Assembly (NCBI RefSeq): GCF_000167355.1
Contig: NZ_AAEW02000022.1
Span: 1 to 41,946, forward strand
Direction of reading: 5' to 3'
Origin: Desulfuromonas acetoxidans DSM 684
GTDB taxonomy: Bacteria; Desulfobacterota; Desulfuromonadia; Desulfuromonadales; Desulfuromonadaceae
DNA length: 41,946 nt
Positions 1 to 41,946 of the stretch are shown in pieces. The first letter of the stretch is position 1; the number at the start of each line of letters is the position of its first letter. Made by a program: the position numbers and the translations under genes. The notes beneath the pieces are model-generated. The model was not told where the DNA came from and made no database searches. It was given only the letters and a program-made list of their open reading frames with translations.

Positions 1-71
1 TTACGCGCAGCGGGTCACGCCTGCCATGCCCTGTGCCTGCTGTCGCCATCTCTTTTTGTGGAGGTTATACT

Positions 72-746
72 ATGCACCGTTTTCGTTTTGCTTTTATGTT
101 ACTGGCTATTGTTCTGATCTCGGGTTGTGGCGGCGGACGCCTTGCGACTCAGGATCCAACCATTGAGTCGGTGGCAATTGTCTCTTTTACCGTGAATAAT
201 TACGGCTTTTTCGGCCAGGGCCCCATCAATCAGCAGCTCATCAACGACAATATCAACAGCATGTTGAATGATACCGAGCAGATCCTCGCCAAACGCTGGT
301 CCATCAAACCGGTCAAGAGCTTCATTGATAATCCCGAGTATCAGACCCTGACCGTAGCCAATGCCAAACGTGGCTTGTCTTCACCAATAATCGACAACTG
401 CACCATGCCGATCTGCTCCGACAACCGCAATGCCATCGTTAAAGGGATTCTGACCACGGATCAGGCCAAACAACTGTGCGCATCCCTTGAGGTGGATGCC
501 GTACTGATGGTTTATTCGGAATGGACAATTGACACGGGGAAATTTGTGCCAACGGTCAAAGCCCTGACCAAAAACTGCTTTTCCATGTACGACAAAAACG
601 GCACCCGACTGCCTTACATGCGTAAAGATCTGCGTGGTGAGCGGGTGATCGGCGGTCCCTTTGCCGGAGTCCACATCAACGAAGGCACCATTGATCAGTG
701 GGTGACAGCTTACCACAAAAGTGTCACGGCTCTGTTTCAGCGTTAA
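72..746 (+). CDS. Small lipoprotein of unknown function
   Basis: A 224-residue protein with a lipoprotein signal: a basic N-terminus, a hydrophobic stretch and the lipobox LISGC with the lipidated cysteine at residue 19, followed by glycines. This predicts a membrane-anchored periplasmic protein. The start at 72 is chosen because GGAGG lies just upstream at 60-64 and because it places the signal peptide at the N-terminus; an in-frame ATG at 33 would add 13 residues before it. I do not recognise the family. The mature part has two closely spaced cysteines (NCTMPIC) and a further Cys near residue 170, so a disulfide is possible. It stands alone, convergent with the chemotaxis gene that follows. 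The function is unknown. Confidence 0.8.
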   Translation: MHRFRFAFMLLAIVLISGCGGGRLATQDPTIESVAIVSFTVNNYGFFGQGPINQQLINDNINSMLNDTEQILAKRWSIKPVKSFIDNPEYQTLTVANAKRGLSSPIIDNCTMPICSDNRNAIVKGILTTDQAKQLCASLEVDAVLMVYSEWTIDTGKFVPTVKALTKNCFSMYDKNGTRLPYMRKDLRGERVIGGPFAGVHINEGTIDQWVTAYHKSVTALFQR

Positions 747-860
747 GCAAAATACTGCTCATGCACTCTGCGCAACAGCGCGCCCCAGACCATTGCCGCT
801 TGTCACGACAGCCGTTGTGAAGCATGGACAGGCCGTGATGTGATCGCACGCTAAACAAAA

Positions 861-908
861 AAACGAGGCGACAAAGGAAATTCCTCTGTCGCCTCGTTTC
901 TTAATTTT
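861..908. terminator. Bidirectional intrinsic terminator
   Basis: The arms AAACGAGGCGACA and TGTCGCCTCGTTT (861-873 and 887-899) form a long perfect stem. It is followed by a T-rich run on the plus strand and preceded by an A-rich run that serves the minus strand. It sits between the convergent lipoprotein and mcp genes and probably stops both. Confidence 0.85.
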
Positions 909-932
909 TCCACCTGGCAACATCCGGCCAGG

Positions 933-2885
933 TTAATATTCTTCAAACTCATGATCAAGTGCGTCTTTTCCTGTTGCCATATCAAGCATTAATCCACCAG
1001 CCTCTTTTTGCGTCGGCTCGGCTTTTCGTGTCGGCATTACTTCCTTCAATGCTGGAGCCTTGGGCGAAACCGTTGGACTGACCAGGCGCTTTGCTGCGCT
1101 GGAATCGAGCTTAAAGAACGCTATAGATTCCTGTAATTGAGCCGCCTGGGCGTTGAGTTCCTCAGAAGTGGAGGCCATCTCTTCGGCAGCGGCCGCATTT
1201 TGCTGAATGACCTGATCAAGCTGCTGAATCGCCTTATTGACCTGGTCGGCACCGGCATCCTGTTCTTTGCTGGCCGCAGCAATCTCCTGAACCAGTTCTG
1301 CCGTGCGTTGAATATCAGGGACCATCTTAGCCAACATGTCTCCTGCATTCTCCGCCACCTCAACACTGCTGGAGGAAAGGTCGCTTATTTCTGCTGCTGC
1401 GCTTTGACTGCGTTCAGCCAGCTTGCGCACTTCCGAGGCCACCACAGCAAACCCTTTGCCATGCTCTCCAGCACGCGCCGCTTCAATCGCAGCATTAAGC
1501 GCCAGCAGGTTGGTCTGTCGGGCAATCTCCTCAATGATAGAGATCTTTTCGGCGATATCTTTCATCGCTTTCACGGTTTCCTGAACGGCCTCTCCCCCAC
1601 CTTTGGCATCCTGAGACGATTTAAGGGCAATCTTCTCGGTCTGCATGGCGTTGTCCGCATTTTGCTTGATATTGGCGGCCATCTGTTCCATGGAGGAAGA
1701 GGCTTCTTCGGCTGCAGCAGCCTGCTCGGTGGCGCCCTGACTCATCTCCTCAGAACTGGCCGACAGCTCCTGACTGCCTGATGCCACATTATTGGAGGCG
1801 GCGCGCACATCACCGACAATGGCTTTAAGCTGTTCGATCATCTCGTTGAGCGCCTTGGCCAGTTGTCCAACTTCATCTTTTTGGACAATATCCAGAGTCC
1901 TGGTCAGATCGCCTTCTGATAAGGCTTTGGCAAAATCCACCCCTTGCAGGATCGGTCGTGTTATTGCCCGTGTGATAAGAATGGCAATCAATAGTGCCAA
2001 AATCAGCGCGCCGGAACCGCACCCCAGCGCCATCTTCGAACGGGCGGCAATGTCTGCCGCCACAGCCTCTTCCTGAAGGTCTGATTCAGCTTCCATTTTT
2101 TTCAACAGATTTTCGACCAGTGGCTCAATCTGATGGATGGCAGTGCGCATTGTTTCAGTCACTTCTGCAACCGCGGCTTTCGCCTCGACAAGAGCCAGGA
2201 AGCTCTCCTGATATAGTTTGACATTGGCCACAGCCTTTGTCTTGACGCCCGCATCGGCGTCTGTCGCATTGATTGCATCAATGAAGATCGGAACATCGGT
2301 GGCAATCGCAGCAACATATTTATCCGCACCGCGCAGGAGATAATCTTTTTCATTTTTACGCAGCGTCAGGTAAAGAGCCTGAAGGGCGGGATTGTTCAAT
2401 TCTTCAGTCGTTTCCTCCACAGAATGTGCCGCATCTCTGAATTTTCCCTGCAAACCGCTTTTCTCATCCAAGCCCATCAAAACCCACCGATCAACGAGTT
2501 TAAAGAAGGCATTGCGGTAACTGGCAATCGCGTGATCAATTCTGTCCACGTTCTCAATGGTTTCGGTATTCCCCAGCTCCTTCTGAAGTTTTTTCAGACC
2601 GGATGTCTGTTCGACCATCTGCGCAAGAATTTTATCGACTTTCTCTTTGTACGTGATGTCTTTGCGCAACAGAAAGTCTTTTTCCGCTCGGCGTGAATTT
2701 AACATCAATCGATCAATATTTAACGTGGTTGTTTTCGACTTCTCAACATAGTGCAGAATTCGATCATAACTTTTCTGGCTGTAATTCAGGGTAACCTGAT
2801 AAACGCCAAGAGAGATCAGGAACAGAACAGATACACAAAAAAAACCTCCCCCGATCTTCATACCCAGCTTTAAATTTTTGAACAT
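933..2885 (-). CDS. Methyl-accepting chemotaxis protein with helical sensor domain
   Basis: A 650-residue transmembrane chemoreceptor. TM1 lies near residues 7-30. The periplasmic all-helical domain of about 250 residues carries two similar segments ([10 protein letters not shown] and [10 protein letters not shown]), which resembles the helical bimodular (HBM) type. TM2 lies near residues 285-308, followed by HAMP and a cytoplasmic signalling hairpin with the conserved tip [20 protein letters not shown]. The C-terminus ends in EFEEY, which fits the aromatic-x-x-aromatic pattern of CheR-docking pentapeptides. The start at 2885 is preferred because GGAGG precedes it; the longest reading frame would add 19 residues. 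The gene lies 49 bp downstream of cheW on the same strand, so the two are probably co-transcribed. HBM receptors often bind organic acids, but the ligand here is unknown. Confidence 0.93.
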
Positions 2886-2934
2886 CTCTGCCTCCACATA
2901 TCTATAGAGTGACGTATTCTGTGCCGAATTCGGT

Positions 2935-3417
2935 TTAATCAACCGCCTGAATCAACGTAATCTCATCCGCCGAAAACACCTTGTCAATATCAAGGATGAT
3001 AATAAACTCCTCATTGTGCTTTCCCATGCCCTGTATAAACGCAGTATCAAGATTGGTACCGATACGTGGTGGCGGTTCGATCTGATCAGGACCGATCTCA
3101 AGTACTTCCTGCACCGAATCAACCAGGGCACCAAGTATGCTTGGCTCACCATCCATCTCCACCTCAGTAATAATAATGCACGTATTCACCGTGGCTTCAG
3201 TCTCGCTCATGCTGAACTTAATCCGCATGTCGACCACAGGAACCACATTGCCGCGAAGATTGATTACACCGCGCATAAAAACAGGCGTCTGCGGCACTTT
3301 CGTAACATCGCTAAAATCGAGAACCTCTCGTACTTTGGCGATCCCCAAAGCAAAGACCTCATCATCAAGCTTGAAGGTCAAATACTGATTAATCTGTCCA
3401 AGATCGTCTGTATCCAT
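2935..3417 (-). CDS. cheW: CheW chemotaxis coupling protein
   Basis: A 160-residue CheW-domain protein that would link a chemoreceptor to the CheA kinase. Family features are visible: [22 protein letters not shown] at the N-terminus, [19 protein letters not shown] in the middle and [14 protein letters not shown] later. Length is normal for CheW. The start at 3417 has AAGGAG nine bases upstream; the longest reading frame adds 17 residues with no comparable ribosome-binding site. It is the first gene of a cheW-mcp pair. No cheA, cheR or cheB is in the window, so the pair probably feeds a pathway encoded elsewhere. Several central residues differ from E. coli CheW, as is common for paralogues dedicated to one receptor. 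Confidence 0.95.
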
Positions 3418-4010
3418 CAACGCGCTCTCCTTTCTTCTTGCCAAGCCAATGGTTTTCTCTGGCCTCACAGTTCCTTAACGAACGTTGCAGTCAGCAACAA
3501 AAAACGATTGTTCATTTTACAGATCACAACGATGAATTCAGTCGTTCCCCTGCTTCCATTCGTTGCTATGGAGATCTGCTGTGGCTCGGACACCCTGAAA
3601 AACCGCACAAGATAATCACAAAATTAAAACAAAACAATCTCGCGAGGAACCAACAACAGCTTTAACTTATTACGACAAAAACATAAATCATCAAACGACA
3701 CAGATCACAGTGAACATCGAGGCATCGCAACGAAAACGATAGACTCCTGTCAGTTCAATCAGTTGCCTGTATTGAGTAAGAAAAAAACTCCTCATAAAAC
3801 TTGACCAGATACCTCAAAAAGTCAAATATTCTAACAGTAAACTTACAAAACTTATTAGCACGCGCATTTCTTAACGACTACCACTATTAGCTGCCGCAAA
3901 CAGTAAGGCAAACACCCCAACCCTTGCCTTATAAGGGTTATTTCACCCGCAACATCCTTTAGCATATGAAAAAGGTCAAAACGACCTTAAAGCCCAAAAT
4001 GCCTCAAACA
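3418..4010. other. Gene-free A+T-rich intergenic region
   Basis: About 590 bases between the cheW start and the nrdG terminator. I see no convincing open reading frame, tRNA or riboswitch. Two short inverted repeats are visible: AAGGTC/GACCTT near 3972-3988 and AACCCTT/AAGGGTT near 3927-3947. The cheW promoter must lie here on the minus strand, but I see only weak -35/-10 matches. Confidence 0.5.
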
Positions 4011-4049
4011 AAAAAAGAGGTATTGCCCATCGGCAACACCTCTTTTTTT
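4011..4049 (-). terminator. Intrinsic terminator of the nrd operon
   Basis: The stem pairs AAAGAGGT-TTGCC with GGCAA-ACCTCTTT around a CATC loop with one mismatch or bulge, and a run of seven T's follows on the minus strand. It lies just past the nrdG stop codon. The A/T runs are symmetrical, so it could act on both strands. Confidence 0.85.
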
Positions 4050-4072
4050 GATCAATATCAATACAGACCGAG

Positions 4073-4768
4073 TTATAACCCGCGTAGCTCCACCTGTTGC
4101 ACATGAGTTCGGACTACGTCGGCATAGCTATGCAACACCTGAGGAGAAAACACACCACATTGCTGCATGGCGGCATCCATAGCGTGCTCGGCAACATATT
4201 GCTGTAAAATCCAGCGTCGTCCGCCGTCAAGCAACTTGGCCATATTCCGAATATCTTTTTCTTCGACCAACCCCGGAACGCAGGTGGTGCGAAACTCGTA
4301 CTCCACATCCCCGCTTAACAATAGATCGACGGTTTTCTTCAACTCGCCCAACGCCACTGGTCGGTGATGCAATTCACCATAACGCTCTGGTGAAGTCTTC
4401 ACATCGAGGGCCACATAATCGAGCAACTGCTGCTCCATCAGCCGTGCCACCACATCGGGGCGCAGACCATTGGTATCGAGCTTGACGGCCAGGCCCATCT
4501 GTTTGATCTGTGACAAGGTTGACGACAATGTGGGAGCCAGGGTGGGCTCTCCTCCGGAAATCACCACGCCGTCGATAAAACCAAGGCGCTGCTGCAACGC
4601 ATCGAGCAACGCTTCAACAGGCATATCGGGATATTGATCGAAATCGTCAATCAAGGTGGGATTGTGACAAAAACCGCAGCTCAGATTGCACCCGCCGTAA
4701 AACACCAGCGAGGCAATCCGACCTGGAAAATCAAGGACACTGGTGCCCTGAAAACCTTTAATACCCAC
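4073..4768 (-). CDS. nrdG: Anaerobic ribonucleotide reductase activase (radical SAM)
   Basis: A 231-residue radical SAM enzyme expected to cleave S-adenosylmethionine and place the glycyl radical on class III ribonucleotide reductase. The [4Fe-4S] motif CNLSCGFC (CxxxCxxC) is near residues 27-34, followed by a glycine-rich SAM segment (ISGGEPTL). The layout matches the TIGR02495-type NrdG family. The start codon is GTG at 4768, chosen because it begins the conserved MGIKGFQGTSVLDFPG N-terminus. The gene begins five bases after the stop of the 46-residue glycyl-radical ORF and is the last gene of the nrd operon. Other radical SAM activases share the fold, but the operon context makes NrdG by far the best assignment. 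Confidence 0.93.
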   Translation of the reverse strand: MGIKGFQGTSVLDFPGRIASLVFYGGCNLSCGFCHNPTLIDDFDQYPDMPVEALLDALQQRLGFIDGVVISGGEPTLAPTLSSTLSQIKQMGLAVKLDTNGLRPDVVARLMEQQLLDYVALDVKTSPERYGELHHRPVALGELKKTVDLLLSGDVEYEFRTTCVPGLVEEKDIRNMAKLLDGGRRWILQQYVAEHAMDAAMQQCGVFSPQVLHSYADVVRTHVQQVELRGL

Positions 4769-4773
4769 GAAAA

Positions 4774-4914
4774 TTACTTCTCGCTGCTTTGTACCGCGTA
4801 TTCACGCCGCTGGGTAAATTCCTCCTGCTTCCCTTTATTCCATTGCTGTACAGGACGAAAAAAACCACACACACGAGAGTACACTTCCGTTTTCTGCTGA
4901 CACTTGCTGGACAT
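4774..4914 (-). CDS. 46-residue glycyl-radical fragment of class III ribonucleotide reductase
   Basis: A very short ORF that encodes what is normally the C-terminal tail of NrdD. It holds the glycyl-radical signature YSRVCGFFRPV with the presumed radical glycine at residue 17, then QQWNKGKQEEF, a typical NrdD ending. It has its own strong ribosome-binding site (AAGGAGG, 6 bases before the ATG). It lies 27 bases after the nrdD stop and five bases before nrdG. It is in the same reading frame as nrdD, separated by one TAA and nine sense codons, so the catalytic radical domain appears to be made as a separate peptide. Rare readthrough of the TAA could also give a fused protein of normal length. 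Its identity as an NrdD C-terminus is clear; how it assembles with the main chain is inference. Confidence 0.9.
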   Translation of the reverse strand: MSSKCQQKTEVYSRVCGFFRPVQQWNKGKQEEFTQRREYAVQSSEK

Positions 4915-4941
4915 GAAACCTCCTTGTTGACCTGAGTCTGA

Positions 4942-6930
4942 TTAGGCCGCCTGATCGTTATGGTCGTGCGGGCAGGAAAAATGTTCACCGGCAATGTAGC
5001 CATGCACCGGACAGATGGTAAAAGTCGGACTGAGAGTGAAATACGGCAGATGGAAGTTTTCGGCGATGCGTTTGACCAACAACCGGGCACTACGCCAATC
5101 ATCAAGCCGTTCCCCGAGGAAACCGTGGAACACCGTACCACCGGTGTAACGGGTCTGCAGACCATCCTGATGTTGCAGAGCTTCGAAAATATCGTCCGTG
5201 GTTCCAACGGGTAGCTGAGTCGAGTTGGTGTAATAGGGCTGCTCTGTTCCTGCGGTAAGAATATCCGGGAACTGCGTCTTATCGCGTTGCGCCAACCGGA
5301 AGCTGGTTCCCTCGGCCGGTGTGGCTTCGAGATTGTAAAGTTGGCCGGTCTCTTCCTGGAACGCCTCAAGCTGCTTGCGCATGAATTCGAGGGTCTCTTC
5401 GGCGAACTGCGCCCCCTCAGGTTGATCGATGCCACAACCGATGAGATTTTGTGCCGCCTCGTTCATGCCGATCAGACCAATGGTCGAAAAGTGGTTATCC
5501 CAATAACGACCGCTACGCTCACGGATGGCACTGAGGTAATAGCGACTGTAGGGATACAGCCCCTCTTCGGTAAAGCGCTCCAATTGCTTGCGTTTGATGT
5601 CCAAAGACTCAGCGGCCAGTTTCATCAGATCGGAGATTCGTTCGAAAAAGCTCTGTTTATCATCAGCTACGTAGGCAGCACGCGGTAGATTAAGTGTTAC
5701 CACGCCGGTAGAACCGGTCAGCGGATTGGAACCAAACAGACCGCCGCCACGACGCCGCAGCTCGCGGTTATCAAGGCGCAAACGACAGCACATGGAACGG
5801 GCATCCTCCGGATCCATGTCAGAATTGATGAAATTGCTGAAATAGGGGGTCCCGTATTTGGCGGTCATCTCCCAGACACTCTGCAAACGGTCGCTCTCCC
5901 AATCAAGGTCGGCGGTGATGTTATAAGTGGGGATCGGAAAGGTAAAAATACGCCCTGAAGCATCCCCTTCCATCATCACCTCGCAAAAGGCACGGTTGAA
6001 CAGATCCATCTCATGCTGGAACTCGCCATAGATTTCCTGCTGCATCTCGCCACCAATGATCACCCCTTCGTGGGCCATATTACGTGGCGGCGTCAAGTCG
6101 AGCGTGATGTTGGTGAACGGTGTCTGGAAGCCGACGCGAGTCGGCACGTTCATGTTGAAGATAAACTCCTGAATCGATTGACGCACGTCTTCATAACTGA
6201 GATTGTCGTAGCGGATAAACGGTGCCAGCAAGGTATCAAAACTGGCAAACGCCTGAGCACCGGCCGCCTCACCCTGCAAGGTATAGAAAAAATTAACCGC
6301 CTGGCCAAGTGCGGTGCGAAAATGCTTGGCTGGACCACTTTGGACCTTACCGTAGGCACCCGTGAAGCCCTGCATCAACAGGTCTTTCAAATCCCAGCCA
6401 CAGCAGTACACAGACAACATGCCGAGATCATGGATATGGAAATCGCCCTGCTTGTGGGCTGCGGAAATCCGCTCGGGATAAATCTTATTCAACCAGTAGT
6501 TGCTGGTAATATTGGAGGCAATGTGGTTATTAAGCCCTTGCAGGGAGTAGCCCATATTGGCATTTTCCTTGACGCGCCAATCCTCCTGAGTCAGGTAGGA
6601 ATCAATCGCATCAATGGATTCCTGCATAAACGATTTGGTCGCTCTGAGCTGCTCGTGCTGACGGCGATAAAGGATATACGCTTTTGCCGTCTGGGCATGG
6701 CCACTTTCGATGAGCTGCTTTTCAACCAGGTCCTGCACATTCTCTACGGTAGGCGCCCGATCATCTTTGTAGATGATCTCGAGAATCCCGACCACCTGGC
6801 GGGTGATCTCTTCAGCTTTGGTCATGTCCTGACCACCAACTGCACGAACCGCTTTCTTGATGGCTTCAGAGATTTTTCCTTCCTCAAAAGCCGCCAGCCT
6901 CCCGTCCCGCTTGCGAATGTATTCCAGCAC
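4942..6930 (-). CDS. nrdD: Anaerobic ribonucleoside-triphosphate reductase, main chain lacking the glycyl-radical tail
   Basis: A 662-residue class III ribonucleotide reductase that would make deoxynucleotides without oxygen. An ATP-cone allosteric domain (YIRKRDGRLAAFEEGKI onward) occupies roughly residues 1-95. The glycyl-radical-enzyme barrel follows, with MCCRLRLDNRELRRRGGG and GSTGVVTLNLPR in the middle. The chain ends soon after the zinc-site segment CPVHGY and FSCPHD, with cysteines at 640 and 653, and has no RVxGY glycyl-radical motif. That motif is on the next ORF. A GTG start at 6930 is preferred because AAAGGAGAG lies directly upstream; ATG codons at 6951 and 7008 would place this site inside the gene. 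It is the first gene of the nrdD-radical peptide-nrdG operon. Confidence 0.92.
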   Translation of the reverse strand: MLEYIRKRDGRLAAFEEGKISEAIKKAVRAVGGQDMTKAEEITRQVVGILEIIYKDDRAPTVENVQDLVEKQLIESGHAQTAKAYILYRRQHEQLRATKSFMQESIDAIDSYLTQEDWRVKENANMGYSLQGLNNHIASNITSNYWLNKIYPERISAAHKQGDFHIHDLGMLSVYCCGWDLKDLLMQGFTGAYGKVQSGPAKHFRTALGQAVNFFYTLQGEAAGAQAFASFDTLLAPFIRYDNLSYEDVRQSIQEFIFNMNVPTRVGFQTPFTNITLDLTPPRNMAHEGVIIGGEMQQEIYGEFQHEMDLFNRAFCEVMMEGDASGRIFTFPIPTYNITADLDWESDRLQSVWEMTAKYGTPYFSNFINSDMDPEDARSMCCRLRLDNRELRRRGGGLFGSNPLTGSTGVVTLNLPRAAYVADDKQSFFERISDLMKLAAESLDIKRKQLERFTEEGLYPYSRYYLSAIRERSGRYWDNHFSTIGLIGMNEAAQNLIGCGIDQPEGAQFAEETLEFMRKQLEAFQEETGQLYNLEATPAEGTSFRLAQRDKTQFPDILTAGTEQPYYTNSTQLPVGTTDDIFEALQHQDGLQTRYTGGTVFHGFLGERLDDWRSARLLVKRIAENFHLPYFTLSPTFTICPVHGYIAGEHFSCPHDHNDQAA

Positions 6931-7004
6931 CGCTCTCTCCTTTGAATGCATAAAACTCAACGAAGAAAAAATTAACATAGCAGGATCAGACGAGACAAGG
7001 AAAA

Positions 7005-7052
7005 ACACTAGATGTAGAGATTAATTCAAAACAGACCTACAACATGTTGTTC
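7005..7052. promoter_or_regulatory. Candidate NrdR box pair upstream of nrdD
   Basis: Two imperfect palindromes, ACACTAGATGTAGAGA (7005-7020) and CTACAACATGTTGTTC (7037-7052), have centres exactly 32 bp apart. NrdR repressors bind paired 16-bp boxes (consensus near acaCwAtATAtwGtgt) about three helical turns apart upstream of ribonucleotide reductase genes. The match is partial, and spacing plus location are the strongest support. Confidence 0.5.
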
Positions 7053-7071
7053 ATTAACCTGTGAGCAACAC

Positions 7072-7080
7072 TGTGGATAA
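7072..7080 (-). promoter_or_regulatory. Perfect DnaA box upstream of nrdD
   Basis: TGTGGATAA is the exact complement of the DnaA consensus TTATCCACA. A weaker look-alike (TTTCCACA) lies 20 bases away. DnaA is known to bind the nrdAB promoter in E. coli, so a link between replication and this operon is possible. A single 9-mer can also arise by chance. Confidence 0.4.
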
Positions 7081-7104
7081 GGTGGCAAAGCTGGTAAATT
7101 TCCA

Positions 7105-7133
7105 CAAAAAAATACCGGGACCAATGGTCCCGG
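7105..7133 (-). terminator. Intrinsic terminator of the small membrane-protein gene
   Basis: The perfect 8-bp stem CCGGGACC/GGTCCCGG (7115-7122 and 7126-7133) has an AAT loop and is followed on the minus strand by TATTTTTTT. It ends the transcript of the gene at 7248-7487. Confidence 0.9.
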
Positions 7134-7247
7134 CACACGACAACAGATAGAAATTAATGGTGATTTTTGGCGAGGCAGAACCGGGATTGCAGACACCTGT
7201 CTAATGCGGCATTCCAGGCGATCGTCCTCAAGGTATTATACCCTGCA

Positions 7248-7487
7248 TCACATCACATGATCATTGGGTCGCGTCGCTCCTTTTCTCGCTTCGTTGCGGG
7301 AAAACAGTCCCCGGAGGACTCCGATCGTCAAAACGATCCCGGGGATGAGCTGGGAGACGATGAACAGTGCCAGGAATCCGATAAAAAACCAAACAAGCAG
7401 ACCAGCGTCCCCCCCAGAAGCCATTGAGCCTGCGTAAGTCGGCGTTGCAGTAACTGCAACCAATATCAGCATCAAAACACCTTTCAT
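7248..7487 (-). CDS. Small membrane protein, apparent sigma-54 regulon member
   Basis: A 79-residue protein I do not recognise. Residues 1-19 look like a signal peptide or first membrane segment ending at TYA. A glycine/serine patch and a second strongly hydrophobic segment follow (about residues 28-60, LLVWFFIGFLALFIV then LIPGIVLTIGVL), and the basic tail faces the cytoplasm. The start at 7487 has AGGAGGGG four bases upstream, while the longest reading frame adds six residues without such a site. It is a single-gene unit with its own terminator at 7105-7133. Upstream are a well-formed sigma-54 element and two 21-bp palindromes in the same arrangement as the cbcA promoter. This suggests a role tied to low-potential respiration, perhaps as a small partner of an inner-membrane bc complex. 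That role is inference. Confidence 0.8.
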   Translation of the reverse strand: MKGVLMLILVAVTATPTYAGSMASGGDAGLLVWFFIGFLALFIVSQLIPGIVLTIGVLRGLFSRNEARKGATRPNDHVM

Positions 7488-7545
7488 CGTCCCCTCCTGC
7501 ATCATGCAACGACCTGAATGATCAGATCACATGATATAGATCATT

Positions 7546-7561
7546 TGCAGGGAAGATGCCA
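7546..7561 (-). promoter_or_regulatory. Sigma-54 (RpoN) -24/-12 promoter
   Basis: The minus strand reads TGGCATCTTCCCTGCA, close to the consensus TGGCACG-N4-TTGCW, with the invariant GG and GC separated by exactly ten bases. The predicted start of transcription is near 7535, leaving a leader of about 48 bases before the ATG at 7487. The nearer palindrome is centred about 121 bp upstream. Confidence 0.75.
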
Positions 7562-7645
7562 AAGAGTGTAAAAGATCACAAGACCGCGATATTACGTATA
7601 CAGCATCTTGCCATCCCTCTCTGCTCAAGGCGCATAATCTGACAA

Positions 7646-7666
7646 GTGTATAAAAACACTATGCAG
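7646..7666. promoter_or_regulatory. 21-bp palindromic operator, proximal copy
   Basis: Half-sites GTGTATA and TATGCAG are separated by seven bases, matching CTGTATA-N7-TATACAG. The centre is about 121 bp upstream of the predicted sigma-54 start, a usual distance for an enhancer-binding protein. Confidence 0.7.
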
Positions 7667-7747
7667 TTCAGCGGCAACAATCGAAGACCAATACAAACCA
7701 CGCCCAGTTAACTCTATGGTTTATCGACTATTTTTTTAGCCTTGCGC

Positions 7748-7768
7748 GTGTATAACTTTTCTATACAT
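7748..7768. promoter_or_regulatory. 21-bp palindromic operator, distal copy
   Basis: Half-sites GTGTATA and TATACAT are separated by seven bases. The copy lies 102 bp from the proximal one and about 223 bp upstream of the predicted start. It could also affect the divergent gene at 7864. Confidence 0.7.
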
Positions 7769-7863
7769 AGATAAAATCTTTAAAAAACAGCACGTTAGAA
7801 GGAAACAAAACTGCTCATCGTGTATACTGGATAAACAATGGAATCAGAGCTACAGGAGGGATC

Positions 7864-8148
7864 ATGGAAGAACAACGCTTTGATGAGCAACTCAAACAGA
7901 TTCGCCACAAGCGCATGCAGTTGTGGGCGGTTTTTATCAGTTATCTGCCGATGATCGGCATCACCCTGTCTGTTTCAGAAGGGAATCTTGCTCCAGCGAT
8001 GGTGTGCATCATATGGATTATTCTGGCAGCGATCGGCGGAATGCGTGTCAGTTTCAGCCGTTGCCCGCGGTGTGGCAACCTGTTTCACATGCGCGGCGCC
8101 GGCACCTCATGGGGACGCCGTTGCCGCCATTGTCAGTTATCGCTCTGA
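7864..8148 (+). CDS. Small membrane protein with C-terminal zinc ribbon
   Basis: A 94-residue protein with a charged N-terminal helix, two hydrophobic segments (about residues 20-37 and 42-62) and a C-terminal four-cysteine knuckle (CPRCG and CRHC, separated by 17 residues) that should bind zinc. The ribosome-binding site AGGAGGG precedes the ATG. I do not recognise a named family; short membrane proteins with zinc ribbons are common and mostly uncharacterised. It is transcribed away from the sigma-54-controlled small membrane protein and ends 40 bp from the convergent gene at 8189. There is no clear terminator after it. The reading frame looks genuine because of the strong ribosome-binding site and the paired cysteines. 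Confidence 0.8.
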   Translation: MEEQRFDEQLKQIRHKRMQLWAVFISYLPMIGITLSVSEGNLAPAMVCIIWIILAAIGGMRVSFSRCPRCGNLFHMRGAGTSWGRRCRHCQLSL

Positions 8149-8188
8149 CAGGCTTTAAAATGGCAAAGGAACAGCAAAGAAAACACGC

Positions 8189-8755
8189 TCAGGAGCCATG
8201 ATCTTCCGTACCGTCATTGGCGTCGTGGTCAAGATTGCGTGACAGCTTGCCCATAATGGTTCGCTCTCGGCGAATGGCGTCGGCAGCATAACTCCAGATG
8301 CTGTAATATTCCAGGCCGAGAATCGCCAACCCGGCGACCAGCACGGCCACAACATTGACCCGCAAAGCATTGGAGAAGAGATAGAAGATATAAAAGCCGC
8401 TCAAATAGCCGACATGGGACCAGCCCCGGTACACTTCGGTGCGATCGGACAAACGCGACAGAGTAAGAATCAGAGCTGAGAAGCTGTAAACCGCCAGGGC
8501 GATATTGATCATTTTGGGAGAGGGGGGCTTACCAAGAAATTCGCGCATGGACAGCGACAGATGGCTGAGGATATTCACATCCTGCAGAAATACGGCGACC
8601 AGACTGATCAGGATAAACGCCAGCAAGCCCCACAATCCCTGTCGGGACAATCGATGCAGGGAGTCAATATGCGCCTGGATGCGTGCCAGCCGTTGCTGTG
8701 AACTGCGCAACTCTGATGCATCTTCGTCCGATTGCGGCTTACGCCAGAAAGCCAT
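8189..8755 (-). CDS. Four-helix membrane protein in the cbcAB operon
   Basis: A 188-residue integral membrane protein of unknown function. A charged N-terminal part of about 55 residues with coiled-coil character (SSQQRLARIQAHIDSLHRLSRQ) precedes hydrophobic segments near residues 47-65, 85-105, 117-135 and 137-160, and the tail is acidic. It is the last gene of the minus-strand run cbcA-cbcB-heme sensor-this gene. The start at 8755 is preferred over 8809 because GGAGAG lies seven bases before it. Its position suggests it accompanies the bc-type electron-transfer module or the adjacent sensor, but no redox or heme-ligand motif is evident. The gap to the preceding gene is 80 bp, so a separate promoter cannot be ruled out. 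Confidence 0.75.
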   Translation of the reverse strand: MAFWRKPQSDEDASELRSSQQRLARIQAHIDSLHRLSRQGLWGLLAFILISLVAVFLQDVNILSHLSLSMREFLGKPPSPKMINIALAVYSFSALILTLSRLSDRTEVYRGWSHVGYLSGFYIFYLFSNALRVNVVAVLVAGLAILGLEYYSIWSYAADAIRRERTIMGKLSRNLDHDANDGTEDHGS

Positions 8756-8835
8756 CCAGTCTCTCCAGAACGAGTCATCCCAAACGCCGGCCCCCGCAGG
8801 CGTCACCACCGTACCTGTTGCACCCGTTGGGCTAG

Positions 8836-9645
8836 CTACCCCAATTCATGCTTTTTCACCTTCTCAGCCAGTTCTTTGACTGTGTCTGCAATATATTCTA
8901 ATTCGTAACTGTCTTCAAGTTCCGCATCGACATAAATGCCACGGCGTAACTGTTTTACATAGGCGACCAGACGATTGATCGGCACCAGAACATTTTTCTG
9001 CAAAATAGCGGCGATCAGGCCAATGGACAACAGCACCACCATAAACCAGAAGCCCACCAACACATTAACAACCCCGTCCATCCCCTTTTCGAAACTGCGC
9101 TGCGACATGGCCACATCCACGGTCCCGAGTAAAGACTTATCTTGGTTCCCGGGATGGCATGAGGCCGTGACACACCCCTCTTGGCGGGGAATCGGGTAGG
9201 TCAGTCCAATGATATTCTGGTCCTGACTGTCGGTGAAAAAGCGCACCCTTTCGATCCGCCCTCCACCATCCGGCACAGTACTCACACCATCCGGACTGTG
9301 GCAGACGTTACAGCTTTCGGCCTTACGGTCGACCAGATGGCCCACCTCATGATCATTACTGGAAAAACGGATCACACCCTTTTTATCAAAAATACGCAGA
9401 TGAACCATACCGGGATTGCTACCGATATTTTTCACCGTATAGTTCAACGCGGCATGATCATTTTTAAGCATGTCATAGCCGGTTGACCGGGCAACGGTTT
9501 TCGCCATGCAGGCGACACGCTTAACCTCTCCCTCCAGCATCAGATCCTGGATATAGGTATAGAGCAGGATAAAGCATACCGTGATAAACGCTGCCATAAT
9601 GACGGCAACCGGGACAATTGTTCGGGTAGTGATCCGTCTGGACAT
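8836..9645 (-). CDS. Periplasmic heme-motif sensor with HAMP and no output domain
   Basis: A 269-residue membrane protein. TM1 lies at about residues 9-30. The periplasmic domain of roughly 160 residues contains CNVCH (112-116) and CVTASCH (158-164, a CX4CH motif of the kind seen in cytochrome c3). TM2 lies near 195-217, followed by a HAMP-like segment, and the protein then ends with no kinase, cyclase or chemoreceptor domain. The periplasmic part is clearly related to that of the histidine kinase at 13344-14936, with the CX4CH motif at the same residue number. The start at 9645 is backed by AAGGAA upstream. It lies 72 bp after cbcB in the same operon. It could be a decoy or partner for the kinase, or an electron-transfer subunit; both ideas are inference. 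Confidence 0.85.
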   Translation of the reverse strand: MSRRITTRTIVPVAVIMAAFITVCFILLYTYIQDLMLEGEVKRVACMAKTVARSTGYDMLKNDHAALNYTVKNIGSNPGMVHLRIFDKKGVIRFSSNDHEVGHLVDRKAESCNVCHSPDGVSTVPDGGGRIERVRFFTDSQDQNIIGLTYPIPRQEGCVTASCHPGNQDKSLLGTVDVAMSQRSFEKGMDGVVNVLVGFWFMVVLLSIGLIAAILQKNVLVPINRLVAYVKQLRRGIYVDAELEDSYELEYIADTVKELAEKVKKHELG

Positions 9646-9717
9646 AATATCATTCCTTAAAAAAGCAGCGAGGCGGTGCAATCGCCCCGCTGCACTCCAT
9701 TGCAGGCCGGTACAACT

Positions 9718-10359
9718 TTAATGGTCAGAGTGATGCTCTTCCCAACCCGTCCACATCGGCTTGAAGTGGGCGAAAGGCGTGTGGCCCAATGTTGCCAGAT
9801 AGAAATGTGTCGGCAAGAAGGCCCCCAGTGCACACGCCAGCAGGAAGTGAATTCCGGCCACGACACGCACGCCACCAAATAAAACAACCAATTCACGCAG
9901 CGGTTCCAGGTTCATCAGAATCGCTCCAGTGATGATCACCAACGGCACCAGAACCATCATAATCACCACATACGCCCCTTTTTGCATGGGATTAAACTTG
10001 TTGGTCGGGCTCTCCTCATGGGGATTGGACTTAGTTCCGGTGAAGTAATAAAAGAAATAGTACAGTGCCTGACGAATCACGCCGCTCTTAATATCGTCTG
10101 AGGTCGGCACATACAGCTTGGTCAACATCTTTGCAATAACACCGTAATAGAACAGCCACAGTGCGAACGACAGGGCGACAACGATGCCGGCTGTATGATG
10201 GAGACGGATCGCCGCCTTATAGGTGCCGAAGATATTGATATACTCGGGAAAACGGATTTGAGCGCCAGTCACACACAGTGTGACAATACCCAGAGCATTC
10301 AGCCAGTGCCAGATCCGTACCGGTGTCGGAGTCAGATAAATTCGTTCTTGCATTTCCAT
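9718..10359 (-). CDS. cbcB: CbcB-like b-type cytochrome
   Basis: A 213-residue cytochrome b561/Ni-Fe-hydrogenase-b-type membrane protein expected to bind two b hemes and pass quinol electrons to its c-type partner. Four or five membrane segments are evident. Histidines suitable as heme ligands occur in TM1 (RIWHWLNALG), TM2 (LHHTAGIVVAL) and the last helices (VAGIHFLLACALGAFLPTHFYLATLGH). It starts one base after the cbcA stop, with its ribosome-binding site AAGGAG in the end of cbcA, so the two are translationally close. In Geobacter sulfurreducens, CbcBA is a seven-heme c plus diheme b quinol dehydrogenase needed at very low acceptor potentials. The match in gene order and heme number is the basis for this name, given from memory. 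Confidence 0.8.
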   Translation of the reverse strand: MEMQERIYLTPTPVRIWHWLNALGIVTLCVTGAQIRFPEYINIFGTYKAAIRLHHTAGIVVALSFALWLFYYGVIAKMLTKLYVPTSDDIKSGVIRQALYYFFYYFTGTKSNPHEESPTNKFNPMQKGAYVVIMMVLVPLVIITGAILMNLEPLRELVVLFGGVRVVAGIHFLLACALGAFLPTHFYLATLGHTPFAHFKPMWTGWEEHHSDH

Positions 10360-10360
10360 T

Positions 10361-11398
10361 TTAATGCTCCTTCTTTCTGTTCTTGCGGGTCAAAAAGCGC
10401 AGAGTACCGTGACCGATAGGCATGGCCAGTCCGCCAAGCAGAATCAACAGGCCGACAATGTTCAACACCTTACTGCGGGTTGAGCCCACCATATAGAAAT
10501 CCGGGGTACCAAACAGGGCATCGAGCGTTGCCCCTTGTTCCATGGGAACCCGTTGATAACTACCATCTTCAGCCGGAAATGCCGCATAACTGTGCTGCAT
10601 GGCTTCAGGACCGGCGGCATGGCAATAGGTGCAATCCCAGCGATTGTCCAGGGTGGTGAAATTATGCTCTACGGTTTCCGGCGTCATCATCGCCCACAAC
10701 CGCAGACCGGATTTTTCGCCGTTTTTGTAGAATGTCGATAGTTCATCCAGTGAGACTTCACCGTTGTTGTCAATATCCAGCAACGAACTGACCGGCGCCC
10801 CTTCGGTGCGCTCCGCGAGTTGCTGATAGTCGAGCAGCTCATAATCAGCATAAGCGCGATTACCTTGGCGCTGGGTGACATAAAGCGTAATAACAAACTT
10901 CTCCGATGAACTGTGGCAGGACACACAAGGAACCGAGCGGATATGGACATCCGCCTGCGGCAGCCAACGGGCATGGGTCTCTTCCACTTCGGTAGACCCA
11001 TGGCAATCCTGACAGGATTCGTTCATCTGAACACCGGAAAGGCTGACGGGAGCCAACGCCTGATGGGCATTATGGCAGTCACGACATTCGGCATTCTCAG
11101 CGTGAACGCTGGAATTATAGGTTTCGGTGACTTGATCGTGACAATCCGCACAGGTTGCCACCAATTCAGCTTCTACACCATCATCAGGATGCTCATCGCC
11201 CACTTCGTGGCACGCTGTACACCCCTCTTCCGCATGAGCTGTTTTGGCAAACAACTCTCCGGCAATCACATAGTCTTCGCCAACCTCATCGACCTCAGTA
11301 TGGCAACCCAGGCAATCCTCGGTTTCCATGGCCCACACAGTCTGGCTCATCATCAGAGCAACCAGAATGGCCGCATAACACAACAATAATCGTTTCAT
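10361..11398 (-). CDS. cbcA: CbcA-like heptaheme cytochrome c with EF-hand and C-terminal anchor
   Basis: A 345-residue periplasmic cytochrome c. A signal peptide (to about residue 23) is followed by seven CxxCH motifs, at cysteines 29, 60, 83, 105, 129, 158 and 256, and a C-terminal membrane helix (about 310-332) with a basic tail. Between hemes six and seven there is a perfect 12-residue EF-hand loop from D208 to E219 (DIDNNGEVSLDE), which predicts bound calcium. AAGGAGC precedes the ATG at 11398. It is the first gene of the operon with cbcB, the heme sensor and a membrane protein. Upstream lie a sigma-54 element and two palindromes. Seven hemes, the tail anchor and the adjacent b cytochrome fit CbcA of the CbcBA quinol dehydrogenase. 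Confidence 0.85.
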   Translation of the reverse strand: MKRLLLCYAAILVALMMSQTVWAMETEDCLGCHTEVDEVGEDYVIAGELFAKTAHAEEGCTACHEVGDEHPDDGVEAELVATCADCHDQVTETYNSSVHAENAECRDCHNAHQALAPVSLSGVQMNESCQDCHGSTEVEETHARWLPQADVHIRSVPCVSCHSSSEKFVITLYVTQRQGNRAYADYELLDYQQLAERTEGAPVSSLLDIDNNGEVSLDELSTFYKNGEKSGLRLWAMMTPETVEHNFTTLDNRWDCTYCHAAGPEAMQHSYAAFPAEDGSYQRVPMEQGATLDALFGTPDFYMVGSTRSKVLNIVGLLILLGGLAMPIGHGTLRFLTRKNRKKEH

Positions 11399-11481
11399 TT
11401 GTACCGACGCTCCTTCCTCGAACTTTAGCCAACTACATCACATTGAATGGTTTGTCCAGGTCATCCCGGACTGCGGTTTGC

Positions 11482-11501
11482 ACACGACACCATCGTCGTG
11501 T
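11482..11501 (-). promoter_or_regulatory. Stem-loop at the predicted 5' end of the cbcA messenger
   Basis: ACACGAC and GTCGTGT form a 7-bp perfect stem with a six-base loop. The predicted sigma-54 start falls at about 11501, so the hairpin would form at the very 5' end of the transcript, a position that often stabilises messengers. Its function is inference. Confidence 0.45.
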
Positions 11502-11511
11502 CTTACTAATT

Positions 11512-11527
11512 AGCAAGGAGTGTTCCA
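11512..11527 (-). promoter_or_regulatory. Sigma-54 (RpoN) -24/-12 promoter of the cbcA operon
   Basis: The minus strand reads TGGAACACTCCTTGCT against the consensus TGGCACG-N4-TTGCW, with exact GG-to-GC spacing and a perfect TTGCT -12 box. The predicted start is near 11501, about 100 bases before the cbcA ATG. Palindromes are centred about 110 and 203 bp upstream. Confidence 0.8.
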
Positions 11528-11600
11528 TCAAGGCGAAAATTCGGAATAACCGTCTATTTACAAGAACTTAAAAGAAACACCCTTGCGCCAATCCAGGAAA

Positions 11601-11621
11601 CTGTATACAATTTCCATACAG
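11601..11621. promoter_or_regulatory. 21-bp palindromic operator, proximal copy at cbcA
   Basis: CTGTATA and CATACAG are separated by seven bases, with only one base breaking the dyad. Its distance from the sigma-54 start matches an enhancer-binding site. Confidence 0.75.
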
Positions 11622-11693
11622 TCCCAAACAATTCAATGAGTCATAAAACGCTGTAAAACAGGGGGCTAGCGGCTCCCACACACAGCCGACTCA

Positions 11694-11714
11694 CTGTATA
11701 GATTTTCTATGCAG
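11694..11714. promoter_or_regulatory. 21-bp palindromic operator, distal copy at cbcA
   Basis: CTGTATA and TATGCAG are separated by seven bases, and the dyad extends outward as ACTG..CAGT. It lies 93 bp from the proximal copy. It is about 100 bp upstream of the -35 box of the response regulator gene, so it might act on both. Confidence 0.75.
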
Positions 11715-11813
11715 TGCATTTTTCCAAAATGCAGCCCTGTTCACCGTGTGCACCTCTACTTGGTCAAATTCGCCCTGAAGGCCGTAAAATCGGGCTTCTA
11801 GGCGCGGTGAAGC

Positions 11814-11842
11814 TTGACAATGTTCGACAGGTGGGATAGAAC
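11814..11842 (+). promoter_or_regulatory. Sigma-70-type promoter for the response regulator
   Basis: A perfect TTGACA (11814-11819) and TAGAAC (11837-11842, four of six) are separated by exactly 17 bases. They lie about 50 bases before the start codon at 11895. Confidence 0.6.
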
Positions 11843-11894
11843 CTAAGGTGCTTTACACCACCCGCTTTCGAGCCGCCAGGAGGAGTTCATATCT

Positions 11895-13310
11895 ATGTCC
11901 CAGCCGCGCATTTTAGTCGTCGATGACGAAGCCGTTATCCGGGAAGCCGTTAAACGGATTCTTGAGCAGGAAGGCTACGAGGTTATCACCGCGACCAGCG
12001 GCCATACAGCGCTCGAAAAAGTTCAAATCGATGATTTCACCGTTGTGATCAGCGATTTGAAAATGCCCGGCATGGGTGGCATGGAAGTGCTCAAATCCAT
12101 CAAGATTCTGCAACCGGACGTCCCGGTGATCATCATCACCGGCTACGCTACCGTAGAAACGGCCGTCGATGCCATCAAAAACGGCGCCTTCGACTATCTT
12201 TCCAAACCGTTTACGCCTCCTCAGGTCAAAGAGATGGTCAACAAGGCCATCGAACAACGCAAACTATCCGGAGAAGGCGGCAGCCTCGGCAACACTCTCA
12301 ATGAACATCGCGGTTTCCACCGCTTCGTTGGCGACAGCAAAGCCATGCAGAAGGTCTATGGGCGCATCCTGCAAGTCGCACCGACGGACAGCACAGTTCT
12401 GATTACCGGCGAAAGCGGCACCGGTAAAGAACTGGTCGCCCGCGCCATCCATGAGAACAGCGCCCGCAAAGACATGCCGTTTGTTGCCATTGACTGTACC
12501 GCCCTGGCCGAGAGCCTGTTGGAGAGCGAACTGTTCGGTCACGAAAAAGGCTCGTTTACCGGCGCCAGCCAAACCAAGGTCGGCCTGTTTAAAGTCGCCA
12601 ATGGCGGCACTCTGTTTCTCGATGAAGTTTCCAACATCAGCTTAAGCTCCCAGGCCAAACTGTTGCGGGTCATTCAGGAGCGCGAAGTCACCCCCATTGG
12701 CGGCACCAAGCCGCAGCCCATCGACATTCGCCTGATTTCGGCAACCAACAAAAACCTGCGCGAACTGTCCAATGAGGGCGATTTCCGTGAAGACCTCTAC
12801 TTCCGCCTGAACACCATCCCCATTGACATGCCTCCCTTACGCGAGCGCAGCGGTGATCTCCCCTTGCTGGTCGGCTACTTTTTGCGCAAGTTTGCTGATG
12901 AGATCAACAAAGAGATCAAGGGGGTCAGTCCGGCAGCCATGAACCTGCTTGAAGATTATGATTTTCCAGGGAACGTGCGCGAACTTGAGCACATGATTGA
13001 GCGGGCCGTGGTTCTGACTTCAGGCGACATGATCATGCCCGGCGATTTAGGCATGCATGGTGAAGAACTGATCGGAGCAGGTGATGACGACGGCTACGTT
13101 CCCGCCACCACCGAAGAACTCAAAGAGATGAAACGCAAGCTGCGCGAAGAAGCGGTCAAACCGATTGAAAAAAGCTTTGTTCTCGAAGCTCTGAAGCGCA
13201 ACGACTGGAACATCACCCGCGCCGCCGAAGATGTCGGCATGTTACGCCCCAACTTCCAGGCCCTGATGAAGAAGCTGCAGGTTTCCGCCCGCGACCGCAA
13301 GGTCGACTGA
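11895..13310 (+). CDS. bccR: Sigma-54-dependent response regulator, BccR-like
   Basis: A 471-residue NtrC-family activator. The receiver domain (1-120) has its phosphoacceptor at D54 (VVISDLKMPG) and the conserved KPF lysine near 104. The AAA+ domain has Walker A GESGTGKE (172-179), GSFTGA (219-224) as the sigma-54 contact loop and Walker B TLFLDE (239-244). A Fis-type helix-turn-helix lies near 430-465 (NITRAAEDVGMLRPNFQALMKKL). The usual loop is GAFTGA; here Ala is Ser. AGGAGG is upstream of the ATG. It is divergent from cbcA, whose promoter has a sigma-54 element and paired palindromes, and convergent with a heme-motif histidine kinase. In G. sulfurreducens the activator BccR is encoded near cbcBA and is required for its expression, and synteny supports that name here. 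Confidence 0.8.
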   Translation: MSQPRILVVDDEAVIREAVKRILEQEGYEVITATSGHTALEKVQIDDFTVVISDLKMPGMGGMEVLKSIKILQPDVPVIIITGYATVETAVDAIKNGAFDYLSKPFTPPQVKEMVNKAIEQRKLSGEGGSLGNTLNEHRGFHRFVGDSKAMQKVYGRILQVAPTDSTVLITGESGTGKELVARAIHENSARKDMPFVAIDCTALAESLLESELFGHEKGSFTGASQTKVGLFKVANGGTLFLDEVSNISLSSQAKLLRVIQEREVTPIGGTKPQPIDIRLISATNKNLRELSNEGDFREDLYFRLNTIPIDMPPLRERSGDLPLLVGYFLRKFADEINKEIKGVSPAAMNLLEDYDFPGNVRELEHMIERAVVLTSGDMIMPGDLGMHGEELIGAGDDDGYVPATTEELKEMKRKLREEAVKPIEKSFVLEALKRNDWNITRAAEDVGMLRPNFQALMKKLQVSARDRKVD

Positions 13311-13343
13311 GCGACAACAGCTCCCCGCGCCCCTCTCAGCCAG

Positions 13344-14936
13344 CTAGTGACTTGGCGGGACCGGAAGTCCTTTGTCGCCACCGTTGACCGGCAGACGAAT
13401 AGTGAAAGCCGTTCCCTTAGCCGGGCAGCTCTCGACACGAATATCCCCACCGTGATTTTCAACGATCCCATAAGAAACGGACAAGCCGAGGCCGGTACCC
13501 TGCTGATCTTTGGTGGTGAAAAACGGATCAAAAATCCGCTCAAGGTTCTCTCCTGAAATCCCACAGCCGGTATCGGCGATACGGATCATCACCATCTCAT
13601 CATTAAACCAAGTCTTGATCGCCAGTTGCCCCCCGGCTAGCATAGCTTGAGCGGCATTGATGAAGATATTCATGAACACCTGCTCCAACTGATTGGGGTC
13701 CCCCTCAAGCTCCGGAATCTGGTCATCATATTCACGGGCAATTTCAACGTCTTGGAACAGCGTCTGATTTTCTACCAGAGCCAGCGTCTTGTCGAGGATC
13801 GTGTTCACGGAGATATAGGTTTTCATCGGAATGGACTCACGTCCAAAATCAAGCAAGCCGCGAACAATCCCGGCGCAACGCTGGGTTTCCTGAGTGATGG
13901 TATCGAGGTCTTTCTTCATCTGCTCACTGATCCCCGGAGTCTCCGCCGCCATGGAGGAGAACATCAGAATACCGGTGAGCGGATTGTTGATCTCATGCGC
14001 AATACCTGCAACAAGCTTACCCAGTGACGCCAGACGTTCGGAACGCGCCAGAGTGCCCTGCATTTTTTGAATCTGTTGTGTCCGCTCCTCAACCTTGGCT
14101 TCAAGAGTATTGGCCCAGTTGCGAATCTCAGCCTGGGAGGCGCGCAGACTACGGGTCATCTGATTCGCCCCGCGTGCCAATTCGCCCAGCTCATCATTAG
14201 GCGCATCCTCAATCATACTGCTCAAATCGCCTGCAGAGATGCGCCGCTGATGTTCGATCAACACACTAACCGGTGAGATAATCAGCCGTTTGGTCAAAAG
14301 CAACAGGGCGACAAACAACAACACCAACAGCACACAGGTGAGGATGACAAAATAGTTGCGAAAAATATCGACCTGCGCCATACGATTCTTCAACGAAATC
14401 TGCACATCGAGAATCCCGTTGAGTTCACGATCCTGAGGATGGTAATGACATTCCGCCGTATAACAGCTGGGATCGTTATAGATCGCCTTGGTCACACCAA
14501 GAAAAATCTCACCGTTTTCATCATAGAAAGTCCGTCCGCGTGCTGCGGTCGGTGCATAGGCCAGAGGTTCACCAGTATCCAGATGGCAGATACTGCAGCC
14601 CTCAGAGTTGTGCTGAATAATCGTCCCCACCTCCTGCTTGTCGGTGGAGAAATTGATGATCCCTTCCTTATTGAACAGACGAATCCGACGGATGCCGGGC
14701 ATGGCACCCACTTCATCAATCATCTGATAGAGCATCTCTCGATCATCTTCAAGCATTTGGTAATAGGTGGAACGTAGGATGGTTTCGCTGAAGTAATCCG
14801 CTTCGTGAAGGGAGTTCTCCAACGTGATCTGGCGCTGAAAACGGACATTCACCACCACCGAAATAAACATGGTGATCAACAAAACCGTACTGATAACGGC
14901 CATAAACTTGACCAGCAAAGAGAAGCGCAGCGCCAT
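13344..14936 (-). CDS. Membrane histidine kinase with periplasmic heme-binding motifs
   Basis: A 530-residue sensor kinase. TM1 lies near 8-30. The periplasmic domain (about 31-195) carries CSICH (114-118) and CYTAECH (158-164). TM2 lies near 196-217, followed by HAMP (about 218-270), a coiled coil (271-300), HisKA with the phosphorylated H314 in AGIAHEINNPLTG, and a catalytic ATPase domain with N-box NIFINAAQ, DTGCGI and GTGLGLS. The paired CxxCH and CX4CH motifs suggest two c-type hemes, which would let it sense redox state or a gas in the periplasm. It ends 33 bp from the convergent response regulator gene and is its likely partner. Its sensor domain is paralogous to the output-less protein at 8836-9645. 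No strong ribosome-binding site precedes the ATG. Confidence 0.9.
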   Translation of the reverse strand: MALRFSLLVKFMAVISTVLLITMFISVVVNVRFQRQITLENSLHEADYFSETILRSTYYQMLEDDREMLYQMIDEVGAMPGIRRIRLFNKEGIINFSTDKQEVGTIIQHNSEGCSICHLDTGEPLAYAPTAARGRTFYDENGEIFLGVTKAIYNDPSCYTAECHYHPQDRELNGILDVQISLKNRMAQVDIFRNYFVILTCVLLVLLFVALLLLTKRLIISPVSVLIEHQRRISAGDLSSMIEDAPNDELGELARGANQMTRSLRASQAEIRNWANTLEAKVEERTQQIQKMQGTLARSERLASLGKLVAGIAHEINNPLTGILMFSSMAAETPGISEQMKKDLDTITQETQRCAGIVRGLLDFGRESIPMKTYISVNTILDKTLALVENQTLFQDVEIAREYDDQIPELEGDPNQLEQVFMNIFINAAQAMLAGGQLAIKTWFNDEMVMIRIADTGCGISGENLERIFDPFFTTKDQQGTGLGLSVSYGIVENHGGDIRVESCPAKGTAFTIRLPVNGGDKGLPVPPSH

Positions 14937-15085
14937 AATCGACCTGTGAAAGGGTTAAGAAAGGGTCAATGCAAAATGCACAGTTATATTGCGTTGATTA
15001 CAGGAAAAAATCAAGTCGCAGTCCCCAACAATGGACAATCACCACACTTGCCGCAGCCAATGTTCGTGCTTCAAACCAGCCCAGA

Positions 15086-15304
15086 TCATCGGTTTCGCAC
15101 ATAGCTGGCCAACAACACGCCCCCGGCAACTAAACACAGCCCGACACACAAAAACAGGTAACCAAATGTTTTTGCATTGCCCCAGCCAAACATTTCCACA
15201 CCGGCCTTAAAGGCGATGAGGTACACCCCGAACAACGCTGACACGCCGCCGACCAGATTCAGAACCAAGCCGATCACTCCCAGCGAAACCGCAAATTTCT
15301 TCAT
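15086..15304 (-). CDS. Small membrane protein of unknown function
   Basis: A 72-residue protein with two hydrophobic segments (about residues 3-28 and 45-66) joined by a short loop (KAGVEMFGWGNAKT). The second ATG of the reading frame, at 15304, is chosen because AGGAGG lies six bases before it, whereas the first ATG abuts that site. I do not recognise the family. It lies between cbcL and the heme-motif kinase on the same strand, separated from cbcL by a strong terminator, so it has its own promoter or depends on readthrough. Its location suggests, but does not prove, a link to the bc-type complexes. Confidence 0.7.
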   Translation of the reverse strand: MKKFAVSLGVIGLVLNLVGGVSALFGVYLIAFKAGVEMFGWGNAKTFGYLFLCVGLCLVAGGVLLASYVRNR

Positions 15305-15449
15305 ACGCATCCTCCTGATAACCGTGCGCAGACTCTAGCATAAGCTTTGACAACAAAAAAGCCCCCCTCAACCTGCTTTTGTCAGTGATGAGAAACCGGG
15401 GATCATACTACCTTCAATAAGGGACATGATGTTTCTGTGTCATCAAAAT

Positions 15450-15479
15450 AAAAGGGAGTTGCCGAAGCAACTCCCTTTT
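15450..15479 (-). terminator. Intrinsic terminator of cbcL
   Basis: A perfect 13-bp stem AAAAGGGAGTTGC/GCAACTCCCTTTT closes a four-base loop that reads TTCG on the minus strand, a stable tetraloop, and a T-rich run follows. It lies 24 bases past the cbcL stop. Confidence 0.92.
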
Positions 15480-15503
15480 GTACCCGATTTATTCTGTAAT
15501 CAT

Positions 15504-17351
15504 CTAATGACTGCCACCAAGAATGGAAACAACCATCAGAACCAACAGAACAACACCAATGGCAACAGCCGTAAATCCAAAGATTCTCAGGATCAGGCCA
15601 TACAGTGGGCTAGAAGGTTTCTCTTTAAAGAACTGCTCGGTGATCCCCATTTCTTCATAACGCTTCCATTGATCACCACGCTCCTCAACAAACTCTTCCT
15701 TATGCATTTCGCCGTTGAAGATAACGAAGTCCATGGGGAATTTCTCCGGACGCAGGTGCGTATTGAAGAAGTGGACTGAGAAAATAAAGCCGGTTGCCAG
15801 CAGGGCTTCATCCGAATGGACGATGGTGGCCACGTTGAACACCCACCCCGGCAGGAACATGCCAAAGAACTCAGGGAACCACAACATCAGACCGGAACCA
15901 CCGATGGCAAACATACCCCAGAAGACCGCGATGAAGTCGAATTTCTCCCAGTAGTTCCAGCGCTCAAAAGTCGGCTTGGGCCCCTTCCACAGGAACCAGC
16001 GGACCATGCCGGTCACATCTTTGATATCACGCAGGTTCGGCATCAGAGAATCCGGACCAAACAGCCGTTGCAACCACATTCCAGGGATATCCTTGCGGAT
16101 AAACAGGAAGTGGATGCTCAAAACAATCGCCATACCAAAGTAGACGAATGTGATGCAGGCACCGATGCGGTGACCGAACGCGGCGTTGGCGGTACCGCCA
16201 TAGAAGTCCATCATCACCTGAGCCCAGTGCTGGCTGGAGAATTTCAGCGGCAGACCGGTCAATGCCAGGATCAGGAAGCTGATAATGACCAGCAAGTGCA
16301 TGAAAATATGGTAGTTCTGGAAGCGCTTGTAGACCCGGTGTCCATCAGGAATCTCAATGTGCGCTTTCCCCGCAGCCAGAGCGGCTTTCTTCTCTTTATT
16401 CTCGGCAATGCCGCGAATCATCCACAGGATGGAGTGCAGCCAGAACACGGAGAAGGTACCCACCAGCAACGTGGTCATGGCCCAGAAGGTCACGGCCAGT
16501 ACCGGGTAGTTATCAAAGTCGGCGTGATCACCGTGAGAATAGAATTGGCTGAACAGACGGCTGGAACCCTCATGGCACTTACCGCATGTATCGGCACGAT
16601 TCTCAAGATTGATGGTTGCCGCAGGATTGTCTTCCGGATAGATGTCATGGCTGCCATGGCAGTCAGCACAGGTGGCTGTCAACTCAGGATAGCCGAGACG
16701 GTAGCTCTTACCATGGTAGCTGGCCAGATAAGTATGAACGGCACCGCCGTAGACTTCGTTGCGCTCCATCATCTCTTCGTCACCGTGACAGGTGATACAG
16801 GCATCGGTTCCGAAGGAGCGGGCCACCTTCACATCACAGGTGGACAGGCCGGTAATGGCATGAAGACCGTGACAGTCGGCACAAGAGGCGCCGTCTTCGT
16901 TGCCTTCAGCAATCGCTTTACCATGTGTGGACTCGGCATAGCCCTCCATCTCATGACAGTTGTTACAACCGTTGACAATGGACTGCTTGCCTGCCGGAGC
17001 TTCCTCCAGCGTGTGGATGCCGTCATGACAATCGGCACAACCCACTTCGTTTTGCGCGTGAACACTGCCGGCATGCTCTTCAGCAATCGAGTCGTGGCAA
17101 TTGGCACAATTAACGGGACCGGGCAGCACACCCTCGTCGACGTGAGCCGTCAGATCATCAACTTCATGACAATCAAGGCACTCAAACTCTTGCTGACCAT
17201 GGACCGATGCCATAAAGTCACTGGCTGTAACGACATCGTCGTGACATTCAAGGCAGGTTTCCATATCTGCCAGAGCACTCTGGGCGCCAAACAGCAGCAG
17301 AACTGCCGCAATCAGGCCCAACGATACCCAACGCGATACCCTTTTCTCCAT
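15504..17351 (-). CDS. cbcL: CbcL-like nonaheme cytochrome c / cytochrome b fusion
   Basis: A 615-residue inner-membrane cytochrome. After a signal peptide (1-28) comes a periplasmic domain with nine CxxCH motifs (about residues 33-260). A membrane b-type domain (about 285-615) follows, with five or six helices and histidines in NYHIFMHLLVIISF, AFGHRIGACITFVYFG, SIHFLFIRK and FSVHFFNTH that can ligate b hemes. G. sulfurreducens CbcL has the same layout, nine c hemes fused to a diheme b domain, and oxidises menaquinol when acceptors are of low potential. The start at 17351 is preferred over 17399 because AAGGAG precedes it and the signal peptide begins there. It is a single-gene unit with its own terminator. 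A 21-bp palindrome lies 110 bp upstream. Confidence 0.88.
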   Translation of the reverse strand: MEKRVSRWVSLGLIAAVLLLFGAQSALADMETCLECHDDVVTASDFMASVHGQQEFECLDCHEVDDLTAHVDEGVLPGPVNCANCHDSIAEEHAGSVHAQNEVGCADCHDGIHTLEEAPAGKQSIVNGCNNCHEMEGYAESTHGKAIAEGNEDGASCADCHGLHAITGLSTCDVKVARSFGTDACITCHGDEEMMERNEVYGGAVHTYLASYHGKSYRLGYPELTATCADCHGSHDIYPEDNPAATINLENRADTCGKCHEGSSRLFSQFYSHGDHADFDNYPVLAVTFWAMTTLLVGTFSVFWLHSILWMIRGIAENKEKKAALAAGKAHIEIPDGHRVYKRFQNYHIFMHLLVIISFLILALTGLPLKFSSQHWAQVMMDFYGGTANAAFGHRIGACITFVYFGMAIVLSIHFLFIRKDIPGMWLQRLFGPDSLMPNLRDIKDVTGMVRWFLWKGPKPTFERWNYWEKFDFIAVFWGMFAIGGSGLMLWFPEFFGMFLPGWVFNVATIVHSDEALLATGFIFSVHFFNTHLRPEKFPMDFVIFNGEMHKEEFVEERGDQWKRYEEMGITEQFFKEKPSSPLYGLILRIFGFTAVAIGVVLLVLMVVSILGGSH

Positions 17352-17369
17352 TAAAAAACTCCTTACTTC

Positions 17370-17385
17370 AGCAGATTGCCGGCCG
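17370..17385 (-). promoter_or_regulatory. Weak sigma-54-like element at cbcL
   Basis: The minus strand reads CGGCCGGCAATCTGCT, with GG and GC correctly spaced but four mismatches to consensus. The palindrome at 17461-17481 is centred about 112 bp upstream of the start it predicts, as at cbcA. However, that start (about 17359) falls at the edge of the cbcL ribosome-binding site, so this is doubtful. Confidence 0.3.
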
Positions 17386-17431
17386 CCCCCGAGCAACAAA
17401 GCTCTCTACCTGGCCGGAACAACGTTGATTG

Positions 17432-17453
17432 AGCGTTGCCACATGGCAACGCT
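17432..17453. repeat. Near-perfect palindrome upstream of cbcL
   Basis: AGCGTTGCCA and TGGCAACGCT are exact inverted copies separated by two bases. The repeat lies between the 21-bp operator and the cbcL start. It could be a second operator or a messenger hairpin; no T-run follows. Confidence 0.55.
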
Positions 17454-17460
17454 GCGTTCA

Positions 17461-17481
17461 CTGTATGTTTTTATTATACAG
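17461..17481. promoter_or_regulatory. 21-bp palindromic operator at cbcL
   Basis: CTGTATG and TATACAG are separated by seven bases, matching the palindromes at cbcA. Only one copy is well conserved here. A TTGTATACAATTG sequence at 17528-17540 may be a degenerate second copy. Confidence 0.65.
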
Positions 17482-17527
17482 CGCTACGCTTACTACCACG
17501 AAATAACGAACAAAGTCAATCCAACAA

Positions 17528-17540
17528 TTGTATACAATTG
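17528..17540. repeat. TTGTATACAATTG element, shared with the cytochrome cluster promoter
   Basis: The same 13-base sequence recurs at 31076-31088, upstream of the first multiheme gene of the conduit cluster. Its left part, TGTATAC, matches half of the 21-bp palindrome, but the right half is not conserved. Confidence 0.45.
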
Positions 17541-17613
17541 ACGATTCACAATGCAATGAACGTCCGTTCTCTGGGCGTTAGCGCCCCCAAAATAGACACC
17601 GGTCCCAACGCGC

Positions 17614-18576
17614 TCACATCGTCAGCGACGCGGCCCGTAAAACATCATGAAATTGAGATAACGTCTTACAGCGACGCAACTTTTTTTTCAATGTTTGCAA
17701 CTCGGGATCTACAAATGCGTCGAGCACATTCTTCAACTTGCTTAACACCTGCTGTTCGCCGCAAAACAACGGGACATAGTTCTCAGACAGACGGTCAAAA
17801 TAAACGACCATCTGCTGCAGGCGCTGTGAGATATCGGGCTCAACACCACGACCACGGATTCGCTGAAACAACCACGGGTCAGCAATGGCACCACGTCCCA
17901 GCATCAGTCCAGCAGCACCGGTCTGTTCAGCCACCTGTCGTGCCCGCTCTTCACTGAACAGGTCGCCATTGGCTATCACCGGCAGTGCTGTAGCCGCCAC
18001 AACCCGTGCAGTCACGGCATGGTCGGCATCATCGGCATATTTCTGTACCACCGTGCGTGGATGGAGCACGATAAAATCGACGCCATACTTTTCAAACACC
18101 GGCAACAAGTCAAAAATTTGCTCAGGATCGTCGTAACCGGCACGCACTTTAACCGACACAGAGCCGTGAAAGGCGGCCCGTATCGCCCGCAGACAATCCC
18201 CGATTTTTTCCGGCTCCTGCAGCATAGCACCGCCGGTCTTACCCGTTGTCGTCCGGCCAAAAGGGCAGCCCATGTTGAGATTGACATGGGCCCCACCGAG
18301 GTCGGCAACAATCTGCGCTGCTTCGGCCAGAGATTCGCTGCGATGACCAATCAACTGCACAACCAGAGGCACATCGTCCACACCCGCCAGAATCTCACGC
18401 CGATCATTCGGCGTAATGCGCTGGCGGGCAACGTGACTAACACGAACAAATTCGGTAAAAACGACATCGGGCTGTCCAATGTCACATTGGACAGCCCGCA
18501 TGGCCCGATTGGTAAGCCCCTGCATCGGAGCCAGCATCAGAGGAAATGTCCCCTTTTGCCAGGGTAGTGTTTTCAC
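17614..18576 (-). CDS. tRNA-dihydrouridine synthase
   Basis: A 320-residue flavin-dependent Dus family enzyme that would reduce uridines in the tRNA D-loop. Family features are the N-terminal MLAPMQGLTNRAMR, the catalytic-cysteine segment NLNMGCPFGRTTTGKTGGAML and the FMN-phosphate part NGDLFS and GLMLGRGAIADPWLF. The start codon is GTG at 18576, seven codons before the conserved APMQG-type beginning. It lies six bases after the PilZ gene stop and ends a minus-strand run that includes cbiET and engB. Which Dus subgroup (A, B or C) it belongs to cannot be settled by eye. The HPR motif (LHPRT) is present; DusA/DusC-like proteins are the closest impression. Confidence 0.88.
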   Translation of the reverse strand: MKTLPWQKGTFPLMLAPMQGLTNRAMRAVQCDIGQPDVVFTEFVRVSHVARQRITPNDRREILAGVDDVPLVVQLIGHRSESLAEAAQIVADLGGAHVNLNMGCPFGRTTTGKTGGAMLQEPEKIGDCLRAIRAAFHGSVSVKVRAGYDDPEQIFDLLPVFEKYGVDFIVLHPRTVVQKYADDADHAVTARVVAATALPVIANGDLFSEERARQVAEQTGAAGLMLGRGAIADPWLFQRIRGRGVEPDISQRLQQMVVYFDRLSENYVPLFCGEQQVLSKLKNVLDAFVDPELQTLKKKLRRCKTLSQFHDVLRAASLTM

Positions 18577-18582
18577 CAGTGT

Positions 18583-18933
18583 CTAGCCCTCTTTTTCCTT
18601 GGCAAACGCGGTAAGATACTGCTCCAGCTTCTCTTTTTTCTCTACAGTCATCGGATCAAACTCAATCCCCGTGCAGAACATGCCACCATCATGGTCCATA
18701 CAGTGAACCACCTCGCCGGAAAATTCGAAAATATCTTCACCCGCGCCAACACTTAAATTCAGACGTTGACCAATTGGCAACGGAAGATGTACTTCGAGCA
18801 ACAGACCACGCAGACTGGCGTCAAGGGTCTTACCCATATACTCTCCATCACCATTGGCTGGGTCTTGAAAGCTGAAATAAACAAAATTCAACGTGTTGTA
18901 CCGTGGATCACGGCGTCGCTCTTCTTGTTCCAT
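18583..18933 (-). CDS. PilZ-domain c-di-GMP-binding protein
   Basis: A 116-residue protein that is almost entirely a PilZ domain. Both ligand motifs are present: RRDPR (RxxxR) at residues 7-11 and DASLRG (DxSxxG) near residues 38-43. The protein should therefore bind cyclic di-GMP, and it has no effector domain, so it probably acts by binding a partner. AAGGAG precedes the ATG at 18933. It lies 30 bp after cbiET and six bases before dus in a run that also holds a diguanylate-cyclase-type gene at 20823. The target is unknown; candidates are motility, attachment or matrix production. Confidence 0.88.
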   Translation of the reverse strand: MEQEERRRDPRYNTLNFVYFSFQDPANGDGEYMGKTLDASLRGLLLEVHLPLPIGQRLNLSVGAGEDIFEFSGEVVHCMDHDGGMFCTGIEFDPMTVEKKEKLEQYLTAFAKEKEG

Positions 18934-18963
18934 CGCCTTACTCCTTGGCTGACCGGTCGTCGG

Positions 18964-20178
18964 CTAATCCTGAGCCTTGGTCGCTACAATAATATAGACG
19001 GGATTATGGGCCTCAAAGACCTTGTAATCAGTATTGCTGCTGGTTCGGGCCACATTGAGGGTTGTCACATCCACCAGATATCCCGAATTTCCAAAAAAGT
19101 CGCTCGATGCCACCAGGGTATCGAGAGTCATGGCGGTCAAAACCACCCGGCCATCGGCCGGCAAGCGTCCATCCACCGCCTCGAGCAGTTCCCACAAGTT
19201 GCCGCCTGAACCACCGATAAACACGCGATCCGGGTCGGGCAGATCTTCCAGACAACTGGGCGCTTCGCCTTCCACAACCCGAACATTGCGCGGGTGAAAA
19301 CGGTTGAGGTTTTCGCGCAAAAACTTAATATATTCAATGTTACGCTCCACGGCAAAAATTCGTCCGTGGGGCAACAAAAAGTCCGCTTCGATACTAATGG
19401 AACCACTGCCGGCGCCTATATCCCACAATACCATGTCATGACGCAACTGCAATTTCGCCAGAGCCACCACCCGCACCTCTTCCGGCGTGATCTGCTTTTT
19501 CATAGTGAGAAATTCACCATCGGCAATTCCTAGAGTCGGCTGATCCCCCGGCGTGGTGTTGTCATAACGTTTGATCAGGATCAGCACGTTGAGTTCAGCG
19601 GCCTGCATGGTCGGCAGTTCCTGAACCGTGGTTTTAACAATGCGTTCTTGCGTCGTCCCTAGGTTTTCACACAGATATACGGTGTAGCCGTCAAAACCGC
19701 GCCGCAGTAATTCGTCAGCAATGTTTGCCGGGGTATGGCGGGCATCGGTCAGTACCGCCGCCTTGTCATTGGCAATAATCCGATCGCCGATATCAGCCAG
19801 AGTACGCTGCTCGGTAGAGATAAACACGGCATCATCCCACGGCTCTTTAATCCGGGAAAACGCAGACTGCACTGAGCTGACATTGGGAACAAATTCAAGG
19901 CGGTCTTTGGGTAAATTGCGCAGCAGATTGCGGCCGATACTGAAAAACAGCGGATCACCGGAAGTCAGAACCACAACCGGTCCGGGCTGATCTTTTACCA
20001 ACTGCGACAGATCATCGTTGCCGCTGAGAGCCACCTTTTCGACATCAAGATCGCCAAACAACTCCAGCAACCGCGGCGCACCATAAAGAACCCGCGCCTG
20101 GCGCACCAGACTCAAGGCCCGGGCACTAAACCCTTCCTGCCCTTCAATCCCGGCACCAACCACATAAACGATTCCCAT
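18964..20178 (-). CDS. cbiET: Bifunctional cobalt-precorrin C5/C15 methyltransferase CbiE-CbiT
   Basis: A 404-residue fusion for corrin ring synthesis in cobalamin biosynthesis. Residues 1-200 are a tetrapyrrole methylase domain (CbiE), with IVYVVGAGIEGQEGFSARAL at the start and VVVLTSGDPLFFSIGRNLL, the typical SGDP motif. Residues 210-404 are a Rossmann methyltransferase (CbiT), with LWDIGAGSGSISIEA as the SAM-binding loop and FIGGSGGNLWELLEAV later. This order equals CobL of aerobes. The start at 20178 has GGAAGGG upstream. No other cobalamin genes are in the window, which is common when the pathway is scattered. It lies between engB (46 bp upstream) and pilZ (30 bp downstream). Confidence 0.93.
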   Translation of the reverse strand: MGIVYVVGAGIEGQEGFSARALSLVRQARVLYGAPRLLELFGDLDVEKVALSGNDDLSQLVKDQPGPVVVLTSGDPLFFSIGRNLLRNLPKDRLEFVPNVSSVQSAFSRIKEPWDDAVFISTEQRTLADIGDRIIANDKAAVLTDARHTPANIADELLRRGFDGYTVYLCENLGTTQERIVKTTVQELPTMQAAELNVLILIKRYDNTTPGDQPTLGIADGEFLTMKKQITPEEVRVVALAKLQLRHDMVLWDIGAGSGSISIEADFLLPHGRIFAVERNIEYIKFLRENLNRFHPRNVRVVEGEAPSCLEDLPDPDRVFIGGSGGNLWELLEAVDGRLPADGRVVLTAMTLDTLVASSDFFGNSGYLVDVTTLNVARTSSNTDYKVFEAHNPVYIIVATKAQD

Positions 20179-20224
20179 ATAATCTACCCTTCCTTATTTA
20201 TTAAGCCACCATAGACTAACCAGT

Positions 20225-20833
20225 TCAGACCTCTGCGTCAAGACAGGAGCACTCCTCCATGGCAATTTCCAACCGCTCCCAGATCTCATCGCGCCCCTCT
20301 TTGGTCAGCGCCGAGAACAGGCTGAAAGCTTCCGCCGGTAATCCGGTGGCCTCAGCAATCGGAGCAATCTGCGCGGCGCGTCGATTACGGCTGACTTTAT
20401 CCACCTTGGTAATCACCGGAATGGTCGGGACTTCATACTCCTCGAGCCAGTCAAGCAACTGCAAGTCCTCCTCACGCGGTACCCGACGGATGTCGAACAA
20501 CACCACCACAGCACACAGAGATTGACGGCTCTGCAGATAAGTCTGGATCATCGGCCCCCATTGTTTTTTTACCGCCATGGGCACTTTGGCAAAGCCGTAT
20601 CCAGGCAGGTCGACAAGATAAATCTCTTCGTTGAGATCGAAGAAGTTAATCAACTGCGTACGCCCAGGTGTCGACGAGGTCCGCACCAGGCTTTTACGTT
20701 GCACCATGACGTTGAGCAGGGAGCTCTTACCAACATTACTGCGACCGGCAAAGGCAATTTCAGGACGCTCTGCCGGCGGATAATTACCGGGGCGGGTGGC
20801 ACTCTTGACAAACTGGGCCGTTTTAATCTGCAT
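20225..20833 (-). CDS. engB: Ribosome-biogenesis GTPase EngB/YsxC
   Basis: A 202-residue GTPase needed for assembly of the large ribosomal subunit. All G motifs are visible: GRSNVGKSS (G1, about residues 30-38), TPGRTQ (G2), DLPGYG (G3), TKVDK (G4) and the FSALTKEG region (G5). Length is normal. Its ATG overlaps the last eleven bases of the upstream GGDEF gene, so the two are translationally coupled. The likely operon continues into cbiET. This is the most conserved housekeeping gene of the central region. Confidence 0.95.
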
Positions 20834-21884
20834 TCAAACCTGCACTTTCATGACGACTGACGGAATGAACCTTACTGCGTCGTTTATGACGATAAAGAGC
20901 CTGATCGGCTTTTTTCAACATCTGTTCTGGGCTGGAGACATCTCCATCCGGCAAACTGGCCACACCATAACTCAGCGAGACCGCTACCAGAGCGTCCCCA
21001 TAGAGCATGCCCTGGCGGCTTAATTCTTTATCCAGCCGCTCCATGAGCAGCCCGGCGTTTTCGCCATCGGTCTGAGGAAGCACCAAAACAAATTCATCAC
21101 CGGCATAACGGGCAACCAAGTCCGTGGTACGACTGTAGCGTTGCAGACAATCGGCCAGATACTGCAGCAGCAGATCGCCGGCATCATGGCCATGGTTGTC
21201 ATTGACCTGCTTGAAATCGTTGAGGTCGATAAACACAACCGATAACGCGGTCTCGTAACGGCACGCCCGGTCAAACTCACGCTGCAACGCCTGACCGAGA
21301 ACCCGGCGGTTGAGCAGACCGGTCAGCGGATCAAGACACGCCAAAGAGCGCAGTTTCTCATGAGCCGTGACATTGGACAGACAGATTGCCACCTTGAGCG
21401 CCAGACGTTCCAGCAGCACGGTATTGAGTCCCGGAGCAAACCTCTGACCATCAACATCGGCCTGATTAAGCGTGCCGATCACTATGCCGTCCAGCGTGAT
21501 CGGCGCCACCGCGATGGAGCGCACCGCATAGTGTTGATCTTTCGGCAGCAGCGGCAGATAGCGATGCAACTGATCATTGACCAGCTGCACACTGAGATCA
21601 TCACCGATCAAACGCTGCAATTGATGGCGATCAATCAGGTTGATCCGTTGCCGTTCGCTGCATTCGCCCCGACACTGCTGCAGCATAGCCGCCACTTCGG
21701 TATCGGCAATCAGCGAAAACCACACAAAAGGCACCTGAAAAACATCGGAGATCTCCTTGAGCAAGGTGTCAAAGAAATCCGCAAATTTCAAGGTGGAGAG
21801 AATCTTCAGCTCGACCTTGTAAAACTTCTCAGCCAACTGCTCGTTCTCACGAACCCGCTCAAAAAGACTTTTGTCATGACGCAT
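20823..21884 (-). CDS. DUF484/GAF-like and GGDEF diguanylate cyclase
   Basis: A 353-residue soluble protein. Residues 1-175 resemble DUF484 (a GAF-like fold), with an N-terminal coiled coil and a sensory core. Residues 180-340 are a GGDEF domain with active-site loop AGDEF (a variant found in active cyclases), a metal-site aspartate in [14 protein letters not shown], and an inhibitory RTTD site five residues before the loop. It should make c-di-GMP with feedback inhibition. AGAGG lies upstream of the ATG at 21884. Its stop overlaps the engB start, and it lies 44 bp after the oxoprolinase-like gene, so one long transcript is possible. The nearby PilZ protein is a natural receptor. Confidence 0.9.
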
Positions 21885-21928
21885 GATGATTTACCTCTGA
21901 ATCAGCACTGCCCGTCAACGACCCGGTT

Positions 21929-24900
21929 TCAACAGCCGCCCATCCGTTTGCCACATTGTTGTATCATAGCAGAGCTGGCGCATCTGTCGTCACATTTTCC
22001 AAAACCGCCACCACCAGGTGTTTCAATGCGCAACCGATCACCGGCCGCCACGGCAACGCTGTTTTTGCCCGTCAGGTTGATCCAGCCGCGCCCGGCAACC
22101 CAGACCCGATTGCGTCCACAGCGACCAGAGCCTCCGCCTTCAAGCCCGTAGGGCGCAAACACCCGGCGTTCTGAGAGAATCGAGGCGGTTAACGGTTGTA
22201 GAAATTCGAGTTCACGAATCAGACCGTTGCCTCCCGGATGACGCCCACAACCACCGGAACCATAACGGATGGCAAATTGACGCAACAGCACTGGATAACG
22301 TAATTCGAGAATCTCCGGGTCGGTGATACGGGTGTTGGTCATATGGCTATGCACCCCGGAACAGCCATCCCAGTCCGGTCCGGCGCCGCTGCCGCCACCA
22401 ACAGTCTCGTAATAGCCAAACTGCTCGTTGCCAAAGGTCAGGTTATTCATACACCCCTGCGAGGCGGCCACACAACCAAAGGCTTTGAACAACACATCGA
22501 CAATCCGTTGCGAGGTCAGCACATTACCACCAACGACGGCGGCCAGTTGATCCGGAGCCAGAATTGATCCTTCGGCGACACTCAACCGCACTGGTCGCAG
22601 GCAACCATGATTGAGAGGGATCGGTTCGGCAACCAAACAACGCAACGCATACAGGATGGCCGACCAGGTCACAGCCAGCGGGGCATTGAGGTTCCCCCAC
22701 TGCTGCGCATCGCTGTCGCGAAAATCGAAATGGGCCAGCCCCTGTGGGTCGATATCCACGGTCAGACGCACGGCCGTACCGTCATCAAGAAAGTCTTCGG
22801 CCACAAGTTGTTGCTTGCCACCATGTTGTGCCACCAGCCGCAACAGACCATCACGCACCGCAGCTTCAGCATGATCCTGAATATAACCCATATAGGCCTG
22901 CACACAGAGCAAACCAAGCTGGCCAATCAGCCCTTCGAGCAAACGACAGCCACACTGATTGGCCGCCACCTGCGCCCTGAAATCGGACAGATTATCATCC
23001 AGGCGCCGACTGCCGGCCGCCTGAAGCACTTCACGCAGCCGTGCTTCCTGAAAAACACCACCATCAACCAGTTTCATACGGCGAATAGCACAACCCTCTT
23101 CATCAAGCCGACGTGAAAACGGCGGCATGGACCCGGGTGTCACCCCGCCGATATCGGCATGATGGCCGCGATTTGCCACATACATGACGATCCTTCCGTC
23201 ATGCCACAACGGCGTGATCACCGTCATATCGGGTAGATGGCTGCCACCCATAGCCGGATGATTGCTGAGCAGCACATCGCCTGGTTGAAGCGGTTCGTCA
23301 TTAACGGCGATCTGCGCGCGCACCGCTTCTCCCATGGCACCGAGATGCACCGGAGTGTGGGGCGCATTGGCTATCAGCGCACCATCGGCATCAAACAGCG
23401 CACAGGAAAAATCGCAGCGCTCCTTGATATTGGTGGAGATGGCCGTACGCTGCAACGCATAACCCATCTGCTCAGCGATGGACATGAAGCGGTTACTAAA
23501 CAGTGCCAACTGCACCGGATCCAAAGCGGTCGTAGACGTCTGAACACGAGCGTCCACCGAGATACTCAGGTCGCCGTCCGCGTTGAAACATGCTTTGCAG
23601 CCCGGCTCAACCACCACGGTTGCCGTGTCGCGGATCAACAGCGCCGGCCCAACCAGCGTTGTGTCGGCACAGTCATCCCGCCACAGACACACAGGCGTCT
23701 CATGATACGCACCATCGAAGTAACACGCCACCGTCGCCAACGACTCGGGCAGTTGCACCGCCGCAACAGCACATTCGGTCAAAGAGGCACTCTGACGTGC
23801 CACAGCGCGCACCCGCACATCATCAACCTCAATAGTAGCCTGCAGTTCAAAGCCGTATTCCCGGCGGTACGCCTCGCGAAAAGCGCGGCCATAATCGCCA
23901 TCCTCCGGCCGCATGACCATCATGGCGTGATCGGTGCCGGCATAGCGCAGGTTGAGATAAACATGGCTATCGATCTGTTGGCGCTCAACCCCCTGTGCAA
24001 TCAGAGTCTGGTAGGCCTGCTCCGCCAACTGCTGTTGGACAAGGTCAAGCTTTGCCACCCCCTCTGTCGTCAGTTCACCACAGGCCGCCTGCTGCAGCTC
24101 GCACACCGGCTGCGCCAGTTCCATGCCATAGGCCGACAGGATTCCAGCATGGCGATGAATAAAGATAGTTTCCATACCCAGCTTTCGCGCCATGGCACAG
24201 GCATGTTGACCGCCAGCGCCACCGAAACAAGCCAGCACATGTTCAGCCAGATCAAAGCCCTTCTGCACCGACACCGCTCGCACCGGACGCGCCATCTGCT
24301 CGTTGGCGACATCAAGAATGCCTGCGGCCACTTGTTCGGCGGTCATGGGCGGACGCTCCTGCTCAGAGAGCCACTGATTAACCTCATTGGTCAACACGGC
24401 AAAGGCTTGACGGGTGGCGTCCAGATCGAGTGGCTGTTGTTCATCCTCACCAAAGATCTTCGGAAAGAAGTCCGGCTGCAGACGTCCTAACAGCAGGTTG
24501 GCATCAGTGACGGTCAGGTGCCCCCCCTTGCGGTAACACACCGGTCCCGGATGGGCACCGGCCGACTCCGGACCAACCTCAAACATGCCATGGCGGAAAA
24601 ACAATCTTGAACCGCCACCGGCGGCCACAGTCTGAATGTTGAGCTGTGGAGCCTGTATGCGTGTTCCGGCAATCTCGCTTTGTTGAATCAGGTCGTAGTC
24701 GCCGTCAAAACGTGACACATCTGTTGAGGTGCCACCCATGTCAAAACCGATCACCGGCCGATCGGGAAACGCCCGCTGACAGGTTTGGGCAAAACCGACC
24801 ACACCGCCGGCCGGACCGGACAACAACGCACGGCTGCCATTGAAATTCTCCGCAGGAACCAGGCCGCCATCGGAGGTCATAAAGCGCAATTCACAGTGAG

Positions 24901-25672
24901 CCAGTCCATCACTGAAACCGTTGCAAAATCCATCGCTGTACTGACGGATTTTCGGCGTCAGATAGGCATCAACCACCGTGGTGTCACCCCGCGCCACCAG
25001 CCGTGCCGTCGGCATCACCTCATGCGACAGCGACACCTGGGTAAAGCCGAGTTCTCGCGCCAGCGCCCCCACCTGCTGTTCATGGCCGGGGCAGGCATAG
25101 CCATGGGCAAATACCACGGCCACACTGTCATAGCCCTGTTGGCGCAGGTGTTGGAGCTGGGCACGCACCTGTCCCACCTGCGGCGCCAGGAGAATCCGGT
25201 AACCACGACCATCACAGCCCACGGCATCGGCCTGTTCCTTCGGCTGCGCCGGACGAATCCGTTCGCTGATCTCCACCACCTCATCATAGAGTGGTATCGG
25301 CCGTTGAATATGCAAGGCAAACAGCTCAGGGCGGGTCTGGTCACCAATCTGCAACAGATCGGCAAAGCCTTCACTGATCAGCAACGCGGTTTTGGCCCCT
25401 TTGTGCTCCAGCAGCGCGTTGGTTGCCACGGTCGTTCCCATCCGCACCGAAACAATGCCCTCGGCACTGAATTGTTCCGGCAACGCCTCGCCGCCAATTT
25501 GCTCAAGGATTCGGCGGATCCCTTCACGCGGTGCATCCGTATAATTGCGCGGGTCTTCGGAGAGCAGCTTATGCACAAAGCTGCGCCCGTCGGGCAGTTG
25601 GGCATAGACATCGGTAAACGTGCCGCCACGATCAATCGCAAAACGGATTCCAGACCAGGGTGCCGCCATCAT
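21929..25672 (-). CDS. 5-oxoprolinase-like hydantoinase A/B fusion
   Basis: A 1247-residue ATP-dependent amidohydrolase of the HyuA-HyuB/5-oxoprolinase family, expected to open 5-oxoproline (pyroglutamate) or a related lactam or hydantoin. The HyuA half (about 1-700) begins with [12 protein letters not shown] and includes [12 protein letters not shown] and [11 protein letters not shown]. The HyuB half (about 735-1235) has [41 protein letters not shown] and the usual glycine-rich end [11 protein letters not shown]. The single-chain form matches the length of eukaryotic-type oxoprolinases. The ATG at 25672 or 25669 is chosen over 25723, which lies within pepN. The pepN stop is seven bases upstream, and together peptide cleavage and pyroglutamate opening suggest peptide or amino-acid salvage. 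Substrate is not provable from sequence. Confidence 0.88.
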
Positions 25673-25679
25673 CCCACCA

Positions 25680-28343
25680 TCACCCCTTTTTGTTCTGATC
25701 AAGGCCCTTGCTGACCATTTCATAGAGATCGGCCGACAGGGTGGTTTTCGCCTGCAGTTGCTCCAGCGCCTGCTTCATCAGCGCACTTCGCGTATCGTCA
25801 TAACGGGGCCAGCGCAGCAGTGGTGCCACCAGACGGGCGGCAATTTGCGGATTGAACGGGTCGATGAGTGCCACTTGACGACGCAAAAAATCGTAACCGG
25901 AACCATCAGCCGCATGAAAACGGACGCTGTTGCCCTGGCAGAACACACCGATCAGTGAGCGCACCTTATTGGGGTTGTGCAAGTTGAACGCCGGCGTTCC
26001 CATCAGCCGCTCCACCTGCTCCAGACAGTCTTCACGTCGCGACCGTGCCTGAATACCCAGCCACTTCTCCACCACCAGAGGGTCCTCTTTCCAGGTAGCA
26101 TAAAACGTGTCAAGAGCATGACGGCTGTCGCGGTTGTCATGATCGGCCAGCAGCCCCAGCGCGGCACTGACATCGGTCATATTACGGCCGGTGGAGAACT
26201 GCTCGAGAATCATCTGCCAAATCATGTTATCCTGCGGCGCCAAAGCGGCCAGATAACCGAGACAGAGATTTTTCAATCGCCGTTGCCCCACAGCCTGGGG
26301 TGTTACCTCATACGGTCCGCTATCGGCGCAACGACGATAAACGGTAAGAAAATCGTCCTTAAGTTGCACAGCCACTTCATGGCGGACAAATTCGCGTGCA
26401 GTGAAGATCGCCTGCGGGTCAATCTCCTCCATCTGCTCCGCAAGAAAACTCTCCAGCGGCAGAGCTAGAGCCAGAGCCAACAGCGACGGGTCCGTCTGCT
26501 CATCGAGTAAACTGGTGCGAAACGCCTCAACAAACATCGGCTCCAGAATCAGCTTCTGCCCCTTACGCACCCTGTCCACCAGATCAAGCAACAACCCTCC
26601 GGCCAATCGCTGGCTGGCATTCCAGCGGTTAAATGCATCGTTGTCATGGGCCATGAGAAACGCCAACTCATCGCGGGAGGTGTTCATGGTCAATTTCACC
26701 GGCGCTGAAAAATCACGCAGCAGTGAGACGACACAACCCTCACCCACCTGTTCGAAGCAGAACTTCTGGCGTGCCGCCGTCACTGACAATACCAGCTCTT
26801 CAGCTCCCTGCTGTCCAGACTCATTCACTAGATGCAACGGTTGCGGCGTACCGTCCGGACCGAGCAACGCCAGGCGTAACGGAATATGGAACGGCTGCTT
26901 GTCAGGCTGGCCCGGTGTGGCCGGGCAACTCTGCGTCACATCAAGGGTCAGTTGCTGCCGCTCACCATCGTAGTGCTGTTCAACATGAATCACCGGCGTT
27001 CCTGCCTGCGAATACCAGCGTCGAAACTGGTCCAGATCAACACCACTGGCATCTTCCATGGCCGCAACAAAATCATCAGTGGTTACCGCCTGACCATCGT
27101 GGCGCTGCACATAAAGGCGAATGCCGGCCATGAATCCGTCACGCCCCAGCAGGGTCTGCATCATGCGGATCAGCTCAGCACCTTTGCTATATACGGTCAT
27201 GGTGTAGAAATTGTTGATCTCCACATAGGATTCGGGGCGTACCGGGTGGGCCATGGGCCCGGAATCTTCGGCAAACTGATGACTTTGCAGGATACGCACC
27301 TCTTCAATGCGCTTAACCGCCGCCGAGTTCATGTCGGCAGAGAACTCCTGATCACGAAAAACAGTCAGCCCCTCTTTCAAACTGAGTTGAAACCAGTCAC
27401 GGCAAGTGATGCGGTTACCGGTCCAGTTGTGAAAATATTCGTGGCCGACCACACTTTCGATATTGAGAAAATCATCATCCGTGGCGGTTTCCGGGCGGGC
27501 AAGGACATACTTGGAATTAAACACATTGAGGCCTTTGTTTTCCATGGCGCCCATATTGAAATCATCCACAGCAACAATCATGAAGCGGTCGAGATCGTAT
27601 TCAAAACCAAAGCGCTGTTCATCCCAGGCCATCGCTTTTTTCAGCGACAGCATGGCATGGTCGCACTTATCGGCATTGCGCGCCTCAACATAGATCTGCA
27701 ACAACACCTCACGTCCTGACATGGTGGTGAACGCATCCTCCTGGCAAACCAAGTCACCAGCCACCAGAGCAAACAGGTAGCTGGGCTTGAAGAACGGATC
27801 TTCCCAGCGAGTCAGATGTCGGCCATCATCGAGGTCACACTGTTCCACCAGATTACCGTTGGACAACAGCACCGGAAAACGCTGCTTGTCGGCGCGAATC
27901 GTCGTGGTATAGCGGGTCATAACATCAGGACGATCAGGAAAATAGGTAATACGGCGAAAGCCCTGCGCCTCGCACTGAGTGCAAAAATTCCCGCTCGACA
28001 GGTAGAGCCCTTCCAGCGCTTTATTGGCCTCGGGGTCTATTTCGGTAACCACAGTCAGCTCGAAGGCATTGGGCACATTGGGCAGCACCAGGCCACTATC
28101 CTGACAGCGGTAATCCAGCGCCGTCAGCGGTGTCCCGTCAAGGGACAACGAGAGCAGAGTCTGTCCTGCACCGTTCAAGCGCAGCGGCTCTTCCACATCA
28201 ACATGCTCTTTACGCTTATAACGTGCCCGCGACAGCACTCGGGTATGGTGAGGCTCCAGGTCAAATTCGAGATCTAGCCGTTCGACCTCAAACGGATAGG
28301 GAACATAATCTTTGAGATACGTGGGTTGGGGTTTATCTGCCAT
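25680..28343 (-). CDS. pepN: Aminopeptidase N (M1 zinc metallopeptidase)
   Basis: An 887-residue cytoplasmic aminopeptidase that removes N-terminal residues from peptides. The exopeptidase motif GAMENKGLNVFN and the zinc motif HEYFHNWTGNRITCRDWFQL, with the third ligand in KEGLTVFRDQEF (HExxH-x18-E), lie near residues 265-330. The length and domain order match the E. coli PepN type, with helical C-terminal half. No signal peptide is visible. The start at 28343 is preferred because AGGAG precedes it and the conserved PTYLKDYVPYPFEVE follows; the longest frame would add 28 residues. It is followed at seven bases by the oxoprolinase-like gene. Confidence 0.94.
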   Translation of the reverse strand: MADKPQPTYLKDYVPYPFEVERLDLEFDLEPHHTRVLSRARYKRKEHVDVEEPLRLNGAGQTLLSLSLDGTPLTALDYRCQDSGLVLPNVPNAFELTVVTEIDPEANKALEGLYLSSGNFCTQCEAQGFRRITYFPDRPDVMTRYTTTIRADKQRFPVLLSNGNLVEQCDLDDGRHLTRWEDPFFKPSYLFALVAGDLVCQEDAFTTMSGREVLLQIYVEARNADKCDHAMLSLKKAMAWDEQRFGFEYDLDRFMIVAVDDFNMGAMENKGLNVFNSKYVLARPETATDDDFLNIESVVGHEYFHNWTGNRITCRDWFQLSLKEGLTVFRDQEFSADMNSAAVKRIEEVRILQSHQFAEDSGPMAHPVRPESYVEINNFYTMTVYSKGAELIRMMQTLLGRDGFMAGIRLYVQRHDGQAVTTDDFVAAMEDASGVDLDQFRRWYSQAGTPVIHVEQHYDGERQQLTLDVTQSCPATPGQPDKQPFHIPLRLALLGPDGTPQPLHLVNESGQQGAEELVLSVTAARQKFCFEQVGEGCVVSLLRDFSAPVKLTMNTSRDELAFLMAHDNDAFNRWNASQRLAGGLLLDLVDRVRKGQKLILEPMFVEAFRTSLLDEQTDPSLLALALALPLESFLAEQMEEIDPQAIFTAREFVRHEVAVQLKDDFLTVYRRCADSGPYEVTPQAVGQRRLKNLCLGYLAALAPQDNMIWQMILEQFSTGRNMTDVSAALGLLADHDNRDSRHALDTFYATWKEDPLVVEKWLGIQARSRREDCLEQVERLMGTPAFNLHNPNKVRSLIGVFCQGNSVRFHAADGSGYDFLRRQVALIDPFNPQIAARLVAPLLRWPRYDDTRSALMKQALEQLQAKTTLSADLYEMVSKGLDQNKKG

Positions 28344-28400
28344 AACATGTTCTCCTGTAGCGCGTTCTCTCGTAGCGGGCGAGCGCCGTGCCGATCCGAC

Positions 28401-28438
28401 AAAACAAAAAGGCCCCACTCCGGTCACGAAGCAGGGCC
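28401..28438 (-). terminator. Terminator after the 28469 membrane-protein gene
   Basis: On the minus strand GGCCC and GGGCC close a stem with a partly paired interior (CTTC/GGAG), followed by TTTTTGTTTT. It separates the membrane-protein gene from pepN. Confidence 0.7.
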
Positions 28439-28468
28439 ACTTATGACCTCAACGGCAGTGACACCACA

Positions 28469-29233
28469 CTACTCGATCAGAATGGCATCGTTGTCGTCAT
28501 CATCATTATGCTCAATACGTGGCACTTGATCCCCGGACAGCATCTTGCCGTCACGGTCCATCACCCGGTCGTCATCAAGGATGATCAGACCGGTTTTATC
28601 CACCACATCTTTTTTATACCGATACTGGTACTCCATGCTTTTTTTACGCAAGTTGTAGCTCATGAACATCCACACCAGACCGAGCACCGCACCAACAGCC
28701 AGCACCACCGCCAGACCGATAAACAGGTAATGAGCGGTCCGTTCTCCAACATGGCCGATCACCGCGAGGATACCATCAAGTTTGTAGACCACACCCGACA
28801 ACACGACCAGCAGCAACAGCCCCATCAAAAAAGGAATCTGGCGGATGACATAGATAAACGCATGAAACTTGTGAATCCGCGTCTGCTGCTCGGAGGGACT
28901 CAGACCAACGGCGGTCTCCGAAGAGCCGGACGGCTGATGGCCATAGAGATAGCGGTCAAATCCCAGTACAATCACACCAAGCAAAAAAGTGATGGTCAGC
29001 GGCACAATAAAGGCGGCAAAGAAGTACGATTTCCACGGAAAAGGCACATTTTCCGGCCCCAACTGGCTGAGAAAACTGACAAAAAAGATGAAACCTTCAA
29101 TGACCCCGATCAGGATCAGATATTTGATAAACAGATCTTTAAGCTCTTCGCGGGCAAACAGAGCGGCAATGCCTTTACGAGACTCCGTACCCTGCTCTTG
29201 CGAATCGTTCTGTTGTTTTTCACGCTCTGGCAT
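28469..29233 (-). CDS. Four-helix membrane protein of unknown function
   Basis: A 254-residue protein I do not recognise. A polar N-terminus (about 35 residues) precedes four hydrophobic segments near residues 36-55, 68-92, 130-150 and 165-190. A cytoplasmic tail of about 60 residues is very acidic (RIEHNDDDDNDAILIE at the end). The start at 29233 has AGGAG upstream; the longest frame adds 19 residues. It is a single-gene unit bounded by its terminator at 28401-28438 and a 230-bp gap before metY. No catalytic motif is visible. Confidence 0.8.
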   Translation of the reverse strand: MPEREKQQNDSQEQGTESRKGIAALFAREELKDLFIKYLILIGVIEGFIFFVSFLSQLGPENVPFPWKSYFFAAFIVPLTITFLLGVIVLGFDRYLYGHQPSGSSETAVGLSPSEQQTRIHKFHAFIYVIRQIPFLMGLLLLVVLSGVVYKLDGILAVIGHVGERTAHYLFIGLAVVLAVGAVLGLVWMFMSYNLRKKSMEYQYRYKKDVVDKTGLIILDDDRVMDRDGKMLSGDQVPRIEHNDDDDNDAILIE

Positions 29234-29397
29234 GATGACAACTCCTGCATGAACATACCGACATAACACTACATCCCTGTGCGACATCATCGCACAACGT
29301 AAAAACCCCTCACAAATCGTTTACTATAGAGCATTTCTTGCGCAATGTCTGTTGAAAAAGCACAGCCGGCAGGTTCCGCCCCGCATCTCATTGACGC

Positions 29398-29436
29398 ACG
29401 ACAGGCCGCAGAATTCATCGTTCTGCGGCCTGTCGT
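29398..29436. repeat. 16-bp perfect inverted repeat after metY
   Basis: ACGACAGGCCGCAGAA and its exact inverse flank a seven-base loop, 30 bases past the metY stop. No T-run follows on either strand, so it may be a terminator without a U-tail or a messenger-stabilising hairpin. Confidence 0.6.
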
Positions 29437-29466
29437 AAGGGCGATGACAAAACCGCAAACGAAAAA

Positions 29467-30744
29467 CTAACTCTTTGCCAGAGCCTGATCAATATCGGCA
29501 ATAATATCCTCAACATTCTCAATACCGACAGACAAACGGATCAGATCCGGCGTAACCCCCGAAGCGATCTGTTGTTCCTCGCTGAGCTGGCGATGAGTAG
29601 TACTGGCCGGATGCAACACGCAACTGCGCACATCACCGACATGAACCACCATGGCAATCAGCTTGGTGCTTTCCATAAAACGACGACCAGCTTCCACACC
29701 ACCCTCAATGCCGAATGTCAGCACGCCGCTGGCACCCTTGGGCAGGTATTTCTGCACCCGTTCGTAGCTGGGATGGCTCGGCAGCCCCGGATAGGACACC
29801 CACTTGACCTTGGGATGCAACTCCAGACGCTTGGCCACTTCAAGGGCGTTCTCGCAATGGCGCTGCATACGCACATGCAGGGTTTCCAGCCCGTGATTAA
29901 ACATAAAGGTGTTAAACGGTGACGGGCTGGTGCCGAGATCGCGCATCAACTGAACCCGAGCCTTGATGATATAAGCCATGTTGCCGAACTTTTCCGTGTA
30001 ACACAGCCCGTGGTAACTGCTGTCGGGCTCGGTCAATTCAGGATAACGGCCATTGCTCCAGTCAAACCTTCCACTGTCAACGATCACACCGCCAACGCTG
30101 GTGGCATGGCCATCAATATATTTGGTAGCCGAATGGATGACAATGTCGGCACCGTGCTCAAAGGGGCGACACAGATAGGGGGTGCCAAAGGTATTGTCGA
30201 TAACCAACGGCACCTGCATCTCTTTAGCAACGGCCGAGAACTTCTCAAAATCAAGCACATTAAGGCCGGGATTGCCGATAGTCTCGGCAAACAACACCTT
30301 GGTTTCCGGGCGAAAATGGCTTTTAATCTCTTCAATACTGGCTTCCGGATCAACGAAAGTCACTTCAATCCCCATCTTCGGCAGGGTATTGTAAAACAGT
30401 GAATAGGTCCCACCATACAGGGTACCTGCCGTGACCACATGCTCACCACTGCGGCAGATATTAAGAATCGACAGGGTACTGGCCGCCTGACCTGAAGAGG
30501 TGGCCAGAGCGCCGACGCCCCCTTCCATCTCGGCCATCTTCTGCTCAAAAGCCGCCCAAGTGGGATTGCCGATACGGGTATACATGGGATCAAAGCAATC
30601 CAGATCAAACAAACTCGCCATATGATCGGCATTATCGTACTTAAAGGTGGTGCTCTGAACGATAGGCGTTACCCGCGGCTGCGCCGCCTCAGGACGATAG
30701 CCGCCCTGAATCGCCAGAGTCTCTACACTCCATTGCTCATCCAT
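29467..30744 (-). CDS. metY: O-acetylhomoserine sulfhydrylase (PLP enzyme)
   Basis: A 425-residue Cys/Met-metabolism PLP enzyme that would combine O-acetylhomoserine with sulfide to form homocysteine. Features are YTRIGNPTWAAFEQKMAEMEGG, the cofactor-ring aspartate in VIDNTFGTPY and the Schiff-base lysine at residue 208 in HSATKYIDGH. Its length of about 425, with insertions in the second half, fits MetY rather than the shorter MetB/MetC/MetZ proteins of about 390. The start at 30744 has AAAGGAG upstream; the longest frame adds 24 residues. It is monocistronic. Direct sulfhydrylation suits a sulfide-rich anaerobic habitat. I looked for a SAM riboswitch upstream and could not recognise one. 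Confidence 0.9.
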   Translation of the reverse strand: MDEQWSVETLAIQGGYRPEAAQPRVTPIVQSTTFKYDNADHMASLFDLDCFDPMYTRIGNPTWAAFEQKMAEMEGGVGALATSSGQAASTLSILNICRSGEHVVTAGTLYGGTYSLFYNTLPKMGIEVTFVDPEASIEEIKSHFRPETKVLFAETIGNPGLNVLDFEKFSAVAKEMQVPLVIDNTFGTPYLCRPFEHGADIVIHSATKYIDGHATSVGGVIVDSGRFDWSNGRYPELTEPDSSYHGLCYTEKFGNMAYIIKARVQLMRDLGTSPSPFNTFMFNHGLETLHVRMQRHCENALEVAKRLELHPKVKWVSYPGLPSHPSYERVQKYLPKGASGVLTFGIEGGVEAGRRFMESTKLIAMVVHVGDVRSCVLHPASTTHRQLSEEQQIASGVTPDLIRLSVGIENVEDIIADIDQALAKS

Positions 30745-31155
30745 AGTTTCTACTCCTTTACTGAAACCCGACACAAGACCCAGCAGACCAAAGCCACTGA
30801 TCTCGGGAAATAACATGTTGCAACAAGGCCCATGAGGCTAACGCGTTTTCGGTAAAAAGTCACTACGCAAAATCGCCCGGATTGGCGTTAAACAGGCGGC
30901 CAGCCTGCAGCGAAATCTATCATCTTCTACCCGTTAAGGTTGCCACGGCCACCATGCGATCATTTTTACCCTGTTGAACACGTTGGCCATAGACTAATCG
31001 GCTGTTTTTCTGCCTTTCGTGAAGTCAAATGTTGATTTCCGGCCCCGATTCTGGTTAGATATGAAGCTCATAATTTTGTATACAATTGTCATGTTGATTT
31101 TATTTATTCCATTGTTTTTTATAGTGAATTTCAATGAGTTGTCTTGGAGGAGTCT
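30745..31155. other. metY / cytochrome cluster divergent region
   Basis: A 411-bp gap. The half near metY has no riboswitch I can recognise. The half near the cytochrome genes becomes A+T-rich, with TTGTATACAATTG at 31076-31088 and a TATAGT (31120-31125) that may be a -10 box for the gene at 31156. No well-spaced -35 and no sigma-54 element were found. Confidence 0.5.
31076..31088. repeat. TTGTATACAATTG element before the conduit cytochrome cluster
   Basis: Identical over 13 bases to 17528-17540 upstream of cbcL, and contains the TGTATAC half of the 21-bp palindrome. It lies about 70 bp before the first cytochrome gene and could be a regulator-binding site shared between the two loci. Confidence 0.45.
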
Positions 31156-31938
31156 ATGAATAAGTCTGTGGTCGTTTTCGGCCTTATCCTTACTGCGGGT
31201 CTTTTTTTCGCCACCAATACTCTGGCACAAGAGACTTTGACCGACGCGGATTGCGTCAAATGTCATATCAACGCCGTTAAAGATGTCGCGGCTCACGGTG
31301 CCGCGCATGCTGACATGGGCTGCCGCGATTGCCACCTGGAACACCCCCCGCTGGGTGATCGGGTCATCCCGCAATGTGCCCTGTGTCACGCACCCGAAGA
31401 AACCGCCCACTACACGCTGGATAACTGTGTCGGCTGCCACTATCCGCACCACCCTCTCGAAATCGATTTCACGGCTCTGGACAATGTCAAGCCGGCCTGT
31501 ATTTCCTGTCACCCCGATCAGGGTGAAGAGATGGCCGCCCGTCCCAGTCTGCACTCCGAGCAGGACTGCAACGCCTGTCACAATGCCCACGGTCTGGCAG
31601 AGGGCCAATATCAAAATTGCCTTGATTGCCACGACGGGCACTCTGAAAGCATGACCGTCAACGATTGCACCCTGTGCCACAAACCCCACAGCCCGAAAGA
31701 GGTCACCTATAACGACCTGCCTTCGGATTTGTGCGCAGCTTGCCACGAAGACATTGCCGCCATGCTGGCCAAGTCGACCAAGAAGCACCACGAACTGACC
31801 TGTTCCGAGTGCCATGTCGATGAGCACATGACCATTACGCCGTGTATTGACTGCCATGGCAAGCCACACGGCATCATGCATGAAAAATATCCGACCTGCG
31901 TTGAGTGTCATATCGATCCCCACGCATTGGCCGAATAA
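31156..31938 (+). CDS. Dodecaheme cytochrome c built from three tetraheme modules
   Basis: A 260-residue secreted cytochrome with a signal peptide (1-25, ending TLAQE) and twelve CxxCH motifs, one per about 19 residues. The hemes fall into three repeating four-heme modules. Each has a first heme followed by 18-19 residues, including a conserved histidine shortly before the second heme, and a fourth heme followed by a histidine in CxxCHxPH or CxxCHxxPH form. There is no lipobox or membrane anchor after the signal, so a periplasmic carrier is likely. GGAGGAG precedes the ATG at 31156. It is the first gene of the conduit cluster and is followed by a strong stem-loop, then by a 20-heme relative. 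No named family is claimed. Confidence 0.9.
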   Translation: MNKSVVVFGLILTAGLFFATNTLAQETLTDADCVKCHINAVKDVAAHGAAHADMGCRDCHLEHPPLGDRVIPQCALCHAPEETAHYTLDNCVGCHYPHHPLEIDFTALDNVKPACISCHPDQGEEMAARPSLHSEQDCNACHNAHGLAEGQYQNCLDCHDGHSESMTVNDCTLCHKPHSPKEVTYNDLPSDLCAACHEDIAAMLAKSTKKHHELTCSECHVDEHMTITPCIDCHGKPHGIMHEKYPTCVECHIDPHALAE

Positions 31939-31943
31939 ACACC

Positions 31944-31984
31944 TGCATCGGCTGCTGCAATTCTAAAAAGCAGCAGCCGATGCA
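31944..31984 (+). terminator. Stem-loop between the 12-heme and 20-heme genes
   Basis: TGCATCGGCTGCTGC and its exact inverse form a 15-bp stem with an 11-base loop, followed by GCCTTTTCC. The T-run is short, so partial termination or messenger protection is more likely than a full stop. That would give more 12-heme than 20-heme product. Confidence 0.6.
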
Positions 31985-32018
31985 GCCTTTTCCATCTTCT
32001 TTTTGACGGTTGGTTTCC

Positions 32019-33311
32019 ATGATGTGTAGTGCTCACGCAAAACGTCTGTCGGCAGGTCTGCTGCTGTTTATCTCGCTGGTGTTCTGCGCCTCATTGTGTT
32101 TTGGCGAGATCACCGCTGTTCCCTTGACGGGCGCCGACTGTATCAAATGCCATCACCAACCCTCCGTGGACATTCGCGATCATGGCGGTGCCCATCGTGA
32201 TGACATGGGTTGCCTCGGCTGCCATGACAACCATCCGCCACTCGGCGACGCGATCATCCCCGAATGCAGCGATTGTCACAACGGCGATGATCACAAGCAC
32301 TTTACACTTAAGAATTGCAGCAGCTGTCACAACCCTCATGCACCGGGCATCAACGACCTGAGCGCTCTTGATGAGCCAAAAGTCGCCTGCCTGAGCTGCC
32401 ACGACGACGTCGGCACCACCATGGACAAGACACCGAGTCTACATGCCGAGCAGCAGTGCAACGACTGCCACACTGAGCACGGCACTGAGAAAGGTCAGTT
32501 CTCCACCTGTATTGATTGCCATGATAAACACAGTCCTGAGATGACCTATCAGGATTGCCTCGGCTGTCACCAGCCCCATGCGCCGACCACGTACCTGTGG
32601 GATAACGACACCCCGGCAGATCACTGTGCTGCATGCCACGAAGATCAGGTTAACGAGCTTCTAGCTAAAGGCGAAGCACACAGTTCCGATATCCACTGCA
32701 GTGATTGCCACACTGCCCACCCTCCTCACGAAGAGGGCGTGATTCCGTCCTGTGCCGACTGCCATGCACCGAGTGATCATCCCCATTACAAACTGGACAA
32801 CTGCACGGCTTGCCACCGCCCGCACGCGCCATTGGAGATCGACCTGACCGCCGTATCACCGATCAAACCCGTGTGCATCTCCTGTCACGAAGCACCACAA
32901 CAGGAGATGACCCAGTGGCCGAGTGCCCACAACGAAATGGATTGCAACGAGTGCCACCAGGAGCACGGTGAGGCCATGTCCTGTCTGGACTGTCACGACG
33001 GTCACAACGACACCATGTCATATCGCGACTGTCTGCGCTGCCACCAGCCTCACAGCCCTCTGGCATTGCGCTTTTCTCAAGCCGGCATCCGCTCTGACCT
33101 GTGCGGCAGTTGCCACCGCGGCCAGCTCAAACAACTGTCCGCCAACACCACCGGGCACGCTGATGTTCAATGCGTATTCTGCCACCGCCGCACACATAAA
33201 GTCATTTTGTCGTGCGACAACTGTCATGGAGAACCCCATGACTCCAGTATCCATCAACACTTTACAGACTGCGGCCAGTGCCACAACGGGCCGCATAACC
33301 TGAAGAACTAA
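32019..33311 (+). CDS. Twenty-heme cytochrome c built from five tetraheme modules
   Basis: A 430-residue secreted cytochrome with twenty CxxCH motifs, about one per 20 residues after a signal peptide (to about residue 30, ending CFGE). The hemes form five four-heme modules with the same spacing as in the 12-heme gene upstream. Modules 1-2 and 3-4 resemble each other (for example IPECSDC versus IPSCADC and LDEPKVACLSC versus VSPIKPVCISC), and module 5 resembles the final module of the 12-heme protein. This points to duplication of an eight-heme unit. The ATG at 32019 is used; an ATG at 32022 or TTG at 32010 is possible, and no strong ribosome-binding site is visible. A periplasmic electron carrier or wire is the likely role. 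Confidence 0.88.
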   Translation: MMCSAHAKRLSAGLLLFISLVFCASLCFGEITAVPLTGADCIKCHHQPSVDIRDHGGAHRDDMGCLGCHDNHPPLGDAIIPECSDCHNGDDHKHFTLKNCSSCHNPHAPGINDLSALDEPKVACLSCHDDVGTTMDKTPSLHAEQQCNDCHTEHGTEKGQFSTCIDCHDKHSPEMTYQDCLGCHQPHAPTTYLWDNDTPADHCAACHEDQVNELLAKGEAHSSDIHCSDCHTAHPPHEEGVIPSCADCHAPSDHPHYKLDNCTACHRPHAPLEIDLTAVSPIKPVCISCHEAPQQEMTQWPSAHNEMDCNECHQEHGEAMSCLDCHDGHNDTMSYRDCLRCHQPHSPLALRFSQAGIRSDLCGSCHRGQLKQLSANTTGHADVQCVFCHRRTHKVILSCDNCHGEPHDSSIHQHFTDCGQCHNGPHNLKN

Positions 33312-33334
33312 TCCGGCAACCAATGAGGTCCGCC

Positions 33335-34159
33335 ATGACGATACGAGCAACCGTTTTTACCACCCTGTTCCTCCTTGCCACCACATTGAGCAGTGCAGGG
33401 ATCGCCAACGCCGAGGACGATGTGTTCTCCCAGTCCATCGCTCCAATGACCACATTGGAGTGCGCCCGCTGCCACGAACAGGTTTTTACAGACTTGCGCG
33501 ATCAAGGCGGTGCCCACAAAATGGTGTGCCGAGATTGCCATGAAACGTTTCACAACTTTTCCAAACAACTTACCTGGCAACAACGCGTTCCAGCGTGCAG
33601 TGATTGTCACGACTACCCGCACGGTGAATCTGCTATCATGTCGGCCTGTCTGACCTGTCACAGCAACGCCCACGCTCCCGTCGCCAGTCTCAACCTCAAC
33701 ACACTTGAGCCACTGTGTCATCAGTGCCACCAGCAACCGGCCGAGGAGATGACACAGCCCAGCGCACACAGTGACATGACATGCAGCGAGTGCCATCAGG
33801 ATCGGCATGGCTATCTGCCAAAATGCACCGAATGCCACGAAGAACCGCACTCACCGTTTATCAGCAGTAAGGCGTGCATGCAATGCCATCCGGTTCACCA
33901 TGTCAGTGACCTGCTGTACAGTGATGCCATTGACAACAGTGCCTGTGGCGGTTGCCATGAAGAACCCGCCACCGAACTTAAGCAGGGACACCTGGCACAC
34001 TCCCTGCTCAACTGTACGTTCTGCCATGCCGAAGAACACGGCGCCATGACGACATGCAACGATTGCCATGACACACCGCACAGCGCCGAAATGCTGGAAG
34101 GTTTCAGAGACTGCAATGATTGCCATGGCAATCCTCACAACTTACTGCCCGGTTCCTGA
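33335..34159 (+). CDS. Second dodecaheme cytochrome c, three tetraheme modules
   Basis: A 274-residue secreted cytochrome with a signal peptide ending near IANAED and twelve CxxCH motifs. The spacing again fits three tetraheme modules, with first-heme segments CARCHEQ, CHQCHQQ and CGGCHEE each followed 17-18 residues later by the next CxxCH. It is more diverged in sequence than the two preceding cytochromes, so it is probably an older copy. The start at 33335 is preferred over 33323 because GAGG lies just before it and the signal peptide starts there. It begins 24 bases after the 20-heme gene and is followed by a Sel1-repeat gene in the same direction. A soluble periplasmic location is likely. 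Confidence 0.88.
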   Translation: MTIRATVFTTLFLLATTLSSAGIANAEDDVFSQSIAPMTTLECARCHEQVFTDLRDQGGAHKMVCRDCHETFHNFSKQLTWQQRVPACSDCHDYPHGESAIMSACLTCHSNAHAPVASLNLNTLEPLCHQCHQQPAEEMTQPSAHSDMTCSECHQDRHGYLPKCTECHEEPHSPFISSKACMQCHPVHHVSDLLYSDAIDNSACGGCHEEPATELKQGHLAHSLLNCTFCHAEEHGAMTTCNDCHDTPHSAEMLEGFRDCNDCHGNPHNLLPGS

Positions 34160-34185
34160 TTGGCACCGTCACAAAGGATACTCGC

Positions 34186-35277
34186 ATGATTCCGCGCAAC
34201 AAACTGCTACTCAATAGTGTGCTTTTCATCAGCTGCATCCTGCTGGCCGGCGGCGCCATGCTTTACAACTACAGCTACAAGTTGTGTTGGAAATGTTCGA
34301 CCCACGACTATTATGAGCGCGGCAAGGAATTTGTCACGCACGCTGAAGACGAATTACAACGCACCGGAGTCGACTTCATCCGCCTCGCCGCCGACCGTGA
34401 TGATATGGACGCTCAATTGTTGCTGGCTGAAAGTTACACCTCACAATTGCCTGAGGGCTATGTCAGTGCCACTCCGCAGGCGCAAAAAAAGCTGAGCAGC
34501 CTCATAGTCAAAAACAGCACCATTGCCAAAAGCCTGCTTTCCAAAGCCTACAACCGCCTTTACGCCGGCAACAAAATGACGGCGCGCCAATGGTACAACA
34601 TGGCGTTACTCGTCGAAGCCGGTCTGATTCAACGAGACGACCAGGCTCAGGCCACCCTTGACTTGCTGACCCAAGCAGCCGAAGCCGGGAGTTACCCGGC
34701 CATGACCCGGCTCGGAGCGTTCTACCATCAACAGGCAGACTATGCCCGGGCAAAAAAATGGCTGCGCCGAGCTGCCGAAGCAGGCGTTGATCCGCAACCC
34801 GCGCTAACCCTGGGCGACTACTTTTTCTATGGCAAAAGTGAAGCCATTAATTACGAAAAAGCCATCCACTGGTACCGTCAGGCACTGCAAACCCAGCGCG
34901 AGCTCACCGCCCGCGGCACAGAGCAAGAACGTCTGGCCGCTGAAGACGTGCCCATGGCGCGAATTGACATGGCTATGCGCCAACTGCAAAAGAGTCGTAT
35001 GCAACCGCCTATGACGCTGACGTATCGGCTGGTCGGCAACGCCAACAGCAGCAAGATATTCACTGAAGACCGCCCTGAAGGCCCCATCGGCACAATCAGC
35101 TCCGCTAACGGTGAAGTAACAGCTCAGATCGACCCAGCCATCAGTCTGGCACTATCGATTCCTGTCAACCGCAAAACCTTTGAGTCCATGAGCGAAGGGC
35201 TGGACTGGGTGCTGCAATCCTATGCTCGCAGCAGCTACGGCAGCTACACCCGCTTTTACTTTAAGCTGTCCCGATAA
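34186..35277 (+). CDS. Membrane-anchored Sel1/TPR-repeat protein
   Basis: A 363-residue protein with an N-terminal membrane anchor (about residues 7-28), then CWKC (34-37, a CxxC without a histidine), and Sel1-like helical repeats at about 133-235 (AQATLDLLTQAAEAGSYPAMTRLGAFY, then AKKWLRRAAEAG and EKAIHWYRQAL). A C-terminal domain of about 80 residues has beta character. Sel1 repeats usually bind other proteins. The start at 34186 is chosen because AAAGGA precedes it; the longer frame to 34120 would overlap the upstream gene. It is the only non-cytochrome gene between the carrier cytochromes and the porin, so a role in assembling or docking cytochromes is plausible but unproven. Confidence 0.82.
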   Translation: MIPRNKLLLNSVLFISCILLAGGAMLYNYSYKLCWKCSTHDYYERGKEFVTHAEDELQRTGVDFIRLAADRDDMDAQLLLAESYTSQLPEGYVSATPQAQKKLSSLIVKNSTIAKSLLSKAYNRLYAGNKMTARQWYNMALLVEAGLIQRDDQAQATLDLLTQAAEAGSYPAMTRLGAFYHQQADYARAKKWLRRAAEAGVDPQPALTLGDYFFYGKSEAINYEKAIHWYRQALQTQRELTARGTEQERLAAEDVPMARIDMAMRQLQKSRMQPPMTLTYRLVGNANSSKIFTEDRPEGPIGTISSANGEVTAQIDPAISLALSIPVNRKTFESMSEGLDWVLQSYARSSYGSYTRFYFKLSR

Positions 35278-35844
35278 GCCGAGCCTGAATTCTGTACGCC
35301 CAAATGTGGTCTAAATGTCCATCTATTTGAGCGTGCAGAGAACAGGGGAAGCTCCCCACGTCTTACCAAACACCCCTCTTAGCTCTCCCCTGAATAGAAT
35401 TTGCTCCTAGGTGTTTTAATCCAATCTGTTCAAGCACAAGCTCCATTAAAGTCTGCTTAAATTCAGGGGCGCGGTGTCTCAAAAAAACACCTTTCCCTCG
35501 AGAGCCGCCTAACGCGCTGTAAAGGGCCTGCAAAAGACCTTTCAAGCCATATCATACCCCCTCCTTTTTCCGTCAATAGTTAAAATATTTTTCACCAAAA
35601 ATCGCATAAAATTAATTTCTGTCTATTCCGTTTAAAAAAAATACCCAAAATCAAGCTAGTTGCTGGACATTGCGTTTAACTAAGATAAGTTTTAACTTAA
35701 TTTTATTGCAAAAAGTGTAAAAGTCAGTACAACTGAAAGAACGTTCGTTTCTGTATTTCTCAAAAATAAAACGGAGGTTAAGGAGGCCCGAAAAGGAGAA
35801 ATACAGCCCCAATGATGTCCAACAAAGAAAGAAAGGGAGGCAGA
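35278..35844. other. Intergenic region before the porin gene, with an unassigned minus-strand ORF
   Basis: A 567-bp gap. Its first half is of normal composition and contains a 60-codon minus-strand frame (35363-35545, TTG start) whose sequence I cannot assign; it may be a gene remnant or chance. The second half (35560-35760) is very A+T-rich. It holds an inverted repeat TAAGT-TTTA-ACTTA near 35687-35700 and a near-palindrome centred on GAACGTTC near 35742, either of which could be an operator for the porin operon. No sigma-54 element was found. Confidence 0.5.
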
Positions 35845-37059
35845 ATGAAATGTTGGCTACGGCTGTTTCTCTGCGTCGCTATCCTGTCCACAGTGGGTTT
35901 CCCACTGAATAGCGCGTTAGGGATAACAGTATCAGGACGGTCGAGTACCGAATTCGAGTGGTACGACACCGGCGACGGTGACACCGCCGTCCCCTTTTAC
36001 CAGTACATGCTGCTCAATGTTCACGACATTGACAACAATGGCCTGGCATTTCGGGGATACGGTCGCCTTGCCGATGACCTGGCCGATGAAGCAGATGTCG
36101 ATAGTCGGCTGTACTATGCGTACCTTGAGAAGAAGGATCTAATCGAAGATCTGGATGTGCGATTCGGACGTCAGTTCATTTCCACCACTGCCGGTGCTTC
36201 CATTATGGATGGTTTGTATATGGAGTATTCGGGCTGGGGTGATGTTGACATCACCGTGTTTGGTGGTGGCGATGTCGCTTATTACGATGGCTACAACGCC
36301 AAGGATCTCATTGCCGGTATCGAGGTTCGTCGCACCTTTATGGACGATCTGAATCTCGGACTGTCCTACCTGCAGAAATGGGATCACAGTGAGCTGGCCA
36401 ATGAACTGTTCGGTCTCGATGTCGATTACGACTTTAAAGACATGCTGTACGTGTACAGCGAAACCCAGTTTAACTATCTTGCCAACGCCGTCAGCTATTT
36501 TCTTGGCGGTGCCAAGTACCACCGCAGCGACAACTGGTCGGTGCGTGCCGAGTATCTCTACTCACTTCCGGTATTCTCCTCCACCTCCATCTATTCGGTG
36601 TTTGCCGTGGATGAGTACGAGGAACTGTTCGTTGAATACGAACAGCGCCTGATGCCGGGCTTGCGTGCTTTTGTCAACTACGCGCGCGAGATGTACGAGT
36701 ACGACGCCGATGCCGACGTGTTTGAAGTCGGGATCGAAAAAATCCGTACCGGTCGTTTCTCCGGTTACGTGATCGGCACCTGGCGTGAAGATCCCGATGG
36801 TCAGGATCTGGCCGGTGTCAAGGTCTATGCGGCTGCCACCATCAACAACCGTTTCCAGGCTGGAGCCGGTGTTCACCTCGACGTTATGGAACGCTACCTT
36901 GACGAAGACGAGGATGAGACCACTAACTCCCGCATCTGGGTCGATGGCACTGTCACCTTTAACCGCAAAATCAACTTACAGGCCAAGGTTGAACGGGTTG
37001 AGAGCGATCTGTGGGACGAGTATTACCGTGGCCGCGTTCGCTTGAATGTCCGTTTCTAA
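35845..37059 (+). CDS. Outer-membrane beta-barrel porin of the cytochrome conduit
   Basis: A 404-residue protein with a signal peptide (1-26, ending NSALG) followed by alternating amphipathic beta strands rich in Tyr, Asp and Gly (DLDVRFGRQF, VYSETQFNYLAN, GVKVYAAATINNRF), and it ends in phenylalanine (RGRVRLNVRF), the usual signal for outer-membrane barrel insertion. Its size fits a barrel of about 18-20 strands. The start at 35845 has GGGAGG upstream, whereas the longer frame from 35812 does not and would push the signal peptide inward. It is followed at 13 bp by a decaheme cytochrome and then by a lipoprotein cytochrome. That trio matches the porin-cytochrome conduits of Geobacter (Omb/Oma/Omc or Ext type) in logic, with a barrel sheathing an electron path. 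Confidence 0.87.
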   Translation: MKCWLRLFLCVAILSTVGFPLNSALGITVSGRSSTEFEWYDTGDGDTAVPFYQYMLLNVHDIDNNGLAFRGYGRLADDLADEADVDSRLYYAYLEKKDLIEDLDVRFGRQFISTTAGASIMDGLYMEYSGWGDVDITVFGGGDVAYYDGYNAKDLIAGIEVRRTFMDDLNLGLSYLQKWDHSELANELFGLDVDYDFKDMLYVYSETQFNYLANAVSYFLGGAKYHRSDNWSVRAEYLYSLPVFSSTSIYSVFAVDEYEELFVEYEQRLMPGLRAFVNYAREMYEYDADADVFEVGIEKIRTGRFSGYVIGTWREDPDGQDLAGVKVYAAATINNRFQAGAGVHLDVMERYLDEDEDETTNSRIWVDGTVTFNRKINLQAKVERVESDLWDEYYRGRVRLNVRF

Positions 37060-37072
37060 AAAGGAGTCACAT

Positions 37073-37900
37073 ATGAAGCACACAGTATTGATATTTTGGA
37101 CCGTTATGGTCGTGCTGGTGACATCCACGGCCTGGGCCACCACCTTCGATCATGACGAGCACGTCGCCATTTTCGAAGGTAAAGACTGCAGCACCTGCCA
37201 TGTGGCGGATGCTGAGAGCATCATTCCCGATGTCGCTATCTGCCTGGATTGCCATGAGGCAACCATGGTCGAAGAAGTCTCGTTTTCCGGGCTCAAAACC
37301 CATGATGTCACCTGGTCGCTCAGTCACCGCGCTGCGGCAAAGAGCAAGTCCATGGACTGCGCAGCCTGTCACCAGCAAAATGACTGCCTGGAATGCCACA
37401 CTGCCGGGTTTGCCGACGAGATGGGTGACTTCGGTAACAGCATGACTAACGTGCACCGCAGCGATTTCCATGTATCACACCCGATTGCGGCACGCACCAA
37501 CCCCCAATTGTGTACCAGCTGCCATGAGAGCAGTTTCTGCTCCGACTGCCACAGCGATTTTCGTCGCGGATCCCTCACCGGCATTTCGCATCAGCGCAGT
37601 TTCAGCAGCTTAACCGTCGGCTCCACCGGTCCGGCCCATGAGAGCTTCGATGAGTCTCAATGCCAGACCTGCCATGTCGACTCGATCTTACCCTCACACG
37701 AATGGACCAGCGGCCACGCCCGAGAGGCACGCAAGAACCTGGTGACTTGCCAGGCGTGCCACCCCGAAGGCGATGTGTGCATCAAATGCCACAGTGCCCG
37801 CAGTGGTCTGGGAATCAACCCCCATCCCAAGGACTGGGATGACATTGATGGAAGAATGCTTCGTGCCAGCGATGGCCGAACCTGCCGTAAGTGTCACTAA
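37073..37900 (+). CDS. Periplasmic decaheme cytochrome c of the conduit
   Basis: A 275-residue secreted cytochrome with a signal peptide (1-22, ending AWAT) and ten CxxCH motifs. Several occur as close pairs (CAACHQQNDCLECH, CTSCHESSFCSDCH), a pattern seen in MtrA/OmaB-like conduit cytochromes. The tenth motif, CRKCH, is the very C-terminus. The start at 37073 has AAGGAG upstream and begins 13 bases after the porin stop, so the two are co-transcribed. In analogous systems this subunit plugs the barrel from the periplasmic side and hands electrons to the surface lipoprotein. It is unlike the tetraheme-module cytochromes upstream. Confidence 0.9.
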   Translation: MKHTVLIFWTVMVVLVTSTAWATTFDHDEHVAIFEGKDCSTCHVADAESIIPDVAICLDCHEATMVEEVSFSGLKTHDVTWSLSHRAAAKSKSMDCAACHQQNDCLECHTAGFADEMGDFGNSMTNVHRSDFHVSHPIAARTNPQLCTSCHESSFCSDCHSDFRRGSLTGISHQRSFSSLTVGSTGPAHESFDESQCQTCHVDSILPSHEWTSGHAREARKNLVTCQACHPEGDVCIKCHSARSGLGINPHPKDWDDIDGRMLRASDGRTCRKCH

Positions 37901-37926
37901 CACACACGACAACATAGGAGGTAGGA

Positions 37927-40215
37927 ATGAAGGTTAAACATTGGTTTTCTTTTTTCGTAGTTCTCAGCAGCATCCTGCTGTTGACGGCCTGCGGAAGTAA
38001 CTCCGGTTCCGGCGGCGATCAGTCAGCCGCCCCGGCGGAAGATGATCTGGGTTCAGACACCGATACCGGCATCAGCTATGTTGGTGCTGCCACCTGTATC
38101 GGTTGCCATGAAGACTTCAGCTGGAGTTCTGAAGAAGTGGCCGACTATCTGGCCGGAGCTCACGTCATTCACAGTGACCACATTACTCAGGCCGATGCCG
38201 CTGATGGTTGTCTCGACTGCCACGACCCCATTGGCGATGGCCCAGGACTCGAAAGCATGATTGACGCAGCCAACGTGCCGGCTGACGGCCTCGCGGCTGT
38301 GGGCTGTGAAGCCTGTCACGGCGCTGGCGGTGACCACTATGGTGTCGGACCGATCCCCATGGCCGAGCCAGGCATTGCAGAATGTGCCGCCTGCCATGAT
38401 GAACTGCCGGAGAGTCATCTGACCTATCATCCCGAAGCAAACAATATCGGCACAAACTACGTGGCCTCCCGCCACTACACGGCTTCCGTACGCAACGAAG
38501 CCGTTTGCTCACGTTGCCATACCGATCTCGGTGGTCGTCTGTATAAAGACGTGACCACCAAGACCCAATTGGAAGCCTCGGTTTTCGCTGTTGAGAGCGA
38601 TGAGGCTGTTCAATGCCGTACCTGCCACAATCCACACAATGCTGGCGGACTGCTGTTTGAAGAAGTGGAAGACCATGGTCATGTTGTTGCTAGTGGCGAG
38701 TATGCAACTTGTACCTCTTGCCACATGAGTGACAGTGGCTCCCCTGATGATGCAGAATGGATGTACCATGAGGATGTATACTACCGCATCATCACGGATA
38801 CCCACTACGATGACCCGACAACAACCGACGTTATCGAAGGTTATGTCGTTAACCCCTTAAGCGAGCGTGCCTGCCGTGATTGTCACGATGTCCACGCTGT
38901 TGAAGAGATTCGTGCTGATGATGACTCTTCAAGCTTCTCTAACACCATCAATGATCAGTGGGCAAGATCTGGCCACGCTGGCAAACTTGGCGACATAAAG
39001 TTGGAAGTTGCTGAATTCTACGGCGATGAGATTGCCGATGGCGGCCTCGACCAAAACCGTACGATTGCCCAATCTCTGGCCATCAAAGAAGCAGGTTCTT
39101 TGGGTGCGGATAATGCATTCCCGCATTACGACTGGGATGCCCAGAATCGCCAGAGTTGCCAGGAATGTCATACGGCAACAGGTTTCAAGAACTACACGGC
39201 TGACCCTACTACCTACGACGCAGCTAACAATGACTTCTCTCATCTTGCAGATTGGGCTGTTGACGGCGATGGCATTGTTACTTCTTCCGGCCAAAACGAG
39301 CTGCTCTACTGCTGGGGCTGCCATAGCGACAATCAGGGTGCCCTGTATGCATCAGGCGACAACACCATGAGCTACAGTTATGATGGCGTTGCCGTTGTTA
39401 TCCCCGACATTGGCAATTCAAACACTTGTATCCACTGCCATGGTGGTCGCAACAATGTGGACAACTTGAAAGATGCAAGTCGTTCCAGCCGCTTCGAAGG
39501 CCATCATGGTCCGGCAGCAGGTACCCTGTTCAGCTCTGTAACACATCTTGGATACGAGTTTGACGGCCAGAGCTACGCGAATGTTTCTTACTTCCATCAC
39601 GCCGATATCGGCACAATTGACGCTGATGGCAACGAAGTGTATGCAGGAACAGGAACTTCCGGTCCTTGTGTTGGTTGCCATATGGCAGACTCTGACCATA
39701 CTTTTGCCGTTGTTGAAGAAGATGAAGTCACTGGTGAGATTACTTCAATCACCAGCTTTGAAACCTGTGCAGCGTGTCACAACACTACTGATCCGGCAGG
39801 CGACCACTACTTTGACGCTTCAGTTCTTGAAGAAGAGAAGCTTGGTTTTGAAGAAGCAATTATGGTCTTGGAAAACTACATCACCAACACCACGGTCAAT
39901 ACTCTGAATGTTGACTTGACGGCTGATTCACCGACACTTGATCCGGACGGTAACGGTGTTGATGAGTTCCTGGCTTATTACGAAACAGTTGCCATTGACT
40001 ACTATGGCACCTACCAGAACTACAAGTACATGGATGACGAGCCGGGCGCCTATGCGCATAACCGCTACTATGCTAAACGCCTGCTCTTTGACTCCATTGA
40101 CTTGCTGCAACATGGTTCATTGACCGGTTCCATTACGATTGATGAAGCCGTTTATGCTGATGCAGCAATGTGGTTCGGCGCTGATGCTGATACCAACCTT
40201 GCAGCTCGTCCATAA
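37927..40215 (+). CDS. 13-heme outer-membrane lipoprotein cytochrome
   Basis: A 762-residue lipoprotein with the lipobox LLTAC (Cys22, then Gly-Ser), a Ser/Gly/Asp-rich linker and thirteen CxxCH motifs from about residue 57 to 619. A heme-free tail of about 140 residues follows. Heme spacing is wide and irregular, unlike the compact module cytochromes, which suggests a larger surface protein with loops for contact with minerals, electrodes or partners. Size and heme number are close to OmcB of G. sulfurreducens (12 hemes), but I claim no orthology. AGGAGG precedes the ATG. It is the last gene of the conduit operon and is followed by a strong terminator. The protein is rich in Asp and Glu. Surface exposure is inferred from context. 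Confidence 0.9.
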   Translation: MKVKHWFSFFVVLSSILLLTACGSNSGSGGDQSAAPAEDDLGSDTDTGISYVGAATCIGCHEDFSWSSEEVADYLAGAHVIHSDHITQADAADGCLDCHDPIGDGPGLESMIDAANVPADGLAAVGCEACHGAGGDHYGVGPIPMAEPGIAECAACHDELPESHLTYHPEANNIGTNYVASRHYTASVRNEAVCSRCHTDLGGRLYKDVTTKTQLEASVFAVESDEAVQCRTCHNPHNAGGLLFEEVEDHGHVVASGEYATCTSCHMSDSGSPDDAEWMYHEDVYYRIITDTHYDDPTTTDVIEGYVVNPLSERACRDCHDVHAVEEIRADDDSSSFSNTINDQWARSGHAGKLGDIKLEVAEFYGDEIADGGLDQNRTIAQSLAIKEAGSLGADNAFPHYDWDAQNRQSCQECHTATGFKNYTADPTTYDAANNDFSHLADWAVDGDGIVTSSGQNELLYCWGCHSDNQGALYASGDNTMSYSYDGVAVVIPDIGNSNTCIHCHGGRNNVDNLKDASRSSRFEGHHGPAAGTLFSSVTHLGYEFDGQSYANVSYFHHADIGTIDADGNEVYAGTGTSGPCVGCHMADSDHTFAVVEEDEVTGEITSITSFETCAACHNTTDPAGDHYFDASVLEEEKLGFEEAIMVLENYITNTTVNTLNVDLTADSPTLDPDGNGVDEFLAYYETVAIDYYGTYQNYKYMDDEPGAYAHNRYYAKRLLFDSIDLLQHGSLTGSITIDEAVYADAAMWFGADADTNLAARP

Positions 40216-40259
40216 TCAATAACCTCTACTTCCGGCAGGACTCTCTGCCGGATAACATC

Positions 40260-40291
40260 AAAAGCCCCACATCGTTCGATGTGGGGCTTTT
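40260..40291 (+). terminator. Intrinsic terminator of the conduit operon
   Basis: AAAAGCCCCACATCG and its exact inverse form a 15-bp stem with a minimal loop, followed by T-rich TTTTAGTTT. It lies 45 bases after the lipoprotein cytochrome gene. The A-run on the other side could also stop the convergent diguanylate cyclase transcript. Confidence 0.92.
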
Positions 40292-40347
40292 AGTTTATCT
40301 ACCATCATGCACTTTTGACATAAAGTGCCGACCGGTTCTTACTCATT

Positions 40348-41889
40348 TCAGCTTATAATACAATTGCGTCCGGCTTTTTTCGCCCGATACAGTGCCTGGT
40401 CGGCAAAACGGATCAGCTCCTCACAATCCTGTCCGGACTGCGGCGACATCGACTCATAGCCAATACTGACAGTAATCCAGGGAGTCTTTAGTGCATCAAC
40501 ATTGGGGATCCCCAGATCATTGATCGCCTGCCGGATCCGCTCGGCCACTTTTTGCGCCCCAATAAGCGGAACATCGGGAAGAATAACCGCAAACTCTTCT
40601 CCACCGTAGCGGGCAACGAGATCAGCCTCTCGCTTGACTTGATTCGAAATCACCTCGGCAACGGACTGCAGGCACTGGTCGCCATCCTGATGACCGTAGG
40701 TATCATTGTAGAGCTTAAAGTGATCAATATCGATCATCAGCAGGCTGACAACCGTTCCGTTACGCCGAGCGATCAGCCACTCATGCTGAAGATGCTCATC
40801 AAACTGACGGCGGTTTCCCACCCTGGTTAAGCTGTCTGTCATGGACGCCAACTGCAGCTCCTTGTTCAACGATTCAATCCGATCCAGCATGTGATTGGCG
40901 GTCTGTGACAACTGGTGGAGCTCACGGCTGCTGTGATCTTCAAATCGCTCACTGAGATCACCACTCTCACCAATGCGGTTAAAGTGGTTAATTTGAGCGG
41001 AGATCGGCGACAGGACCAGATGGTTCAACAGCAATTCAACCAACAAAATCCCGATAACACCCAACATGACCATCACGGTGACAGTCACCTTGAACACCTG
41101 GCGCAGATGGTTGTTCATCTCACGAAAAACCTTTGTCTTTAAGGCAAAGGCCTGCTGATGGTCGACATTGCGCACCATCAGAGTCAGTTCGGCAAAATCT
41201 TCCGAGATAAATGAATAGGTCAGACTCGTCTTTTTTTCATTCTTTTGAGCCGTTGCCGTTTTGTCACAGACTTTAACCAGTTCAAAATCAAATCCGGAGT
41301 GGCTTGACACATCATAGCAATATTGACTGTTGATGGCCCGTCCCATCAGGATGTAGCCATTGGCTGGACAACTGCGATCCGTTGGATAAATAGGATACAT
41401 AGCGGTAAGAAGTGGACCATTGAGCTGTTTGACACACAGGTAAAAGGAGCTTTTCACCTCAAGGTTCAGCGCTTGAATATGCTTGCGGCTGTGCTTGACA
41501 GATTCGGCCACAGAAAGCGCTATCTTACGATCCTCGGCAAAAGAGAACGCATAAACAAGGTTGAAGTCGAGGTCAAAGTAAAGGATACACAGCGTTCCAA
41601 TCCCGGTCAGCGTCTCATCATTGAAATTGTCATCAATATAGCCCTGATTTTGATCCTGGATAAATTGATAACTGTCATTCCACACGCCCCAATCACGGAC
41701 AAAGGAGGTGAAGTACTCCTCCTGACTGCCAATGGTCTGAACAAAATGCTCACCAAGCCGGTTGAAGTGCAGGTGTTCTAGCGAATTAAACGCAGAAAAA
41801 ATATAACGGTGCATGACAAACATCATCGACACAAGCGAAACGCCGAGGATAAGAATAAGAGTCAATAAAGTACGCAGGCGTAAGGACAT
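40348..41889 (-). CDS. CHASE4-HAMP-GGDEF diguanylate cyclase
   Basis: A 513-residue membrane protein expected to make c-di-GMP in response to a periplasmic signal. TM1 lies near residues 8-28. A CHASE4-type sensor (about 30-255) includes DWGVWNDSYQFI, typical of the family. TM2 lies near 268-290, then HAMP and a GGDEF domain with an intact GGEEF loop, metal-binding LLMIDIDHFKLYND and an inhibitory READ site five residues before the loop. The catalytic and feedback sites are complete, so it should be active and self-limiting. The start at 41889 is used because the signal anchor begins there; the longer frame adds 11 residues, and the ribosome-binding site is weak. It is convergent with the conduit operon. 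Confidence 0.92.
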   Translation of the reverse strand: MSLRLRTLLTLILILGVSLVSMMFVMHRYIFSAFNSLEHLHFNRLGEHFVQTIGSQEEYFTSFVRDWGVWNDSYQFIQDQNQGYIDDNFNDETLTGIGTLCILYFDLDFNLVYAFSFAEDRKIALSVAESVKHSRKHIQALNLEVKSSFYLCVKQLNGPLLTAMYPIYPTDRSCPANGYILMGRAINSQYCYDVSSHSGFDFELVKVCDKTATAQKNEKKTSLTYSFISEDFAELTLMVRNVDHQQAFALKTKVFREMNNHLRQVFKVTVTVMVMLGVIGILLVELLLNHLVLSPISAQINHFNRIGESGDLSERFEDHSSRELHQLSQTANHMLDRIESLNKELQLASMTDSLTRVGNRRQFDEHLQHEWLIARRNGTVVSLLMIDIDHFKLYNDTYGHQDGDQCLQSVAEVISNQVKREADLVARYGGEEFAVILPDVPLIGAQKVAERIRQAINDLGIPNVDALKTPWITVSIGYESMSPQSGQDCEELIRFADQALYRAKKAGRNCIIS

Positions 41890-41946
41890 AGTGTCTCTCT
41901 TAGTCGGGTAGTGCAACTGCACCTTGAATATACGAATTTCATTCGT

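Follow-up and report, generated by a model that had tools for sequence, protein, structure and literature searches.

A candidate operator palindrome that co-occurs with a sigma-54 response regulator may link cbcBA, CbcL-like and small membrane protein genes in the Desulfuromonadales

The choice that metal- and electrode-respiring bacteria make among inner-membrane quinol oxidases of differing potential has, to our knowledge, no settled explanation. Excerpts from two papers on Geobacter sulfurreducens describe CbcBA (GSU0593-0594) as a heptaheme CbcA with a PF01292 CbcB (PMC7726332), and CbcL as a protein with 9 c-type hemes and a membrane b-type domain that is required once the acceptor potential is below about -100 mV; without CbcBA, Fe(III) reduction stops at -210 mV (PMC9129911). 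The DNA analysed here, 41,946 nucleotides of Desulfuromonas acetoxidans DSM 684 (contig NZ_AAEW02000022.1; hereafter, the window), encodes a CbcBA-like pair and a CbcL-like cytochrome. The genes and elements around cbcA are as follows.

8189-8809, minus strand: protein of unassigned function with membrane segments (judged by eye), the final gene in the putative cbcA operon
8836-9681, minus strand: membrane protein with heme-like motifs CNVCH and CVTASCH, like the sensor half of the neighbouring kinase (13344-14936) without the kinase domain
9718-10359, minus strand: CbcB-like b-type cytochrome, b561-type (PF01292)
10361-11398, minus strand: CbcA-like protein with 7 CXXCH motifs and, by eye, a C-terminal membrane helix
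11512-11527, minus strand: sigma-54 -24/-12 element of cbcA, TGGAACACTCCTTGCT, GG-N10-GC; start predicted at about 11501
11601-11621: proximal candidate operator palindrome of cbcA, CTGTATACAATTTCCATACAG, 1/14 mismatch; centre about 110 bp 5' of the predicted start
11694-11714: distal candidate operator palindrome of cbcA, CTGTATAGATTTTCTATGCAG, 1/14 mismatch; centre about 203 bp 5' of the predicted start
11814-11842, plus strand: sigma-70-like promoter of the response regulator, TTGACA-N17-TAGAAC, largely conserved in the alignment
11895-13310, plus strand: sigma-54 response regulator (receiver PF00072, AAA+ PF00158, Fis-type HTH PF02954), the proposed binder
13344-14936, minus strand: histidine kinase, proposed partner of the response regulator, with CSICH and CYTAECH in the sensor region

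As in G. sulfurreducens CbcBA, the window pairs a heptaheme CbcA-like protein with a PF01292 CbcB-like one, and the adjacency of the two genes suggests a single operon. A sigma-54 response regulator (RR) and a kinase likewise lie beside cbcBA, as in the CbcBA/BccR system, where BccR is what we take to be the sigma-54 regulator of G. sulfurreducens cbcBA (GSU0598). The closest named relative seen was a Desulfuromonas MAG (L013) with a cbcA 85% identical. Matches to cbcA at E <= 1e-30 were present in 65/136 genomes of the host order, and 13 of 20 class members outside the order had a cbcA-cbcB match in the RR neighbourhood. A kinase match was found near the RR in most loci examined. By eye, the kinase and the 8836-9681 protein have in common a sensor-like region with CXXCH and CX4CH; their heme-like motifs suggest c-type heme sensing, the 8836-9681 protein may be a stand-alone co-sensor or competitor, and we see about an even chance that heme redox is the signal of the kinase/RR system.

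Upstream of cbcA, the preliminary description of this DNA had seen two copies of CTGTATA-N7-TATACAG, 93 bp apart. The pair and its spacing stand; the copies are not literal, each being off at 1 of the 14 specified bases. The same description had placed their centres about 110 and 203 bp 5' of the predicted cbcA start (about 11501), which a recount bore out to within one base (109 and 202 bp), and its -24/-12 element at 11512-11527 held up as GG-N10-GC with 1 mismatch among 12 specified bases, the GG and GC being kept, together with both palindromes, in 7 aligned genomes. Taken alone, such an element is weak evidence, and a loose scan with TG rather than GC fixed in the -12 half returned 34 -24/-12-like elements in the window. 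The genome encodes rpoN (PF04552, 219.5 bits). Activator sites of sigma-54 promoters lie about 80-250 bp upstream, and the cbcA palindromes, at 110 and 203 bp, fit this rule.

With up to 3 mismatches to the 21-bp consensus allowed, a scan of the window returned 7 matches; 100 shuffles averaged 0.47, and the largest count among them was 3. Five are intergenic (7646, 7748, 11601, 11694 and 17461), and those beyond the cbcA promoter accompany two further genes.

7248-7487, minus strand: 79-aa small membrane protein, the second candidate target; no family match
7546-7561, minus strand: sigma-54-like element of the small protein, TGGCATCTTCCCTGCA, 3 mismatches
7646-7666: proximal palindrome of the small membrane protein gene, 2 mismatches, about 120 bp upstream
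7748-7768: distal palindrome of the small membrane protein gene, 2 mismatches, about 222 bp upstream
15504-17351, minus strand: CbcL-like cytochrome with 9 CXXCH motifs and a C-terminal membrane domain
17461-17481: palindrome of the CbcL-like gene, 1 mismatch, just 3' of the sigma-70-like promoter, in a repressor position
17490-17519, minus strand: sigma-70-like promoter of the CbcL-like gene, TTGACT-N18-TAGTAA, its -10 preceded by TGn

The remaining two matches, at 3031 (2 mismatches, within a CheW-like frame) and 4833 (3 mismatches, within a short frame between ribonucleotide reductase and radical-SAM genes), look like chance. Across the genome (3.82 Mb, 51 contigs, 96% complete), all 3 sites with <=1 mismatch fall inside the window, and at <=2 mismatches there were 12 sites versus 5 for the reversed pattern. 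The other 2-mismatch sites of this genome (G000) lie inside reading frames on contigs C3, C9 and C17 and are intergenic on C2 and C7. The C2 palindrome (L004 1501-1521; G000:C2:198736), between a GntR/MocR-like gene and the next gene, is identical in G033 and G035, and is possibly another site or one of another regulator.

It is highly improbable that the palindromes are chance, AT-rich low complexity or LexA-type SOS boxes. The half-site CTGTATA does resemble E. coli LexA boxes; the LexA consensus is CTG-N10-CAG over 16 bp, whereas the palindrome is CTG-N15-CAG over 21 bp. Within 5 kb of 86 RR loci (85 genomes, many loci shortened by contig ends), spacer 7 gave 8, 49, 94 and 182 sites at up to 0, 1, 2 and 3 mismatches, compared with 0, 0-2, 1-17 and 13-75 for the remaining spacers from 0 to 15. 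The LexA-like spacer of 2 gave 0 sites at <=1 mismatch, and a LexA-type box was rejected because the spacer differs. Chance, for its part, is opposed by the shuffles and by the retention of the cbcA sites in the 7 aligned genomes. ModE-, NikR- and Rex-type boxes were also considered, at the level of consensus sequences.

The distances between palindromes and sigma-54 elements step by about one helical turn. We collected 60 sigma-54 elements (<=2 mismatches) with a palindrome (<=2 mismatches) 60-320 bp upstream, which gave 53 distinct genus-and-distance values, 30 nearer and 23 farther, with distance counts differing by one base between runs. The nearer distances are 110-111 (n = 2), 118-122 (n = 6), 131-135 (n = 19), 143-145 (n = 2) and 84 bp (n = 1), and the farther ones 200-204 (n = 4), 214 (n = 1), 223-227 (n = 3), 230-239 (n = 13), 248 and 253 bp. 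At an 11-bp period, which was examined after the distances had been seen, the Rayleigh p values are about 2e-7 (near) and 0.01 (far), and at 10.5 bp they are 2e-6 and 0.015, all nominal as the genera are not independent; the best-fit periods are 12.1 (near) and 11.0 (far). Near and far sites occur together (<=3 mismatches) at 29/60 promoters, where the pair spacing falls into two classes one turn apart, 90-93 bp (n = 16) and 101-105 bp (n = 13), with none at 94-100; a further site at 124-125 bp is present at 5 of these promoters. The small-protein promoter of the window repeats the paired design at 120 and 222 bp, and falls outside the set of 60 because its element has 3 mismatches. The same design recurs on another contig of this genome (L009), at 134 and 226 bp before a small-protein paralogue, and a site with a small-protein match was also found in G030, G033, G034 and G035. 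Such helical stepping is what DNA looping by an enhancer-binding protein acting from a fixed face would need.

To identify the likely binder, we compared the distribution of near-perfect sites with that of the RR (called at E <= 1e-140) in 136 genomes of the host order, 85 with and 51 without it. Sites at <=1 mismatch were present in 49/85 genomes with the RR (80 sites) versus 1/51 without (1 site; Fisher p 2.6e-12), while the reversed-pattern control gave 16/85 versus 5/51 (19 and 6 sites; p 0.22); these p values, like those that follow, are nominal because the genomes are related. In the sole site-bearing genome scored as lacking the RR, G127, the RR is cut by a contig end (L073). Counted by genus, sites occur in 19/35 with the RR versus 0/18 without. 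Among 141 genomes of the class outside the order (107 with the RR, 34 without), the figures are 60/107 (100 sites) versus 3/34 (4 sites; p 8e-7), with p 0.49 for the reversed pattern (28 and 14 sites). The palindrome tracks the RR rather than cbcA: within the order, sites were found in 15/26 genomes with the RR and no cbcA, in 1/6 with cbcA and no RR (G127), and in 0/45 with neither.

The preliminary description had named the adjacent sigma-54 RR as the natural binder. It is probably that, because in the cross-genome comparison near-perfect sites follow the RR also where cbcA is missing, and we regard binding of the palindrome by the RR, with sigma-54 activation, as very probable on these comparative grounds. 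An unlinked regulator that binds the palindromes and merely co-occurs with the RR is an improbable alternative. It would draw on the fact that the assignment comes from sequence comparison, on the RR genomes with no good site (36/85 in the order at <=1 mismatch) and on the 3/34 class genomes outside the order that have sites without the RR. This alternative is opposed by the occurrence of sites near the RR gene in families with different neighbours, by the near absence of sites from order genomes without the RR, including those bearing cbcA, and by the recognition helix of the RR, where RPNFQ is nearly invariant in 106 orthologue loci and the PNF core was found in 0/8 paralogue matches. Outside the order, 9/20 loci had no site at <=2 mismatches, these 20 having been picked, mostly by high score, from the 107 RR genomes. 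In G031 the RR adjoins cbcA, yet no site at <=3 mismatches was found in the 1,200 bp upstream. A member of the window's genus, G032 (L066), has no RR match and retains cbcA, and the 1,200 bp before that gene hold no site at <=3 mismatches.

With the RR taken as the probable binder, the genes downstream of its sites can be considered. The preliminary description had looked to cbcA, and within the window's genus cbcBA does have a site pair of its own. As a universal target, cbcA was rejected: a search of the 1,200 bp before the gene, at <=3 mismatches, gave a site in only 17/61 loci (the window and 60 of 67 other places, with the upstream sequence shortened or missing in 3/61). The cbcA loci examined in family f3 are separate from the RR and lack a site, whereas the small protein next to the RR often carries one. 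Across the order, the small protein is the commonest sigma-54 target because 41 of the 60 palindrome-linked promoters are followed by a member of its family (>28 bits), compared with 9/60 followed by cbcA. Among the other 10, 2 run straight into cbcB and 2 into small proteins that are related by eye. The cbcB-first promoters belong to G041 and G040 (L216, L217; family f7).

The small-protein matches are concentrated at the expected position: 41/59 compare with 0/59 on the opposite strand and 0/48 at 2.5 kb downstream, and a control 0.85-1.6 kb upstream on both strands gave 8/60 and 0/60. Downstream of cbcBA, the window and some relatives have the small protein gene with a second pair of sites. 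Its frame at 7248-7487 matched no Pfam or NCBIfam family (best Pfam E 0.37); the query used in the locus scans began one codon early and ran a few residues beyond the stop of this true frame. Members of the family have a motif around QLIP, and the paralogue on L009 lies at 1715-1945.

The motif had also been expected before other electron-transfer genes, and the scan did not contradict this, as CbcL-like genes also carry it. The 9 CXXCH motifs and, by eye, C-terminal membrane domain of the window protein would correspond to the 9 c-type hemes and membrane b-type domain of G. sulfurreducens CbcL, and in the window's genus the CbcL-like gene lies near cbcBA and bears the palindrome. Residues 342-528 weakly match a formate dehydrogenase gamma subunit model, below the cut-off. 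Upstream of CbcL-like genes (73 places, 62 with the RR and 11, in 10 genomes, without; the upstream stretch was only 37 bp in G050 and 152 bp in G128), a site at <=2 mismatches was present in 34/62 with the RR and absent from the other 28, compared with 1/11 without the RR (G127); wrong spacers (3-6 and 8-13) gave 0-3/62. Several of the CbcL-like genes with a site are far from the RR, e.g., about 350 kb in G105. The CbcL-like gene of G028 (G028:C115:6341-7918) aligns in two pieces that leave out query residues 276-364, which could reflect an internal deletion or a misassembly.

The context of these sites differs from that at the sigma-54 promoters. Of 39 upstreams with a site (<=3 mismatches), 24 have TTGAC in the 60 bp that precede it, versus 0/39 and 7/39 in control windows, the 24 cases not being independent as many sequences are related; the TTGAC begins 35-46 bp before the palindrome in 23/24, with TGnTA between in 23. 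An alignment of 9 genomes shows TTGACTT and TG.TA conserved immediately ahead of the site, and genus g20 has, by eye, TTGCAA/TTGCAT in a similar place. Given TTGAC 35-46 bp upstream, the palindrome lies at or just after the expected sigma-70-like start. Binding at or just after a promoter start usually blocks transcription. Since the palindrome sits at a sigma-70-like start with no convincing sigma-54 element, the CbcL-like gene may be repressed from it, a reading to which we give even weight for and against.

Alternatively, the RR may only activate, so that at the CbcL-like gene it would activate through a poor sigma-54 element, help sigma-70 or fine-tune, with no repression; we consider this unlikely, if a serious contender. 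Sigma-54 regulators are mainly activators, and four genomes (G007, G016, G017 and G018) have their CbcL site in a different context, about 248 bp upstream and with no TTGAC before it. Some GG-N10-GC lies between site and gene in 20/39 CbcL upstreams (3 with 3 mismatches, the rest with more), and in the window genome and four close relatives (G000, G035, G034, G033 and G027) it stands at a shared distance, 112-114 bp past the site, near that of the activated promoters. But this element has 4-5 mismatches, is disrupted in two members of the same genus (G030 and G029), has no shared distance in the other 34/39, and would place the messenger start 7-8 bases ahead of the start codon and 3' of a conserved AAGGAG ribosome binding site, so that it is unlikely to be the sigma-54 element of the CbcL-like gene. 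The conserved TTGACTT and TG.TA, and the excess of TTGAC over the control windows, also speak against activation only. A separate candidate element at 17274-17289 was rejected, as it lies inside the coding region.

Weaker sites occur elsewhere. Upstream of nqrA, the window genome has a 3-mismatch site at 458 bp, which recurs as a weak palindrome at 452-461 bp in G028, G029, G030, G033 and G035. In G039, a 2-mismatch site stands at 293, just after a TTGACA promoter. The regulon may include the Na+-NQR, but the spacer control discriminates poorly, with 7/10 at <=3 mismatches for spacer 7 and 7/10 for spacer 3 (1/10 without upstream sequence). A candidate site on G028:C80 adjoins nqrA, and one on G027:C203 has the same neighbour genes on a contig that ends before nqrA. 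The 2-mismatch palindrome of G029:C63 (L249 3001), between nuo genes and an aminotransferase gene, is possibly chance.

Sigma-54 activators with tandem upstream sites are textbook cases, and NtrC at glnA has a dual role, also repressing sigma-70 promoters from sites over the start. With its receiver, sigma-54 AAA+ domain and Fis-type HTH, the RR is of the NtrC family, and the system has in common with NtrC-type regulators the tandem upstream sites and, probably, sigma-54 activation. It differs from NtrC in palindrome sequence, in pair spacing (90-93 or 101-105 bp) and in its candidate targets, which here are quinol-oxidising cytochromes. The type of activation is already known, and the proposed regulon appears new. 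In the literature searched, which lacked the primary CbcBA paper (Joshi 2021), we found no description of this operator, and because of that gap an earlier one may exist; the same search returned no paper joining BccR with Geobacter, nor one joining CbcL, a response regulator, a promoter and Geobacter. The main text of the G. sulfurreducens RpoN regulon paper mentions neither GSU0593, 0594, 0595 or 0598 nor palindromes (PMC2725144), the TGTATA passage in an excerpt of PMC3403914 is a plasmid repeat, and excerpts of PMC12977616 and PMC13407953 hold nothing on this operator.

Taken as a whole, these patterns are probably best explained by a palindrome that is the operator of the RR, activating cbcA and the small protein and blocking the CbcL-like gene. 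The kinase, with its heme-like sensor motifs, would read the periplasmic redox state and phosphorylate the RR, whose dimers would occupy two sites separated by about 9 to 10 turns of the helix. Through a loop in the DNA, the AAA+ domain of the RR would then open the sigma-54 polymerase complex at cbcA. The second palindrome pair would control the small membrane protein, and the single operator over the CbcL-like start would block its sigma-70 promoter, so that one signal could switch quinol oxidation from CbcL towards CbcBA. The most specific form of the proposal, in which a heme-sensing two-component system directly and oppositely controls CbcBA (on) and CbcL (off), plus the small-protein family, is tentative, with doubt somewhat outweighing belief; our confidence in this dual control was lowered slightly because of the poor GG-N10-GC after the CbcL site.

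Control through this palindrome points to a way in which some metal-breathing bacteria might shift respiratory gear. A defined operator, a candidate regulator and sensor, and predicted opposite effects on two cytochromes make the proposal testable with few promoter mutants. The operator also offers a sequence by which the regulon could be sought in metagenomes, and it brings to light a recurrent family of small membrane proteins without an assigned role.
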